Source: Pseudomonas versuta
Lineage (GTDB): Bacteria; Pseudomonadota; Gammaproteobacteria; Pseudomonadales; Pseudomonadaceae
Length of the DNA stretch: 64,000 nucleotides
Assembly: GCF_001294575.1 (NCBI RefSeq)
Contig: NZ_CP012676.1
Span: 3,176,001-3,240,000 of the forward strand
Direction: 5' to 3'
The notes below the pieces were generated by a model, which searched no databases, had not been told where the DNA came from, and saw only the letters and a list, made by a program, of their open reading frames with translations. This document shows positions 1 to 64,000 of the stretch, one piece after another. A program made the translations under genes and the position numbers. Numbering within the stretch: the stretch's first letter is position 1; each line of letters opens with the position of its first letter.

Positions 1-1
1 T

Positions 2-277
2 TTGCGGGTGCTGGACGCGGGCTTGCACATCTGCCACATGATGGGGTTCGAGGACCTGGCACGCTGCCTGGACCTGGTCACCGACAACAGCGCCCGCACC
101 CTCAACCTTGGCGAGGGTTATGGCATTGCCGTCGGCCGGCCGGCGAACCTGGTGGTACTGGACGCCGACAGTGATTACGAAGCCGTACGCCGCCAGGCCA
201 AGGCCCGGGTGTCGATCCGGGCCGGCAAGGTGCTGATGACCCGGGTGCCGGAGCGGGTTGAATTCAACAGACCCTGA
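2..277 (+). CDS. codA: Cytosine deaminase, C-terminal fragment (cut by window edge)
   Basis: This is the last 91 residues of an amidohydrolase-family cytosine deaminase, which converts cytosine to uracil in pyrimidine salvage. The visible part holds the tail of the barrel (LVTDNSARTLNL) and the closing beta-sandwich segment GRPANLVVLDADSDYEAVRR, which resembles the end of E. coli CodA. The catalytic metal ligands lie in the missing N-terminal part, so activity cannot be judged. The reading frame is open to base 1. It converges on flgE and shares the hairpin terminator at 400-436. A related amidohydrolase remains possible. Confidence 0.75.
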   Translation: MRVLDAGLHICHMMGFEDLARCLDLVTDNSARTLNLGEGYGIAVGRPANLVVLDADSDYEAVRRQAKARVSIRAGKVLMTRVPERVEFNRP

Positions 278-283
278 AGCCAT

Positions 284-370
284 TGTGGGAGCTGGCTTGC
301 CAGCGATACAAACGACGCGGTACAGCTGCAATACCGCACCGCTGCCATCGCCAGCAAGCTGGCTCCCACA
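284..370. repeat. REP-like inverted repeat
   Basis: The arms tgtgggagctggcttgccagcgat and its near complement at 347-370 (split here: gccatcgccagcaa then gctggctcccaca) form a long imperfect hairpin between codA and flgE. It is of the common pseudomonad REP type, distinct from the gagcgagc type seen elsewhere in this window. Confidence 0.7.
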
Positions 371-399
371 AATATCAGGAAGCCGCCTGCTTCAACAAC

Positions 400-436
400 A
401 AAAAAGCCCCGGCATTGGCGTGCCGGGGCTTTTTTT
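400..436. terminator. Bidirectional intrinsic terminator between codA and flgE
   Basis: A 10-bp GC-rich stem (agccccggca / tgccggggct) is flanked by an A-run on the left and a T-run on the right. It can therefore stop transcription from both codA (plus) and flgBCDE (minus). Confidence 0.9.
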
Positions 437-452
437 ATTGTGCGGCCCGCTA

Positions 453-1781
453 TCAGGTCATCTGGATAATGGTCTGCATGATGGTGCTTTGGGTCGAGAT
501 GGTTTTGGCGTTCGCCTGGTAGTTGCTCTGCGCCTTGATCAGGTCCACCAGCTCACTGGTCAGGTTAACGTTGGAATCTTCCAGCGAGTTGGACTGGATG
601 GAACCCAGGGTACCCACCTTCGGCGCATCGTAACCGGCCAGGCCGGAAGCGAAAGTCTCTTTCCAGGCTGTACCGCCCGCAGGCTGCAGGCCTTGCTCGT
701 TGGTGAAGCTGGCCAGCGAGATCTGGCCAATGGCACGGCTCTGGTTGTTGCTGAAGTTGGCGAACATCACGCCCGAACCATCGATGGTCAGGTTGTTGAT
801 CTGGCCGGTCGCGTAGCCGTCCTGGGTTGGCGGGTTGCGCGAGGTGTCGGTGTTGTACTGGGTGGTACTGGCCATGTTGATGCCAAAACCGAGGTCTTTG
901 GCCTTCGCGCCGTTGGACACCCATGCACCATTGACGGTGGCGCCCGGCATCCAGTCCGCGACAGTCAAAGTGCTGCCGATAATGTCAGGTTCGCCGGCAA
1001 CCGGGTTCGGAGTCGTGACGCTGACCAGGGCACCGGTCGAATCAAAACTCATGGTCGAGGCCACCGGGTCTTTAGCCCCGGTGCCACTGACCGGGCTGCC
1101 ATCAGGGTTGCGGCCGTCAATCAGGGTGTAGGTCTTCCAGGTGTTGGAACCGGTCTTCACCATGTACTGATCCATCGGGTGCGGGTTGCCCTGGGTATCG
1201 TAAACAGTGGTGTTGAATTTTTTGCTGTAGCTGGCGGTCTCGCCTGGGTCGAACTTGTTCGCGACCTGATCAATCGTGTCGGCGTTGGAGTTCAGGTTGA
1301 TCGTGGACTGCACCGAGCCGGTCGGCTTGGGCGCCAGGTTGGAGGTATCGATGCGCAGGTCGGTCAAGGTGCCGTTGACGATATTGCCGTTTGCATCCAC
1401 GCCATAGCCCTGCAGGCGCGCCGTGCCGTCAGTGCTGGTCACGTAACCGTCCTTGTCGGACTTGAAAGTACCGGCACGGGTGTAGCTCAAGGCGCCATTG
1501 TCACTGAGCACGAAGAAGCCGCTGCCCGAAATGCCCATGTCCAGCAGGTTGCCGGTGTTATTGATCGCCCCCTGACCGAAATTTTGCGAGACCGCCGCCA
1601 GGTTGACGCCGCTGCCGACCGTCTTGCTGCCGGTCCCCAGCTTGCTGGCCGAGTAGATGTCCGCGAACTCTGCGCGCGATGCTTTAAAACCGGTGGTCGC
1701 GACGTTGGCAATGTTGTTGCCGGTAACGTCGAGTTGCTTGTTGGCCGCATACAGGCCGCTAAGGCCGATATTGAATGACAT
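453..1781 (-). CDS. flgE: Flagellar hook protein FlgE
   Basis: This 442-residue protein polymerises into the flagellar hook, the universal joint outside the outer membrane. The N-terminus carries the flagellar rod/hook signature (SFNIGLSGLYAANKQLDVTGNNIANVATTGFK, positions 2-33, interrupted here for reading), and the C-terminus (SNVNLTSELVDLIKAQSNYQ near 405-425) forms the partner helix. The middle is the variable FlgE D1-D2 region. It is the last gene of flgBCDE, which runs leftwards from a sigma-54 promoter. In P. aeruginosa flgFGHIJKL follows flgE directly; here the next gene is convergent codA. Confidence 0.97.
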   Translation of the reverse strand: MSFNIGLSGLYAANKQLDVTGNNIANVATTGFKASRAEFADIYSASKLGTGSKTVGSGVNLAAVSQNFGQGAINNTGNLLDMGISGSGFFVLSDNGALSYTRAGTFKSDKDGYVTSTDGTARLQGYGVDANGNIVNGTLTDLRIDTSNLAPKPTGSVQSTINLNSNADTIDQVANKFDPGETASYSKKFNTTVYDTQGNPHPMDQYMVKTGSNTWKTYTLIDGRNPDGSPVSGTGAKDPVASTMSFDSTGALVSVTTPNPVAGEPDIIGSTLTVADWMPGATVNGAWVSNGAKAKDLGFGINMASTTQYNTDTSRNPPTQDGYATGQINNLTIDGSGVMFANFSNNQSRAIGQISLASFTNEQGLQPAGGTAWKETFASGLAGYDAPKVGTLGSIQSNSLEDSNVNLTSELVDLIKAQSNYQANAKTISTQSTIMQTIIQMT

Positions 1782-1801
1782 GTTTATCTCCTTGAGTCGG
1801 C

Positions 1802-2527
1802 TTAGAGGCCAATGGTCTGGACTTTGGATATTCCAATGCTGCCCAGGCCTGCGAGGTTGAGCATGATTTCGCCCCCGGTCTTGCTCAGGGTCACGCTATT
1901 GACCGTGGCTGGCAGGTAAGTAGTGAGCGCGGTGGTGGCAGTGTCGGTTTTGCTGGAGGCGGTAAAGGTATAGTTGCCCTTGTCCAGCAACAGGCCGTCG
2001 CTATCCTTGCCATCCCAGGTGAAGTCCACATTACCGGCTTTCTGGGTGCCCAGGTCGAGGGTCCTGACCACCTCACCGTCCGCATCGGTAATGGTGATGG
2101 TGGGTTTGGAATCGGCGTCCTGTACCACCACGGAACCGTTAAACGGTTTGCCGCTGGAAGGGTCGACATAGGCTTCGCCGGTTTGCACGATCACCGAACG
2201 GCCCACCAGCGACGACGCCTGCAAGGCTTGCGAAGACTGCAGGCCACCTGTGATGGAGTTCACCGAATCGTTGAGCGTGGTGATGCCTTCCAGGCTGCTG
2301 AACTGCGCCAGTTGCGCCACGAACGCAGTGTTGTCCTGGGGGTCCAGCGGGTTCTGGTTTTTCAGCTGGGTCACCAGCAATTGCAGGAATGAATCCTTGC
2401 CCAGAGAACTGCTGCCGGCAACGGCCTTGGACGCCCCGGCCAGACTGGTGTCGGTGGTCTTGGCCTGAGCAGAGTTGGCGAGTACCTGATTCAGGGTCAG
2501 GCCGCTGGTGGAATCGGTCACACTCAT
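1802..2527 (-). CDS. flgD: Flagellar hook capping/assembly protein FlgD
   Basis: FlgD (241 residues) forms the cap on the growing hook and is needed for FlgE polymerisation. The conserved N-terminal block runs from about residue 41 to 80 (LGKDSFLQLLVTQLKNQNPL followed by a Gln/Phe-rich segment ending FSSLEGI). The rest matches the FlgD Tudor and Ig-like domains, including FTWDGKDSDG near 170. It lies between flgC and flgE with short gaps (15 bp and 20 bp) and is co-transcribed with them. Confidence 0.96.
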   Translation of the reverse strand: MSVTDSTSGLTLNQVLANSAQAKTTDTSLAGASKAVAGSSSLGKDSFLQLLVTQLKNQNPLDPQDNTAFVAQLAQFSSLEGITTLNDSVNSITGGLQSSQALQASSLVGRSVIVQTGEAYVDPSSGKPFNGSVVVQDADSKPTITITDADGEVVRTLDLGTQKAGNVDFTWDGKDSDGLLLDKGNYTFTASSKTDTATTALTTYLPATVNSVTLSKTGGEIMLNLAGLGSIGISKVQTIGL

Positions 2528-2542
2528 TTGCGTCGTCCCTTA

Positions 2543-2986
2543 TCACTGACCGAGGGTCAGGACCTTCTGCATCATGGTTTTGGCGGTGTTCATCATTTCC
2601 GCGTTGGTCTGGAACGAACGGCTGGCAGAAATCATGTCAGCCATTTCTTCAACCACATTGACGTTGGGGTAGTACACGTAGCCCTTGGCGTCGGCAGAAG
2701 GATGGTTAGGTTCATAACGGGCCTGGAGTTCGCTCTGGTCCTCGACCACGCCCAGTACTTGCACACCGTTGCCGGCGCCGTCCTGGTTCTGAAACAGCGA
2801 GCCGTCGGTGCCGTTTTGCGCGCCCTGAAACATGGTGGCAAACACCGGGTGCCGTGCGCGGTAAGTCTGGTCGATGCTCGACGACACGGTCTCGGCGTTG
2901 GCGATGTTACTGGCGACGGTGTTCAGGCGCGTGGTCTGTGCACTCATGCCGCTACCGGCGATATTGAAAACACTGGCTAGAGACAT
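2543..2986 (-). CDS. flgC: Flagellar basal-body rod protein FlgC
   Basis: This 147-residue proximal rod protein spans the periplasm as part of the flagellar drive shaft. It shows the rod signature RLNTVASNIANAETV at residues 20-34 and the C-terminal rod helix VNVVEEMADMISASRSFQTN near 108-127. The length is the family norm. Only 3 bp separate it from flgB upstream, so the two are translationally close. Confidence 0.97.
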   Translation of the reverse strand: MSLASVFNIAGSGMSAQTTRLNTVASNIANAETVSSSIDQTYRARHPVFATMFQGAQNGTDGSLFQNQDGAGNGVQVLGVVEDQSELQARYEPNHPSADAKGYVYYPNVNVVEEMADMISASRSFQTNAEMMNTAKTMMQKVLTLGQ

Positions 2987-2989
2987 GAA

Positions 2990-3397
2990 TTACTCCCCGC
3001 GCAGGGCTGACATCAGCCCTTTGAATTTGCTGTTGAGCAAGGTGAAGCTGGCCTGGAAGTTGACCGCATTTTCTGCGTAGTTCGACTGCTCCAGTTGCGC
3101 GTCCACCGTGTTCTGGTCGATCGACGGCTGCATCGGCACACGGTACTGCAGGGACTCGTCGCCGCTGCTCAGGCCCTGGGCTTCGATGTGCCGGCTGTTG
3201 GTCTTGTTCAATGCAAACGTGCCGTTCTGGTTTTTGTCACTCTGTGCGGCGAGCACAGAAGCAAAATCCAGGTCCCGGGCCTTGTAGTTCGGGGTGTCGG
3301 CATTGGCAATGTTGTTCGCCAGCACTTCGGCACGCTGTGCGCGAAAGCCCAGGGCCTGTTCGTGGATACCGAGCGCTTTATCGAAGCTGATGCTCAT
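2990..3397 (-). CDS. flgB: Flagellar basal-body rod protein FlgB
   Basis: FlgB (135 residues) is a proximal rod subunit. The start MSISFDKALGIHEQAL was chosen because it gives the family's usual length and lies about 60 bases downstream of a near-perfect sigma-54 promoter; the frame stays open upstream to 3802 but that stretch runs through the promoter and a REP element. The signature EVLANNIANADTPNYKARD occurs at residues 24-42. It is the first gene of flgBCDE. Confidence 0.96.
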   Translation of the reverse strand: MSISFDKALGIHEQALGFRAQRAEVLANNIANADTPNYKARDLDFASVLAAQSDKNQNGTFALNKTNSRHIEAQGLSSGDESLQYRVPMQPSIDQNTVDAQLEQSNYAENAVNFQASFTLLNSKFKGLMSALRGE

Positions 3398-3456
3398 GTC
3401 GGGAAACCTTTGTGGGCTGACCTGAATGTGATTCAGGCTTTTCATGACATGAACTG

Positions 3457-3473
3457 AGCAAACCCCGTGCCAA
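3457..3473 (-). promoter_or_regulatory. Sigma-54 promoter of flgBCDE
   Basis: Read on the minus strand the site is TTGGCACGGGGTTTGCT, with GG and GC separated by exactly ten bases, matching the RpoN -24/-12 consensus almost perfectly. Transcription would begin near 3446, about 48 bases before the flgB start. RpoN control with a FleQ/FleR-type activator is known for Pseudomonas flagellar rod and hook genes. Confidence 0.9.
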
Positions 3474-3593
3474 TTACTCGAGAGCCGTATTGGCGGGGTT
3501 TGCAGGGATGCGGGGAGCGGCAATGCCATAAAAGCGGCAATGCCTGACCGCCGACTGCCGCTTTTCTGCCGCCCCCCTGACCGCCCCTCCCCA

Positions 3594-3649
3594 TGTAGGA
3601 GCGAGCTTGCTCGCGAGCTGTTGCGGCCACTGAAAAGCTCGCTCCTACA
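3594..3649. repeat. REP element, gagcgagc type
   Basis: The repeat begins tgtaggagcgagcttgctcg and ends with the complementary aagctcgctcctaca. It lies between flgB and cheR and is one of eight copies of this type in the window. Confidence 0.9.
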
Positions 3650-3668
3650 GGGAAAGATTGGCGGACAT

Positions 3669-3695
3669 AAAAAAGGAGCCGTATGAGGGCTCCTG
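3669..3695 (-). terminator. Intrinsic terminator after cheR
   Basis: The stem aggagcc/ggctcct has a seven-base loop and on the minus strand is followed by a run of six T. It sits 7 bases beyond the cheR stop codon. Confidence 0.85.
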
Positions 3696-3701
3696 TTTTG
3701 C

Positions 3702-4529
3702 CTACTTGGCCTGGTAAATAATCCCCGGGCTGCATTGCACCATCCGGTAATGATCCGGCAAGCCATTGAGCGCTTCGGAGGCGCCCAAAAACAGATAACC
3801 ACCCGGTTTCAAGGTGCTGTGAATGCGCAGCAAGATGTCTTTCTTCACTTCAGCCGAAAAGTAGATCAGCACGTTCCGACAGAACACGATGTCGAATTTG
3901 CCAAACCCGGCGTAGCTGTCCAGCAGGTTGAAGGAGCGGAACTCGACCCGATTTCTGATCGCCGTCTTGAGTACCCAGCGCCCCGGCCCCTTGGGCTCGA
4001 AATAGCGTTGCAAACGCTCTTGCGACAGACCGCGGCCAATCGCCAGGTTGTCGTATTCGCCCGTTCTGCAAGTGTTGAGCATCAAACTGGACAGGTCGGT
4101 GGCAACAATCTGCACGCCCAGCTTCAACTGGCCAAGGTTGCTGCGCTCGAACTCGTCAATCGCCATCGACAGCGAGTACGGTTCCTGCCCCGAAGAACAG
4201 GCCGCCGACCAGATACGCAGGCGCTGGCCGGGGTTGGCCTTGATCTGCTCGGGCAGGACTTTGTTCTTCAGCACCTCAAAGGGATAGGTGTCGCGAAACC
4301 ACAGGGTTTCATTGGTGGTCATGGCATCGACCACCTGCTCGCGCAGCCCGCTGCGGGGCTGGCTCTGAATACGCTGAATCAGCTCGCCCAAGGATTTGAT
4401 CCCTTGCTGCTCCATCAGCTTGTTGAGGCGACTGGAGACCAGGTACTGCTTGTTCTCACCCAGCAAAATGCCACAGGCTTTTTCCAGGAAAACCCGGAAC
4501 TGTTGAAAATCCAAATTAGCCGTCGACAA
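3702..4529 (-). CDS. cheR: Chemotaxis protein methyltransferase CheR
   Basis: CheR transfers methyl groups from S-adenosylmethionine to glutamates of chemoreceptors for adaptation. The 275-residue protein has the N-terminal alpha domain (DFQQFRVFLEKACGILLGEN), the SAM-binding region beginning RIWSAACSSGQEPYSLSM at about 108-125, and FDIVFCRNVLIYF near 220. A TTG start at 4529 is preferred: it gives the family length, follows AAGAGG on the minus strand by nine bases, and begins 13 bases after the cheV stop. The frame extends upstream to 4658 inside cheV, which I regard as spurious. It is co-transcribed with cheV. Confidence 0.93.
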   Translation of the reverse strand: MSTANLDFQQFRVFLEKACGILLGENKQYLVSSRLNKLMEQQGIKSLGELIQRIQSQPRSGLREQVVDAMTTNETLWFRDTYPFEVLKNKVLPEQIKANPGQRLRIWSAACSSGQEPYSLSMAIDEFERSNLGQLKLGVQIVATDLSSLMLNTCRTGEYDNLAIGRGLSQERLQRYFEPKGPGRWVLKTAIRNRVEFRSFNLLDSYAGFGKFDIVFCRNVLIYFSAEVKKDILLRIHSTLKPGGYLFLGASEALNGLPDHYRMVQCSPGIIYQAK

Positions 4530-4542
4530 ATGATCAAGCCTC

Positions 4543-5505
4543 TTAAATCGTGTTGACCGCCAGGGGTGAACCCTGGCTATGGTCTGCTGCGTTGATCCGG
4601 TCAACGACCCGGGATGCCAGGTCATCAGGGCGAAACTTGGCCAGAAAGTCATCGGCACCGACTTTCTTGACCATTGCCTGATTGAATACGCCGGACAATG
4701 AAGTATGCAGAATGATGTGCAGATTTTTCATGCGTGGATCGTTACGAATTTCGGCGGTCAGGGTGTAGCCGTCCATTTCCGGCATCTCGATGTCCGAGAT
4801 CATCATCAGAAACTCTTCAGACGGGTCTTTACCCTCATCTACCATTTTGCGCAGGTAATCCAGCGCCTGACGGCCGTCGTTCAGTGATACCACCTCGACC
4901 CCGACCGTTTGCAGGCAACGGGCAACCTGTTTACGTGCCACCGACGAATCATCAACCGTCAGCACCCGTAAAGACAGCGCTTTGGCTTGAGTCTCGACAT
5001 CCACGACACCCTGTGAAATGGCTTCCGGGGTAGGCGAAACTTCAGCCAGGACCTTTTCCACATCGATGATCTCGACCAGTTGCTCATCCAGCCGCGTCAC
5101 GGCCGTCAAGTAATGGTCGCGACCGGCACCTTTGGGCGGCGGATGAATGTCTTCCCAATTCATGTTGACGATACGCTCGACCGAGCGCACCAAAAAGCCC
5201 TGAGTCTTGGTGTTGTACTCGGTAATGATGACAAACGGGCTGCTTTGGTCCTGCAGCGCCCCCGAACCGGTAGCCATCGCCAGATCGAGAATCGGAATAG
5301 TCGCCCCGCGAATGCTCGCCACACCGCATACCACCGGATGGGATTTGGGCATCATTGTCAGTTTTGGGCATTGCAGCACCTCCCTGACTTTGAACACGTT
5401 GATCCCGTATAGCTGTGGCCCGTCCAGACGAAACAACAACAGTTCAAGGCGGTTTTGCCCTACCAGTTGAGTGCGCTGGTTAACCGCATCCATCACTCCG
5501 GCCAT
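4543..5505 (-). CDS. cheV: Chemotaxis coupling/response-regulator protein CheV
   Basis: CheV (320 residues) fuses a CheW-like coupling domain (about residues 18-165) with a receiver domain (about 180-305). The receiver shows the acidic pocket (VLTVDDSS), the phosphoacceptor aspartate in ISDIEMPEMDGYTL and the conserved Thr/Lys signals (HTSLSG and FLAKFRPDDL). It couples receptors to CheA and probably buffers phosphate during adaptation. It is divergent from flgA, sharing a 76-bp intergenic region, and precedes cheR. I could not find a convincing FliA promoter directly upstream. Confidence 0.95.
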   Translation of the reverse strand: MAGVMDAVNQRTQLVGQNRLELLLFRLDGPQLYGINVFKVREVLQCPKLTMMPKSHPVVCGVASIRGATIPILDLAMATGSGALQDQSSPFVIITEYNTKTQGFLVRSVERIVNMNWEDIHPPPKGAGRDHYLTAVTRLDEQLVEIIDVEKVLAEVSPTPEAISQGVVDVETQAKALSLRVLTVDDSSVARKQVARCLQTVGVEVVSLNDGRQALDYLRKMVDEGKDPSEEFLMMISDIEMPEMDGYTLTAEIRNDPRMKNLHIILHTSLSGVFNQAMVKKVGADDFLAKFRPDDLASRVVDRINAADHSQGSPLAVNTI

Positions 5506-5554
5506 ACACAGCTCCTGTTAAAACTTTAAGTTACGACACACATTGCCCGGCAAA

Positions 5555-5570
5555 CGGCACGGGCTTTGCT
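5555..5570 (+). promoter_or_regulatory. Sigma-54 promoter of flgA
   Basis: The site CGGCACGGGCTTTGCT has GG at 5556-5557 and GC at 5568-5569 with ten bases between, as RpoN requires. Expected transcription start is around 5581, directly at the first candidate ATG of flgA, so either the message is nearly leaderless or translation starts further in. Confidence 0.8.
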
Positions 5571-5581
5571 ATTTATCTGCC

Positions 5582-6334
5582 ATGAACGCAAAAACGACAA
5601 AATCCTGCCACGTGTCACACAGCTATTTCAGACTGCTTGCGGCCTTGTGCCTGACGATTATCGGCATGCCGTCCTACGCGGAGGAATTCACATCTCCTGA
5701 TCAGCTTATCGGCGTGACCCAGGGCTTTCTTGAATTCACCGTCGAAGACTACCTTGCCACTGGTCAGATTGAAGGCCGCTATCAAATTCAGGTCAACAAT
5801 CTTGATCCCCGCCTGCGCCTGGCCAATTGCGACAAGGAATTGACAGCCAGCCTCGAGAGCCCTGCCCAGCCCATGGGGCGCGTGATTGTGCGCGTGCGTT
5901 GCGAGGGGCTCTCGCCCTGGACCATCTTTGTTCCGGCCCAGGTCAAACTGTTCCGCGATGTCGTCACCGTGACCCATCCCCTGCAGCGCGGCATGGTTAT
6001 CGACTACGCCGATGTCACCCTGCGCGAGCGCGATATCAGCCTGATCAACCAGGGTTACCTGACCGCGACCGAGCTGGCAGTGGGTCAAAAGCTGCTGCGG
6101 CCCATGGTCGCTGACCAGGTGCTGACCCTGACCCATCTGGAACAGGCTGCTGCCGTACGCAAAGGCGATCACGTAGTCATCAGCGCCCGTAGCGGCACAT
6201 TAAGTGTCAAGATGCCCGGCGAAGCCCTGTCAGACGGTGGCCTCAGCGAGCAGATCCGGGTGAAGAACCTCAACTCCAAACGCATCATCCGGGCCCGGGT
6301 TACCGCGCCGGGGCAGGTTGAGGTGGCACTGTAG
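5582..6334 (+). CDS. flgA: Flagellar P-ring assembly chaperone FlgA
   Basis: FlgA is a periplasmic chaperone for FlgI during P-ring assembly. The 250-residue reading starts MNAKTTKSCHVSHSYF and has a signal peptide ending PSYA-EEF. The SAF domain lies in the C-terminal half (HPLQRGMVIDYADVTL near 134-149 and RKGDHVVISARSGTLSVKMP). The start is uncertain: the sigma-54 site predicts transcription from about base 5581, and an in-frame GTG at 5612 would give a normal 23-residue signal peptide. No strong ribosome binding site is visible for either. The frame is also open back to 5543. Confidence 0.92.
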   Translation: MNAKTTKSCHVSHSYFRLLAALCLTIIGMPSYAEEFTSPDQLIGVTQGFLEFTVEDYLATGQIEGRYQIQVNNLDPRLRLANCDKELTASLESPAQPMGRVIVRVRCEGLSPWTIFVPAQVKLFRDVVTVTHPLQRGMVIDYADVTLRERDISLINQGYLTATELAVGQKLLRPMVADQVLTLTHLEQAAAVRKGDHVVISARSGTLSVKMPGEALSDGGLSEQIRVKNLNSKRIIRARVTAPGQVEVAL

Positions 6335-6421
6335 GAAAATTGGCATAGTTGGGTGACTTTCCTACACTGTGCCTTGACGCAGGTCAGTACAGACAAGCAT
6401 CAAGCCGTGATTAATCGCGCC

Positions 6422-6448
6422 TAAAGTTTTCCCGGGTATGGCCGAAAA
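6422..6448 (+). promoter_or_regulatory. FliA (sigma-28) promoter of flgM
   Basis: TAAAGTTT at 6422-6429 and GCCGAAAA at 6441-6448 are separated by exactly 11 bases, matching the flagellar sigma-28 consensus TAAAGTTT-N11-GCCGATAA with one mismatch. It lies 35 bases upstream of flgM, so the anti-sigma factor gene would be transcribed by the sigma factor it inhibits. Confidence 0.9.
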
Positions 6449-6483
6449 CATGGCAAGCGTCCAAATATCCAGAGGTTTTCGTC

Positions 6484-6810
6484 ATGGTCATCGACTTCAG
6501 TCGACTCAACAGTGCCCCGCCCCTAACCGGCAGCACCCGCAGCAATGCCAACCAGCAAGCAGGCAGCGCCACGCAAGCGGCCCCTGCAGCCAGCCCGGAA
6601 CAAACCAGTGTCAGCGCCCCAAGCGGTGAATCTGTGCACCTCAGCCAAGAAGCTCAACAGTTGCAGAAAATCGGTGACTCGTTGCGTGACCAACCGGTGG
6701 TGGATAAAAACCGGGTCGCCGAACTGAAGCAAGCCATTGCCGATGGCAGTTATAAAGTCGACAGCAATCGTGTCGCCGGCAAACTGCTGAATATAGAAGC
6801 TCAGCGCTAG
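6484..6810 (+). CDS. flgM: Anti-sigma-28 factor FlgM
   Basis: FlgM (108 residues) binds FliA and holds late flagellar genes off until it is exported through the finished hook-basal body. The N-terminal half is Ser/Thr/Ala/Gln-rich and probably disordered. The C-terminal FliA-binding region shows [20 protein letters not shown] and [11 protein letters not shown] near the end. The ATG follows GAGG by eight bases and a clear FliA promoter lies just upstream. flgN follows 50 bases later. Confidence 0.95.
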
Positions 6811-6860
6811 GCCCACGGCCAGTGCCAGGCTTTTGGACGCTTAAAACCCTTGAGCCCGAC

Positions 6861-7328
6861 ATGCACGACGAAAATTTGCTGCAACTGATCAACGATGACC
6901 TGGCACCGGCCACGCAGCTGCTCGGCCTGTTGCAGGACGAGTCCATCGCCCTTAAAGGACGCGACATGCCGGTGCTGGAAAAAATTCTGGCGCGCAAACA
7001 GTCGTTGATCATCCTGCTTGAGCAACATGGCCGCCGACGCAGCGAGATACTGGCAAGCCTGGGCTTGCCCACCAACCGCAGCGGCCTTGAAAGCCTTGCC
7101 AGCCATTCCAGCGTAGGCGAGCAATTACTGGCGCAAAGCGATGTGCTGAACCAATTGCTGGCGCAGTGTCAGGCCGCCAACCTGGTGAATGGCCAATCGA
7201 TCCAGACTCAACAGGCGATCACCGCCAATCAATTGCGCATCCTGCATGGCGGCGAAGCGCCTTCGCTGTATGACGCGCGCGGCTCAACCTCAATGCTCAA
7301 CAAGCCCCGCGCTTACAGCCAGGCCTGA
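6861..7328 (+). CDS. flgN: Flagellar export chaperone FlgN
   Basis: FlgN (155 residues) is the cytoplasmic chaperone for the hook-filament junction proteins FlgK and FlgL. It is almost wholly helical, with coiled-coil-like stretches (LLQLINDDLAPATQLLGLLQ at 6-25 and VLEKILARKQSLIILLEQHG at 41-60), as expected for the family. The ATG at 6861 gives the usual FlgN length; the frame opens 39 bases earlier. It is in an operon with flgM. Confidence 0.93.
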   Translation: MHDENLLQLINDDLAPATQLLGLLQDESIALKGRDMPVLEKILARKQSLIILLEQHGRRRSEILASLGLPTNRSGLESLASHSSVGEQLLAQSDVLNQLLAQCQAANLVNGQSIQTQQAITANQLRILHGGEAPSLYDARGSTSMLNKPRAYSQA

Positions 7329-7420
7329 GCCGGCACGGTCACGCTATCTAGACTCGCCACATAATGGCAAAATGCTACCAATTGCGTGTTGCTGTTCTTT
7401 TGTCCGGAGACTGCTGAACC

Positions 7421-8158
7421 GTGTTCGATTCCCAAGATGCTCCGCAGCTACCCAAGGTGCTCACCACACCTCTGGAAGTGTCCTCCAGCCTGCGCCTGCT
7501 GCAAGAGAGCCATGACCCGCTGATCATTACCTTCCAAGACCGCAGCCAGCGCTTTCAGAGCTATGTCGTCGAAGTGGATCGCGCAGGCAATTGCATGGCC
7601 CTGGACGAAATGATCCCCCGCGATGGCGAACGTTTTCTTCAGGAGGGCGTACCGTTTCGGGTTGAAGGCTTCCATGAGGGCGTAAGAATTGCCTGGGAAT
7701 GCAGCACCCGCCTGACCATCGACGACACCCAGGGCCACCGTTGCTACCGCACGGCCCTGCCGGGCGAAGTGCTGTACCACCAGCGGCGCAACGCCTTTCG
7801 TGCAGCGCTCAAACTGGTCAATCTGGTCAATGTGCAAGTGGCCGGCGAAAAGCTCAAGGCACCGCTCCAGGGCAAGTTGCTGGACGTATCGGCCACTGGC
7901 TGCAAGTTGCGCTTTGAAGGTGACATCGGCGAATGCATGCAACTGGGCCAGGTGTATGAGCGCTTCAGTGCAGCCCTGCCCTTCGGTTCCATGACCACGC
8001 CCGTGGAGTTGCGCTACCTGCACTTCGAGGAACACCTCAATATCACCTTTGCCGGCATGCGCTTTCACAACATCAGCGGTGGTGTGCAGCGCCAGGTCGA
8101 ACGCTTTGTGTATCAATTGCAGCGTGAAGCGCGCCAGTTTGATAAAGACGACTATTAG
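7421..8158 (+). CDS. ycgR: Flagellar brake protein YcgR (PilZ, c-di-GMP binding)
   Basis: YcgR binds cyclic di-GMP and interacts with the flagellar motor to slow swimming. The 245-residue protein has a YcgR N-terminal domain (about 15-110) and a C-terminal PilZ domain carrying the c-di-GMP motifs RRNAFR (about residues 124-129) and [11 protein letters not shown] (about 154-164). A GTG start at 7421 is used; an upstream GGAGA lies 11 bases away. It follows flgMN by 92 bases and is probably co-expressed with them, which fits its motor role. Confidence 0.93.
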
Positions 8159-8163
8159 AAACC

Positions 8164-8222
8164 TGTAGGAGCGAGCTTTTTGCTCTCTCGTTGAAGAGCT
8201 CGCGTGCAAGCTCGCTCCTACA
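8164..8222. repeat. REP element, gagcgagc type
   Basis: Arms tgtaggagcgagc and gctcgctcctaca enclose an imperfect stem between convergent ycgR and the YcaD-like transporter gene. Confidence 0.85.
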
Positions 8223-8242
8223 GTCAAGCTCGCGCCTGCAGG

Positions 8243-9562
8243 TCAGGGCTCTGGCTTGATTTCAGGCTCTGAATGCTCAGCTTCAGGCTCCGGCGCGATG
8301 TTATCCACCATCTGGTCCTGCACCACCTGTTCATCCACCCGCGGGTCAAGCGCTGCCACCAGCGGAGAGCTGGACATGCTGTCAGGCATGGCCACGTGAT
8401 GCAGAGGTGCATCGTCAACCTGGTGCAAGTTGGTGACCGCATTCGGCCGTATGCGCCAAACCAGCAATAACCCCGCCACGCTGAAAAACGCGTAGAGCAT
8501 ATGGCTGCCAAACAGCTTCATCAGCACGCCGGTCACCAATGGGCCGATACTCGCGCCAATGCCGTAGGTCACCAGCAACATGGCGGTCAGCGAAACGCGG
8601 CGCTCACCTTCAATGTGGTCGTTGGCAAACGCCACCGCCAGCGGATAGATACAGAACTGCACCAAAGCACTCAAGCAGCCTGCTGCGAACAATACTTGCA
8701 GCGGCACGGAGGGCAAGATTGCTAGGGGCAATGAAACCACCGCCAGGATGAAAGCAAAGATACGGATCAGTAACGGCCGGTCATAACGGTCCGACAACCA
8801 GCCCAACGGCCACTGCACCAGCAGACCGGCGAAAATGCAGCAGCCCATGTACAAGCCGACCAGTTCGGTGGACAGCCCTTGCTGCGACGCATACAACGGC
8901 GCCAGGCCATAGAAGGAACCGACCAGCGAACCGGCGCCAAGCACCGCAATCAAAGACTGCGGAACCCGCTTGATAAAAAATTTCGGGTCCATCGGTGCCG
9001 GGTGCAACGGCGCCGGGTGAATGCGCCGGGTCATGGCCACAGGCACCAGGCACAAGGCAAAACACAAGGCTACCAGCATCAGCAGTTCAGGGCCCAGGGC
9101 CGGGTGAATCACCAGTATCAGCTGGCCGAGCACCAGGCCCAGGTAGGAGGCGATCATGTACAGGCTGAACACCACGCCACGCTGCTTGTCCTCTGCCTGC
9201 TCGTTAAGCCAGCTTTCGATGACCATGTACTGGCACATCATGCCCAGGCCGACGATCACCCGCAGCAGTAGCCACATCGGCAGCCAGTCCGTCAGACCAT
9301 GGCACAGCACCGCCGCCCCGACGATACCGGCGCACGTGGCATACGCCCGGATATGTCCAACCCGGGCAATCAGCCGGTGGCCGATCTTGCCGCCCAGCAC
9401 CAGGCCAAAATAGTTGGCGGCCATCAACGCGCCGATCCACAAGCCATCGACATCGTCGGCAGCCAGGCGCAGGGCCAGGTAAGTACTCAATAGCCCGGAG
9501 CCGATCAACATCATCAGCGAGGCAAAATACAAGGCTCGAAAAGACTTCCAGATTTGATGCAT
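8243..9562 (-). CDS. MFS transporter, YcaD family
   Basis: This 439-residue inner-membrane protein has about 12 hydrophobic segments and closely resembles E. coli YcaD in layout (ADDVDGLWIGALMAANYFGL near 35-54; GWLSDRYDRPLLI as the MFS loop motif). The substrate of the family is not established. The last ~45 residues form an acidic, proline-rich tail (NIAPEPEAEHSEPEIKPEP) that is likely cytoplasmic and disordered. The gene stands alone on the minus strand, 102 bases downstream of the next gene's end on the same axis. Confidence 0.88.
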   Translation of the reverse strand: MHQIWKSFRALYFASLMMLIGSGLLSTYLALRLAADDVDGLWIGALMAANYFGLVLGGKIGHRLIARVGHIRAYATCAGIVGAAVLCHGLTDWLPMWLLLRVIVGLGMMCQYMVIESWLNEQAEDKQRGVVFSLYMIASYLGLVLGQLILVIHPALGPELLMLVALCFALCLVPVAMTRRIHPAPLHPAPMDPKFFIKRVPQSLIAVLGAGSLVGSFYGLAPLYASQQGLSTELVGLYMGCCIFAGLLVQWPLGWLSDRYDRPLLIRIFAFILAVVSLPLAILPSVPLQVLFAAGCLSALVQFCIYPLAVAFANDHIEGERRVSLTAMLLVTYGIGASIGPLVTGVLMKLFGSHMLYAFFSVAGLLLVWRIRPNAVTNLHQVDDAPLHHVAMPDSMSSSPLVAALDPRVDEQVVQDQMVDNIAPEPEAEHSEPEIKPEP

Positions 9563-9664
9563 GGCGTTCCGTGCGACTCCTTGTACGGGCCGCCGGCGAT
9601 CCTTCGATAGCCGGCGTCCACAGTGTCAAACGCTCATGCCGACGGGCACTGAAGCGTTTAACGA

Positions 9665-11008
9665 TTAAGCCTGAGCCGCCAATACACGGCGTTCCCAGGG
9701 GGTGATTTCATCATAGAAGCTGGTCAATTCCAGGGTCTTGGACGCAACGTAACCTTCGATGAACTCCTTACCGAACAGTTCCATCGCCAAGTGACTGCGT
9801 TTGAGACGCTCAAGGGCCGCATGCAAGGTACATGGCAGGGACAAAGAATCCGGCACGTCGAATTCACCCTGGATCGCAGCCGTCGGTTCCAGCTCGTTTT
9901 CAATCCCGTACAGGCCTGCCGCAAGGCTCGCGGCAATCGCCAGGTACGGGTTGGCGTCAGCCCCCGGCAAGCGGTTTTCGACCCGTCGTGCGACGGGCGA
10001 ACTGGCCGGGATCCGCAACCCCGCCGCCCGGTTGTCATGGGACCAGCAGGCATTGTTCGGCGATGCATACGGGTGGCACAGGCGCTGGTAGGAATTGACG
10101 TTCGGTGCAAACAGCGCCGTAAAGTCGGCCATGCCCGCCTGTTGCCCGCCGATAAAGTGACGGAAGGTGGCTGTCGGCTCCCCCGCCTGATCGCTGAACA
10201 CGTTGCGGCCGCTGTGCGCCTCCACCACGCTTTGGTGAATGTGCATCGAGCTGCCGGCAGTGTGTGCCAGAGGCTTGGCCATGCACACCACGGTCAGCCC
10301 GTGCTTGAGGGCGACTTCTTTGAGCAGGTGCTTGAACAAAAAGGTCTGGTCGGCCAGCAGCAGCGGATCACCATGCAGCAGGTTGATCTCGAACTGGCTG
10401 ACGCCCATCTCGTGCATGAAGGTGTCACGTGGCAGGCCCAGGGCCGCCATGCATTCATAGACTTCACTGAAGAACGGACGCAGACCGTTATTGGAGCTGA
10501 TGCTGAACGCCGAAAAGCCGTCCTCGCGACGACCGTCCAGACCCACAGGCGGACGGAACGGGTGGGTCGGATCCGGGTTGGGGGCAAACACAAAAAACTC
10601 GAGCTCGGTGGCCACCACCGGTGCCAGGCCACGAGCGGCGTAACGGGCGATCACCGCCTTCAACTGACCCCGGGTCGACAGGCGCGAACTTTCACCGCTG
10701 AACTCAGCGGCATCGCAAATGGCTAGCGCACGAGGCTGCTGGCTCCAGGGCAAAGGGTAGATGTGTGCCGGGTCCGGCACCAGCGCCAGGTCACCGTCAT
10801 CGCTGCCGTAAAAGCGCGATTCGGGGTAACCGCCCATGATGCATTGCAGCAGCACGCCCCGGGCCATTTGCAGGCGCCGGCCTTCGAGGAACCCCGCGCC
10901 AGTCATCACCTTGCCGCGCGGCACACCGTTCAAATCGGGGGTTACACATTCAATTTCGTCAATGCCGGTCAATCGCTGTGCGAGAGAACGCTGGTCATCG
11001 GTCGTCAT
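9665..11008 (-). CDS. Glutamine synthetase family protein, PuuA-like (gamma-glutamylpolyamine synthetase)
   Basis: This 447-residue enzyme has the glutamine synthetase beta-grasp and catalytic domains. The ATP/metal-site segments are visible: VVATELEFFVF (about 129-139), MHEMGVSQFEINLLHGD (about 195-211) and GSSMHIHQSV (about 253-262). Pseudomonads carry several such paralogs that ligate glutamate to putrescine, spermidine or other amines rather than ammonia. No aminotransferase or polyamine transporter is adjacent, so the amine cannot be assigned from context. A 300-bp region upstream separates it from the divergent LacI-type gene. Confidence 0.85.
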   Translation of the reverse strand: MTTDDQRSLAQRLTGIDEIECVTPDLNGVPRGKVMTGAGFLEGRRLQMARGVLLQCIMGGYPESRFYGSDDGDLALVPDPAHIYPLPWSQQPRALAICDAAEFSGESSRLSTRGQLKAVIARYAARGLAPVVATELEFFVFAPNPDPTHPFRPPVGLDGRREDGFSAFSISSNNGLRPFFSEVYECMAALGLPRDTFMHEMGVSQFEINLLHGDPLLLADQTFLFKHLLKEVALKHGLTVVCMAKPLAHTAGSSMHIHQSVVEAHSGRNVFSDQAGEPTATFRHFIGGQQAGMADFTALFAPNVNSYQRLCHPYASPNNACWSHDNRAAGLRIPASSPVARRVENRLPGADANPYLAIAASLAAGLYGIENELEPTAAIQGEFDVPDSLSLPCTLHAALERLKRSHLAMELFGKEFIEGYVASKTLELTSFYDEITPWERRVLAAQA

Positions 11009-11113
11009 GACACTTTCCTTGTTGTTTTACGGGCCGCGAACGGCAACCTGTACAAAATACGCACCACCCGTTCGGGATTTCAAGCAGGCGCCGAACAATT
11101 CCTGCATTAGCGC

Positions 11114-11211
11114 CGTAGTCGCTACCGAGGAACGAAGGCTGCGAAAAGGGCCGCAGGTGTTCAGGTCGCTGAATCTCCCCTCGCAGCCTTCGTTCCTTGG
11201 CAGCGACTACG
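11114..11211. repeat. Long inverted repeat (cgtagtcgct type)
   Basis: About 30-base arms starting cgtagtcgctaccgaggaac and ending ccttggcagcgactacg fold into an extended hairpin in the divergent region between the PuuA-like and LacI-type genes. A related element lies at 17061-17142. Confidence 0.8.
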
Positions 11212-11308
11212 TAGAGCGTGCGCCATAGCGCGAAAAAACGCCGATGCCTATGCAACCGCAACACAAGCCATTAGGGTGACGATTCTATTTTTCCTCGCAG
11301 TGCCCGGC

Positions 11309-12319
11309 ATGCCTAAAGACGACACTCACTTGATCACCGCCCACGATGTTGCTCGCCATGCCGGGGTCTCGCGCTCGGCGGTTTCACGCACGTTCACTCC
11401 GGGCGCCAGCGTGTCGCCGCATACCCGCGACAAGGTCATGGCTTCCGCCCGAGCACTGGGTTATCAGGTCAATCTGATCGCCCGCACCATGAACAAGGGT
11501 TACAGCAATTTCGTCGGCGTGGTCACCGCAGGCTTTGAAAGCCCGTTCCGGGCCAGCCTGTTGAGCCCGATCACCGTGGCCCTGAACAGACAAGGGTTGA
11601 TGCCGCTGTTGATGAACGCCGATGACCCGCTGCAACTCGAACAGTCACTGCATGAACTGCTCAGCTATCAGATTGCCGGGGTGATTCTGACTTCGGCATC
11701 GCCGCCGCTGTCGGTGGTCCAGCATTACCTGAAACACCAGATCCCGGTGGCCATGATCAACCGCGGACACGAACTGGAGGGCGCCGAAGTCATCGGCAGC
11801 GACAACCGCGGCGGCGGTCGCCTGGCAGCCGACACCCTGCTCGCCGGCGGCGCAAAGCGCCTGGCTTTTATCGGTCAGGGCACACACAACTACAGTAGCC
11901 GGGAACGCTGGGAAGGCTTTCGCGACCGGCTCGCCGAAGTCGGCCTCAGCCCGGTGGCGGTGCTGGATGCCGCACCCGGCTATGACGGCGGGCTCGGCGC
12001 AGTCCAACAGTTGTTCAGCGCCAGTGAACGGCCCGATGCACTGTTTTGTGCAACCGACATGCTGGCCATGGGCGCGCTGGACGGGCTGCGTTTCAAGTTG
12101 CAGCTGTCCGTTCCCAACGATGTACAAGTCATAGGTTTCGACGATATTCCCCAGGCGGCAAACCTGGCCTACAACCTCACCACCCTGCGCCAGAACAGCA
12201 ATGCACTGGCAGCAAGCGCGGTAGCTGCCATTGTCGCCCGTCGCAAAAATTTTCAGCAACGAAGCGTGCACGGCTCTATTGCGGTGTCCTTGGTCAGTCG
12301 CGGCAGCACGATAGAATAA
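11309..12319 (+). CDS. LacI-family transcriptional regulator of the organophosphate locus
   Basis: The 336-residue protein has a LacI helix-turn-helix at the N-terminus (ITAHDVARHAGVSRSAVSRT, about 9-28), the hinge helix (VNLIARTMNKG) and a periplasmic-binding-protein-like effector domain to the end (VIGFDDIPQAANL near 278-290). The start ATG at 11309 is preferred over an upstream in-frame codon because it places the helix-turn-helix at the usual distance. It precedes, on the same strand, the phosphatase/transporter genes, two of whose starts carry the palindrome TTGCACACGTGTGCAA. That palindrome has the central CG typical of LacI-family operators. Effector unknown; an inositol phosphate or other sugar phosphate is my inference. 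Confidence 0.9.
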   Translation: MPKDDTHLITAHDVARHAGVSRSAVSRTFTPGASVSPHTRDKVMASARALGYQVNLIARTMNKGYSNFVGVVTAGFESPFRASLLSPITVALNRQGLMPLLMNADDPLQLEQSLHELLSYQIAGVILTSASPPLSVVQHYLKHQIPVAMINRGHELEGAEVIGSDNRGGGRLAADTLLAGGAKRLAFIGQGTHNYSSRERWEGFRDRLAEVGLSPVAVLDAAPGYDGGLGAVQQLFSASERPDALFCATDMLAMGALDGLRFKLQLSVPNDVQVIGFDDIPQAANLAYNLTTLRQNSNALAASAVAAIVARRKNFQQRSVHGSIAVSLVSRGSTIE

Positions 12320-12374
12320 TTTGTGTATTTTTATGTTGAATTGAATTTTTATTTCGTGTTGTATGAACCCTAAC

Positions 12375-12427
12375 AGTGAATCGCCCCCTGCCCGCGTGAA
12401 GGCAAAAAGGTCCATTCACTTTTTTTA
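12375..12427 (+). terminator. Weak terminator-like hairpin after the LacI-type gene
   Basis: The seven-base arms AGTGAAT and ATTCACT are 32 bases apart and are followed directly by a run of seven T. The long loop makes it a weak candidate. Confidence 0.35.
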
Positions 12428-12436
12428 AACAGCAGA

Positions 12437-12452
12437 TTGCACACGTGTGCAA
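12437..12452. promoter_or_regulatory. Candidate LacI-type operator 1 (TTGCACACGTGTGCAA)
   Basis: This perfect 16-bp palindrome with a central CG lies 16 bases before the ATG of the inositol-monophosphatase-family gene, where a bound repressor would block transcription. An identical copy occurs at 14973-14988. Confidence 0.8.
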
Positions 12453-12468
12453 ACCAAGGGAATAAAGC

Positions 12469-13311
12469 ATGTCGGCCAACCTCACTGCTCACCTGGACCT
12501 CTCTCAACACCAGCCGTTAGCCCTCGAGCATCGCTACATGCAAGCCCAGCGCATCGCGGTTCAGGCCGCGCAGCTGGGGCTTGAATACTATCGCCAGCGC
12601 GAAACCCTGGAAGTCCTTCACAAGGACGGTGTTGGCCAGGACGTCGTCAGCATGGCCGACCGTGAACTGGAAGATTTCATCAAGGGGCAATTGGCCGAAC
12701 AGTTCCCCGAAGATGGCTTTCTCGGTGAAGAAACCGGGGCCAGTGACTTGCAGGCGCGCTGCATCTGGGTGGTCGACCCGATTGACGGCACCAGCTGTTT
12801 CGTCAACGGCTTGCACACCTGGTGCGTGTCCATTGGCTTGCTGGTGGATGGCGTGCCGTACCTGGGCGCCGTGGCCGATGCCAACCACGATGAACTGTTT
12901 CATGCCTGCAAAGGCCTGGGCGCCTACGTCAACCAGACGCCGATCGTGGTCAACCCGGCTGCCGATCTGACCCTGGGCGTGACCGGTGTCGGCACCTCCC
13001 ATCGGCGCGGCAAGGAGCACTTTGTACCGTTCCTCAAACAGCTGCTGGATGAGGGCGGAATGTTCATTCGTAATGGTTCGGGTGCGTTAATGATTGCGTA
13101 CGTCGCCGCCGGACGCCTGCTCGGCTACTACGAAACCCATATCAACAGCTGGGATTGCCTGGCGGGCCTGGTGCTGGTTAGCGAAGCCGGTGGCCAGTGC
13201 AGTGATTTTTTAAAGGACCAGGGTCTGACTGAAGGCAACCCGCTGCTGGTGGCTGCCCCTCAGCTTTACCCGGCTCTGGCCCGCATGATCGGGCCGTCCT
13301 TGAACGGGTAA
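12469..13311 (+). CDS. Inositol monophosphatase family phosphatase
   Basis: This 280-residue cytoplasmic enzyme belongs to the metal-dependent FIG/IMPase superfamily. It shows the three diagnostic motifs: GEETG (about 86-90), WVVDPIDGTSCF (about 99-110) and INSWDCLAGLVLVSEAGG (about 225-242), which supply the Mg ligands and the catalytic acid. Family members dephosphorylate inositol monophosphate, histidinol phosphate, fructose bisphosphate or related compounds; substrate cannot be fixed from sequence. It lies directly behind operator 1 and is followed by an OPA-type transporter, so I infer it processes the imported organophosphate. Confidence 0.88.
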   Translation: MSANLTAHLDLSQHQPLALEHRYMQAQRIAVQAAQLGLEYYRQRETLEVLHKDGVGQDVVSMADRELEDFIKGQLAEQFPEDGFLGEETGASDLQARCIWVVDPIDGTSCFVNGLHTWCVSIGLLVDGVPYLGAVADANHDELFHACKGLGAYVNQTPIVVNPAADLTLGVTGVGTSHRRGKEHFVPFLKQLLDEGGMFIRNGSGALMIAYVAAGRLLGYYETHINSWDCLAGLVLVSEAGGQCSDFLKDQGLTEGNPLLVAAPQLYPALARMIGPSLNG

Positions 13312-13394
13312 ATGCTGCGGCCGCTGGCAGGCCGGCGCCCACACAAGTTTTGAAAGCAGGCCCCAAGAAAAACAAAAACAGGAAATCTTGCGCC

Positions 13395-14771
13395 ATGACA
13401 TCTCTACTCAATGCCTTCAAGGCAGCACCTGCCCGCGAGGGTGCCCCCAGCCATGACATGCAACGGTTCAAGGTATTGCGCTGGCAGACCTTCTTGTCCA
13501 TGTCACTGAGTTACGCCTTGTTCTACGTATGTCGCCTCTCGTTCAACGTGGTCAAGCCGGCACTGGTATCGAACAACATACTGACCCCCACTCAACTGGG
13601 CATCATCGGCTCGGCGCTGTTCTTCGCCTATGCGGTCGGCAAACTGGTCAACGGCTTTCTGGCCGACCACTCCAATGTCCGGCGCTTCATGATGCTGGGC
13701 CTGCTGCTCAGCGCAATCGTCAACGCCTGCATGGGCATGACCACCAACACGATCATCCTGACCCTGATCTGGGGCCTCAACGGCTGGGCCCAGTCCATGG
13801 GCGTCGGGCCGTGCGTGGTCTCGCTGTCGCGCTGGTACACCGACAAGGAACGCGGCACGTTCTATGGCTTCTGGTCGATTGCCCACAGCCTGGGCGAAGC
13901 CTTGACCTACGTGGCCGTGGCCGCCGTGGTGGTGACCTGGGGCTGGCAGTTCGGTTACTGGCTTGCCACCCTTATGGGGCTGGTGGGGCTGGCCCTGATT
14001 TACTTCTTTATGGCCGACTCGCCACAAAGTTGCGGCTTTGCTCCCGTGCAAGCCCCCGAGCCCCATGACAAGGCCGGGCCAAGCATCCTCGGCAAACAGC
14101 TGGAACTGCTGAAAAACCCGGCCCTGTGGCTGCTCGCCCTGGCCTCCTGCCTGATGTACATCGGGCGCTATGCGGTGATTTCCTGGGGCGTGTTCTTCCT
14201 TGAAAACGCCAAGGCCTATAACACCCTGAGCGCCTCGACACTGATCTCCATTACCGGAGTTTTCGGGATTATCGGTACCGGCCTGAGCGGTTTGATTTCG
14301 GACCGTTTCTTCAAGGGCAAGCGCAACGCCCTGGCGATGATTTTCGGCTTGATGAACACCGCGTCGCTGACCGCGTTCCTGTTCGTTCCGGCCGGCCATT
14401 ATTGGCTGGATGCCACAGCCATGATGTTCTTCGGCCTTTCGATGGGCGCGCTGCTGTGTTTCCTCGGCGGGCTGATGGCCACGGACATTGCCTCCAAAAG
14501 CGCTTCGGGCGCCGCGTTGGGCATGATCGGTATCGCCAGCTATGGCGGCGCAGCAGCAGGTGAAATTCTCACCGGCGTGCTGATCGAGCACGGCACCACA
14601 GTATTGAGCAATGGCAGCAAGTTGTATCAATTCCAGACCCTGTCGATCTTCTGGGTCAGCGCTTCACTGATTTCGGTACTCATGACCGCCCTGTTTGCCC
14701 TGTACATCCAGAAGCGCACGCCACCGCCAATGGGTAAAACAGCAGCGTTTCCTGAACCGACAAAGATATAA
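13395..14771 (+). CDS. Organophosphate:phosphate antiporter (GlpT/UhpT/PgtP-type MFS)
   Basis: The 458-residue inner-membrane protein has about 12 hydrophobic segments and the OPA-family landmarks: YALFYVCRLSFNVVKPAL (about 38-55), GKLVNGFLADHSNVR (about 80-94) and GPCVVSLSRWYTDKERGTFYG near 138-158. OPA members exchange sugar phosphates, glycerol 3-phosphate or phosphoglycerate for inorganic phosphate. The start at 13395 removes 15 residues of an open frame that lack family similarity. It sits 83 bases after the phosphatase gene and before an outer-membrane porin and two periplasmic acid phosphatases, consistent with importing partly dephosphorylated products. Confidence 0.9.
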   Translation: MTSLLNAFKAAPAREGAPSHDMQRFKVLRWQTFLSMSLSYALFYVCRLSFNVVKPALVSNNILTPTQLGIIGSALFFAYAVGKLVNGFLADHSNVRRFMMLGLLLSAIVNACMGMTTNTIILTLIWGLNGWAQSMGVGPCVVSLSRWYTDKERGTFYGFWSIAHSLGEALTYVAVAAVVVTWGWQFGYWLATLMGLVGLALIYFFMADSPQSCGFAPVQAPEPHDKAGPSILGKQLELLKNPALWLLALASCLMYIGRYAVISWGVFFLENAKAYNTLSASTLISITGVFGIIGTGLSGLISDRFFKGKRNALAMIFGLMNTASLTAFLFVPAGHYWLDATAMMFFGLSMGALLCFLGGLMATDIASKSASGAALGMIGIASYGGAAAGEILTGVLIEHGTTVLSNGSKLYQFQTLSIFWVSASLISVLMTALFALYIQKRTPPPMGKTAAFPEPTKI

Positions 14772-14786
14772 ACCAACGGTTGGTTT
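14770..14786. promoter_or_regulatory. 17-bp perfect palindrome at the end of the antiporter gene
   Basis: AAACCAAC-G-GTTGGTTT overlaps the antiporter stop codon and is followed by TTG. It may be a weak terminator or a second regulator's binding site upstream of the porin gene; the sequence alone does not decide. Confidence 0.4.
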
Positions 14787-14920
14787 TGAAATAAACAGTG
14801 ACATATACCTGCAATATTCATCCCGCATAGTTGGCGACTGGCCAGCAAGGAGTTGTTTGTTTCCCAAGAGCAATACCGCCGTGTCTTGGAACTAACAACA
14901 ACAATAAATGAGCAAACAAG

Positions 14921-15706
14921 ATGACCTACCCATTGAATGAAGCCCTGAACACCGGTTTTTTTTCACCGCAGGTTGCACACGTGTGCAAATCCGGTCGCTA
15001 CAACGGCCTGATCGCCGCCCTGTGCTTCACCGCGCTGGAAGGCGCGCTCATGCTGATGCCCACTGCGTCCCACGCGCTGGATCTGGACTACCAGCATCAG
15101 TACAACGAAAAGGATCGTGACCACACTGACAAGGTGATGATCACCCAGGCCCTGGACAATGGCCTGGCGTTCTCCTTCCAGATGGTCGCCAGCCCCGCGG
15201 TCAAGGAAAACGGCCAGCCCGGCCAGCCGTTTGAACACATGACCAAGGATGCCCTGAAAGGCAAGGTCAAGTACTCACACAAACTCACCAAGCGCTTGAA
15301 GTTCAAACCCAAGTTCACCTACTCCCAGGGCAAGGATAAAAAGTCCTATAAACCGGCGTTCAAATTCCCCTACGAGTTGAACAAAAGTTTTTCCGTGATC
15401 CCCGGTTACTACTACAAAGTCACCACTTATAAAGATGACGGCAAGGACACCAAAAGAGACAACGTCTGGTCACTGGGCGGTAAGTACCGAACCGACCGGA
15501 TGTCCATCGGCATCGCGCGCAAAGAGATTTACAGCAACCAGATAGCGTTTGACGGCAAGAAACGTAACTACAGCAACAAGTTCGTCATCGACTACAAAGT
15601 GACCCACCGGTTCATTCCGTACTTTGAAGTGGCCGACGTGTACGTCGACAAAGACACCGACGAGCGTCAGGCCCGCTATCGCGTGGGCTTTAAATACAAA
15701 TTCTGA
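14921..15706 (+). CDS. KdgM/NanC-like oligomer-specific outer-membrane porin
   Basis: The mature part looks like a small 12-strand outer-membrane barrel of the KdgM family: it begins ALDLDYQHQYNEKDRDHTDK after a signal sequence ending TASHA, has alternating aromatic strands with many Lys/Arg, and ends in GFKYKF with a terminal Phe. KdgM and NanC pass acidic oligosaccharides; the basic character suits anionic substrates such as inositol phosphates (inference). From the ATG at 14921 the leader is 48 residues, unusually long. A GTG at 14981, inside the palindromic operator, would give a 28-30-residue leader. It is followed 38 bases later by an acid phosphatase. Confidence 0.78.
   Translation: MTYPLNEALNTGFFSPQVAHVCKSGRYNGLIAALCFTALEGALMLMPTASHALDLDYQHQYNEKDRDHTDKVMITQALDNGLAFSFQMVASPAVKENGQPGQPFEHMTKDALKGKVKYSHKLTKRLKFKPKFTYSQGKDKKSYKPAFKFPYELNKSFSVIPGYYYKVTTYKDDGKDTKRDNVWSLGGKYRTDRMSIGIARKEIYSNQIAFDGKKRNYSNKFVIDYKVTHRFIPYFEVADVYVDKDTDERQARYRVGFKYKF
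14973..14988. promoter_or_regulatory. Candidate LacI-type operator 2 (TTGCACACGTGTGCAA)
   Basis: This is an exact copy of operator 1. It falls 52 bases inside the longest porin reading frame, which suggests either roadblock repression within the gene or that the true porin start is downstream of it. Confidence 0.8.
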
Positions 15707-15744
15707 TCGCGCCCTTCCCTTCAAGACCCTTCAGGAGACTGTGA

Positions 15745-17049
15745 ATGAACGTTTCTCTTTCGGCCCTTTTTCGTGTCACGGGCCCGTTGCTGACTGCCGC
15801 ACTAAGCATCAGCGCCCCCCTGATTGCCCACGCCCAGGACAACGGCCACTACGTACTGGAAAAAGCCGTACAGGTCAGCCGCCACGGCGTGCGCCCACAG
15901 ACCGACACACAAAAACTGGTGGACGCCACCCAGCGCCAGTGGCCCACCTGGCTGGTGCGTGACGGCGAACTTACCGGCCATGGTTATCTGGCAGCCAGCC
16001 TGATGGGCGCCTGGCAAGCCGGGCATTATCGTCATGCCGGGTTGCTCCCGGCGGGTTGCCCGGACAACACCACGGTGTACACCCTGTCCAGCCCCAAACA
16101 ACGCACTCGCGCCACGGCCGCTGCGTTGCTCGACGGCATGTTCCCCGGCTGCGGACAAAAGGCCCTGGCCAGCACGGAAAAACTCGACCCGCTGTTCCAG
16201 ACCGACAAGATGGACTTTGCCCGCATCGATCCGGTGATCGCCAAAGGTGAAATCCTCAAGGCCCTGGGCGGTGACCTGCAGGCGGCGAAGGCCCGACTGC
16301 AACCGGACCTGGACCTGCTCAAGGCCGCAGCCTGTATAGAAGGCAAACCATGCCCGTTCTACGAAGCCGAATGGGTGCTTAAACAGAATGATGAGGGGCG
16401 TCTGAAGATCAAGGGCCTGGACAAGGCGTCATCCCTGGGCGAAACCTTTCGCCTGCAATACAGCGAAGGCAAACCTTTGTCCGAAGTCGCTTTCGGCCAT
16501 GCCGCCAACGCCAAACAGGTGATGGCCCTGACCCGACTGCACCGCGCCAAGTACGACTTCGTCAATGACACGCCGCACATTGCCAAACGCGGTGGTTCGC
16601 AGTTGATGAACCAGTTGCTGCTGGCACTGGAACAAGGCACCGCACTGGAAAAATCCGACCCGCTGGGCAATCCGCCCAAAGCCCCGTTACTGGTGATTGT
16701 CGCCCACGACACCAACCTCTCGCACTTGCGCACCCTGCTCGGCTTTCACTGGGCCCTGGGCGAGTACCAGCCCGGCAACATCCCGCCAACCGGCACCCTG
16801 GCCTTTGAACGCTATCGCGACGCAAACAGTGGTGAACGCTTCATCCGCACCACCTTCCTGACCCAGTCACCGGATCAGATCCGCAACCTGACTCCGCTGA
16901 CCGGCAACAACGTGCCGCTGCAGGTGGACTTCGAACAGCCCGGCTGCAAAAAAACCGCGGTTGGCACCCTGTGCCCGCTGGAGAGTTTTGCCAGCACCCT
17001 GAGCAAAGCCATTGACCGCACCGCGATGACCACGGCGCGCTATCCATAA
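15745..17049 (+). CDS. Histidine acid phosphatase / phytase, AppA-like (copy 1)
   Basis: This 434-residue periplasmic protein has a signal peptide ending AHA and the histidine acid phosphatase fold. The catalytic motif at about 51-57 reads RHGVRPQ, where the last position is Gln instead of the consensus Pro (RHGxRxP). The proton-donor motif HDTN is present in VIVAHDTNLSHLR (about 315-327), as in AppA phytase. AppA-like segments also include PPTGTLAFERYR near the end. It probably strips phosphate from phytate or sugar phosphates in the periplasm. It follows the porin gene by 38 bases and is paralogous to the next gene. Confidence 0.88.
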   Translation: MNVSLSALFRVTGPLLTAALSISAPLIAHAQDNGHYVLEKAVQVSRHGVRPQTDTQKLVDATQRQWPTWLVRDGELTGHGYLAASLMGAWQAGHYRHAGLLPAGCPDNTTVYTLSSPKQRTRATAAALLDGMFPGCGQKALASTEKLDPLFQTDKMDFARIDPVIAKGEILKALGGDLQAAKARLQPDLDLLKAAACIEGKPCPFYEAEWVLKQNDEGRLKIKGLDKASSLGETFRLQYSEGKPLSEVAFGHAANAKQVMALTRLHRAKYDFVNDTPHIAKRGGSQLMNQLLLALEQGTALEKSDPLGNPPKAPLLVIVAHDTNLSHLRTLLGFHWALGEYQPGNIPPTGTLAFERYRDANSGERFIRTTFLTQSPDQIRNLTPLTGNNVPLQVDFEQPGCKKTAVGTLCPLESFASTLSKAIDRTAMTTARYP

Positions 17050-17060
17050 ACCACAGACCT

Positions 17061-17142
17061 GTAGTCGCTGCCGCAGGCTGCGATGGGGCCGGACAGAGAC
17101 GAAGGTCCTTCAGCCCTTATCGCAGCCTTCGCCAGCGACTAT
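17061..17142. repeat. Long inverted repeat (gtagtcgctg type)
   Basis: The arms gtagtcgctgccgcaggctgcgat and atcgcagccttcgccagcgact pair across about 35 bases between the two acid phosphatase genes; it is related to the element at 11114-11211. Confidence 0.8.
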
Positions 17143-17218
17143 ATGATTCAGAGTGCTTGAGTCATTTGCCGACTAGACTCTGCGCCCATTGTGTCCAGCA
17201 AGACCAAAAGGAACCCCC

Positions 17219-18511
17219 ATGAAGACCTCGCTCTACGCCAGCCTGCTACTGGCCGGCATGCTCAGCCCTCCAGCCTTTGCCCAAACCGCGTCCAGTGACG
17301 GCTACGTACTGGATAAAGTGGTACAGGTCAGCCGCCACGGGGTACGGCCGCCGACCGAGTCCAATGAAAAACTGCTCACCCGCGTGACCCAGCGTCAATG
17401 GCCAACCTGGCTGGTGCCGCTGGGCAATCTGACCGGCCACGGCTACACCGGCGCCGTCGAAATGGGCCGTTATCGCGGCCAGGTCCTGCGTACTGCCGGG
17501 CTGATCCCCAAAGGCTGCCCGGACGCCCGCCAACTGCTGGTCCATGCCAGCCCCCTGCAACGTACCAAAGCCACGGCCCAGGCCTTGCTCGACGGCATGT
17601 TCCCCGGTTGCGGGTTCCAGCCGACCTATGTTGCAGGCGAACAGGACGCCCTGTTCCAGGCCAATGAAATGCCATTTGCCGCCCTTGACCCGGCAAAAGC
17701 CAAGGCCCAAATCCTCAAGGCTCTGGGCGGCAGTGTTGAAGCCGCACAAGAGCGCTACAAACCCTTTGAAGAAAAACTCCGGGAAGTCGCCTGCCTGCCT
17801 GCCGCCGATTGCCCGTACGGCAAACAGCCCTGGGTACTCGAAGAAAACGCCAAGGGCCGCTTCTCGATCAAGGGCCTGAGCGCCGGTGCCAACATGGGTG
17901 AAGTGTTCCGCCTGGAGTACAGCCAGGGCCTGCCACTGGACAAGGTCGCCTTCGGCAATGCCCGTACCCCGGCCGAGGTGTCGAGCCTGATGGTACTGAC
18001 CAAAGCCAAATACGACTTCCTCAATGACATCCCCTACATCGCCAGCCGTGGCGCGTCCGAGCTGATGAACCAGATTTCCCTGGAGCTCAAGCAAGGCACC
18101 GCCTTCGCCAGCAAGGATCCACAGGGCGCCCCGCCCGATGTACCGCTGATGCTGCTGGTGGCCCACGACACCAACATCTCGTACCTGCGCACCATGCTCG
18201 GCTTCGGCTGGAAGCTGGGTGACTATCTGGAAAACAACATCCCGCCGGTAGGCACATTGCAGTTCGAGCGTTACAAGGAAGTCAAAACCGGCGACTACTT
18301 TTTGCGCATCGCCTTTGAAGCCCAGTCGATGGATCAGATCCGCAACCTGACCCGGCTAGACGGTGCCCAAACACCGCTCAAGGGTGATTTCGCAAGCGCC
18401 AAAGACTGCCGCAAAACCAGCGTCGGCCTGTTGTGCCCGCTCAAAGAGGCGCTGGTCAAAGTCGATCAGAACATTGATCCGACCGCGCTCACGCCTTACA
18501 GCTTCCAATAA
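17219..18511 (+). CDS. Histidine acid phosphatase / phytase, AppA-like (copy 2)
   Basis: This 430-residue paralog of the preceding gene has a signal peptide (MKTSLYASLLLAGMLSPPAFA) and the intact catalytic motif RHGVRPP at about 41-47, with HDTN in LVAHDTNISYLR near 320. Conserved cysteines, SPLQRTKATAQALLDGMF and PPVGTLQFERYK align with copy 1 and with AppA. It should be a periplasmic acid phosphatase acting on phytate or sugar phosphates. The ATG at 17219 follows AAAAGGA by seven bases. The gene is separated from copy 1 by 169 bases containing an inverted repeat, so its expression may differ. Confidence 0.9.
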   Translation: MKTSLYASLLLAGMLSPPAFAQTASSDGYVLDKVVQVSRHGVRPPTESNEKLLTRVTQRQWPTWLVPLGNLTGHGYTGAVEMGRYRGQVLRTAGLIPKGCPDARQLLVHASPLQRTKATAQALLDGMFPGCGFQPTYVAGEQDALFQANEMPFAALDPAKAKAQILKALGGSVEAAQERYKPFEEKLREVACLPAADCPYGKQPWVLEENAKGRFSIKGLSAGANMGEVFRLEYSQGLPLDKVAFGNARTPAEVSSLMVLTKAKYDFLNDIPYIASRGASELMNQISLELKQGTAFASKDPQGAPPDVPLMLLVAHDTNISYLRTMLGFGWKLGDYLENNIPPVGTLQFERYKEVKTGDYFLRIAFEAQSMDQIRNLTRLDGAQTPLKGDFASAKDCRKTSVGLLCPLKEALVKVDQNIDPTALTPYSFQ

Positions 18512-18627
18512 CCGGCGCCCTGGCGTAAAAGTCGCTTTCTGCGTTGAACCCGGGATGGGCACAATAGCGGCTCGACTCGCCAGGCATTTCCCGGCGTCTG
18601 AATCAGCATTTGAGGGAGCGGTATCGT

Positions 18628-19563
18628 TTGGAGTTGAGGCAACTGCGCTATTTCGTAAAGATTGTTGAACTGGGCAGTCTTGGACGTGCCGCTCTTGAAC
18701 TGGAGGTCGGGGTTTCGGCCCTGAGCCAGCAAATCTCCAGGCTCGAAAACGAGCTGTCGACCCGCCTGCTGAATCGCACCTCCACCGGCGTCACCCCCAC
18801 CAGCGCCGGTGTCGCCTTTTTACATCACGCCCAACTGACCCTGCGTCAGGCCGAAAACGCCGTGATGGCTGCCCATCGCGGCCGTATGAGCGGGTACGTC
18901 AGCGTCGGCCTGGCCCCCACCACGGCTACCGTGCTCGCGCTGCCCTTGATCAATGCGATGCGTGAGCGCTATCCGGACATTCAGTTGCATCTGGTGGAGA
19001 TGCTGTCGGGCCATTTGGCCACGCAGCTCAATGCACGACAGATTGACCTGGCCATCCTGTTTCAGCTCGAAGGCGGGAAGCGCTGGAGCATCACCCCCCT
19101 GCTCGATGAAAAACTGTTTGTCATCGCCTCACCCGAACTGCCCAATGCTCCTCGCGGTGATGGCGTGCAGATAGCCGACCTGGGCGGCTTGCCGCTGGTG
19201 ATGCCAAGTTCGCAACACGGGCTGCGTTCAACCTTGATGACGGCATTCGAGCGTTCGGGGATCACCCCCAATATCGTGATGGAAGTCGACGGTCTGGCAA
19301 TCTTGATGAACGCCGTGCGGGCCGGGCATGCCGCCACGATTCAACCCGGCGCGGCTGCGGCGCTTAAAGGCGAGTCAGGGCTTTCACTGGTGCAAATCAC
19401 TGACCCCCATGTGGGCCGGCGTAATCTTCTGGCGACCCTGGCCGATGACGAACTGTCCCCGGCGGCGCTGGCCACGCGGCTGGTGATGGTAGAGGTGGCA
19501 AAAAAACTGGTGCAGGATCACCAGTGGCCCGGCGCAACCCTGATTGAAACCGCCGACGACTAG
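18628..19563 (+). CDS. tcuR: LysR-family regulator of tricarballylate use, TcuR-like
   Basis: The 311-residue protein has a LysR winged helix-turn-helix at the N-terminus (QLRYFVKIVELGSLGRAALE then LSQQISRLENEL) and a periplasmic-binding-like effector domain. A TTG start at 18628 is chosen since it begins the family's usual ELRQLRYF and follows GAGGGAGCGG by about eight bases; an ATG-like frame start 18 bases upstream lacks such a site. It is transcribed in line with tcuABC, the order known from Salmonella. Effector presumably tricarballylate. Confidence 0.88.
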   Translation: MELRQLRYFVKIVELGSLGRAALELEVGVSALSQQISRLENELSTRLLNRTSTGVTPTSAGVAFLHHAQLTLRQAENAVMAAHRGRMSGYVSVGLAPTTATVLALPLINAMRERYPDIQLHLVEMLSGHLATQLNARQIDLAILFQLEGGKRWSITPLLDEKLFVIASPELPNAPRGDGVQIADLGGLPLVMPSSQHGLRSTLMTAFERSGITPNIVMEVDGLAILMNAVRAGHAATIQPGAAAALKGESGLSLVQITDPHVGRRNLLATLADDELSPAALATRLVMVEVAKKLVQDHQWPGATLIETADD

Positions 19564-19583
19564 CAACCCGAACCGGCCTACCC

Positions 19584-19598
19584 TTTAGTAAAACTAAA
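19584..19598. promoter_or_regulatory. Candidate LysR box upstream of tcuA
   Basis: TTTAGT-AAA-ACTAAA is a perfect palindrome with the T-N11-A form of LysR-family sites, located 107 bases before the tcuA start in the tcuR-tcuA gap. Confidence 0.5.
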
Positions 19599-19704
19599 CA
19601 CCCCGCGTCGAATCCTGTCTTTCGGCGCTTTGGGCGCTCACCTACCTTCTCCCTCCTTTGCAAGGCGCAATTGTTCCGGCTGCCTTGCGAACCGAGGAGA
19701 AATA

Positions 19705-21159
19705 ATGATCGATGTACTCATCATAGGTGGCGGCAATGCAGCCCTGTGTGCCGCACTGATGGCTCGGGAAGCCGGCGCCAGCGTCATGCTGCTTGAAGCC
19801 TCGCCCAAGGTATGGCGAGGCGGCAATTCTCAACACACGCGTAACCTGCGCTGCATGCACGATGCCCCTCAGGACGTGCTGATCGATGCCTATCCCGAAG
19901 AGGAATACTGGCAAGACCTGCTGAAGGTCACCGGCGGTATCACCGATGAGAAACTGGCCCGCATCGCCATTCGCGCGTCTTCGACCTGCCGCGACTGGAT
20001 GCGCTCCCATGGCGTGCATTTTCAACCGCCGCTATCGGGCGCGCTGCATGTGGCGCGGACCAACGCCTTTTTCATGGGCGGCGGTAAAGCCCTGGTCAAT
20101 GCTTATTTCCGCAGTGCCGAACGCCTGGGCGTCGAGATCCGCTACAACACGCAAGTGACCGACATTGAGCTCAAGGACGGCAAATTCATCGCCGCCCACA
20201 TTGGCGCACATGAGGTCGATGGCCAGGCCGTGGCCGCGCAACGCATTGAAGCCCGGGCCTGCGTACTGGCGGCAGGCGGCTTTGAGTCCAACCGTGAATG
20301 GCTGCGCGAAGCCTGGGGGCAGAATGAACGGGGGGAATGGCCTTCGGACAACTTCCTGATCCGTGGCACACGGTTCAACACCGGTATCCTGCTGCGGCGC
20401 ATGCTTGATCACGGTGCTGATGGGATCGGCGATCCGACCCAGGCGCACATGGTCGCCATTGATGCTCGCGCCCCCCTGTATGACGGCGGTATTTGCACGC
20501 GCATCGATTGCGTATCCCTGGGTGTGGTCGTCAACCGTGACGGCGAGCGGTTCTACGATGAGGGCGAAGATTTCTGGCCCAAGCGCTATGCCATCTGGGG
20601 ACGGCTGGTGGCGGGCCAACCGGGTCAGCAGGCGTACTCGATCATCGACCAGCAAGCCATCGGCCGCTTCATGCCGCCGGTGTTCTCCGGTACCCGGGCC
20701 AACACCCTGGAGGATCTGGCCCGCCAGCTGCAGCTGCCCCAGGCGGCGTTCGTGAAAACCGTGGAGGACTACAACAAGGCCTGTCACGTCGGCACCTTCG
20801 ACCACACCGCGCTGGACGATTGCCACACCCGGGGGCTAACCCCGGCCAAAACCCATTGGGCACGGCCGCTGGTGCAGCCACCGTTCTATGCCTATCCGCT
20901 CAAACCGGGCGTTACCTTCACCTATCTGGGCCTTGCCACCGACGAAACCGCTGCCGTGCATTTCAATGGCAAGCCCAGCCCCAACCTGTTCGTTGCCGGC
21001 GAAATGATGGCCGGCAACGTACTGGGCAAGGGCTACACCGCGGGTATCGGCATGGCCATCGGTACCGCGTTCGGGCGTATTGCCGGCGTACAGGCCGCCG
21101 CCTCCGTGGGCTATGGCCCTTCCTCCACGATTTCGGAATCTCGACATGCAACTGTTTGA
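19705..21159 (+). CDS. tcuA: FAD-dependent tricarballylate dehydrogenase TcuA
   Basis: TcuA oxidises tricarballylate to cis-aconitate, feeding the TCA cycle. The 484-residue flavoprotein starts with the FAD dinucleotide motif [20 protein letters not shown], has [13 protein letters not shown] near 130, and ends with the fumarate-reductase-type FAD segment [19 protein letters not shown]. The start ATG at 19705 follows GAGGAGA; the frame is open 75 bases further upstream without family similarity. It overlaps tcuB by 14 bases, and TcuB is its electron acceptor. Confidence 0.95.
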
Positions 21160-22303
21160 TCCCAAGGCATCCGGCGAATTGATCCCGGTATTGAACCTTG
21201 ATGAAACCGAAGTCCAGCGCCAGCTGGCGATCTGCAACTCCTGCCGTTACTGCGAGGGCTTCTGCGCGGTGTTTCCGGCCATGACCCGGCGTCTTGAATT
21301 TGCCCAGGCCGATATCCACTACTTGGCCAACCTTTGCCACAACTGTGGTGCGTGCCTGCATGCCTGCCAATACGCAGCCCCCCACGAATTTGCAATCAAT
21401 GTGCCCAAGGCCATGGCCAAGGTACGCCTCGACACCTACGCCGAATACGCCTGGCCCAAGGCCCTGGGCACTTTGTATCAGCGCAACGGCCTGACCCTGG
21501 CCCTGGCCACTGCGGCGGGGCTGGCGTTATTTCTGTGCCTCATGCTGATGGTGATGGGCAATCTCTTGACCCCTATGGCCGGGGGCAATTTCTACGGGAT
21601 TTTCCCGCACAACACACTGGCACTGATGTTCGGGCCGGTGTTCGGCTTTGCAGTGCTTGCCCTGACCCTGGGCGTACGCCGCTTCTGGCGCGATATTTCA
21701 CCTGCCAGCGCCCCTCTGGGGCTTAAAACCTCAGCGGCCCTGGAAGCGACGTCCAACGTTGCCCGGCTCAAGTATCTGGACGGAGGGCACGGCGAGGGCT
21801 GTAACAATAGCGACGACGCGTTCACCCTGTGGCGTCGGCGCTTCCACCACTTGACCTTCTACGGCTTCATGCTGTGCTTCGCAGCTACCGGCGTCGCCAC
21901 CCTCTATCACTTTGTCCTGCACTGGTCGGCTCCGTATCCCGTGTTCAGCCTGCCCGTGATGCTGGGCATCGTCGGTGGTCTTGGCCTGCTGGTCGGCCCG
22001 GCCGGGTTGTTATGGCTGAACCTGCGCCGTCATCCGGATCAGGGCGACGAACAGCAAAAGCCCATGGACCGCGGCTTTATCGCATTGCTGCTGTTGATCA
22101 GTGCCAGCGGGCTGGCGTTACTCGCCCTGCGTGACACCAGCGCCCTGGGGCTGGCCCTGGCGATCCACCTCGGCCTGGTCATGGCGTTCTTCCTGACCAT
22201 GCCGTACAGCAAATTTGCCCACGGCATCTTCCGCAGCGCAGCCCTGCTCAAATACGCCATCGAAAAGCGCCAGCCCAACCCGATTAACGCCGCAAGCGAC
22301 TGA
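21146..22303 (+). CDS. tcuB: Iron-sulfur membrane protein TcuB (tricarballylate utilisation)
   Basis: TcuB reoxidises the FADH2 of TcuA and passes electrons to the quinone pool. The 385-residue protein has two 4Fe-4S ligand sets near the N-terminus, [11 protein letters not shown] (about 30-40) and [11 protein letters not shown] (about 68-78), followed by about six membrane segments with histidines suited to haem binding. Translation is coupled to tcuA through a 14-base overlap. Length and layout match Salmonella TcuB. Confidence 0.94.
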
Positions 22304-22349
22304 CACGCGAACACTCATTCCAATAACAATATCCAGCAAGACGGTAGCC

Positions 22350-23651
22350 ATGATGAAAACAACAATAGAAACAAGCCGCAAAAAGGGGTCCAAGCTAGGC
22401 GCCATTTTGCGGGTCACCAGCGGTAACTTCCTCGAACAGTTCGACTTCTTCCTGTTCGGTTTTTACGCCACCTATATCTCCAGGACCTTCTTTCCTGCGA
22501 CCAGCGAATTTGCCTCGCTGATGATGACTTTTGCAGTCTTTGGTTCCGGCTTTTTGATGCGCCCGCTGGGCGCCATCATTCTGGGTGCCTACATCGACAA
22601 GGTGGGACGGCGTAAAGGGCTGATCGTAACGCTGTCGATCATGGCCGCGGGCACGGTACTGATTGCACTGGTGCCGGGCTATGCCAGCATCGGCATTGCC
22701 GCCCCGGTTCTGGTGTTGCTGGGACGGCTGCTGCAAGGGTTTTCTGCGGGTGCAGAAATGGGCGGTGTTTCGGTGTATCTGGCCGAAATCGCCACGCCCG
22801 GGCGAACGGGTTTCTACACCAGCTGGCAATCAGCCAGTCAGCAGGTGGCGATCATTCTGGCCGCTGCACTGGGATACTCGATCAATGCATTTATGGAGAC
22901 GTCCGAGATTGCCGCCTGGGGCTGGCGCATTCCGTTCTTCATCGGCTGCGTGATTATCCCGTTCATCTTTGTCATTCGCCGCTCGCTGGAAGAAACCGAG
23001 GCCTTCAAAGCCCGGCGCCACCACCCAAGCGCCAGCGAAGTGTTCCGCTCCATGCGTGAAAACTGGCGGACCGTGCTGGCGGGCGGCCTGCTGGCTTCCA
23101 TGACCACCACCACCTTCTACCTGATCACGGTCTACACCCCGACCTTCGGCAGGACCGTACTCAACCTGAGCACCACCGACAGTCTGGTGGTGACCCTGTT
23201 CGTCGGCCTGAGCAACTTCATCTGGTTACCCATTGGCGGCGCCCTCTCCGACAAAATCGGCCGTCGGCCCCTGCTGCTGGGCATTTCCCTGCTGTGCATG
23301 CTCACCGCCTATCCGGCCATGCATTGGCTGGCCGAAGCCGCGAGTTTTGAACGGCTGCTCATCGTGCTGCTGTACTTCTCGTTCTTCTTTGGTCTGTACA
23401 ACGGCGCAATGGTGGCAGCCCTGACCGAAGTCATGCCGCAAAACGTACGGGTGGTGGGGTTCTCTCTGGCCTTCAGCCTGGCCACGGCGCTATTCGGCGG
23501 CTTCACACCTGCCATTTCGACCATTCTGGTACAGGCTACCGGAGACAAGGCATCCCCTGCGTTCTGGCTGATGTTCGCGGCCTTTTGCGGGTTCTGCGCA
23601 ACGATGGCGCTGTACCGTCAGCAAAAAGCGCCGGTGCTCAACGTGGCATAA
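22350..23651 (+). CDS. tcuC: Tricarballylate/citrate:proton symporter TcuC (MFS, MHS family)
   Basis: The 433-residue inner-membrane protein belongs to the metabolite:H+ symporter family. It begins with the family segment [20 protein letters not shown] (about 25-44) and has the loop motif DKVGRRKGL and a later KIGRRPLLL. In this position behind tcuB it is the tricarballylate importer. Two adjacent ATGs at 22350 and 22353 are possible starts. Confidence 0.93.
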
Positions 23652-23737
23652 GCAAATAGCCATGCCCCCTGTGTAGAAACGCTCACGTGAGCTACATTGA
23701 GCTCGCTTCTAATAACAACACTCCCACAGGGGGAAAC

Positions 23738-23992
23738 TTGAACACTAATCAAAAGCTGAGAACCTTCGACCTGATCCGTGAAGCCGTTCTGCCGGAGTAT
23801 CGCGACCGGGTAGCCGAATACCTGGTCCTGTATGAAGAAGCGCTGCACGACGCTAACGCTAGTCCCGACGAGGTGCGTTGCGCCGCCAATCAGCTCAAGG
23901 GCTACCTGCGCGGCCTGAACACCACCCGGGTGTTGGGCATGGCTGATCTCGAAGAGCTGGAGCGGCGTATCAGCGAATCATGGCTGCAGTGA
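23738..23992 (+). CDS. Small protein of unknown function (84 residues)
   Basis: The reading uses a TTG start that follows AGGGGG by five bases; an ATG in the same frame at 23687 lacks a ribosome binding site. The protein is helical and acidic (LIREAVLPEYRDRVAEYLVL, then ADLEELERRISESWLQ) with no signal peptide or membrane segment and no motif I recognise. Codon use is like its neighbours, which supports a real gene. It lies between tcuC and the convergent GntR regulator gene, 10 bases from the latter's end. Confidence 0.6.
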   Translation: MNTNQKLRTFDLIREAVLPEYRDRVAEYLVLYEEALHDANASPDEVRCAANQLKGYLRGLNTTRVLGMADLEELERRISESWLQ

Positions 23993-24002
23993 GCGCCGCG
24001 AC

Positions 24003-24764
24003 TCACTGAGCGCTGCGACTGAAAATCCTGATCACTTCATCCAGATGCTCGGCCATCGCCTGACGCGCGGCGCCCGGATCGTGTTGCTCCAGCGCCTGCA
24101 GCACCCGCCGGTGTTCGTCTTCCGAACGATGGGGCATGTCACCCGAGCCGTAATGACTTTGCAGGCGCTGGAACATGCTGCCGTAACGATGGCCCAGCAG
24201 GTGCTGGATCATCAACGCGTAGGCCGGGTTGTCCGAGGCCTGGGCGATGCGGATATGAAACAGGCGGTCGCCGGGATGGGTGTGGGAACCCTCGCGGTTG
24301 TCCTGCACGTTGCGCTCGAACGCTTCGCGGATGCCTGCCAGTTCTTCATCGCTGGCATTCAACGCCGCCAGTGCCGCGGCCTCGGGTTCGATCAGACGGC
24401 GCGCCTGGAGCAAGGCGAAGGGCGGGATCTCGGCACTGAAATCCACCTCAATCCCCAGCTCGGGGTCCAGTTCCTTCCATTGATTGCGCGTGACCTGGGC
24501 CATCACCGGCTCACTCGATACCGCTTGCACCGGCGGCTCGCAGACCAATACCCCGTTACCGACCCGCACATCCACCAAGCCAATCACTTCCAGAGCAATC
24601 ATCGCCTCGCGCACAGATGCCCGGCTCACGCCCAGCAACTTGGCCAACTCGCGCTCAGCCGGCAAACGGCTGCCCGGCGGAAATTCACCGCTGTCGATCA
24701 AGGCCCGTAGCTGATCGGCGATCTGCCGGTAAAGTCTTTGGTTATCAATAACTTGAAATGGCAT
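24003..24764 (-). CDS. FadR-subfamily GntR regulator of the L-fucose cluster
   Basis: This 253-residue protein has an N-terminal winged helix (RLPAERELAKLLGVSRASVR at about 38-57) and a C-terminal FCD effector domain with the metal/ligand histidine pattern (DRLFHIRIAQASDNPAYALM near 164-183 and a later AMAEHLDEVIRIF). It is divergent from the fucose genes, and the 238-bp gap contains two identical 17-bp palindromes suited to a FadR-type dimer. I infer it is a repressor relieved by a fucose catabolite such as L-fuconate or a deoxy-keto acid. Confidence 0.9.
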   Translation of the reverse strand: MPFQVIDNQRLYRQIADQLRALIDSGEFPPGSRLPAERELAKLLGVSRASVREAMIALEVIGLVDVRVGNGVLVCEPPVQAVSSEPVMAQVTRNQWKELDPELGIEVDFSAEIPPFALLQARRLIEPEAAALAALNASDEELAGIREAFERNVQDNREGSHTHPGDRLFHIRIAQASDNPAYALMIQHLLGHRYGSMFQRLQSHYGSGDMPHRSEDEHRRVLQALEQHDPGAARQAMAEHLDEVIRIFSRSAQ

Positions 24765-24857
24765 TGTGAAATAAGCTCTGGTCTGGACGGCGTTCGACGA
24801 GCACTTTTGTGGAAAAAAGACGCTTGTTGACGCTTGAGGTGCATGCTACAAAAGGCC

Positions 24858-24874
24858 CAATGGCCTGACCATTG
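24858..24874. promoter_or_regulatory. FadR/GntR operator 1 (CAATGGCCTGACCATTG)
   Basis: This 17-bp near-palindrome with the FadR-type core TGG-N5-CCA is repeated exactly at 24947-24963. It is 94 bases before the GntR gene start on the minus strand. Confidence 0.8.
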
Positions 24875-24946
24875 AACGGATAACGTAAAGCGATCATAGC
24901 AAACCTTATCCCGATACTTGCGTCGTTTTGCCATTTGCTACGCCCA

Positions 24947-24963
24947 CAATGGCCTGACCATTG
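24947..24963. promoter_or_regulatory. FadR/GntR operator 2 (CAATGGCCTGACCATTG)
   Basis: Identical to operator 1, with centres 89 bases apart. It lies 40 bases upstream of the first fucose-cluster gene and probably overlaps its promoter. Confidence 0.8.
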
Positions 24964-25002
24964 GGCCAAAATAAAAATAATGAATCGCGACACGGAGCAC
25001 CT

Positions 25003-25743
25003 ATGGATCTTTCCGGCAAACGCGTGCTGATCACGGCAGCCGCTCAGGGCATTGGCCTGGCCAGCGTCCAGGCGTACCTCGCCGCTGGCGCTGAAGTCTT
25101 CGCCGCCGACATCAATGCCGCTGCCCTCGACGCCATCGAAGGGGCACAGCCTCATCTTTTAGACGTTACCGATGCCGCTGCAATCGAGCGCCTGGCCAGC
25201 AAACTTGGCCCGCTGGATGTGCTGTTCAACTGCGCCGGCGTGGTGCACAGCGGCAACATTCTGGAGTGCAGCGAAAAAGACTGGAACTTCGCCCTGGACC
25301 TCAACGTCACCGCCATGTACCGCATGATCCGCGGCTTCTTGCCGGGCATGCTGAGCAATGGCGGCGGCTCGATCATCAACATGGCCTCGGTGGCGTCCAG
25401 CGTCAAAGGCGTACCCAACCGCTTTGCCTACTGCGCCAGCAAGGGTGCAGTGATTGGCCTGACCCGTTCGGTGGCGGCCGACTTTGTGAGCCAGAACATC
25501 CGCTGCAACGCCATCTGCCCCGGCACCGTCGACTCCCCTTCCCTGCGTCAGCGCATCAGCGAACAGGCCCTGTGCGAAGGCCGCAGTGTCGACGAGGTGT
25601 ACGCCGCCTTCGCTGCACGCCAGCCCATGGGCCGCATCGGCAGTGCCGAAGAAATCGCCCAGCTGGCGCTGTATCTGGGGTCGAGTGCCAGCGGCTTCAC
25701 CACCGGCACCGCACAAATCATTGATGGCGGCTGGAGCAACTAG
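25003..25743 (+). CDS. SDR dehydrogenase, 2-keto-3-deoxy-L-fuconate dehydrogenase-like (copy 1)
   Basis: This 246-residue short-chain dehydrogenase should oxidise 2-keto-3-deoxy-L-fuconate to the 2,4-diketo acid with NAD. It has the cofactor motif TAAAQGIGLA (about 10-19), NCAGVVHSG (about 83-91) and the catalytic YCASK (about 142-146). The ATG at 25003 follows CGGAG; an earlier in-frame ATG lies inside operator 2. It heads the fucose cluster, and a close paralog of the same length starts at 35259. Confidence 0.88.
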   Translation: MDLSGKRVLITAAAQGIGLASVQAYLAAGAEVFAADINAAALDAIEGAQPHLLDVTDAAAIERLASKLGPLDVLFNCAGVVHSGNILECSEKDWNFALDLNVTAMYRMIRGFLPGMLSNGGGSIINMASVASSVKGVPNRFAYCASKGAVIGLTRSVAADFVSQNIRCNAICPGTVDSPSLRQRISEQALCEGRSVDEVYAAFAARQPMGRIGSAEEIAQLALYLGSSASGFTTGTAQIIDGGWSN

Positions 25744-25756
25744 CCCCCTCCACATC

Positions 25757-25811
25757 TGTAGGAGCGAGCTTGCTCGCGAGCTGTTGATCTTGAAAAAAGC
25801 TCGCTCCTACA
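25757..25811. repeat. REP element, gagcgagc type
   Basis: Inverted repeat tgtaggagcgagcttgctcg ... agctcgctcctaca within the fucose operon, between the dehydrogenase and hydrolase genes. Confidence 0.9.
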
Positions 25812-25840
25812 GGGACTTCATAGTTGATAAAGGAATTTTT

Positions 25841-26689
25841 ATGAAACTGCTGCGCATCGGTAACAAAGGCCAGGAACGTCCCGCCCTGCTTGATAACAAC
25901 GGTCAATTGCGCGACTTGTCCGCAGTGGTCACTGATATCGCAGGCGCTACCCTGAGCCCGCAAAGTATTGCCCGCCTGCAAGAGATCGACCCGTCAACCC
26001 TGCCGCTGGTAGAAGGCTCGCCACGCATTGGCGCCTGTGTCGGCCAGGTCGGCAAGTTCATTTGCATCGGCCTCAACTACGCCGACCACGCCGCCGAAAC
26101 CGGCGCCGCCATCCCGGCCGAACCGGTGGTTTTCAGCAAGTGGACCAGCGCCATCGTCGGCCCCGACGACGATATCGAAATCCCGCGCAACTCCCGCAAA
26201 ACCGACTGGGAAGTCGAGCTGGGCGTTGTCATCGGCAAGGGCGGGCGCTATATCAGCGAAAGCGACGCCCTGGAACATGTAGCCGGTTACTGCGTGATCA
26301 ATGACGTGTCCGAGCGCGAGTTCCAGCTGGAGCTGGGCGGCACCTGGGACAAAGGCAAAGGCTGCGACACCTTTGGCCCGCTCGGCCCGTGGCTGGTCAC
26401 CCGGGATGAAATCGCCGACCCGCATCAGCTCGACCTGTGGCTGGAAGTCGATGGCAAGCGCTACCAGAACGGCAACACGCGGACGATGATTTTCCAGATC
26501 CCGAAAATCATCAGCTACCTCAGCCAGTTCATGAGCCTGCAACCGGGCGATGTGATTTCCACCGGCACCCCGCCTGGCGTCGGCCTGGGCATCAAGCCCG
26601 AGCCGGTGTACCTGCGCGCCGGTCAGCAGATCCGCCTGGGCATCGCCGGCCTGGGCGAACAAAACCAACGCACCGTGAATGCCGAGTGA
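25841..26689 (+). CDS. FAH-family hydrolase, 2,4-diketo-3-deoxy-L-fuconate hydrolase-like (copy 1)
   Basis: This 282-residue enzyme has the fumarylacetoacetate hydrolase fold. It shows FICIGLNYADHAAE (about 70-83), the metal-ligand segment DWEVELGVVIGKGG (about 122-135) and ISTGTPPGVGLG (about 243-254). In non-phosphorylating fucose degradation such an enzyme cleaves the diketo acid to pyruvate and L-lactate. The ATG at 25841 follows AAGGA. A paralog of identical length begins at 36077. Confidence 0.88.
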   Translation: MKLLRIGNKGQERPALLDNNGQLRDLSAVVTDIAGATLSPQSIARLQEIDPSTLPLVEGSPRIGACVGQVGKFICIGLNYADHAAETGAAIPAEPVVFSKWTSAIVGPDDDIEIPRNSRKTDWEVELGVVIGKGGRYISESDALEHVAGYCVINDVSEREFQLELGGTWDKGKGCDTFGPLGPWLVTRDEIADPHQLDLWLEVDGKRYQNGNTRTMIFQIPKIISYLSQFMSLQPGDVISTGTPPGVGLGIKPEPVYLRAGQQIRLGIAGLGEQNQRTVNAE

Positions 26690-26703
26690 CAGGGAGCTGC
26701 GCC

Positions 26704-27981
26704 ATGACCACCATTACTGCCGTACGCGTTGAAGACATCCGCTTCCCCACTTCGCAATCGCTGGACGGTTCGGATGCGATGAACCCGGACCCGGACTACT
26801 CCGCGGCCTATGTGATTCTCGACACCGATACCCCGGGCCTGGAAGGCCACGGCCTGACCTTCACCATCGGCCGCGGCAACGAAATTTGCTGCGCTTCGAT
26901 CAAGGCCCTGGCCAGCCTGCTGGTGGGCTTGAAGCTGGAGTGGATCGCCGAAGACATGGGGCGTTTCTGGCGCCACGTCACCAGCGACAGCCAACTGCGC
27001 TGGATCGGCCCCGACAAGGGCGCGATTCACCTGGCCACCGGGGCGGTGGTCAACGCCGCCTGGGACCTGTGGGCCAAAGCCGAGGGCAAGCCGGTATGGC
27101 GCCTGGTGGCGGACATGAGCCCCGAGCAATTGGTGCGCTGCATTGATTTCCGTTACATCACCGACTGCATCACCCCCGCGCAAGCCCTGACCTTGCTGCG
27201 CGAACGCGCCCACGGCAAAGCCGAGCGCCTGGCACTGCTCCAAGCCAACGGCTACCCCTGCTACACCACCTCGGCCGGGTGGCTGGGCTATGCCGACGAC
27301 AAGCTGCGCCGCCTGTGCCAGGAAGCGGTCGATGCCGGTTTCTCCCACGTCAAACTCAAAGTCGGCCACGACCTGCAGGACGACATTCGCCGCGTACGCA
27401 TAGCCCGTGAAGTGCTGGGCCCGGACCGCCAGTTGATGATCGACGCCAACCAGGTCTGGGAAGTCGATACCGCGATCGACTGGGTGCGTGAACTGTCGTT
27501 CGCCAACCCGTGGTTTATCGAAGAGCCCACCAGCCCGGACGACGTCGAAGGCCACCGCAAAATCCGCCTGGGCGTGGCCCCGGTCAAAGTGGCCACCGGC
27601 GAGATGTGCCAGAACCGCATCGTGTTCAAGCAACTGATCATGCGTGAAGCGATTGATGTGGTGCAGATCGATGCCTGCCGCCTGGGCGGGGTCAACGAAG
27701 TGCTGGCCGTGATGCTGATGGCCGCCAAGTACAACTTGCCGGTGTGCCCGCACGCCGGCGGGGTTGGCCTGTGCGAATACGTACAGCACCTGTCGATGAT
27801 CGATTACCTGTGTATGGCCGGTACCCATGAAGGCCGGGTGGTGGAATTTGTCGATCACCTGCATGAGCACTTTGAAGACCCGTGCGTGATTCGCAACGCG
27901 GCGTATATGCCGCCACAGGCACCGGGGTTCTCGATCCAGATGAAGGCCGCGTCCCGCGAGCAGCACCGGTATCGGGGCTAA
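26704..27981 (+). CDS. L-fuconate dehydratase (enolase superfamily)
   Basis: The 425-residue enzyme removes water from L-fuconate to give 2-keto-3-deoxy-L-fuconate. Enolase-superfamily active-site features are visible: HVKLKVG (the KxK base, about 217-223), DANQVW, FIEEPTSPDD, ATGEMCQNR (metal carboxylates) and CPHAGGVGLCEYVQHLS with the His general acid/base (about 350-366). The sequence strongly resembles bacterial fuconate dehydratases. It lies 14 bases after the hydrolase gene. Confidence 0.93.
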   Translation: MTTITAVRVEDIRFPTSQSLDGSDAMNPDPDYSAAYVILDTDTPGLEGHGLTFTIGRGNEICCASIKALASLLVGLKLEWIAEDMGRFWRHVTSDSQLRWIGPDKGAIHLATGAVVNAAWDLWAKAEGKPVWRLVADMSPEQLVRCIDFRYITDCITPAQALTLLRERAHGKAERLALLQANGYPCYTTSAGWLGYADDKLRRLCQEAVDAGFSHVKLKVGHDLQDDIRRVRIAREVLGPDRQLMIDANQVWEVDTAIDWVRELSFANPWFIEEPTSPDDVEGHRKIRLGVAPVKVATGEMCQNRIVFKQLIMREAIDVVQIDACRLGGVNEVLAVMLMAAKYNLPVCPHAGGVGLCEYVQHLSMIDYLCMAGTHEGRVVEFVDHLHEHFEDPCVIRNAAYMPPQAPGFSIQMKAASREQHRYRG

Positions 27982-28005
27982 ACCAGCGGACGGAGCACAA
28001 TAATA

Positions 28006-29965
<1,960 letters not shown>

Positions 29966-29968
29966 CCC

Positions 29969-30034
29969 TGTAGGAGCGAGCTTGCCTCGCGAGCTGTTGA
30001 TCTTGAAGAGCTCGCGAGCAAGCTCGCTCCTACA
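29969..30034. repeat. REP element, gagcgagc type
   Basis: Inverted repeat tgtaggagcgagcttgcctc ... caagctcgctcctaca between the mutarotase and fucP genes. Confidence 0.9.
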
Positions 30035-30097
30035 GGTGATTTGGTGATTCATGCCGGCAGATACACCGCTCTAAAAACAATAAAAAGGAGATGCGCC

Positions 30098-31324
30098 ATG
30101 TCACTCAAGCACTCGAACGTCGCAACAGCGCCGGTTTCCCGGGGCGTTACGTCCTACCGCTGGGCACTGATTCTGGTGACCTGCCTGTTCTTTCTCTGGG
30201 GCCTGTCCTATGGCCTGCTGGACGTGCTGAACAAGCACTTTCAGGAAACCCTGCACGTCAGCAAAGCGCAGTCGGGCTTGCTGCAAAGCGCGTACTTCGG
30301 GGCGTATTTTCTGATCGCCCTGCCCGCCGGTTTGCTGATGGACAAATACGGCTACAAGGCGGGCATCCTGCTCGGTCTGTGCCTGTACGCCACCGGCGCG
30401 TTGCTGTTCATGCCGGCCGCCGCCGCACAGAGTTTTCAGTTCTTCTTGTTCGCGCTGTTTGTGATTGCCTGTGGCCTGGGCTGTCTGGAAACCGCAGCCA
30501 ACCCCTATGCCACGGTGCTCGGCTCACCAGCCGGAGCAGAACGACGCCTGAACCTGGCGCAATCGTTCAACGGCCTGGGGCAGTTTTTCGGGCCGCTGAT
30601 TGGCGGCGCGCTGTTCTTCAGCGGTGCCAACAGTGTCGACACCACCCAGTCGCTGCAAATGACCTACCTGGTGATTGCCGCAATGGTGCTGCTGGTTGCG
30701 GTATTGATCGCCCGCACCCCGCTGCCCGACTTGCGTGAACAGGAAGCGCAAGTCCAGCAACACAACGCCAAAACCCTGTGGCAGCACCGCGAGTTCGTCA
30801 CCGGGGTCATCACCCAGTTCTTTTATGTCGGCGCACAGGTTGGCGTCGGCGCGTTCTTTATCAACTACGTCACCGAACACTGGGCACAGATGAGCAGCCA
30901 GCAAGCGGCGTACTTGCTGTCGGTGGCAATGCTCAGCTTCATGTTTGGCCGCTTTTTCAGCACCTGGCTGATGGGCCGGGTCAATGCCCAGCGCCTGCTG
31001 CTGATTTACGCATTGATCAACGTGGTGCTCAGTGCCGTGGTGGTGATGGGGTTTGAAGGCATCTCGGTAGTGGCGTTGGTGGCCATATTTTTCTTTATGT
31101 CGATCATGTTTCCGACCCTGTTCGCCATGGGCGTGAAAAACCTCGGTGCCCATACCAAGCGCGGCAGCTCATTCATGATCATGGCCATTGTCGGCGGCGC
31201 GCTGCTGCCTTACGTGATGGGACTGGTGGCCGATCACTCCTCAACTGCCGTGGCCTATCTGCTACCGATGGGTTGCTTTCTGGTGGTCGCTGCCTATGCC
31301 CGGGCGGCCCTGAAAAAGCTGTAA
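30098..31324 (+). CDS. fucP: L-fucose:proton symporter FucP
   Basis: FucP (408 residues) is an MFS sugar:H+ symporter of the FHS family. It has about 12 membrane segments, the FHS start FFLWGLSYGLLDVLNKHFQE (about 31-50), the acidic pore region and LGCLETAANPYATVLG (about 126-141) typical of FucP. The ATG at 30098 follows AAGGAGA. It supplies L-fucose to the cluster. Confidence 0.93.
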   Translation: MSLKHSNVATAPVSRGVTSYRWALILVTCLFFLWGLSYGLLDVLNKHFQETLHVSKAQSGLLQSAYFGAYFLIALPAGLLMDKYGYKAGILLGLCLYATGALLFMPAAAAQSFQFFLFALFVIACGLGCLETAANPYATVLGSPAGAERRLNLAQSFNGLGQFFGPLIGGALFFSGANSVDTTQSLQMTYLVIAAMVLLVAVLIARTPLPDLREQEAQVQQHNAKTLWQHREFVTGVITQFFYVGAQVGVGAFFINYVTEHWAQMSSQQAAYLLSVAMLSFMFGRFFSTWLMGRVNAQRLLLIYALINVVLSAVVVMGFEGISVVALVAIFFFMSIMFPTLFAMGVKNLGAHTKRGSSFMIMAIVGGALLPYVMGLVADHSSTAVAYLLPMGCFLVVAAYARAALKKL

Positions 31325-31375
31325 CTGCTGGACCTATGTCGCTGCACTCCACAAAAAAAACAATTGGAGCACTTC

Positions 31376-32683
31376 ATGTCTAACCCCGCGTTGAAACAGG
31401 CGCTCAGCAAAATTCGCTGGCGCATCCTGCCCTTTGTCGCACTGATGTTTGCCATGGCAATCATCGACCGCTCCAACATTGGTTTTGCCAAACATGCCTT
31501 CCAGGCAGACACCGGCCTGAGCAACGCGGCGTTTGCCTTGGGTGCGGGTATTTTCTTTATCGGCTATGCCGTATTTGAAGTACCCAGCAACCTGATGCTG
31601 CACAAGGTCGGCGCGCGTATCTGGCTGAGCCGGATCATGGTCACCTGGGGCCTGGTGTCGGCAGCGATGATGTTTGCCCACGACGAAACCAGCTTCTACA
31701 TTCTGCGTTTTCTGCTGGGGGTGGCCGAAGCCGGCCTGTCGCCGGGGGTGGTGCTGTACCTGACCTACTGGTTCCCGCAGAACCAGCGCGGTTCGGCCTA
31801 TGGCATTTACTACTTCGGGGTGCCGGTGTCGTTAATGGTGGGCGGTCCGGTGTCGGGCTGGCTGCTGGAGACCGCCCAGTTCGGCCTCGCCGGCTGGCAA
31901 TGGATGTTTGTCACCGAAGGCCTCGCGGCCTCGATCATCGGCGTGTTTGCGTTCTTTTACCTGACCGACAAACCGCGGGATGCCAAGTGGTTGAGCCGCG
32001 ATGAAAAGGCAGCCATCGAGCACGAGCTTGAAAAAGAACAACAGCTCAAAGCCAATAAAGGCCCGTCTTCGTGGCGCGCCGCGCTGATCAACCCCAAGGT
32101 CCTGTACTTCACCCTGATCTACTTCACGATTCAGGTCAGCGTGTATGGCGTGCTGTTTTATCTACCGACCCGGATCGCCGAACTGCTGGGGACCGGCATT
32201 GGCCTGAAGGTTGGCCTGCTGACCTCCATCCCGTGGATAGCCACGGTGTGCGTGCTGTATGCCGTGACCCGGCATGCCGACCGTAAAGGCCAGCAAACCC
32301 GCTTCGCGGCGATCATGCTGGCACTGGCGGCCGTGGGCATGGTCGGTTCGACCCTGAGCGCCAGCCTGCCACTGGTAATCCTCGCGTTCTGCCTGGCGGC
32401 AGCCGGGTTCATCACCGTGCAACCGTTGTTCTGGACCCTGCCGACCCGCTTTCTGGGTGGTGCTGCAGCGGCCAGCGGGATTGCGGTGATCGGCGCCCTG
32501 GGCAACCTCGGCGGGTTCCTCGCGCCGACGGTGAAAACCTGGGCCGAACAGCAGTTCAATAACCCCCATGCCGGGATGTACTTTCTGGCGGTAACGGCAT
32601 TGATTGGTGCCTTGATGCTGATGCGTTCGGCCAGGGCGGGCAAGCAGGCCGGCGGCGCGCAGGCGTTACAGTCACCGGGTTAG
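31376..32683 (+). CDS. ACS-family MFS transporter (sugar acid/organic anion)
   Basis: This 435-residue inner-membrane protein belongs to the anion:cation symporter family (AIIDRSNIGFAKHAFQ near 22-37; GAGIFFIGYAVFEVPSNLML near 55-74). Members import aldonates, hexuronates or aromatic acids. Lying 51 bases after fucP at the end of the fucose cluster, it could import L-fuconate or export lactate, but this is inference. Two similar transporters occur at 32799 and 38079. Confidence 0.85.
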   Translation: MSNPALKQALSKIRWRILPFVALMFAMAIIDRSNIGFAKHAFQADTGLSNAAFALGAGIFFIGYAVFEVPSNLMLHKVGARIWLSRIMVTWGLVSAAMMFAHDETSFYILRFLLGVAEAGLSPGVVLYLTYWFPQNQRGSAYGIYYFGVPVSLMVGGPVSGWLLETAQFGLAGWQWMFVTEGLAASIIGVFAFFYLTDKPRDAKWLSRDEKAAIEHELEKEQQLKANKGPSSWRAALINPKVLYFTLIYFTIQVSVYGVLFYLPTRIAELLGTGIGLKVGLLTSIPWIATVCVLYAVTRHADRKGQQTRFAAIMLALAAVGMVGSTLSASLPLVILAFCLAAAGFITVQPLFWTLPTRFLGGAAAASGIAVIGALGNLGGFLAPTVKTWAEQQFNNPHAGMYFLAVTALIGALMLMRSARAGKQAGGAQALQSPG

Positions 32684-32700
32684 AGCAACCCCATAACCCC

Positions 32701-32786
32701 GTAGGAGCGAGCTTGCTCGCGAGCTTCTCAAAAATATCGAGTTCACTGGGTAATCAATGTGGGCTCGATTAAAAGCTCGCTCCTAC
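32701..32786. repeat. REP element, gagcgagc type, with longer loop
   Basis: The arms gtaggagcgagcttgctcgc and aagctcgctcctac are separated by about 50 bases between two convergent transporter genes. Confidence 0.85.
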
Positions 32787-32798
32787 TGAGGTTCGCTT

Positions 32799-34079
32799 TT
32801 AGGCCACTGCTGGTGCTCCATCAAGCTTGGCCAGCGGTTCTACGGGTATACCCGGCTCTTTGAGCAGCGCGAAGTATGCAAACGCTGAACACACCGCCAC
32901 CACCGCACTGATCACAAACGCAGTGGAAAACGAGCCGCTCTGCTGCACGCTGAAGCCGGTCAGGATCGGCGCCACGGAGCCTGCCAGGTATCCGCCAAAG
33001 TTCTGGATCGAACCGAACGACGCCACCCGCTCCGAGGGCACGATGGTGTTGACGATCATCCACGCCGTGGCACTTGAGATGTTAATGAAGAACATGGTCA
33101 GGCACAGCAGCACCACGCACGCCACCACGTTGGTGGTGAAGGCGACGATCAGGGTGAACAGCGCCCCGCCGAGCAAGCCAAGAATGACCATCAATTTGCG
33201 ACTGGCCAGCACCCGCATGCCGCGCGCCACCAGGCGGTCGCAGCATTTGCCCGCAACGATGGTGCCCACTGCACCGAACAGATAAGCCAATGATACTACC
33301 CAGGCCGTGCGGTACAGGTCCAAGCCGTGCTCGCGCTCAAAGTAACCGGGCAACCAGGTGAGGTTGAGCCAGATCATGTAAATCACGCCCATGAATCCGA
33401 GAAACGCGCCCCAGGTGTTGCGGTCTCTGAACAGTGAGGTCCAGGCCACCTTCGGCGCCTTGTGCTGTTGCACCGCCACCGGCTCGGCACGGCCCGTCTC
33501 AGCCATGTACTGGGCTTTGCTTTTGTAGAATTTGAACCAGCACAGTGCCAGCAACAGCCCCATGATTCCGGTGAGGATGAACATCCCGCGCCAACCCAGA
33601 TGGACCATGAATACGGTCAGCAACGGTGGCGCCAGGCATGGCCCGATGCAGGTCGATGACCAGACCCAGCCGGTGGCCGTGCCACGCTCCTGGGTGTCGA
33701 ACCATTCGGACAGGGCCTTGGCCGCCGAAGGAAATACCGGCGCCTCGCCAATCCCCAGCAATACCCGCAGCCCCACCAGATGCCCGTAGCTGCTGAACAG
33801 GCCGAAAGCCGCCTGCGCCACCGACCACACCACCAGCGATCCGCCCAGCGCCAGCTTGCTGCCGAGTTTGTCGATCAAGGCGCCAAGGGGTAACTGCGAA
33901 AAGGCGTAGGCCACGGAAAAGGCCGAGAGCATCACCCCCATCTGCATGGGGCTGATTGCCAGGTCGTGCTGAATGGTGGTGTTGGCGATCGACAAGGCGC
34001 TGCGGTCCAGGTAATTGACTACGCCAATCAGGAACAGGAAAAAAATCGTCAGCGTTTTGTAGGTTTTTATTGTTCTCAT
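32799..34079 (-). CDS. ACS-family MFS transporter (sugar acid)
   Basis: The 426-residue protein has the ACS landmark GVVNYLDRSALSIAN (about 19-33) and FSQLPLGALIDKLGSK, and resembles hexuronate/galactonate permeases. It is transcribed leftwards behind the LysR gene with a 116-bp gap that contains a palindrome (ATAACC-N3-GGTTAT) identical in form to the one before the LysR gene. I infer it imports the substrate of the second sugar-acid cluster. Confidence 0.87.
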   Translation of the reverse strand: MRTIKTYKTLTIFFLFLIGVVNYLDRSALSIANTTIQHDLAISPMQMGVMLSAFSVAYAFSQLPLGALIDKLGSKLALGGSLVVWSVAQAAFGLFSSYGHLVGLRVLLGIGEAPVFPSAAKALSEWFDTQERGTATGWVWSSTCIGPCLAPPLLTVFMVHLGWRGMFILTGIMGLLLALCWFKFYKSKAQYMAETGRAEPVAVQQHKAPKVAWTSLFRDRNTWGAFLGFMGVIYMIWLNLTWLPGYFEREHGLDLYRTAWVVSLAYLFGAVGTIVAGKCCDRLVARGMRVLASRKLMVILGLLGGALFTLIVAFTTNVVACVVLLCLTMFFINISSATAWMIVNTIVPSERVASFGSIQNFGGYLAGSVAPILTGFSVQQSGSFSTAFVISAVVAVCSAFAYFALLKEPGIPVEPLAKLDGAPAVA

Positions 34080-34181
34080 ACGCGCCTCTCATGAGCGGTT
34101 GCGCTCCTGCCCGACAGGCGGAGCGTAGCTCACTCTAGTTGGCGTCCTGCTGGCTGCCCAATCACATGATGCGATCGGCTA

Positions 34182-34196
34182 ATAACCTCGGGTTAT
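34182..34196. promoter_or_regulatory. Candidate LysR site A (ATAACCTCGGGTTAT)
   Basis: ATAACC-TCG-GGTTAT fits the T-N11-A LysR pattern. It overlaps the end of the LysR gene and is about 105 bases upstream of the ACS transporter start on the minus strand. Confidence 0.6.
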
Positions 34197-35152
34197 CAAG
34201 GCGTCTGGGGTGCTCCGCGCAAGGCATCGGGACCGCTCAAGAGCGCGTCAATAAAGGCCTTGGCTGACCATTGGGGCACTTCGTTGCGCCGGGTAATGAC
34301 CCCGTAATCGGCCAGCACCAGCGGAAACGGCAGCGCCAGACGGGTCAAGCGCCCGGCGCGGATTTCCGGCTCCGCCATCGACTCAGCCAGCATCGCCACG
34401 GCCGGGGTTGTTTGCAGCAGTTGCATGGTGGTCTGCAGGGATACCGTTTCTACCGTGTTCTCCGGTGTCTGCATGCCCGCTTCGACAAAGGCCTGCTCCA
34501 CCCGTACCCGCATCGGCGTGCCGGTGGGGTAGATCACCCAAGGCCAACTGCCCAGATCGGCCAGCGGCACTTCACTGGCACCGGCCAACGGGTGCTGACT
34601 GCCCGTGACCAGGCACAGCGGCTCCGGCGCCAGGGCCTGGAATTCAAACAGTTCACGATGACGGTCGAGGGTGAACCGTGCCACCACTACGTCCAGTTCC
34701 TTGTGTTCGAGCATGGCCAGCATGTTGGCGCTGGTGCCCTCGAGCACCTGCAAGGTGAGCAACGGCCACTGTTGTTTGACCCGCACAATGGCCGCCGGAA
34801 CCGCCAGTGCGGTGGCGGCATAGATGGTGCCGACTTTCAGCAGGCCATGGCCGCCCTGGCGCAAATGGTTGATCTGACCGACAAACTGGCCGGTGTCATT
34901 CAACGCGATCTGGGCAAACCGGGCCACATGACTGCCCAGGTCGGTCAGCGACATGCTGCGTGGCAAACGCGCAAACACTTCAAAGTCCAGTTGGTGCTCG
35001 ATCTCACGCAACATCTTGCTCACCGCGGGCTGGCTGATGTTCATTTCATGAGCGGTGGCATGCATGTTTTGCGTGCGCGCCAGCGTGTCTATAAGCACCA
35101 AGTGGCGATAACGCAGCCAGTTGCACAATTGATTAAATCCGACATCAGCCAT
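34196..35152 (-). CDS. LysR-family regulator (GbpR-like) of the second sugar-acid cluster
   Basis: The 318-residue protein has an N-terminal winged helix with ATAHEMNISQPAVSKMLREI (about 35-54) and a periplasmic-binding-like effector domain. It resembles GbpR-type regulators, which respond to sugars and sugar acids. The ATG at 35152 follows a strong GGAGG, and that ribosome site is embedded in palindrome B, suggesting autoregulation. It is divergent from the SDR gene at 35259 and upstream of the ACS transporter on its own strand. Confidence 0.9.
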   Translation of the reverse strand: MADVGFNQLCNWLRYRHLVLIDTLARTQNMHATAHEMNISQPAVSKMLREIEHQLDFEVFARLPRSMSLTDLGSHVARFAQIALNDTGQFVGQINHLRQGGHGLLKVGTIYAATALAVPAAIVRVKQQWPLLTLQVLEGTSANMLAMLEHKELDVVVARFTLDRHRELFEFQALAPEPLCLVTGSQHPLAGASEVPLADLGSWPWVIYPTGTPMRVRVEQAFVEAGMQTPENTVETVSLQTTMQLLQTTPAVAMLAESMAEPEIRAGRLTRLALPFPLVLADYGVITRRNEVPQWSAKAFIDALLSGPDALRGAPQTP

Positions 35153-35156
35153 CCGA

Positions 35157-35171
35157 TAACCTCCGGTTATT
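35157..35171. promoter_or_regulatory. Candidate LysR site B (ATAACCTCCGGTTAT)
   Basis: ATAACC-TCC-GGTTAT has the same arms as site A. It lies in the LysR/SDR divergent region and includes the LysR gene's own Shine-Dalgarno sequence. Confidence 0.65.
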
Positions 35172-35258
35172 GAGACTTGAGAATATCTCATTGGCGATTA
35201 TCGCGAAGCACTATTAGGGTGATCCGGTCGCGCCACATAATAACAATGGAAACCGCCC

Positions 35259-35999
35259 ATGAATCTTGCCAGCAAACGCGTAGTCATCACCGCTGCGGCC
35301 CAGGGTATCGGCCTGGCCTCGGTACTCGCGTTCCGTGATGCAGGCGCAGAGGTCATTGCGACCGACCTGCACATTCAGTCCCTGCAGGACATCCCCGGGA
35401 TCCGGGTGTTGCAACTGGACGTGACGCAACCTGCGGCCATCGCTGCTGTCAGCCAGCAGATCGGCCCGGTGGACGTACTGTTCAATTGCGCCGGATACGT
35501 TCACAGCGGCGCACTGCTGGACTGCGACGAACAGGCCTGGCAGTTCTCCTTCGATCTCAATGTCACGGCCATGTACCGCATGATCAGCGCCTTCCTGCCC
35601 GGCATGCTGGCCGCGGGCGGTGGCAGCATTATCAACATGGCCTCGGTGGCTTCCAGCGTAAAAGGCGTACCCAACCGCTTTGCTTACACCGCGAGCAAGG
35701 CCGCGGTGATCGGCCTGACCAAATCAGTGGCCGCGGACTACGTGCGCCAGGGTATCCGCTGCAATGCCATTTGCCCCGGTACGGTGGACTCGCCGTCCTT
35801 GCGCCAGCGCATTGCCCAACAGGCGCTGGAACAGGGCCGCACAGAGGCCGAGGTGTATCAGGCGTTCGTCGACCGCCAGCCCATGGGCCGTATCGGCACC
35901 GCCGAAGAAATCGCCCGCCTGGCCTTGTATCTGGCCAGCGACGCCAGCGCCTACACCACCGGCACCACCCAGGTGATTGATGGCGGGATGAGTAACTGA
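35259..35999 (+). CDS. SDR dehydrogenase, 2-keto-3-deoxy-sugar-acid dehydrogenase-like (copy 2)
   Basis: This 246-residue enzyme is a close paralog of the one at 25003, with long identical blocks (VASSVKGVPNRFAY, RCNAICPGTVDSPSLRQRI). It keeps the cofactor motif TAAAQGIGLA, NCAGYVHSG and catalytic YTASK. It opens the plus-strand half of the second cluster, so it probably oxidises a different 2-keto-3-deoxy acid to a 2,4-diketo acid. Confidence 0.87.
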   Translation: MNLASKRVVITAAAQGIGLASVLAFRDAGAEVIATDLHIQSLQDIPGIRVLQLDVTQPAAIAAVSQQIGPVDVLFNCAGYVHSGALLDCDEQAWQFSFDLNVTAMYRMISAFLPGMLAAGGGSIINMASVASSVKGVPNRFAYTASKAAVIGLTKSVAADYVRQGIRCNAICPGTVDSPSLRQRIAQQALEQGRTEAEVYQAFVDRQPMGRIGTAEEIARLALYLASDASAYTTGTTQVIDGGMSN

Positions 36000-36014
36000 C
36001 ATGCATAAACCCTC

Positions 36015-36042
36015 TGCAGGAGCGAGCAAGCTCGCTCCTGCA
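36015..36042. repeat. Short REP element, gagcgagc type
   Basis: A compact perfect hairpin, tgcaggagcgagc-aa-gctcgctcctgca in form, lies between copy 2 of the dehydrogenase and hydrolase genes. Confidence 0.85.
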
Positions 36043-36076
36043 GACACAGTTTTTCTTATTGGATGAAGGAGTTTTT

Positions 36077-36925
36077 ATGAAACTGCTGCGCTACGGCGAG
36101 AAAGGTCAGGAAAAACCGGGGCTGCTGGATGCCCAGGGCAAAATTCGCGATTTGTCGGCGCACATCGCCGATGTAGCCGGCAAGGCACTGGATGCCGCAA
36201 GCCTGGCCGCCCTGGGCAAAATCGACCCTTCCAGCCTGCCGCTGGTCAGCGGTTCGCCACGCATTGGCGCCTGTGTCGGCCAGGTCGGCAAGTTCATCTG
36301 CATCGGCCTCAATTATGCAGATCATGCCGCCGAGTCGGGCCTGGACGTGCCATCGGAACCGGTGGTGTTCAGCAAATGGACCAGCGCGATCTGCGGCCCC
36401 AACGACAACGTCGAGATCCCTCGCGACTCAACCAAGACCGACTGGGAAGTCGAGCTTGGCGTGGTGATCGGCAAAGGCGGACGCAATATCGATGAACACA
36501 ATGCCATGGACCACGTGGCCGGGTTTTGCGTGATCAACGATGTCTCCGAACGCGAGTGGCAGCTGGAACGTGGCGGCACCTGGGACAAGGGCAAGGGCTT
36601 TGACACCTTCGGCCCCCTCGGCCCGTGGCTGGTCACCCGCGACGAAATCAGCGACCCGCACCAGCTTGACCTGTGGCTTGAGGTCGACGGACAGCGCTAC
36701 CAGAACGGCAACACCCGCACCATGGTGTTCCAGATCCCGGCCCTGATTGCTTACCTGAGCCGCTGCATGTCGCTGCAACCGGGTGATGTCATCTCCACCG
36801 GCACCCCGCCGGGCGTGGGCCTGGGGGTAAAACCGGCGCCGGTCTACCTGCGCCCCGGGCAGGAAATACGCCTGGGCATCAGCGGCCTTGGCGAGCAACG
36901 CCAGCGCACGGTACAGGCTGACTGA
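36077..36925 (+). CDS. FAH-family hydrolase, 2,4-diketo-3-deoxy-acid hydrolase-like (copy 2)
   Basis: The 282-residue protein matches copy 1 at 25841 in length and nearly throughout (FICIGLNYADHAAE, DWEVELGVVIGKGG, GTPPGVGLGVKP). It should cleave the diketo acid made by the preceding dehydrogenase to pyruvate and a hydroxy acid. The ATG at 36077 follows AAGGAG. The spacing and a REP between the two genes mirror the first cluster, indicating duplication of a two-gene module. Confidence 0.87.
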   Translation: MKLLRYGEKGQEKPGLLDAQGKIRDLSAHIADVAGKALDAASLAALGKIDPSSLPLVSGSPRIGACVGQVGKFICIGLNYADHAAESGLDVPSEPVVFSKWTSAICGPNDNVEIPRDSTKTDWEVELGVVIGKGGRNIDEHNAMDHVAGFCVINDVSEREWQLERGGTWDKGKGFDTFGPLGPWLVTRDEISDPHQLDLWLEVDGQRYQNGNTRTMVFQIPALIAYLSRCMSLQPGDVISTGTPPGVGLGVKPAPVYLRPGQEIRLGISGLGEQRQRTVQAD

Positions 36926-36970
36926 CCCACAGCAGGCCTTGAAAATAATCATAAGAAACAGGAGCAAGAC

Positions 36971-37945
36971 ATGCGGATTCTGATCACTGGCGGCACCGGC
37001 TTTATCGGCAAACAACTGACCCAACGCCTGCTCGACCTCAACAGCCTGACGCTTGAAGGCCAGGCCCCCCGCGCGATCGATCGCATCGTGCTGTTCGACA
37101 CTTTTGCCGGTGAAGACCTCCCCGTCGACCCGCGTATCGAACTGGTGACCGGCGATGTAGCCGACCCCGAAGTGATTGCCCGGGTGACCGACGGCGTGGA
37201 CCTGGTATGGCATTTGGCAGCGGTGGTCAGTTCAGCCGCCGAGGCCGACTTCGACCTGGGGATGCAGGTCAACCTGCATGGCCTGATGCTGTTGCTCGAA
37301 ACCCTGCGCAAACAGGGCAACGCCCCGCGCTTTGTGTATGCCAGCGGCTTCGCCGTATTCGGTGGCGAGCTGCCGGACGTGGTCGACGACAACACGGTAC
37401 TCACCCCGCAATCGTCCTACGGCATGCAAAAAGCCGTGGGCGAACTGCTGGTGGCCGACTATGCCCGCAAGGGCTTTGTCGATGGCCGCGTACTGCGCCT
37501 GCCTACGGTGGCGGTGCGTCCCGGCAAACCGAACAAGGCGGCATCGACGTTCTTCAGTTCAATCATCCGCGAACCGTTGGTAGGGCTGCCTGCGGTGTGC
37601 CCGGTACGCCCGGACACCCAGGTGTACCTGACCTCGCCACGGCGGATCATTGAGTCAATGCTGCTGGGCATGACCTTGTCGCCAGAGACCCTGGGCAATC
37701 AACGGATCATCCCGCTGCCGGGCGTGACCACCACCGTTCACGACATGGTCTCGGCGCTGCAACGGGTCGCGGGCGAGGAAGTGACCAAACTGATTCGCTG
37801 GGAACCGGATGCCACCATCCAGCGCATCGTCGAGAGCTGGCCAAGCAAGGTCCAGGCGCCCCGCGCCCGCGCCCTGGGCTTCACTGCCGACGCGGATTTC
37901 GACGCCATCGTGCGTGCGCATATTGAAGACACTGCCACCCGATAA
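36971..37945 (+). CDS. NAD-dependent epimerase/dehydratase family protein, DenD-like
   Basis: This 324-residue extended SDR has the Rossmann motif TGGTGFIGKQL (about 6-16), FVYASGFAVFGG near 120 and the YxxxK pair in YGMQKAVGE (about 142-150). It resembles D-erythronate dehydrogenase DenD and uronate dehydrogenases, which oxidise sugars or sugar acids rather than nucleotide sugars. The tetronate kinase and isomerase that normally accompany DenD are absent here, so a different sugar or sugar acid is likely. Confidence 0.8.
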   Translation: MRILITGGTGFIGKQLTQRLLDLNSLTLEGQAPRAIDRIVLFDTFAGEDLPVDPRIELVTGDVADPEVIARVTDGVDLVWHLAAVVSSAAEADFDLGMQVNLHGLMLLLETLRKQGNAPRFVYASGFAVFGGELPDVVDDNTVLTPQSSYGMQKAVGELLVADYARKGFVDGRVLRLPTVAVRPGKPNKAASTFFSSIIREPLVGLPAVCPVRPDTQVYLTSPRRIIESMLLGMTLSPETLGNQRIIPLPGVTTTVHDMVSALQRVAGEEVTKLIRWEPDATIQRIVESWPSKVQAPRARALGFTADADFDAIVRAHIEDTATR

Positions 37946-37956
37946 CACTCTGCCCC

Positions 37957-38021
37957 TGCAGGAACGAGCTTGCTCGCGATCTTTAGATCTTAAAGAGCTC
38001 GCGAGCAAGCTCGCTCCTACA
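37957..38021. repeat. REP element, gagcgagc type
   Basis: Inverted repeat tgcaggaacgagcttgctcg ... agcaagctcgctcctaca between the DenD-like and ACS transporter genes. Confidence 0.9.
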
Positions 38022-38078
38022 GAATACTGCACAACAGGTTCACGCTACTCACAACAATAAAAACTGAGGCCGTGCGAT

Positions 38079-39449
38079 ATGACCACTCCACTCACCGATG
38101 TCTCGGACATCGAACAACAGACGATCAAACGCGTTACCAAACGCATGATCCCCTTTCTGATTCTGCTGTTTGTGGTCGCTTTTCTGGACCGCAATAACGT
38201 CGGTTTCGCCGCCCTGCGGATGAACGAAGACATCGGTATCAGCCAGACCATTTATGGCCTGGGCGCCGGGATTTTCTTCCTCGGTTACTTCATGTTCGAA
38301 GTGCCGAGCAACATTCTGCTGCACCGCTACGGCGCCCGGGTCTGGATCGCGAGGATCATGGTGACCTGGGGCATCATCGCCGGGGCCATGGGCTTCCTGC
38401 AGACGCCGGTGCACTTCATCTCGCTGCGCGTATTGCTGGGCATCGCCGAAGCCGGGTTCTTCCCGGGGGTGATTTATCTGCTGTCGCTGTGGTTCCCGAG
38501 CCGTTACCGCGCCCGCATGATCGCCACCTTTTACCTGGGCGTACCCATTGCACAAATTATCGGGGCCCCGCTGTCGGTGGGCCTGATGGAGCTGGGCGAT
38601 GCCTGGGGCTTCGTCGGCTGGCGCCTGATGTACATCGTCGAGGCCGTACCCGCGGTGATTCTCGGTGTGGTCTGCTATTTCTACCTCACGGACCACCCGG
38701 CCGATGCCCATTGGCTGACCGACAAACAGCGCAACTGGCTGATCGGCACCCTGGAACAGGAAGAGCGCAACAAACCGCTGGTGGTGGGCCTGCAACCGAC
38801 CAAGGGCCAGATGATCCGCAAGGCACTGTGCAACCGCCAGGTGTGGCTGCTGGCGCTGGTGTATTTCGGCATCACCTCGGGCTCCAACGCGATGAACTTC
38901 TTTATGCCCACGGTCCTGGCATCGTTCCGCGGCTCGTTCGGGCTGGAGATCGGCCTGATGCAGAACGGCCTGATCACGGCCATCCCTTACGCCGTCGCCG
39001 CCGTGGCGATGATCTGGTGGAGCCGTCGCTCGGACCGCCTGCAAGAACGCCACTGGCATGCCGGCGGTGCCGCCATGCTGGCCGCCGTGTCCATCGCCGT
39101 GGCGCTGTGGCTCAACCAGCCATGGATCATCGTTATCGGTTTCATCCTCCTGGCCATGGGTGTGTACAGCGCCATTAACGTGTTCTGGGCAGTGCCGGGG
39201 CAAGTGCTGACCGGGGTCGGAGCCGCCGCCGGGATTGGCCTGATCAACTCCATCGGCAACCTCAGCGGTTTTGTCGGTCCTTACCTGACCGGTTACCTGT
39301 TCACCGTAACCGGCAGCTATACCCCGGGCTTCCTGGTGATTGCCGCACTGGTGGGCGCCGGTGGCCTGGGCATGGTGCTGATGCCGCGCAACAAGGTGTC
39401 GCAGATTGGCACCGCCATCCCCGCAGCCGCCGCAGGAGGTAAAGCATGA
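38079..39449 (+). CDS. ACS-family MFS transporter (sugar acid)
   Basis: The 456-residue inner-membrane protein has FLDRNNVGFAALRMNEDIGI (about 36-55) and GAGIFFLGYFMFEVPSNILL, the ACS signature. It overlaps the following dehydrogenase gene by four bases (ATGA), so they are co-translated. It is the second importer candidate of the LysR-controlled cluster. Confidence 0.87.
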   Translation: MTTPLTDVSDIEQQTIKRVTKRMIPFLILLFVVAFLDRNNVGFAALRMNEDIGISQTIYGLGAGIFFLGYFMFEVPSNILLHRYGARVWIARIMVTWGIIAGAMGFLQTPVHFISLRVLLGIAEAGFFPGVIYLLSLWFPSRYRARMIATFYLGVPIAQIIGAPLSVGLMELGDAWGFVGWRLMYIVEAVPAVILGVVCYFYLTDHPADAHWLTDKQRNWLIGTLEQEERNKPLVVGLQPTKGQMIRKALCNRQVWLLALVYFGITSGSNAMNFFMPTVLASFRGSFGLEIGLMQNGLITAIPYAVAAVAMIWWSRRSDRLQERHWHAGGAAMLAAVSIAVALWLNQPWIIVIGFILLAMGVYSAINVFWAVPGQVLTGVGAAAGIGLINSIGNLSGFVGPYLTGYLFTVTGSYTPGFLVIAALVGAGGLGMVLMPRNKVSQIGTAIPAAAAGGKA

Positions 39450-40330
39450 GTCTGGCGACCGTAGCGTTTATCGGCACCGGGATCATGGGTAAACCCATGG
39501 CCCGCAATCTGTTGCAGGCCGGTTATCCGGTACGTGCATGGAACCGCTCCCCGGCCAAGGCTCAGGAGCTGGCGGCCCACGGCGCCGACATCCTGTCGAC
39601 CCCGGCGCTGGCGGCAAAGGGTGCCCAGGTGCTGGTTTGCATGCTCAGCGATGGTCCGACCTGTGATGAGGTGCTGTTTGGCGAAGGGGGGGCTGCGCGG
39701 GTATTGGCCCCCGGTGCGCTGGTGATTGTGATGAGTTCGATTGCGGTCGACAGCGCCGTCGAACAGGCTCGTCAGTGCGCGGCCCTCGGGCTGCGCTACC
39801 TCGATGCGCCGGTGTCGGGCGGTGAGCGCGGGGCGCGTGAAGCCAGCCTGGCGATCATGGTCGGCGGTGAAGTGGCGGCCTTTGAACAAGGGCGCGAGGT
39901 GCTGGCGGCCATGGGCCGTCCGGTCCACGTAGGCCCGGCCGGAACCGGCGAACTGTCAAAACTGGTCAATCAGTTGATCGTCGCCAGCACCATCGCCACC
40001 GTCGCCGAAGGCCTGCTGCTGGCCGAACGCGGCGGCGCCGACCCGAGCAAGGTCCACGAAGCGCTGATGGGAGGCTTTGTCGATTCTCCGATCTGGCGCC
40101 AGCACGGCCAGCGCATGCTCGACAACGATTTCACCCCCGGCGGCCCCGCCAAATGGCAACTCAAGGACACCCGCACTGCCCTCGCCCAGGCGCAAAAACT
40201 GGGCCTGAGCCTGCCGGTCGGCAGTCTGGTGGATGGCCTGTTCCAGGCCATGATCGAAGCCGGTGACGGTGAACTCGACCACGCCGGGCTGATCCGCCAG
40301 TTACGCCGTCACAACCAATTGCCTGAATAA
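39446..40330 (+). CDS. NAD(P)-dependent beta-hydroxyacid dehydrogenase, GarR/3-hydroxyisobutyrate type
   Basis: The 294-residue enzyme has the N-terminal cofactor motif FIGTGIMGKPMARNL (about 8-22), the substrate loop DAPVSGGERGA (about 124-134) and the catalytic Lys segment SKLVNQLIVAS (about 171-181). Family members act on tartronate semialdehyde, L-threonate or 3-hydroxyisobutyrate. In this operon it may reduce or oxidise a three- or four-carbon product of sugar-acid cleavage. Confidence 0.87.
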   Translation: MSLATVAFIGTGIMGKPMARNLLQAGYPVRAWNRSPAKAQELAAHGADILSTPALAAKGAQVLVCMLSDGPTCDEVLFGEGGAARVLAPGALVIVMSSIAVDSAVEQARQCAALGLRYLDAPVSGGERGAREASLAIMVGGEVAAFEQGREVLAAMGRPVHVGPAGTGELSKLVNQLIVASTIATVAEGLLLAERGGADPSKVHEALMGGFVDSPIWRQHGQRMLDNDFTPGGPAKWQLKDTRTALAQAQKLGLSLPVGSLVDGLFQAMIEAGDGELDHAGLIRQLRRHNQLPE

Positions 40331-40346
40331 TCTGCTGGAGCCTGTC

Positions 40347-42131
40347 ATGACCGAATCAACCCCTCGCCGCCTGCGCAGTCAGCTGTGGTTCGACGATCCC
40401 AGCCATGCCGATCTCACCGCGCTGTACGTCGAGCGCTACATGAATCAGGGCCTGACCCGCGCCGAATTGCAATCGGGGCGGCCGATCATCGGGATCGCCC
40501 AGACCGGCAGCGACCTGACGCCCTGCAACCGGCATCACATCGAACTGGCCAAGCGGGTCAAGGATGGCATCCGCGATGCGGGCGGCATTCCGATGGAGTT
40601 TCCGGTGCACCCGATTGCCGAGCAGTCGCGCCGACCGACCGCGGCACTGGATCGCAACCTGGCGTACCTGGGCCTGGTGGAAGTGCTGCACGGCTACCCG
40701 CTGGATGGCGTGGTGCTGACCACCGGCTGCGACAAAACCACCCCGGCGTGCCTGATGGCGGCGGCAACCACTGACTTGCCGTCCATCGTGCTGTCCGGCG
40801 GGCCGATGCTCGACGGTTGGCACAAAGGCCAGCGTATCGGTTCGGGCACTGTGCTCTGGCACGCGCGCAACCTGCTCAGCGCCGGGGAGATCGATTACGA
40901 AGGGTTTATGACCCTGACCACGGCGTCATCGCCCTCGGTCGGACACTGCAACACCATGGGCACCGCCCTGTCGATGAATGCCCTGGCCGAAGCCCTGGGC
41001 ATGTCATTGCCCGGTTGCGCGAGCATTCCGGCGCCTTATCGCGAACGCGGGCAAATGGCCTATGCCACCGGTATGCGCATTGTCGATCTGGTGCGTGAAG
41101 ACGTACGCCCTTCGCACATCATGACCCACGCGGCATTCGAGAACGCCATTGCCGTGGCCTCGGCCCTGGGGGCTTCCACCAACTGCCCGCCGCACCTGAT
41201 TGCGATAGCCCGCCACAGCGGCATCGATCTGTCGCTGGAAGACTGGCAGCGGGTCGGCGAAGACGTGCCGTTGCTGGTTAACTGCATGCCGGCCGGTGAA
41301 TACCTGGGTGAAGGTTTCCACCGTGCGGGCGGCGTGCCGGCGGTAATGCATGAACTGGACAAGGTGGGCCGCCTGCACCGCGACTGCCGTTCGGTGAGTG
41401 GCCGCAGCATGGGCGAGATCGTGGCTGACGCCGTGACCGGCGACCGCGACGTGATTCGTTCGTACGAAGACCCGCTGATGCATCGCGCCGGTTTTATCGT
41501 GCTAAGCGGTAACTTCTTCGACAGCGCGATCATGAAGATGTCGGTGGTGGGCGAAGCCTTTCGCAGAACCTACCTCAGCGATCCGTTGCAACCCAACAGC
41601 TTCGAAGCGCGGGCCATTGTGTTCGAGGGCCCCGAGGACTATCAGGCGCGGATCAACGACCCGAGCCTGGACATCGATGAGCGCTGCATTCTGGTGATTC
41701 GCGGCTGCGGTACCGTCGGTTTCCCGGGCAGTGGCGAGGTGGTCAACATGGCCCCCCCTTCAACGCTGATCAAGGCCGGCATCGACTCGCTGCCCTGTAT
41801 GGGTGACGGTCGCCAGAGCGGCACCTCGGCCAGCCCGTCGATTCTCAACATGTCCCCGGAGTCGGCAGTGGGCGGCGGTTTGTCGTTGCTGCGTACCGGC
41901 GACCGGCTGCGCGTCGACCTCAATGCACGCAGCGTCAATTTGCTGGTGGACGAAGTCGAACTTGATGCCCGTCGCCAGGAACCGCTGCCGCCGCTGGCAC
42001 CTTCGCAAACACCGTGGCAGGAACTCTATCGCCAGCTGGTCGGCCAGTTGTCCACAGGCGGCTGCCTGGAACCGGCCACCCTGTACTGGCGCGTGATCCC
42101 GGAAAACGGCCCGCCGCGCCATTCCCACTAA
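40347..42131 (+). CDS. IlvD/Edd-family sugar-acid dehydratase (arabonate/xylonate type)
   Basis: This 594-residue Fe-S enzyme has the cluster cysteines in DLTPCNRHH (about 56-64), TTGCDKTTPACLMAA (about 126-140) and SPSVGHCNTMG (about 192-202). It resembles L-arabonate and D-xylonate dehydratases more than dihydroxyacid dehydratase. It should form the 2-keto-3-deoxy acid used by the SDR at 35259 or by the FAH-family enzyme that follows. It starts 16 bases after the GarR-like gene. Confidence 0.9.
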   Translation: MTESTPRRLRSQLWFDDPSHADLTALYVERYMNQGLTRAELQSGRPIIGIAQTGSDLTPCNRHHIELAKRVKDGIRDAGGIPMEFPVHPIAEQSRRPTAALDRNLAYLGLVEVLHGYPLDGVVLTTGCDKTTPACLMAAATTDLPSIVLSGGPMLDGWHKGQRIGSGTVLWHARNLLSAGEIDYEGFMTLTTASSPSVGHCNTMGTALSMNALAEALGMSLPGCASIPAPYRERGQMAYATGMRIVDLVREDVRPSHIMTHAAFENAIAVASALGASTNCPPHLIAIARHSGIDLSLEDWQRVGEDVPLLVNCMPAGEYLGEGFHRAGGVPAVMHELDKVGRLHRDCRSVSGRSMGEIVADAVTGDRDVIRSYEDPLMHRAGFIVLSGNFFDSAIMKMSVVGEAFRRTYLSDPLQPNSFEARAIVFEGPEDYQARINDPSLDIDERCILVIRGCGTVGFPGSGEVVNMAPPSTLIKAGIDSLPCMGDGRQSGTSASPSILNMSPESAVGGGLSLLRTGDRLRVDLNARSVNLLVDEVELDARRQEPLPPLAPSQTPWQELYRQLVGQLSTGGCLEPATLYWRVIPENGPPRHSH

Positions 42132-42159
42132 ACAATGAAGCCCCTGGAACCCTGAACCC

Positions 42160-42223
42160 TGTAGGAGCGAGCTTGCTCGCGATCTTTTGATCTTGAGAGC
42201 TCGCGAGCAAGCTCGCTCCTACA
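42160..42223. repeat. REP element, gagcgagc type
   Basis: Inverted repeat tgtaggagcgagcttgctcg ... agcaagctcgctcctaca between the dehydratase and the FAH-family gene. Confidence 0.9.
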
Positions 42224-42249
42224 GAGGTGGAGTGGAAGGGAGATCGACC

Positions 42250-43452
42250 ATGAATTCAAGGATTGACCTTATGAAGCCGCTGCAATTGAACGTTGAGAAC
42301 TCCCTGCCTGAGGACTGGCAGCGTGCAACCCTGATCGGTCGCGTGTGGCTGCCAGGTGAGCGCGGCGGGCCGGCGGTGGTTGTGATTCGTGACGGTGATG
42401 TCATTGACTGCACTGCACACTTCCCGACCCTGAGCCTGCTGCTGGATCAGCAAAACCCGTTACAGGCGGTCCGCGAAATCAGCGGTCATTCGCTGGGCAC
42501 GGTCCAGGACCTGCTGGTCAACAGCAGTGAACAGCGCGACCCGGCCAAACCCTTCCTGCTGGCGCCCACTGACCTGCAAGTGATCAAGGCGGCAGGGGTA
42601 ACGTTTGCCGCCAGCATGATCGAACGGGTCATCGAGGAAAAAGCCGGTGGCGATGCCCTGCGGGCCGAGCAGATACGCGGCCTGGTGCAGGAAGTCATCG
42701 GCGACAACCTGCGCGACCTGCGCCCCGGCTCCCCCGAGGCGATGCGTCTCAAGCAGGTATTGATCGAGCAGAACATGTGGTCGCAGTACCTGGAAGTCGG
42801 GATCGGGCCCGATGCCGAAATCTTCACCAAGGCGCCGATTCTGGCTGCCGTGGGCAGCGGCAACGCAATCGGTGTCCACCCAGGCTCCAGCTGGAACAAC
42901 CCGGAGCCGGAAGTGGTGCTGGCCGTCGACAGCCGGGGGCAGATTCATGGTGCAACCCTGGGTAACGACGTCAACCTGCGTGATTTCGAGGGGCGCAGTG
43001 CACTGCTGCTGAGCAAAGCCAAGGACAACAACGCCTCTTGCGCACTCGGTCCGTTCATTCGTCTGTTCGACGAACATTTCAGTCTTGACGACGTACGCCG
43101 CTGCGAAGTGACCTTGCGCGTCGAAGGGCGGGACGGTTACGTGCTCAATGGTAAAAGCTCCATGAGCCAGATCAGCCGTGACCCGGCCGATCTCGCACAT
43201 CAGACCCTCAATGAGAACCACCAGTACCCGGATGGATTTGTCTTGTTCCTTGGCACCCTGTTCGCCCCCACCGACGACCGCGACCAGCCCGGCCAGGGTT
43301 TCACCCACAAGGAAGGCGATGTGGTGAGCATTGCCTGTACCAGCCTGGGCGCCCTGCACAATCGCGTGACCCGTAGCGACCAGGCCGCACACTGGTCGTT
43401 CGGGGTGGCAGCACTGATGAAGAATCTGGCGCGCCGGGGTTTGCTGGCGTAA
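42250..43452 (+). CDS. FAH-superfamily protein, 400 residues (keto-deoxy-sugar-acid enzyme)
   Basis: This protein is longer than the 282-residue hydrolases and has an extra N-terminal domain of about 120 residues before the FAH fold (NPEPEVVLAVDSRGQIHGAT near 217-236 and VVSIACTSLGALHN near the end). Related proteins are 2-keto-3-deoxy-pentonate dehydratases or hydrolases; the reaction here is not certain. Placed directly behind the sugar-acid dehydratase, it probably acts on that product, giving the cluster two alternative routes. The ATG at 42250 is preceded by GGGAGAT. Confidence 0.78.
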   Translation: MNSRIDLMKPLQLNVENSLPEDWQRATLIGRVWLPGERGGPAVVVIRDGDVIDCTAHFPTLSLLLDQQNPLQAVREISGHSLGTVQDLLVNSSEQRDPAKPFLLAPTDLQVIKAAGVTFAASMIERVIEEKAGGDALRAEQIRGLVQEVIGDNLRDLRPGSPEAMRLKQVLIEQNMWSQYLEVGIGPDAEIFTKAPILAAVGSGNAIGVHPGSSWNNPEPEVVLAVDSRGQIHGATLGNDVNLRDFEGRSALLLSKAKDNNASCALGPFIRLFDEHFSLDDVRRCEVTLRVEGRDGYVLNGKSSMSQISRDPADLAHQTLNENHQYPDGFVLFLGTLFAPTDDRDQPGQGFTHKEGDVVSIACTSLGALHNRVTRSDQAAHWSFGVAALMKNLARRGLLA

Positions 43453-43469
43453 ATGAAGGCTAGCGCCGC

Positions 43470-43498
43470 CTCGAGTGCATGCACACCATGCACTTGAG
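43470..43498. other. Strong hairpin without T-run, upstream of nhaA
   Basis: The 12-base arms CTCGAGTGCATG and CATGCACTTGAG (one mismatch) have a five-base loop. It ends the sugar-acid cluster but lacks a T-run, so it may be a processing or attenuation site. Confidence 0.5.
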
Positions 43499-43636
43499 GG
43501 CGTCGCCATGACGGCCCGGGTGTTACCTGCTGCAACCCTTTTCGTGTAGTATCCGGCGCTGGGTGCCACCGCAACAACGCGGCAGGGCAGGTTAATTTAG
43601 CGAAGGTCGGGCCGCCATCGCGGAGTCGCCACACCT

Positions 43637-44845
43637 ATGAGTCTTGAGCCCTCGCGTCTGGATAAAGCCGCAAACACCCGCAAGTCTGCATCCTCCCTCG
43701 CTTTTATTACGCGCTTTTTCGCCGCGGAATCTGCGGGCGGCTTGATCCTGATGGCATCAGCCCTGGCAGCACTGCTGCTGGCAAACTCCCCTTGGTCTGC
43801 TGCTTACTTCTCCACTCTGCACGTCAAGTTCGCCGGGCTCTCGATCGAGCACTGGATCAATGATGGCCTGATGGCGATCTTTTTCCTGTTGGTGGGCCTT
43901 GAGATCAAGCGTGAAATGCTTGCCGGCCAGTTATCCAGCTGGAGCCAGCGCGCGCTTCCGGGTTTTGCCGCACTGGGCGGCATGCTGCTTCCGGCCTTGA
44001 TCTATATCGCCATCAACTGGGGCAACTCGCAAACTATCGGCGGCTGGGCCATTCCGGCAGCTACCGATATCGCGTTTGCACTGGGGGTACTGTCACTGCT
44101 GGGCAAGCGGGTTCCCGTTTCGTTGAAGATCTTTCTGGCGGCGCTGGCGATTCTCGATGACCTGGGGGCGGTACTGATCATCGCCCTGTTCTACACCAGC
44201 GGCCTGTCCATCAGCATGTTGCTGGCATCGGTGGCTGTGGTTGCGGTACTGGTGGTGCTGAACCGCTGCGGTGTACGCCGACTGGCCCCGTACCTCATAG
44301 CAGGCGCCCTGCTCTGGTTCTTCATGCTGCAATCGGGCATCCACGCGACACTGGCCGGAGTCATCCTTGCCCTGTGCATTCCAATGGGTGATCCGCAAAA
44401 GAAACACAAGTCGCCCCTGCTCCACCTCGAAGAAAAACTGCATCCGTGGGTCGCTTTCGCCGTGGTACCCATCTTTGGTTTTGCCAATGCCGGTGTATCG
44501 CTGGCCGGCATTTCGCCACGCGACCTGCTGGACCCGGTACCGCTCGGGGTCACGCTGGGCCTGTTGCTGGGTAAACAACTGGGTGTGTTCGGCCTGGCGG
44601 CTCTGGCCATACGCTTTGGCCTGGCAAAACTGCCCGAGGGCAGCAACTGGGTCCAGCTCTATGGCGTTGCCTTGCTGTGCGGCATCGGCTTCACCATGAG
44701 CCTGTTCATTGGCGCCCTGGCCTTCCCGGGTGCCCCGCATCTGGTGGATGAAGTGAAGGTCGGCGTGCTGATGGGCTCCATCCTGTGTGCCATCCTGGGA
44801 GTGGTGGTACTGATCAAGGCTGGTCGTCAAAAGGCGTCAGCCTGA
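43637..44845 (+). CDS. nhaA: Na+/H+ antiporter NhaA
   Basis: The 402-residue inner-membrane antiporter exchanges Na+ for H+ in salt and alkaline stress. The ion-site residues are visible in [15 protein letters not shown] (about 135-149) and [16 protein letters not shown] with the Asp-Asp pair (about 172-187). About 12 membrane segments are present, as in E. coli NhaA. A terminator follows at 44903. The 5' leader from a plausible TAGTAT -10 box (about 43547) is some 75 bases and GC-rich. Confidence 0.95.
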
Positions 44846-44902
44846 TCCGGACTGAGGTGCGTCCGATCAAGGACGCCCCTGCCGGGTAATTCGCTCACGC
44901 AC

Positions 44903-44942
44903 AAAAAAGCCCCGCCAAGTCGAACTTGAGCGGGGCTTTTTG
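44903..44942 (+). terminator. Intrinsic terminator after nhaA
   Basis: Stem agccccgc/gcggggct with an A-run before and TTTTT after. Confidence 0.9.
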
Positions 44943-45027
44943 TTGCCTGAAGCCTGCCTGATGCACCCGCCCTGCCCCGTGGGGAATTAGCGGGAAAATC
45001 AGGGATCACTGGAGGCTTTGAAAAATA

Positions 45028-45104
45028 TGGTGTCCCAGGCGGGGTTCGAACCTGCAACCTTCCCCTTAGGAGGGGGATGCTCTATCCAATTGAGCTACTG
45101 AGAC
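45028..45104 (-). tRNA. tRNA-Arg (anticodon CCT)
   Basis: Read on the minus strand the gene folds as a full cloverleaf: acceptor GTCTCAG/CTGGGAC, D arm GCTC/GAGC, anticodon arm TCCCC-CTCCTAA-GGGGA with CCT at the anticodon, T arm GCAGG/CCCGC with TTCGAAC, and an encoded CCA. Confidence 0.95.
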
Positions 45105-45755
45105 AAATCATGGGCACTGCACGCGATGTGCGGTGCGATCAACGGCGTGCATGGTAACGGGCATGCCTTTATTTGTCATGTCGCGCGTTGGCTTTTTAAC
45201 GGTCACAAGCATCGCGGGCAAGCCACGCTCCCACTGAGTTCCTGCACTGGGTCGCTGCCCAGGTACAAGGCTGCGCTCAGCAGGTGGCGACCCGCTGTTG
45301 ATAACGGGTATCAATACGACCTGAAAAATCGTATACAAAATGTCACATAAAGGTGCGCTAAAAATCCCCGCACAGGTTTTATGCATCAAAAAGTAACAGA
45401 CATCCTGACGATAAAAGCTGACAGCTGTCCGCGCGCTCATTCCCCCCCTAATCCCCCCGCCTTAAATATTTAAAATTAAAATACTTATTTTTCAATGCAT
45501 TAATAAAACCCCCTGAGAACAACATTCACTTTTACCTGCACACAATTTATGTCTGGCATGAATATCGCTTAAGTCCACACGCCACTTGTATACAAAATAA
45601 ACAAAAACTAAGTACACGTTATTTCGTGGCCTGCCACAAAAAGCAGGCATACCGCGGACTTTCATAACCAGTGATTCTCGCTAGCCGTGACGAAGATTTG
45701 TCGAGCCCGTGCTCATGAACAGTCATCACGCTGCAGGTATCAGGAGCTTGCCAGA
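45105..45755. other. 650-base intergenic region, AT-rich in its right half
   Basis: No convincing gene is present. A degenerate REP half (atcgcgggcaagccacgctc) lies near 45208-45227. From about 45460 to 45650 the base composition is strongly AT-rich, unlike the rest of the window. GTATACAAAAT occurs at 45331-45341 and again at 45588-45598. Confidence 0.6.
45586..45595. promoter_or_regulatory. Candidate GntR-type operator (TTGTATACAA)
   Basis: A perfect 10-bp palindrome of the form bound by several FCD/VanR GntR regulators lies 160 bases upstream of the NCS1 transporter gene. No regulator is encoded next to it. Confidence 0.4.
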
Positions 45756-47294
45756 ATGCGTTCAAGACTCTCCCCTACCATCGCTCTGGATTTACCTTCC
45801 CCGGTTTCAACCCCCATCCCTGCTCCTGACAGCGTCGCGTCAACGCTGGCGCTCAGTCCGCGCTTGCATAACAGTGACCTGGCCCCCACCAAAACCGAAG
45901 GCCGACGCTGGGGCCGGTACAGCATTTTTGCGCTGTGGACCAACGATGTGCACAACATTGCCAATTACTCGTTCGCCATCGGGCTGTATGCGCTGGGCCT
46001 GAACGGGTGGGAGATTTTGCTTTCGCTAGGGATCGGGGCGGCGCTGGTGTTCAATTTCATGAACCTGTCCGGCTATATGGGTCAACGCACCGGTGTGCCT
46101 TTTCCGGTCATCAGCCGTATTAGCTTCGGCATTCACGGGGCACAGATTCCGGCGTTGATACGTGCAGTTATCGCTATCGCCTGGTTCGGTATTCAGACGT
46201 ATCTGGCCTCGGTGGTCTTGCGCGTGTTGCTGATCGCGGTTCATCCGGGTTTTGCCGCCTATGACCACAACTCGATTCTTGGCCTGTCGAGCCTGGGCTG
46301 GTTATGTTTTGTGGCGATCTGGTTCGTACAACTGGCGATTCTGGCCTATGGCATGGAAATGGTCCGACGCTATGAAGCTTTCGCCGGGCCGGTGATTCTG
46401 CTGACGGTGATCTGTCTTGCCGGCTGGATGTATTTTCAGGCCAACGGCACCATCGCCTGGTCGAGCCGCGAGCCACTGAGCACGGCTGAAATGTGGCGCA
46501 ATGTATTTGCCGGTGGTGCTCTGTGGCTGGCGATCTACGGCACGATGATCCTTAATTTCAGCGACTTTTCCCGCTCGTCCCCCTGCTGCAAAACGATCAA
46601 GGTCGGTAATTTCTGGGGCTTGCCCGTCAATATTCTGGTGTTTGCCGGGATCACTGTCCTGCTGTGCGGCGCGCAATTCCAGATCAATGGAACAATCATT
46701 GAGAGCCCGACGCAAATCATTGCCTCGATTCCCAATACCTTGCTTCTGGTGCTGGGGTGCCTGGCGTTCCTGATCGTAACGGTGGCCGTGAATATCATGG
46801 CCAACTTTGTCGCTCCAGCATTTGTACTGAGCAACCTGGCCCCCCGGTACCTGACCTTCCGCCGCGCCGGGCTGATCAGTGCCACCATCGCGGTGCTGAT
46901 CTTGCCGTGGAATTTGTATAACAGCCCGCTGGTGATCGTTTACTTCCTGTCCGGCCTCGGCGCTCTGCTCGGCCCGCTGTATGGCGTGATCATGGTCGAC
47001 TACTGGCTTGTACGAAAAGGTCAGGTCGATGTGCCGGCCTTGTACAGCGAAGACCCGAGCGGCGCGTATTACTACTCCAATGGCGTCAATTTACGTGCGG
47101 TCGCCGCCTTTGTTCCTGCAGCACTCATCGCCATCGTGCTGGCGCTGGTACCTGGTTTCCACACGGTCTCGCCATTCTCCTGGCTGATAGGCGCCGGCAT
47201 CGCGGCAATGCTTTATCTGATTATCTCCAAGCGCCAGCCCTACTACGCCCAGGTCAGCGGCGAATCGATTGCCGTCGAGAACGCCAGCCATTGA
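45756..47294 (+). CDS. NCS1-family nucleobase/hydantoin/allantoin transporter
   Basis: This 512-residue inner-membrane protein belongs to NCS1, which imports hydantoins, allantoin, purines or pyrimidines with Na+ or H+. It has the family start YSIFALWTNDVHNIANYSF (about 54-72) and GVPFPVISRISFGIHGAQIP (about 113-132), and about 12 membrane segments. The ATG at 45756 follows AGGAG by about ten bases; the frame is open 69 bases upstream. The racemase-like gene follows 54 bases later, so the substrate is probably a hydantoin or allantoin-like compound. Confidence 0.9.
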   Translation: MRSRLSPTIALDLPSPVSTPIPAPDSVASTLALSPRLHNSDLAPTKTEGRRWGRYSIFALWTNDVHNIANYSFAIGLYALGLNGWEILLSLGIGAALVFNFMNLSGYMGQRTGVPFPVISRISFGIHGAQIPALIRAVIAIAWFGIQTYLASVVLRVLLIAVHPGFAAYDHNSILGLSSLGWLCFVAIWFVQLAILAYGMEMVRRYEAFAGPVILLTVICLAGWMYFQANGTIAWSSREPLSTAEMWRNVFAGGALWLAIYGTMILNFSDFSRSSPCCKTIKVGNFWGLPVNILVFAGITVLLCGAQFQINGTIIESPTQIIASIPNTLLLVLGCLAFLIVTVAVNIMANFVAPAFVLSNLAPRYLTFRRAGLISATIAVLILPWNLYNSPLVIVYFLSGLGALLGPLYGVIMVDYWLVRKGQVDVPALYSEDPSGAYYYSNGVNLRAVAAFVPAALIAIVLALVPGFHTVSPFSWLIGAGIAAMLYLIISKRQPYYAQVSGESIAVENASH

Positions 47295-47348
47295 TCCGTC
47301 TGCGGCCCGCCTGATCCGGGCCGCCCCCACTCACTTCAAGGAGAGCCA

Positions 47349-48077
47349 ATGCGAATTCTCGTGGTTAACGTCAACACAACCGACAGCATCACCCAGGCCA
47401 TCGCTCGCCAGGCACAAGCGGTGGCAGCACCGGGCACTGAGATCATCGGTCTGACCCCCGCATTCGGGGCAGAATCGGTTGAAGGTAATTTTGAGAGTTA
47501 TCTGGCAGCGATCGCAGTGATGGACTGCGTGATGTCCTATGACCGGCCGTTCGATGCGGTGATTCAGGCCGGGTACGGGGAGCATGGCCGCGAGGGGCTG
47601 CAAGAGTTGCTCAATGTGCCCGTGGTGGATATCACTGACGCGGCGGCGAGTACGGCGATGTTTTTGGGGCGGGCTTATTCGGTGGTCACGACTCTGGATC
47701 GCACCGTCCCGCTGATTGAGGACCGTCTGAAGCTGTCGGGGCTGTGGGATCGCTGTGCATCGGTGCGGGCCAGTGGCATGGCAGTGCTGGAGCTTGAGTC
47801 TTCGCCGCACAAAGCATTGGAGGCCATTGTTCGCCAGGCTGAACTGGCCGTCAGAGAAGACAAGGCGGAGGTGATTTGCCTGGGTTGTGGCGGGATGGCC
47901 GGGCTTGATGAGCGCATTCGTCAGCTCACGGGGGTGCCGGTGATTGATGGCGTGTCGGCAGCCGTGACCATTGCCGAATCACTGGTGCGCCAGGGTCTGT
48001 CCACGTCCAAGGTGCGTACTTATGCTACGCCACGGCCCAAGGCAATTGCGGGCTGGGCGGCCCGGTTCTGCCGGTAG
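47349..48077 (+). CDS. Hydantoin/allantoin racemase family protein lacking the first catalytic Cys
   Basis: The 242-residue protein has the Asp/Glu/hydantoin racemase fold: RILVVNVNTTDSITQAI at the start, and the second catalytic Cys in VICLGCGGMAGL (about 177-188). The usual first Cys (in the family segment ACFGDPG) is replaced by Gly in QAGYGEHG (about 76-83). Loss of one of two opposing bases argues against ordinary racemisation. It may act as a lyase, decarboxylase or one-base enzyme on the substrate brought in by the NCS1 transporter. Confidence 0.83.
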   Translation: MRILVVNVNTTDSITQAIARQAQAVAAPGTEIIGLTPAFGAESVEGNFESYLAAIAVMDCVMSYDRPFDAVIQAGYGEHGREGLQELLNVPVVDITDAAASTAMFLGRAYSVVTTLDRTVPLIEDRLKLSGLWDRCASVRASGMAVLELESSPHKALEAIVRQAELAVREDKAEVICLGCGGMAGLDERIRQLTGVPVIDGVSAAVTIAESLVRQGLSTSKVRTYATPRPKAIAGWAARFCR

Positions 48078-48204
48078 CGACAAGCACTGACATGCTCGCG
48101 AAAGCATCACTGGCGAGGTATCGAACTACCTCACCAAAGCCATCGCGGGCATACCCGGTTCCCGCAGGTTGTTTGAGACCCTCGGGACGCGACACAGCGA
48201 TATC

Positions 48205-48249
48205 GTGCAATTTGCACTACAGCAAAAAGCCATCATTGCATTTTGCAAT
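48205..48249. promoter_or_regulatory. Two palindromes upstream of a sigma-54 promoter (putative activator sites)
   Basis: GTGCAA-T-TTGCAC (48205-48217) and ATTGCA-TTT-TGCAAT (48235-48249) share a TTGCA core and have centres 31 bases apart, about three helical turns. They lie 65-110 bases before the sigma-54 site, the usual place for enhancer-binding proteins. Confidence 0.55.
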
Positions 48250-48311
48250 TTAGACCTCTTTTAAACACCTATCAACATACTGATTTATAAGGGTTTTATA
48301 CCAAAAAGCAG

Positions 48312-48328
48312 TTGGCACGATCACTGCT
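48312..48328 (+). promoter_or_regulatory. Sigma-54 promoter of the small exported-protein gene
   Basis: TTGGCACGATCACTGCT has GG at 48314-48315 and GC at 48326-48327 with ten bases between, one mismatch from the RpoN consensus. Expected start is near 48339, about 22 bases before the ATG at 48361. Confidence 0.75.
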
Positions 48329-48360
48329 ATAACAACAGTATTCCGTCCATGCCCTCAGAG

Positions 48361-48606
48361 ATGACCGCCATGAACAGCACTCTTTTACTGTTGAATGCCC
48401 TTGCGCTTGCGGTACTGGTAGTTTTCCACTTTCAACCTGAACCCGCCGCCTCCGCGCAGACTGCCGGGCTGGCCGGCACTTACAACAAACCGCTCACCCC
48501 CATGCCACAACTGGCCGTGATGACAGAGAACGATCAGGTTGCACCTCGTTTGACCGCCGAACGCCCTGTGGCCGCAACTATTCAAGGCGAACGCTGGTTC
48601 TTTTAA
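48361..48606 (+). CDS. Small exported or membrane-anchored protein of unknown function (81 residues)
   Basis: The protein starts MTAMNSTLLLLNALALAVLV, a hydrophobic N-terminal helix without a lipobox, followed by a Pro/Ala-rich, probably unstructured region ending IQGERWFF. A second ATG at 48370 is also possible. I recognise no family. It is the only gene that the sigma-54 promoter at 48312 can serve before convergent phnN. Its role may relate to whatever nitrogen- or carbon-responsive activator binds the upstream palindromes. Confidence 0.65.
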   Translation: MTAMNSTLLLLNALALAVLVVFHFQPEPAASAQTAGLAGTYNKPLTPMPQLAVMTENDQVAPRLTAERPVAATIQGERWFF

Positions 48607-48633
48607 AGAGAGACCTGGGCCCTCGACTCACCG

Positions 48634-49215
48634 TTATGCCGAGTGGGCAGCAAGGACCAGGCTGGCATCAATAAGCGCCAAAAAGCCTTGAACCCCCAGT
48701 GACAGCGCAGCCGAATTGTTCAGCACTGACACAGGCTCAGACCGCTGCTCATCGATTGAATCGATAAATGATTGGTTGCGCTGGAGCCGGTCGCTGATTT
48801 CAGCCGGCGTCTCCCGACCCCGAGCCTGTAAACGCTGATGCAGCACCCCGGTATCGACGTACAACATGATCGCCAGCAAATCCGGGTAACGCTCGCGGGC
48901 CTGCTTGAGGTACCCCCGGGAGCCGTTCACCAGTACATGGCGCCCGCTATTGAGCCATTGGTCGATTTCTACCGGGATGCCGTACTCAAGGCCGTTGGCC
49001 TGCCAGTGCATGGCAAAGGCCCCCTCCTCCTTGAGTGACTGAAAGCACTCATGGGAAACACCCAGCGCATCCTCGCCCACCGCTTCGCTGGAGCGGGTGA
49101 TCATTCGCCGGACAACCTCGCATCCGCGCTCGGGCAGATAAGGGCGTACGGCATCAATCAGGCTATCCTTGCCTGAGCCCGAAGGGCCCATCAAATAAAT
49201 CAATTTGCCTGGCAT
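48634..49215 (-). CDS. phnN: Ribose 1,5-bisphosphate phosphokinase PhnN
   Basis: PhnN phosphorylates ribose 1,5-bisphosphate to PRPP, a late step in phosphonate (C-P lyase) degradation. The 193-residue protein has the Walker A LIYLMGPSGSGKDSLIDAV (about 5-23), the conserved ALxWxANGLxYG pattern as FAMHWQANGLEYGIPVEID and HVLVNGSRGYLKQARERYP (about 93-111). No other phosphonate gene is nearby, so it may serve as a stand-alone PRPP-salvage kinase. Confidence 0.9.
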   Translation of the reverse strand: MPGKLIYLMGPSGSGKDSLIDAVRPYLPERGCEVVRRMITRSSEAVGEDALGVSHECFQSLKEEGAFAMHWQANGLEYGIPVEIDQWLNSGRHVLVNGSRGYLKQARERYPDLLAIMLYVDTGVLHQRLQARGRETPAEISDRLQRNQSFIDSIDEQRSEPVSVLNNSAALSLGVQGFLALIDASLVLAAHSA

Positions 49216-49583
49216 GACTTGGATCTCCCGGGAGTTGAGGTCCCGTCAAACTGCACCCGCTATCAGATTCTGCTAACAAGTAAGGCCCGACTGCAGGCTT
49301 TCGAGCCTTCGATGTCGTGAAATACCTTTTATGGGCGTGCAGGGATGAGAAAAATCTCTATCCGCTTTTCATTGAGACGCATATTTCCGATAATCGTTAC
49401 TGGCATAACGCCTCTATCCGGTTCAATATTTGTCACAGAATTGACGCCAGGGAAGTGGCGGATTTGAGGCATGATGCGCGCCTCTTAACAATTCAGGTTG
49501 AACATTTGGTCGTAGATACGGTCTTAAACACATCCTGCGGCCAATTCCGAGAACCGCTCCCCTGAACTAACCGGTTAACTATA
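49216..49583. other. Intergenic region phnN-amrZ
   Basis: The 368 bases between the divergent phnN and amrZ starts contain an 82-codon open frame (49317-49565) with no ribosome site and no recognisable product, which I do not call. The useful content is the candidate AlgU promoter at 49500. Confidence 0.6.
49500..49526 (+). promoter_or_regulatory. Candidate AlgU (sigma-22) promoter of amrZ
   Basis: GAACAT at 49500-49505 and TCTTA at 49522-49526 are 16 bases apart, close to the AlgU consensus GAACTT-N16/17-TCTGA. AlgU control of amrZ is established in P. aeruginosa. Confidence 0.5.
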
Positions 49584-49910
49584 ATGCGCCCATTGAAACA
49601 GGCAATTTACTCAAGCCGTACGGCCGACAAGTTTGTCGTACGCCTGCCAGACGGAATGCGCGAACGCATTGCCGAAGTGGCTCGCGATCATCACCGCAGC
49701 ATGAACTCAGAAATCATCGCCCGACTGGAGCAAAGCCTCATACAGGAAGGCTCTCTGGGTGAAGAACTCAGCATGCGCCTGGACAGCCCCGAGCTTTCCC
49801 TGCATGAACGCGAGTTACTGCAACGCTTCCGCCAACTCTCGCATCGCCAGCAAAATGCTCTGGTGTCCCTGATTGCTCACGACGCTGAAGTTGCATCGAA
49901 CGCGTCCTGA
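49584..49910 (+). CDS. amrZ: Ribbon-helix-helix regulator AmrZ (AlgZ)
   Basis: AmrZ (108 residues) regulates alginate, flagella, type IV pili and c-di-GMP genes. The Arc-type DNA-binding domain reads [20 protein letters not shown] (about 12-31) followed by [15 protein letters not shown]; the C-terminal tetramerisation region is [20 protein letters not shown]. The start MRPLKQ agrees with P. aeruginosa AmrZ, although no Shine-Dalgarno site is evident. A terminator follows. Confidence 0.95.
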
Positions 49911-49924
49911 TTCAAGCCAGATAT

Positions 49925-49953
49925 AAAAAAGCCAGCACTGCGCTGGCTTTTTT
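49925..49953. terminator. Bidirectional terminator between amrZ and mgtE
   Basis: Stem gccagc/gctggc flanked by A6 and T6; it serves plus-strand amrZ and can also serve minus-strand mgtE. Confidence 0.85.
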
Positions 49954-50017
49954 ATGGGCGCTATTCACGCCTGACATTCAAACGGCCTGATCAGACCGGG
50001 GTCCGATCAGGCAGCAA

Positions 50018-51460
50018 TCAAAGCAGGAAGATCGTTGCCAACCCCAGGAAGATGAAGAACCCACCACTGTCAGTCATGGCGGTGATCATCACGCTGGCCC
50101 CCATTGCCGGGTCTCTTCCCAGCCTGGCCAGCGTCATGGGGATCAGCACTCCCATCAACGCTGCCAGTAACAGGTTGAGGGTCATGGCGGCCGTCATCAC
50201 TACGCCCAGCGACCAGCTGCCATACAGCAGGTACGCCACGACACCTATCACCCCACCCCACACCAGGCCATTGATCAGGCCCACGGCAAGCTCTTTGCGC
50301 ATCAAGCGCGAGGTGCTGCCGGTGTTGACCTGGTCAAGCGCCATGGCGCGCACAATCATGGTGATGGTCTGGTTACCGGAGTTGCCACCAATACCCGCAA
50401 CGATAGGCATCAGTGCTGCCAGGGCTACCAGTTTTTCAATCGAGCCTTCAAACAGCCCTATCACCCGCGATGCAATAAATGCAGTCACCAGGTTGACCGC
50501 CAGCCAGGCCCAGCGGTTACGCAGGGATTTCCAGACTGAAGCGAAGATGTCTTCCTCTTCACGCAGACCGGCCATGTTGAGGACTTCGTTTTCGCTTTCT
50601 TCACGAATCAGATCGACCATTTCATCGATGGTCAAACGGCCGATCAGCTTGCCGTTCTTGTCGACAACCGGGGCTGAGATCAAGTCATAACGTTCAAACG
50701 CCTGAGCCGCATCGTAGGCATCTTCGTCCGGGTGAAAACTCACCGTGTCGCTGGCCATGACGTCAGCGACCTGCTTCTCAGGGTCGTTGACCAGCAAGCG
50801 CTTGATCGGCAATACGCCTTTGAGCACGCCGTCGTAATCAACTACAAACAGTTTATCGGTGTGCCCCGGCAATTCTTTGAGGCGGCGCAGATAGCGCAAC
50901 ACCACTTCAAGGCTGACATCCTCACGGATTGTCACCATCTCGAAGTCCATCAGGGCGCCGACCTGGTCCTCGTTATAGGACAGTGCGGAGCGAACGCGCT
51001 CACGCTGCTGGCCATCCAGAGTCTCCATCAGCTCATGGATGACGTCTCGCGGCAGCTCGGGGGCCAGGTCAGCGAGTTCATCGGCATCCATCTCCTTGGC
51101 CGCAGCCAGGAGCTCGTGATCGTCCATGTCGGCGATCAGGGTTTCACGTACCGAATCCGAAACTTCAAGCAGGATGTCGCCGTCGCGATCAGCCTTGACC
51201 AGCTGCCAGACCGTAAGGCGATCGTTGAGCGGCAATGCTTCAAGGATGTAGGCAACGTCTGCAGAGTGCAGGTCTTCCAGCTTGCGCTGGAGCTCGACCA
51301 GGTTTTGCCGGTGGACCAGGTTTTCAACCCGGTCATGGTGATGGCCTTCCTGACGATGAGTCAGATCCTCGACCACACGCTGGCGGTTAAGCAGCTCAAT
51401 CACTTGAGCGAGGCGGCTTTGCAGGCTGTCTTGCGTTTTCTTTACTTCAACTTCGGTCAT
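50018..51460 (-). CDS. mgtE: Magnesium transporter MgtE
   Basis: The 480-residue Mg2+ channel has the cytoplasmic N domain (about 40-150), two CBS domains (about 150-280; LFVVDYDGVLKGVLPIKRLL and SAPVVDKNGKLIGRLTIDEM) that sense Mg2+, and five membrane segments at the C-terminus with the pore motif PIVAGIGGNSGNQTITMIVR (about 360-379). The ATG at 51460 starts the family's MTEVEVKK-type N-terminus; an upstream in-frame ATG adds ten unrelated residues. Confidence 0.94.
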   Translation of the reverse strand: MTEVEVKKTQDSLQSRLAQVIELLNRQRVVEDLTHRQEGHHHDRVENLVHRQNLVELQRKLEDLHSADVAYILEALPLNDRLTVWQLVKADRDGDILLEVSDSVRETLIADMDDHELLAAAKEMDADELADLAPELPRDVIHELMETLDGQQRERVRSALSYNEDQVGALMDFEMVTIREDVSLEVVLRYLRRLKELPGHTDKLFVVDYDGVLKGVLPIKRLLVNDPEKQVADVMASDTVSFHPDEDAYDAAQAFERYDLISAPVVDKNGKLIGRLTIDEMVDLIREESENEVLNMAGLREEEDIFASVWKSLRNRWAWLAVNLVTAFIASRVIGLFEGSIEKLVALAALMPIVAGIGGNSGNQTITMIVRAMALDQVNTGSTSRLMRKELAVGLINGLVWGGVIGVVAYLLYGSWSLGVVMTAAMTLNLLLAALMGVLIPMTLARLGRDPAMGASVMITAMTDSGGFFIFLGLATIFLL

Positions 51461-51837
51461 AGGCGAACTCCACTCCCAGCAGCAGGGCACGCCGGAAGGA
51501 TCAATCAGTCAATTCATGATTGGAAAAACGGGATGCTGAGTTTCTACTGGGTAAGTCCATGGAGGTCTTCCACAAGCCCCGGCGGGGCTGACGGGCGCAA
51601 TCATACACGGCTTAAAAATTAATGACGCTAAAAATCTCGGAGATAACAATTGCTTGCGGCACACTGGCGAAACTGAATCTGCGACGCCGAATGATTCACG
51701 CAGAACACATACTGCGGCAAAAAATCATGAATCTTCAGTTTTTATCAGAGGGCCAGAGTAATCAGGAGAGAAGTCTGCAGCATGACAAGAGGTTGCGGCC
51801 GGCGGACGCAATTGAACATGACTCAAATCGCAGAAAG
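51461..51837. other. Intergenic region mgtE-tRNA cluster
   Basis: Contains the mgtE leader with a short AGCCCC/GGGGCT hairpin (about 51574-51588) lacking a T-run, and an AT-rich stretch around 51610-51650. I see no magnesium riboswitch signature and no credible gene here. Confidence 0.5.
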
Positions 51838-51866
51838 CAAAAAGCCCGCACAATGTGCAGGCTTTT
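51838..51866 (-). terminator. Terminator of the tRNA operon
   Basis: On the minus strand the stem AGCCTGCAC/GTGCGGGCT is followed by TTTTT, eight bases beyond the last tRNA-Arg. Confidence 0.8.
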
Positions 51867-51873
51867 TGGTGTT

Positions 51874-51950
51874 TGGTGCACTCGACAGGATTCGAACCTG
51901 TGACCGCTCGGTTCGTAGCCGAGTACTCTATCCAGCTGAGCTACGAGTGC
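51874..51950 (-). tRNA. tRNA-Arg (ACG), copy 3 of 3 in transcription order
   Basis: The cloverleaf has acceptor GCACTCG/CGAGTGC, anticodon arm CTCGG-CTACGAA-CCGAG with ACG, T-loop TTCGAAT and encoded CCA. It is identical to the next two copies. Confidence 0.96.
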
Positions 51951-52020
51951 AAGTTGTGTTTGTTAAACCAGACCACCCTGGTTGAAGCAAAGTTAACTGC
52001 CGAAGCAACTAACTCTTAAA

Positions 52021-52097
52021 TGGTGCACTCGACAGGATTCGAACCTGTGACCGCTCGGTTCGTAGCCGAGTACTCTATCCAGCTGAGCTACGAGTGC
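52021..52097 (-). tRNA. tRNA-Arg (ACG), copy 2 of 3
   Basis: Identical 77-base gene. The spacer to the preceding copy (about 70 bases) closely repeats the spacer to the next, so gene plus spacer form a tandem unit of 147-149 bases. Confidence 0.96.
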
Positions 52098-52169
52098 AAG
52101 TTGTGTTTGTTAGACCAGACCACCGCTGGTTGAAGCAAAGTTAACTACCGAAGCAACTAACTCTTTAAA

Positions 52170-52246
52170 TGGTGCACTCGACAGGATTCGAACCTGTGAC
52201 CGCTCGGTTCGTAGCCGAGTACTCTATCCAGCTGAGCTACGAGTGC
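52170..52246 (-). tRNA. tRNA-Arg (ACG), copy 1 of 3
   Basis: First of three identical copies, reading leftwards from tRNA-Ser. Confidence 0.96.
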
Positions 52247-52354
52247 ATTTGAAGCTGCGTATTATAGACCGTTGAATCTCTCTGCCAAGTACTTTTTTCA
52301 GTAATTTCAACAACTTACCGAAATGGCTAGATTCGAACGTGCTACTTGAATAAA

Positions 52355-52445
52355 TGGCGGAGAAGGGGGGATTCGAACCCCCGACACCCTTTTGAGATGT
52401 ACTCCCTTAGCAGGGGAGCGCCTTCGGCCACTCGGCCACCTCTCC
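52355..52445 (-). tRNA. tRNA-Ser (GCT)
   Basis: A 91-base class II tRNA with acceptor GGAGAGG/CTTCTCC, anticodon loop CTGCTAA (GCT), a long variable arm and encoded CCA. It lies 61 bases after csrA on the same strand. Confidence 0.95.
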
Positions 52446-52506
52446 GCAACACGGGGCGTATAATAACCAGCCTTTTCCCCGTATGCAACTAAAAACTTAA
52501 ATAAAA

Positions 52507-52695
52507 TTAGAGACTTGGTTCTTCATCCTTTTCTTTCTTGATCCGCAGGTAGATTTCCTCGCGGTGTACAGCCACTTCCTTGGGGGCATTCACACCAATT
52601 CGCACTTGGTTTCCTTTGACGCCGAGCACGGTCACAGTAATTTCGCCATCGCCTATGATCAGGCTTTCCGCACATCGGCGAGTCAAAATCAGCAT
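52507..52695 (-). CDS. csrA: Carbon storage regulator CsrA (RsmA)
   Basis: This 62-residue RNA-binding regulator recognises GGA motifs in leader RNAs and controls secondary metabolism, motility and biofilm in Pseudomonas. It shows the whole family core [19 protein letters not shown] and [10 protein letters not shown] with the RNA-contact arginine. The ATG follows GAGGAG. The alaS-lysC-csrA-tRNA-Ser order is conserved in gammaproteobacteria. Confidence 0.97.
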
Positions 52696-52737
52696 ACGTT
52701 TCTCCTCACGCTATTCATTTCAGGGACAACAGTCTGC

Positions 52738-52780
52738 AAAAAAAAAGGGCTTCGGCCTACTAGCTAATTAGCTATAGGCC
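52738..52780 (-). terminator. Hairpin with T-run between lysC and csrA
   Basis: GGCCTA-TAGCTAATTAGCTA-GTAGGCC, read leftwards, is followed six bases later by nine T. It stops about 45 bases short of csrA and can separate lysC from csrA transcription. Confidence 0.6.
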
Positions 52781-52837
52781 GCCGCGCCTTTAGTATTGAC
52801 CAACATGACGAAAGCAGCAGTCTTCGTTTATGCAAAT

Positions 52838-52871
52838 CAAAAAAACAAAGGGCGCGGATCAACCGCGCCCT
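52838..52871 (-). terminator. Terminator after lysC
   Basis: Stem AGGGCGCGG/CCGCGCCCT with a five-base loop, followed on the minus strand by TTGTTTTTTTG. Confidence 0.85.
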
Positions 52872-52882
52872 AAGGCAACGCT

Positions 52883-54118
52883 TTACTCACCCTGTCGGGC
52901 AGGAGCGTCCAGTTCAAAAGCGGTGTGCAACGCACGCACGGCCAGCTCCAGGTACTTCTCTTCGATCACGACCGAGACTTTGATCTCGGAAGTCGAGATC
53001 ATCAGGATGTTGATGCTCTCCTTGGCCAGCGATTCAAACATGCGGCTGGCAACACCCGCGTGTGAGCGCATGCCAACACCGACAATCGACACCTTGGCAA
53101 TCTTGGCATCGCCGACCACTTCACGCGCGCCAATTTCACGGGCCGTGTTTTCCAGCACCGTCTGAGCCGCAGTGAAGTCATTGCGATGAACGGTGAAGGT
53201 GAAGTCGGTGGTGTTATCGTGCGCCACGTTCTGCACGATCATGTCGACTTCAATGTTGGCCGCACTGATCGGGCCCAGGATCTTGAACGCAACGCCCGGA
53301 GTATCTGGCACGCCACGGATGGTCAGCTTGGCTTCATCGCGGTTGAAAGCGATGCCAGAAATGATCGGCTGTTCCATGGATTCCTCTTCATCAATAGTAA
53401 TCAGGGTGCCAGGACCCTCTTTGAAGCTGTGCAATACGCGCAGCGGGACGTTGTACTTGCCTGCGAACTCGACCGCCCGGATCTGCAACACCTTGGAACC
53501 CAGGCTGGCCATTTCCAGCATTTCTTCGAAGGTGATCTTTTCCAGACGCTGAGCCTGCGCCACAACCCGCGGGTCTGTGGTGTAGACACCATCGACATCG
53601 GTGTAGATCTGGCACTCGTCCGCCTTCAAGGCAGCCGCCAGCGCCACACCGGTGGTGTCAGAGCCGCCACGGCCCAGCGTAGTGATGTTGCCGCTCTCAT
53701 CCACGCCCTGGAAACCCGCGACCACAACCACGCGCCCGGCCTTGAGGTCGGCACGAATCTTCTGGTCGTCGATTTTCAGGATCCGGGCTTTAGTGTGCGA
53801 GCTGTCCGTAAGGATCCGCACCTGGCTGCCGGTGTAGGACACCGCTGGCACGCCGCGCTTGTTCAGCGCCATCGCCAGCAGACCTATTGTCACCTGCTCG
53901 CCCGTGGAGAGGATCACATCCAGTTCACGCGGCAATGGCTGATCGCTGATTTGCTTGGCCAGTTCGATCAGGCGATTGGTCTCGCCGCTCATTGCGGACA
54001 GAACAATCACCAGATCATTGCCGGCTTCACGGAACTTCTTAACTTTCTCGGCGACCTGTTCGATTCTCTCGACAGAGCCGACCGAGGTGCCTCCGAATTT
54101 TTGTACGATCAAAGCCAT
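52883..54118 (-). CDS. lysC: Aspartokinase
   Basis: Aspartokinase (411 residues) phosphorylates aspartate, the first step to lysine, threonine, methionine and diaminopimelate. It begins MALIVQKFGGTSVGS, has the catalytic region GRGGSDTTGVALAAAL (about 150-165) and two C-terminal ACT domains (about 265-405) for lysine/threonine feedback. An internal ACT-domain start could give a beta subunit as in Bacillus, but I cannot show one. It follows alaS by 79 bases. Confidence 0.96.
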   Translation of the reverse strand: MALIVQKFGGTSVGSVERIEQVAEKVKKFREAGNDLVIVLSAMSGETNRLIELAKQISDQPLPRELDVILSTGEQVTIGLLAMALNKRGVPAVSYTGSQVRILTDSSHTKARILKIDDQKIRADLKAGRVVVVAGFQGVDESGNITTLGRGGSDTTGVALAAALKADECQIYTDVDGVYTTDPRVVAQAQRLEKITFEEMLEMASLGSKVLQIRAVEFAGKYNVPLRVLHSFKEGPGTLITIDEEESMEQPIISGIAFNRDEAKLTIRGVPDTPGVAFKILGPISAANIEVDMIVQNVAHDNTTDFTFTVHRNDFTAAQTVLENTAREIGAREVVGDAKIAKVSIVGVGMRSHAGVASRMFESLAKESINILMISTSEIKVSVVIEEKYLELAVRALHTAFELDAPARQGE

Positions 54119-54197
54119 TTCAAAGCAGCCTCAGCCCATAAAGGGCGCCCATTTATCATTCAAACCACGCGCCGTAGACGACGGCGCGTACTGGACC

Positions 54198-56816
54198 TCA
54201 GATACCTTGCTCGACAAATGGCACAGTCAGGGCCAGCGCGGCGTCCAGGGCTGCAGCATCAACACCGCCACCCTGCGCCATGTCCGGACGACCACCGCCC
54301 TTCCCGCCCACTGCCGTAGCGGCTTGCTTCATCAAATCACCGGCTTTGAGTTGGCCAGTCAGGTCCTTGGTTACGCCTGCAACCAGTACAACCTTGTCTT
54401 CATGAACACTGCCGAGCAGGATCACTGCACGGCCGAGCTTGTTCTTCAGCTGATCTACCAGCGCCAGAAGCGCCTTGCCATCCTGACCGTCCAGGCGGGC
54501 GGTCAACACTTTCACGCCTTTTACATCCACTGCAGACGACGACAGATCATCGCCGGCAGCACTTGCGGCCTTGGCCTGCAATTGTTCGAGTTGTTTTTCC
54601 AGCTGGCGATTGCGCTCCAGCACAGCCGACAGTTTGTCGACCAGGTTTTCACGCGAGCCCTTGATCAGGCTGGCGGCTTCCTTGAGCTGCTCTTCAGCGG
54701 CGTTCAGGTAAGCCAGTGCGGCGGCGCCGGTTACCGCCTCGATACGACGGATACCGGAGGCTACACCACCTTCACTGGTAATTTTCATCAGACCGATATC
54801 ACCCGTGCGATTGGCGTGGATACCGCCACACAGCTCGACCGAGAAATCACCGCCCATGCTCAGCACGCGCACGTTGTCACCGTATTTCTCGCCAAACAGC
54901 GCCATGGCGCCTTTTTGCTTGGCGGTGTCGATGTCGGTTTCTTCAGTCTCGACCGGGGTGTTCTTGCGAATCTCGGCGTTGACGATATCTTCCAGCGCCT
55001 TGATTTGCTCAGGCTTGATCGATTCGAAATGGCTGAAGTCAAAGCGCATGCGCTGACTGTCAACCAGCGAGCCCTTCTGCTGAACGTGCTCGCCCAGTAC
55101 CTGGCGCAAAGCAGCGTGCAACAAGTGGGTGGCCGAGTGGTTCAGCGCCGTGGCGTGACGAACTTCAGCGTCGACCTGGGCTTCAACAGTTTCGCCGACC
55201 TTCAGGCCGCCCGCTGCAACCACACCGTGATGCAGGAACGCGCCGCCGGTTTTAGTGGTGTCGCGCACGTCAAAACGGGCAGTGCCCGCCTGCAGATAGC
55301 CGCAGTCGCCGACCTGACCGCCAGATTCGGCGTAGAACGGGGTTTGATCGAGAACAACCACGCCCTCATCACCTTCATTCAGGCTGGCAACAGACTGGCC
55401 ATCCTTATAGAGGGCAACCACCTTGGCCGGGCTGTGGGTGGCGCTGTAGCCGATGAACTCGGTCGGAACGTCGACTTTGACCAGGGTGTTGTAGTCCAGG
55501 CCGAACGAACTGGCCGAACGCGCACGCACGCGCTGGGCTTCCATCTCGCGCTCGAAGCCTTCTTCGTCAACGGTCAGGTTACGCTCACGGGCGATGTCGG
55601 CCGTCAGGTCCATCGGGAAGCCGTAGGTGTCATAGAGCTTGAACACCACGTCGCCCGACACCACGGTGCCTTTGAGGTCAGCCAGATCCAGCTCAAGGAT
55701 TTTCAGCCCCTGCTCCAGGGTCTTGGAGAACTGCTCTTCTTCGGCTTTGAGCACGCGCTCAATGTTGGCCTGCTCGCGCACCAGCTCCGGGAAGCTTGCG
55801 CCCATCTCGGCAACCAGCGCCGCGACGATCTTGTAGAAGAAGTTGCCGGTAGCACCCAGCTTGTTGCCGTGGCGGCACGCGCGACGAATGATGCGGCGCA
55901 GCACATAGCCGCGGCCTTCATTGGAAGGCAGCACGCCATCAGCGATCAGGAAGCTGCACGAACGAATGTGGTCAGCCACCACTTTGAGCGACGCCTGACC
56001 TTCGTTGGCACAGCCAATCGCTTCGCCGGCAGCTTTCAACAGGCTCTGGAACAGGTCGATGTCGTAGTTGGAGTTAACGTGCTGCATCACCGCACTGATC
56101 CGCTCCAGGCCCATGCCGGTGTCTACCGACGGCGCAGGCAACGGATGCAACACGCCATCGGCGGTGCGGTTGAACTGCATGAACACGTTGTTCCAGATTT
56201 CGATGTAACGGTCACCGTCTTCATCCGGCGAGCCCGGTGGGCCACCCCAGATTTCAGGGCCGTGATCGTAGAAAATCTCGGTGCACGGGCCGCACGGGCC
56301 GGTATCACCCATGGTCCAGAAGTTGTCCGAAGCGTACGGAGCACCCTTGTTGTCGCCGATGCGGATCATACGCTCGGCGGGTACGCCGACGTCTTTGGTC
56401 CAGATGTCATAGGCTTCGTCATCGCTGGCGTAGACCGTCACCCAGAGCTTGTCTTCAGGCAGTTTCAAGACACCGGTCAGGAACGTCCAGGCGAAATTGA
56501 TCGCGTCTTTCTTGAAATAGTCGCCAAAGCTGAAGTTGCCCAGCATTTCGAAAAAAGTGTGGTGACGGGCGGTGTAGCCGACGTTTTCCAGATCACTGTT
56601 CTTGCCACCGGCACGCACGCATTTCTGGCTGCTGGTAGCTCGGGTGTAAGCCCGTTTTTCCTGACCCAGGAAACAGTCCTTGAACTGGTTCATCCCCGCG
56701 TTGGTGAACAGCAGGGTCGGATCGTTGTTCGGGACCAAGGAGCTGGACGGGACACGGGTGTGACCTTGCTCCTCGAAGAAGCGAAGGAAGGCTTCACGGA
56801 TTTCTGCGCTTTTCAT
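54198..56816 (-). CDS. alaS: Alanyl-tRNA synthetase
   Basis: AlaS (872 residues) charges tRNA-Ala. It starts [19 protein letters not shown] and shows the class II core ([36 protein letters not shown]), the editing-domain zinc ligands HSATHLLH (about 555-562) and CGGIH (about 655-659), and the Gly-rich C-Ala end ([13 protein letters not shown]). The ATG at 56816 is the family start; an open frame adds 22 unrelated residues upstream. Confidence 0.97.
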
Positions 56817-56962
56817 AGGTTCTTCCACGGAGGCTGCGGCCAGAGGCAAGTCAATCACGTCCATCGACAGTGCGACTCGCAAAGGGCCGCATTATATCGG
56901 CCCTTCGCCTTGGGTACAGCGTGTTTATACGATAGGCGCAGGCAATTGGACGGCCTGCACAC

Positions 56963-57967
56963 TCATTGTTGGTTAAATTCGGTTAAAACCGAGATTACCT
57001 GCTCTATCTGCTGGCGACTGACATCCATGTGCGTGACCATTCGCAGACGCGGTGCGGCACTCAGTTTGATACCACGTTCGCCGGCAAATATCTTGAGCGC
57101 TTGCGCCCGCTCCCCCAGTTGCGCATAAACCATGTTGGTCTGGACCGGCTCAACCTCATAGCCGCCAGCACGCAACCCCTCGGCCAGTAACTGGGCGTGG
57201 TCATGGTCATCCAACAGGCGCTCGACCTGGTGGTCCAGCGCGTACAGGCCCGCAGCCGCCAGCTGTCCGGCCTGACGCAGGCCGCCACCGACCATTTTGC
57301 GCAAACGCCGTGCCCTGCCAATAAAGTCCGCAGCACCGCACAACACCGAGCCCACTGGAGCGCCCAGCCCTTTGGAGAGACATACCGAGACCGAATCGAA
57401 ATGCCGGGTGATGTCGCCCGCATCCACCCCCAGCTTGACTGAAGCGTTGTACAGCCGCGCGCCATCAAGGTGCAGCCCCAGCCCGTGCTCACGGGTCAGG
57501 CGACTGGCTGCGGCCAGATACTCCAGTGGCAGGACCTTGCCTTGCATGGTGTTTTCCAGCGCCAGCAAGCGGGTCCGGGCGAAATGAAAGTCGTCAGGCT
57601 TGATCGCCGCGGCGACCTGATCCAGGTCCAGCGAACCGTCCGCCTGCACCTCCAGCGGCTGCGGTTGAATGGAACCCAATACCGCCGCACCGCCGCCTTC
57701 ATATTTGTAGGTGTGGGCCTGCTGCCCGACGATGTATTCCTCGCCACGTCCGCAATGGGCCATCAACGCCAGCAAGTTGCTCATGGTCCCGGTAGGTACA
57801 AACAACGCTTCGGCAAAGCCCAGACGCACGGCCAGTTCCGACTCCAGCTTGTTCACCATTGGATCTTCGCCATACACATCGTCGCCCAACGGCGCATTTG
57901 CCATGGCTTCGCGCATACCGCTGCTGGGGAGGGTCACTGTGTCACTACGAAGATCGATATCAGTCAT
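56963..57967 (-). CDS. ltaE: Low-specificity L-threonine aldolase
   Basis: This 334-residue PLP enzyme cleaves threonine and allo-threonine to glycine and acetaldehyde. It has [16 protein letters not shown] at the start, the substrate/PLP segment [13 protein letters not shown] (about 165-177) and the PLP lysine in [16 protein letters not shown] (about 194-209). It lies upstream of alaS on the same strand with a 146-base gap. Confidence 0.94.
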
Positions 57968-58187
57968 TGAACAAGCCTCGGCAATGGGGAGTCAGCACCG
58001 GATGCTAATCGCGGACTTCCCTTTCGAACAAGTGGACTGCGCACCGTATCGCTCATATTCAAGCAGTTACATCACGATCGACCGCTAAAACCATCCGGGA
58101 ATTTGATGGCTATTAGCAAAAAGCAGCGATGCATCCTTGAAACATATGTGATACAAAATGCCCGCCGCCAGAAACACTGGTGGCAAC

Positions 58188-58352
58188 GTTCTCAGGGCGG
58201 GGTGCAACTCCCCACCGGCGGTAATTGCGCGCAATGCGCATAGCCCGCGAGCGCTTGGCAGGTCCTAAGGTTTCGGCTGGAGGGCGGTCAAGGTCAGCAG
58301 ACCCGGTGTGATCCCGGGGCCGACGGTCATAGTCCGGATGAAGAGAGAACGG
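58188..58352 (+). ncRNA. FMN riboswitch (RFN element)
   Basis: The conserved RFN elements are present in order: TCTCAGGGCGGGGTG, ACTCCCCACCGGCGGTAA, AGCCCGCGAGCG, GGTCAGCAGACCCGGTG, CCGGGGCCGACGGTCATAGT and CCGGATGAAGAGAGAACGG. They fold into the known six-helix FMN-binding structure. It lies 130 bases before the lumazine synthase gene and should switch it off when FMN is plentiful. Confidence 0.97.
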
Positions 58353-58484
58353 GATTGGCGCCAAAGGGCCGTCAACCAGGCGCGATTGTGTTGCTGCTGA
58401 TAGCCGTACATGACCCGCTTGAACGTACCCTTAAATCCCATTCGATTCATATGCCCTGTTTTTCACACAAACAGGAGTCAGAAC

Positions 58485-58979
58485 ATGCAACCCACCGCAA
58501 TTCACCACAACGAGCGCGTAGCGTTTATCCAGGCCTCCTGGCACAAAGAGATCGTCGACCAGAGCCGTAAAGGTTTCCTGGCCGAAATGCTGGTGCAGGG
58601 TTATCAGGAAAGCGACATCGATTTCTTTGAAGTCGGCGGCGCGTTTGAAATCCCGCTGCACGCCAAACTGCTGGCCAAGACTGGCCGCTATGCCGGTATC
58701 GTCGGCGCAGCACTGGTTGTCGACGGCGGCATTTATCGCCACGATTTCGTCGCCCAGTCAGTGGTCAGCGGCCTGATGCAGGTTCAACTGGAAACCGAAG
58801 TTCCGGTCTTCTCGGTCAGCCTCACCCCGCATCACTTCCACGCAGGCGAGGAGCATCAGAAGTTCTTCTTCGACCACTTCGTGCACAAAGGCCAGGAAGC
58901 TGCAAAAACCTGCGTCGATACCCTGCAGAAAATTCGCACTATCAAGCGTATGGATAACCAGCAAAAACGCGCGGTGTAA
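58485..58979 (+). CDS. ribH: 6,7-dimethyl-8-ribityllumazine synthase, RibH2-type
   Basis: The 164-residue enzyme makes the riboflavin precursor lumazine. It shows FFEVGGAFEIPLHAKLLA (about 46-63) and the catalytic His in VVDGGIYRHDFVAQSVV (about 77-93). The residue pattern and length match the decameric RibH2-type paralog rather than the housekeeping RibH of the rib operon, where TxH replaces YRH. The ATG follows AGGAG. It is monocistronic between an FMN riboswitch and a terminator. Confidence 0.92.
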   Translation: MQPTAIHHNERVAFIQASWHKEIVDQSRKGFLAEMLVQGYQESDIDFFEVGGAFEIPLHAKLLAKTGRYAGIVGAALVVDGGIYRHDFVAQSVVSGLMQVQLETEVPVFSVSLTPHHFHAGEEHQKFFFDHFVHKGQEAAKTCVDTLQKIRTIKRMDNQQKRAV

Positions 58980-58990
58980 CAACACCACGA

Positions 58991-59024
58991 ACAAAACAGG
59001 CCCTGATCAGGGCCTGTTTTGTTT
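58991..59024. terminator. Terminator between ribH and astE
   Basis: Stem acaggccctg/cagggcctgt with near-palindromic centre, A-run before and TTTTGTTT after; it serves both convergent genes. Confidence 0.88.
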
Positions 59025-59037
59025 GTAGCCATCGCGG

Positions 59038-60048
59038 CTAAACGAGCACCGCCGCGTTCGCCGGCTCGATGATCATTGCGGCCCTCAAACCATTCTTCAC
59101 CTTGGGATTGGGGAAGATGATACGCGCACCCTCCTCTTCGACGATCCAGCGTGTCTTGGCTGTGTCTTGCGCCAGCAAATAGCCCTTGGGCAACTCGCAG
59201 AAATTCTCGACATCCACCGGCAAGTGCAAGACGAACGCATCACTGTGTTTGATCACTTCGCGGGCCACGCTGAACAGCTGCAAGCCTTTGAGCGAAGCAT
59301 CAGCCAGCGGCGGTTCGGTGCCCTCGATGATCTGCTTCAAACGCAGCTCAAGACGCTCGACGTTAACCCCGCCGTTTTGCCCGAAAGGTCGGGCCTTGCC
59401 CAGCTCGAGGGTAAACGCCTCGGCGCCCAGCTGATCGTAGGTGTAGGCACTGAAGACGATTGAAGGCTTGTTCTGCAGCAGCACCGCCTCCATGCCGGCA
59501 GCGCGCAGGCGGGCCAGCTCGTCACGGGAATGGACCCGACCTTCTTTGTAGGGATAGAGCGCAAACTGCTCGATCCTCGAACCGCGAATGGCGGTGTGCA
59601 GATCGTAGTGAAGGCGAGTACGTTCGGGGAGGCTGAAAAATGTTTCGGCCAGATGTTCAAGCTCGCACGCGCGCAGGGCCTCGGGGCCGCTGCTGTTTTC
59701 GTGACGACCGTTGAACAGCCGGTTCAGGTCCTCTTCGACAAACCGCGCGCCGGTGCGCATGGCGCCAGGGTTGCCAAACAGGAACAGGATTCGGGCCCGG
59801 GGCTTGATGTCGCCGCGGGCAATGTCATTCAACAGGCGATCGAGCAACTCGATCGGCGCTGTTTCATTACCGTGGATGCCGGCCGACAACAGCAGATCCA
59901 TACCGTTATCGCGACCTTGCGCAGGGCGCACTTCAAGTGCGCCCTCGGCCAGCCAGCGCATCCGCACGCCGTCGACAGTCAGTTGAGTCTTCTCGGCCGG
60001 TTCACGTCCGGCCAGGGTCAGTTCAAGCAGTTTGCCGAGGGCGAGCAT
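59038..60048 (-). CDS. astE: Succinylglutamate desuccinylase
   Basis: AstE (336 residues) releases glutamate and succinate in the last step of the arginine succinyltransferase pathway. Zinc carboxypeptidase-like ligands are in [15 protein letters not shown] (HxxE, about 56-70) and [12 protein letters not shown] (about 147-158). It is the last gene of the ast operon, 14 bases after the small gene. Confidence 0.95.
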
Positions 60049-60062
60049 AAAACATCCTTTTA

Positions 60063-60350
60063 TCAGTGGTTACAGTCCGGACCGTGTACGTGACCGTCTT
60101 CGTCATCGCCCAGGTCTGCCGGTTCCATTTCCAGTTGCAGACTTACGAGGTTAGTTGCCAATGGACGCAGCAACAGGTTGGCGTATTCGGCATCGCCCTC
60201 TTCAACGTCAACACCGATCAGCAACTGGCCACGGCCGTCTTGCTGAATCCACAGCTCTTTGCCCTGCCACATGACCGCGACGCGGGTGCAGGAAGTTTCC
60301 AGCTGGGTGCCGTCGGTATCTTCAAGGATCAGCTTCAGGGTATCGGTCAT
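60063..60350 (-). CDS. Small conserved protein of the ast operon (PA0900-like)
   Basis: A 95-residue protein lies between astB and astE, as PA0900 does in P. aeruginosa. Its body looks like a small beta-rich domain ([20 protein letters not shown]). The acidic C-terminus ends [10 protein letters not shown], a His/Cys cluster suited to binding a metal such as zinc. AstE needs zinc, so a metal-delivery role is conceivable but unproven. Databases sometimes label it topoisomerase II, which the sequence does not support. Confidence 0.85.
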
Positions 60351-60416
60351 TATTCAGCTCTCATTTGCAGGTGACGTTGCGCGCCCGGGGCGAAAAAACC
60401 GCAGGCACGCACGTGT

Positions 60417-61763
60417 TCAATTGATCTGGAAGGGGTAAACCGCGCCCAGTTTAAGGATTTGCGTCAGTTCATCCAGTGCCGTACGGCATTCAAGCAACAA
60501 TTGCGGGTCTGCCAGATCGCTTTCACGCAAGGCATCGCGGTAGTGCTTGCTTACCCAGCGGGTCAGCGTGTCGTACAGACCGGGGGTCATGATAACCCCT
60601 GGGTTGACGGCCGCCAGCTCAGTTTCATTAAGGGCAACCCGCAGCCGCAGGCACGCCGGGCCGCCACCGTTCTGCATGCTTTGCTTGAGGTCAAACACCT
60701 TGACCTCGCGGATCGGCCCGCCCGCGGCCGTCAGCCCTTGCAGGTACTGCCAAACGCGGGGGTTGCTGCGGCACTCTTCGGGCACGATCAACAACATCGA
60801 GCCGTCAGCGCGACTGAGCAGCTGGCTGTTGAACAGATAAGAGCGCACCGCATCCTCTACTGCCACCTGATCACGGGGCACGCTGATCGACTGGAAGTTG
60901 CCACCGCGGGCCGCCAGTTTGCCGTGCAGTTCGGCCAGCATCTGTTCGGTGTTGAGGAACGCATCCTGGTGATGGAACAACAACTCGCCATTGCCCACTG
61001 CGATCACGTCGTTGTGAAACACCCCTTGATCGATCACGGACGGGTTTTGCTGGGCAAACACTACGCCCTCTTCGCTCAAGCCGTGCAGACGCGCCACGGC
61101 TTGCGAAGCTTCGAGGGTCTGGCGGGCCGGGTATTTTTGCGGCGCCGGGTAGCGGCTGTCGAACGCACTGCGCCCGTATACAAAAAACTCCACCCCCGCC
61201 TCGCCATACTCCCGGCAAAACCGCGTGTGGTTGGCGGCCCCTTCATCGCCGAATTGAGCAACCGCCGGCAACGCCGCGTGGTGCGCAAAATGCTGCTGAT
61301 CGGCAAACATCGCCCCCAGTACACGGCTGGTGGTCGGATGCTCGATGCTGCGGTGGAATTTGCAGTTGAGGTTGGCGGCGGTGAAGTGCACCCGGCCGTC
61401 TGCCGTATCAGCGCTCGGGCTGACCGTGGCCGCGTTGGCCACCCACATGCTCGACGCCGAGCAACTGGCGACCAGCAATGGCATCGCTTCCTTGGCGGCA
61501 CGCTGGATGACCTGCGCATCGGTGCCGCTAAAACCCAGGCTGCGCAAAGCGCCGACATCAGGACGCTCTTGAGGCGCCAGCACACCCTGGACAAAGCCCA
61601 TGTCCATCAGCGCTTTCATTTTTTCCAGGCCCTGCAGCGCGGCTTCCTTGGGATTGGAGGCCTGCTGGCTGTTGCTTTGGGAAGCGACGTTGCCAAACGA
61701 CAGGCCGCCATAGTTATGGGTCGGCCCCACCAAACCGTCAAAATTGACTTCAAAGGACTTCAT
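60417..61763 (-). CDS. astB: N-succinylarginine dihydrolase
   Basis: AstB (448 residues) converts succinylarginine to succinylornithine, CO2 and two ammonia. The amidinotransferase-fold active site is visible as [20 protein letters not shown] (His near 248) and [16 protein letters not shown] with the catalytic Cys (near 366). It starts [19 protein letters not shown], the family N-terminus. Confidence 0.96.
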
Positions 61764-61846
61764 CAGCGAGGCTCCGGCAAACGGTTGTAATAGGCATGAA
61801 TCAAAATTCTGGGGCTAACTGGCCAGCTCCCACAGGAATTGACGCT

Positions 61847-64000
<2,154 letters not shown>

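Follow-up and report, generated by a model that had tools for sequence, protein, structure and literature searches.

A LacI-linked gene cluster of Pseudomonas versuta, with phytases, a transporter and an inositol monophosphatase-family enzyme, predicted to serve the use of phytate and inositol phosphates

A six-gene cluster at positions 11309-18511 of the stretch of Pseudomonas versuta DNA analysed here (the window, 64,000 nucleotides) is probably a LacI-switched operon for the use of phytate and other inositol phosphates. The cluster is intact, with all six frames open and free of internal stops, and an ORF check together with Pfam and NCBIfam profile searches upheld the coordinates, strands and families given in the initial annotation: a LacI regulator, a member of the inositol monophosphatase family, an OPA-like transporter, a basic KdgM porin and two His_Phos_2 proteins. 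Two palindromes, absent from that annotation, are new here. The features are:

11309-12319, + strand: LacI-family regulator, taken as the repressor of the locus (PF00356 and Peripla_BP_3)
12437-12452, no strand: predicted operator O1, perfect 16-bp palindrome TTGCACACGTGTGCAA, with its end 16 bp upstream of the phosphatase start
12469-13311, + strand: inositol monophosphatase-family enzyme, cytoplasmic (PF00459, E 5.5e-51)
13395-14771, + strand: OPA-type MFS transporter, predicted inositol-monophosphate:phosphate antiporter (PF07690)
14921-15706, + strand: KdgM-family outer-membrane porin, basic (PF06178, E 2.6e-30, 106.2 bits against a cut-off of 22)
14973-14988, no strand: predicted operator O2, 16-bp palindrome identical to O1, within the 5' end of the porin coding sequence
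15745-17049, + strand: periplasmic histidine acid phosphatase/phytase 1, PhyK relative (PF00328)
17219-18511, + strand: periplasmic histidine acid phosphatase/phytase 2 (PF00328; ATG at 17219)

We propose that the operon is induced by its substrate and handles phytate together with lower inositol phosphates. These polyanions would enter the periplasm through the basic porin, and the two histidine acid phytases would strip off phosphates there. Histidine acid phytases, including PhyK and AppA, are reported to stop at myo-inositol 2-monophosphate (Ins(2)P). The OPA transporter would bring inositol monophosphate into the cell in exchange for outgoing inorganic phosphate, the cytoplasmic inositol monophosphatase would free phosphate and myo-inositol, and the myo-inositol would be degraded by an iol cluster elsewhere in the genome. 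Repression by LacI at O1 and O2 would last until LacI binds an inositol compound. The order of steps, the substrate, the direction of transport, the binding of LacI and the inducer are predictions, and their basis is the protein families, synteny, the palindromes, the near-identity of a Klebsiella cluster phytase to PhyK, the iol cluster in the genome and a gene island in a further genome (G494). That the parts form one phytate or inositol-phosphate pathway had been put forward initially, and this is now largely supported by the recurrence of the cluster, the palindrome, PhyK and the G494 island.

The presumed mature part of the porin (cut site picked by eye) has 42 Lys and Arg against 26 Asp and Glu residues and a pI of 9.6. 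It shares with KdgM and NanC, itself a KdgM-type porin, a PF06178 match well over the cut-off, but in the loci examined it accompanies phytases rather than oligogalacturonate or sialate genes. The phosphatase, in which we saw no hydrophobic N-terminus by eye, has the PF00459 motifs GEE, DPxDGT and WD, invariant in an alignment of seven members. These catalytic motifs are common to SuhB/IMPase, HisN and CysQ, whereas the locus protein has signatures of its own such as FVNGLHTWCVSI and falls below all NCBIfam equivalog cut-offs (HisN 136 of 275 bits, IMPase 116 of 332 and CysQ 77 of 229). Scans for sigma-70 promoters (3 promoter-like sites, 2.4 in shuffles) and for terminators (12 terminator-like sites, 9.4 in shuffles) did no better than chance. 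Each family was already known; we found no description of their combination in one locus in the titles and abstracts searched, and the agp cluster in the excerpts of PMC12712290 has no genes of the 11309-18511 type.

Phytases 1 and 2 are 51% identical to each other (the phytase 2 query began at 17216, one codon ahead of the ATG, giving one extra residue). They carry RHGVRPQT and RHGVRPPT, respectively, each with HDTN, matching the RHGxRxP and HD motifs of histidine acid phytases, score over the PF00328 cut-off, and are predicted by family to be periplasmic enzymes that hydrolyze phytate. The best solved match of phytase 1 is a 3-phytase (2WNH, E 2.3e-97), Klebsiella PhyK (PDB 2WNH/2WNI), from the same histidine acid phytase branch. 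Both proteins score below the AppA-type NCBIfam equivalog cut-off of 585 bits (240 and 221), which shuts out a known phytase, since the Klebsiella PhyK gene product itself scores 191. E. coli AppA and Agp also belong to the His_Phos_2 family, the SRH..R and HD..N positions being common to all eight aligned proteins, and phytase 1 is 31% identical to AppA and 27% to Agp. The Agp glucose-1-phosphatase model matches both enzymes below its cut-off, as might be expected if the locus served broad sugar-phosphate scavenging, with phosphatases that cleave many monoesters and a transporter that imports hexose phosphate or glucose 1-phosphate for the phosphatase to open inside. However, both enzymes have HDTN as in AppA, whereas Agp has HDSN.

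The relatives in Klebsiella also bear on the substrate. Records of K. pneumoniae and K. aerogenes contain LacI, palindrome, phosphatase, transporter and phytase in the same order as in Pseudomonas, with identities to the locus proteins of 50-53% for LacI, 58-59% for the phosphatase and 41-42% for the phytase (phytase 1 with the K. pneumoniae protein, 42% over residues 36-427). The transporter is 54% identical in K. pneumoniae and matches in pieces of 50-58% in K. aerogenes, where it is annotated in three pieces in strain NCTC10006. By sequence, being nearly identical to the solved 2WNH, the Klebsiella cluster phytase is PhyK, so the gene of a solved 3-phytase sits in the same LacI-palindrome-phosphatase-transporter setting as in Pseudomonas. 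The three Klebsiella records have one phytase and no KdgM porin, whereas the Pseudomonas locus has two phytases and a porin; the full set initially described thus holds in Klebsiella for the regulator, phosphatase, transporter and one phytase, and not for the porin and second phytase. In the searched K. pneumoniae record, the IolD match falls below the cut-off and is split in two, with a stop. The PhyK literature, in the excerpts searched, covers the enzyme and not the cluster. According to an excerpt of PMC11219571, phytate was the only source of carbon and phosphorus in the isolation of K. pneumoniae CP-84, whose phytase is related to PhyK. PhyK is 'assumed to completely dephosphorylate phytate' in an excerpt of PMC12838507, in which case the monoester step would be unnecessary.

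In genome G494, a transporter-phosphatase pair follows a run of iol genes on one strand, with RpiR-type, PfkB-DUF2090 (IolC), IolD, AP_endonuc_2 (IolE-like), IolB and aldehyde dehydrogenase domains, and a His_Phos_2 gene and a beta-propeller phytase gene lie within 20 kb. The transporter and phosphatase are 40% and 30% identical to the locus proteins, and the transporter falls outside the Pseudomonas-Klebsiella group, beside that group and PgtP-like proteins in an open fork, so we treat it as a distant relative and no more than a possible orthologue. Related phosphatases in Pantoea and Burkholderia adjoin ABC importers with SBP_bac_6 binding proteins, presumably resembling the Fbp/Afu sugar-phosphate importers, which again suits sugar phosphates as substrates, as does the statement in an excerpt of PMC4052901 that most assigned LacI effectors are sugars. 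With PhyK in the Klebsiella cluster and the iol-phytase island of G494, phytate, as first suggested, is favored over glucose 1-phosphate, and we consider sugar-phosphate scavenging unlikely.

Within Pseudomonas, LacI, palindrome, phosphatase and transporter are kept at nine loci, and all six genes occur in the same order at seven of them, in at least three chromosomal settings, an arrangement that is more than chance. Co-occurrence in other genomes, on which the single-pathway proposal had been made to depend, is therefore found in other Pseudomonas and, as a four-gene version, in Klebsiella. The porin gene is present at 7/9 loci, and the transporter matches in two frames at two (L020 and L021). 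A reduced site in two further genomes (G197 and G116) keeps phytase 2 alone, 84% identical. REP-like inverted repeats as the cause of this reduction were not supported in G197, where the intergenic stretch keeps an apparent LacI start downstream of a REP-like repeat. Pseudomonas aylmerensis has LacI, palindrome, phosphatase and transporter with an OprD porin; we found no histidine acid phosphatase in its genome, which has a beta-propeller phytase. A cluster without histidine acid phytases would suit a natural substrate from phospholipid turnover, Ins(1)P or glycerophosphoinositol, with phytate secondary, and so would one rhizobial LacI-phosphatase pair that is followed by an ORF reading, by eye, as a phosphodiesterase. 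However, the cluster includes a phytase at seven of the nine Pseudomonas loci and in the three Klebsiella records, and we judge this origin improbable, a little more so than sugar-phosphate scavenging.

The link to inositol catabolism proposed for the phytate operon was examined through IolD. In P. versuta, IolD exceeds its cut-off and belongs to a gene cluster that we interpret, with names given by reading, as iolR, C, E, B, A, D, G plus an ABC importer; IolD is over cut-off in all nine Pseudomonas carriers. Among sampled genus genomes, IolD occurs in 6/6 carriers and 86/193 others (one-sided p 0.009). When the comparison is limited to a miaB identity of 84% or more, the figures are 6/6 and 75/107 (p 0.13), miaB being a coarse measure of relatedness (among the matches listed, 15 of 199 genomes had none and others were weak), so relatedness could explain the excess. 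After this control, we rejected IolD presence as proof of the pathway, and the iol link inside Pseudomonas is weak.

The LacI protein, with its HTH and periplasmic-binding-like domains and an adjacent palindrome with a central CG, has the features of a LacI regulator and reaches no NCBIfam equivalog cut-off. According to an excerpt of PMC4052901, regulation of inositol genes by LacI-type proteins is a recorded class. The locus resembles LacI-family IolR regulons in this control, but its palindrome precedes uptake and dephosphorylation genes, and the iol cluster of the same genome reads as RpiR-type-regulated. The recognition region AGVSRSAVSR-FTPGASV is invariant in seven aligned LacI homologues from Pseudomonas, Klebsiella, Burkholderia and Rhizobium; a LacI outside this alignment (G059) has TAGASV in that region. 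Searching with the 18-mer around the palindrome at up to three mismatches, we found O1 and O2 as the sole places in the 5.15-Mb genome. The exact 16-mer occurs in 6/199 sampled genus genomes, always at this locus, and these are the same six that have the transporter gene at E <= 1e-100; a reversed-palindrome control gave 0 matches across all 199. The exact palindrome lies upstream of the phosphatase gene at all nine Pseudomonas loci. The O2 region is a 34-nt direct repeat of 12420-12453 (88% identical), and P. paraversuta and P. lundensis L1802 retain O2 with a single mismatch, though adjoining codons change; the remaining four porin-bearing Pseudomonas loci have no O2-like site near the porin at up to four mismatches. 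The claim that the locus has its own LacI-type switch is strengthened by a palindrome kept from Pseudomonas to Klebsiella and slightly altered in Burkholderia arboris. Burkholderia stagnalis has LacI and the exact palindrome, with no phosphatase match within the 16 kb examined. At two rhizobial loci (L073 and L074), LacI adjoins the phosphatase and ORFs read as ABC genes; the palindrome of L073 has three mismatches, and neither locus has a closer one. O1 and O2 are predicted operators at which LacI would act.

Periplasmic phosphatases often serve phosphate supply, which would accord with a PhoB-type phosphate-starvation locus for phosphate salvage only. Taking CTGTCATNNNNCTGTCAT as the PhoB box consensus, we found no match at up to three mismatches in the locus, and the 64-kb window has a single match, at 9821, where chance alone would give 4.0. 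The locus has a LacI and a palindrome of its own, and an organophosphate antiporter would be superfluous in a phosphate-only scheme. Although the authors of PMC11219571 suggest, in an excerpt, Pho-like control in their own isolates, we consider this reading very unlikely here.

The transporter aligns with GlpT (1PW4, E 6.4e-49), and its R47, R258, K83 and H164 match GlpT and UhpT. R47 and R258 align with GlpT R45 and R269, which we take to be the paired substrate-phosphate arginines, and H164 with the pocket histidine, as expected of an OPA protein. It shares the MFS family, the two arginines and further cavity residues with the organophosphate:Pi antiporters and sensor GlpT, UhpT, UhpC and PgtP, but the cluster transporters of Pseudomonas and Klebsiella group apart from these (support 100/100). 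Its best NCBIfam matches are PgtP, UhpC and GlpT; it lies far below the PgtP, GlpT, UhpT and UhpC cut-offs and so in none of these model groups. Among 12 proteins, K54, N86, E168 and E390 are found only in the cluster transporters, G494 and two proteins of Vibrio and Plesiomonas that we label PgtP-like, their records saying MFS transporter only. That the transporter carries three-carbon phosphoesters like PgtP, its neighborhood being incidental, draws on these four residues and on the highest family score being that of phosphoglycerate PgtP, but is the least credible reading, given those cut-offs, H164, which is Arg in the Vibrio and Plesiomonas proteins, and a phosphatase gene adjoining the transporter gene at 9/9 Pseudomonas loci. 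We infer an inositol-monophosphate:phosphate antiporter, with substrate and direction as predicted above.

Phytate is the principal form in which plants store phosphorus (PMC9430895, excerpt), and both phytases and the iol pathway have been studied extensively. In the portions of the literature searched, we found no description of how the last inositol phosphate enters the Gram-negative cell. The locus makes this entry question directly testable by supplying a concrete candidate for the importer, an inducible switch whose 16-bp site is defined and, in a like setting, the known phytase PhyK, and it could mark soil, food and gut bacteria that draw carbon from phytate. The chances seem evenly balanced that bacteria have a dedicated antiporter exchanging inositol monophosphate for phosphate and a cytoplasmic phosphatase that matches it, answering how the Ins(2)P left by phytases is used, and that one LacI regulon spans Pseudomonas, Klebsiella and Burkholderia, with the importer swapped between OPA antiporter and ABC system and the regulator, palindrome and phosphatase constant. 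In samples of one genome per species, which indicate rarity rather than absence, the transporter was present in 1/293 genomes of the order at E <= 1e-120 (P. versuta itself) and 2/369 of the class at E <= 1e-110. Four Legionella transporter matches (19-21% identity) were set aside, having no other cluster gene at E <= 1e-6. Among plasmid records, the best 10 of 224 with a transporter match were listed and six examined; a Proteus plasmid record with a transporter match carries no annotation.

We rate the locus as a probable inducible operon for organophosphate uptake, sharing its general design with glp, uhp and pgt and built for phytate products. The families, motifs and coordinates assigned to it in the initial annotation are correct; the two operators below were predicted by reading the sequence, and the host genome, in which the window occupies C1:3176001-3240000, is a single contig of 5.15 Mb.

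Genes and predicted operators of the locus
11309-12319, + strand, LacI regulator
12437-12452, predicted operator O1, TTGCACACGTGTGCAA, directly before the phosphatase gene
12469-13311, + strand, inositol monophosphatase-family enzyme (the phosphatase)
13395-14771, + strand, OPA-like MFS transporter
14921-15706, + strand, KdgM-family porin
14973-14988, predicted operator O2, TTGCACACGTGTGCAA, within the opening codons of the porin gene
15745-17049, + strand, histidine acid phosphatase (phytase 1)
17219-18511, + strand, histidine acid phosphatase (phytase 2)

The same neighbourhood, which the initial annotation had proposed seeking elsewhere, was compared across nine Pseudomonas loci: those of the window, P. 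paraversuta, two P. lundensis strains, genome G059, Pseudomonas sp. PDM05, Pseudomonas sp. ATCC PTA-122608, P. chlororaphis 14D6 and P. aylmerensis S1E40. Seven of the nine, the window included, have the complete six-gene set in an unchanged order, with the ATCC PTA-122608 transporter matching in two frames. The P. lundensis DSM 6252 locus meets a contig edge after its transporter, also matched in two frames, and that of P. aylmerensis consists of LacI, palindrome, phosphatase and transporter followed by an OprD porin. A search of the P. aylmerensis genome found no histidine acid phosphatase; its beta-propeller phytase gene adjoins a TonB receptor. The loci group by their flanking ORFs: the window with P. 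paraversuta (the nearest relative in the sample; transporter 96% identical, miaB 93%) and P. lundensis, G059 with PDM05 and PTA-122608, and P. chlororaphis and P. aylmerensis each apart; because the flanks differ between these groups, the six-gene block behaves as a unit. Two genus genomes have phytase 2 alone (84% identical) at the same chromosomal place, adjoining the same glutamine synthetase-like gene (G197, stretch L054 8399-8768; G116, stretch L055 6838-7060). The left junction in G197 retains a stretch reading like the first LacI codons, and given this remnant the other locus genes seem to have been lost by deletion, at least in G197. Of the 199 genus genomes, 12 have histidine acid phosphatases, and five of these also carry the locus.

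When the host genome was scanned with an 18-mer form of the palindrome at up to three mismatches, only O1 and O2 were matched, and the reversed pattern gave one match per strand. The exact 16-mer is present in 6 of 199 genus genomes (reversed control, 0 of 199), the same six that have the transporter at E <= 1e-100, and all seven of its sites fall inside the locus. Upstream of the phosphatase gene it is exact in all nine Pseudomonas loci. O2 belongs to a 34-nt repeat of the O1 region (88% identical, T tract included); it persists with one mismatch in P. paraversuta and P. lundensis L1802 although the surrounding codons differ, and is still kept in L1802 where the porin gene has a nearby in-frame gap. 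Like lac O2 it lies within a gene, and the LacI protein probably binds both palindromes.

A tblastn search of plasmid records with the transporter matched 224 records, the best listed being from Klebsiella pneumoniae (54%) and K. aerogenes (53%); of the two K. pneumoniae records, one is a plasmid of 316 kb and the other, though labelled plasmid, is 5.37 Mb. In the Klebsiella records the genes run LacI, phosphatase, transporter, phytase, and the palindrome preceding the phosphatase gene is exact in K. aerogenes and has one mismatch in K. pneumoniae. K. aerogenes NCTC10006 has its transporter annotated as three pieces. The phytase is nearly letter-for-letter the solved Klebsiella 3-phytase 2WNH (E 2.2e-263), which PMC11219571 calls PhyK; the same paper describes K. 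pneumoniae CP-84, with a PhyK-related phytase, as isolated on phytate as sole carbon and phosphorus source.

Other genera pair LacI and phosphatase with ABC importers and no OPA carrier (Burkholderia, L069 676-7612; Pantoea, L070 209-6674; Rhizobium, by reading, L073 3873-9809). Burkholderia arboris has a LacI 50% identical to that of Klebsiella, an ABC importer whose binding protein is SBP_bac_6, the phosphatase at 57% identity and two copies of TTGCACTCGTGTGCAA. The Pantoea dispersa stretch carries LacI, a phosphatase, a related ABC system and a palindrome site with two mismatches. In B. stagnalis one exact palindrome lies close to ABC genes and a LacI homologue is present, with no phosphatase match found within the fetched stretch. 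Shuffled controls (20 shuffles of each of seven loci) gave 0.06 palindrome sites per locus at up to three mismatches. From the Burkholderia and Pantoea arrangements, LacI, palindrome and phosphatase look like the core, with the importer type varying. In the Rhizobium stretch, an ORF reading like a phosphodiesterase follows the pair.

Across 12 aligned proteins, R47, K83, H164 and R258 of the locus transporter match GlpT and UhpT, whereas K54, N86, E168, S263 and E390 are common to the cluster transporters, that of G494 (a genome of the class-level sample) and two proteins that we label PgtP-like, and are absent from GlpT, UhpT and UhpC. In the tree, the transporters of Pseudomonas and Klebsiella group together (100/100) and join the G494 and PgtP-like proteins at an open fork, with an unsure placement against the long branches of UhpT, UhpC and GlpT. 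These residues support a carrier of organophosphates whose pocket differs from those of GlpT and UhpT, and do not name its substrate.

Among 369 genomes of the class-level sample, only P. versuta and G494 have the transporter at E <= 1e-110. In G494 (contig C33, about 225-244 kb; stretches L072 and L088), a run of genes encoding RpiR-type, PfkB-DUF2090 (IolC), IolD, AP_endonuc_2 (IolE-like), IolB and aldehyde dehydrogenase (IolA-like) domains leads, without a change of strand, into the transporter gene (40% identical) and one of the inositol monophosphatase family. At the opposite end of the iol run are genes for a His_Phos_2 protein, a beta-propeller phytase and a TonB receptor, all within about 20 kb and with TonB receptors in the island. 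The G494 transporter falls outside the Pseudomonas-Klebsiella group, and its phosphatase is just 30% identical to that of the locus. Inositol-phosphate transport finds its most direct support in this island, from one genome.

P. versuta itself has IolD over cut-off (C1:1318311-1320227), with neighbouring ORFs that read as IolR (RpiR type), IolC, IolE, IolB, IolA, IolG and an ABC importer. IolD exceeds the cut-off in all six genomes with the locus versus 86 of 193 other genus genomes (p 0.009), but restricting the comparison to listed miaB matches of 84% identity or more gives 75 of 107 others (p 0.13). Once three further named carriers are added, IolD is present in 9 of 9 carriers. This association is consistent with the scheme and is no proof of it. 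In the 5.37-Mb K. pneumoniae record IolD is in two pieces with a stop, under cut-off; PMC9430895 reports the share of iol-positive K. pneumoniae genomes as at least 97%.

To the families, synteny, palindromes, PhyK identity and G494 island, all observed directly, the known families add periplasmic phosphate removal, phosphate-linked antiport and cytoplasmic monoester hydrolysis. Histidine acid phytases, the class of both locus phytases, are reported to stop at Ins(2)P. The transporter would import an inositol monophosphate, of which Ins(2)P is the most likely, and the inducer would be an inositol compound. Contrary to that end point, PhyK is "assumed" in PMC12838507 to dephosphorylate phytate completely. 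Each gene family is already known, PhyK well so; in the literature searched, with most subscription papers outside it, we found neither the cluster nor the palindrome described, nor any bacterial importer of inositol phosphates.

Two related REP-like inverted repeats with arms of 31-32 nt (window 11114-11211 and 17062-17141) bracket the block from LacI to phytase 1. Divergent from the LacI gene is a glutamine synthetase-like gene (9665-11008) that scores under every listed equivalog cut-off. Directly after the locus, a LysR gene, TcuA (NCBIfam 757 bits versus a cut-off of 369) and two genes reading as TcuB and TcuC form a tricarballylate/citrate-type operon (18610-23651), which is matched in P. 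paraversuta and unmatched in the sequence fetched for each of the other loci. A separate beta-propeller phytase lies elsewhere in the P. versuta genome (G000:C1:2231939-2232883).
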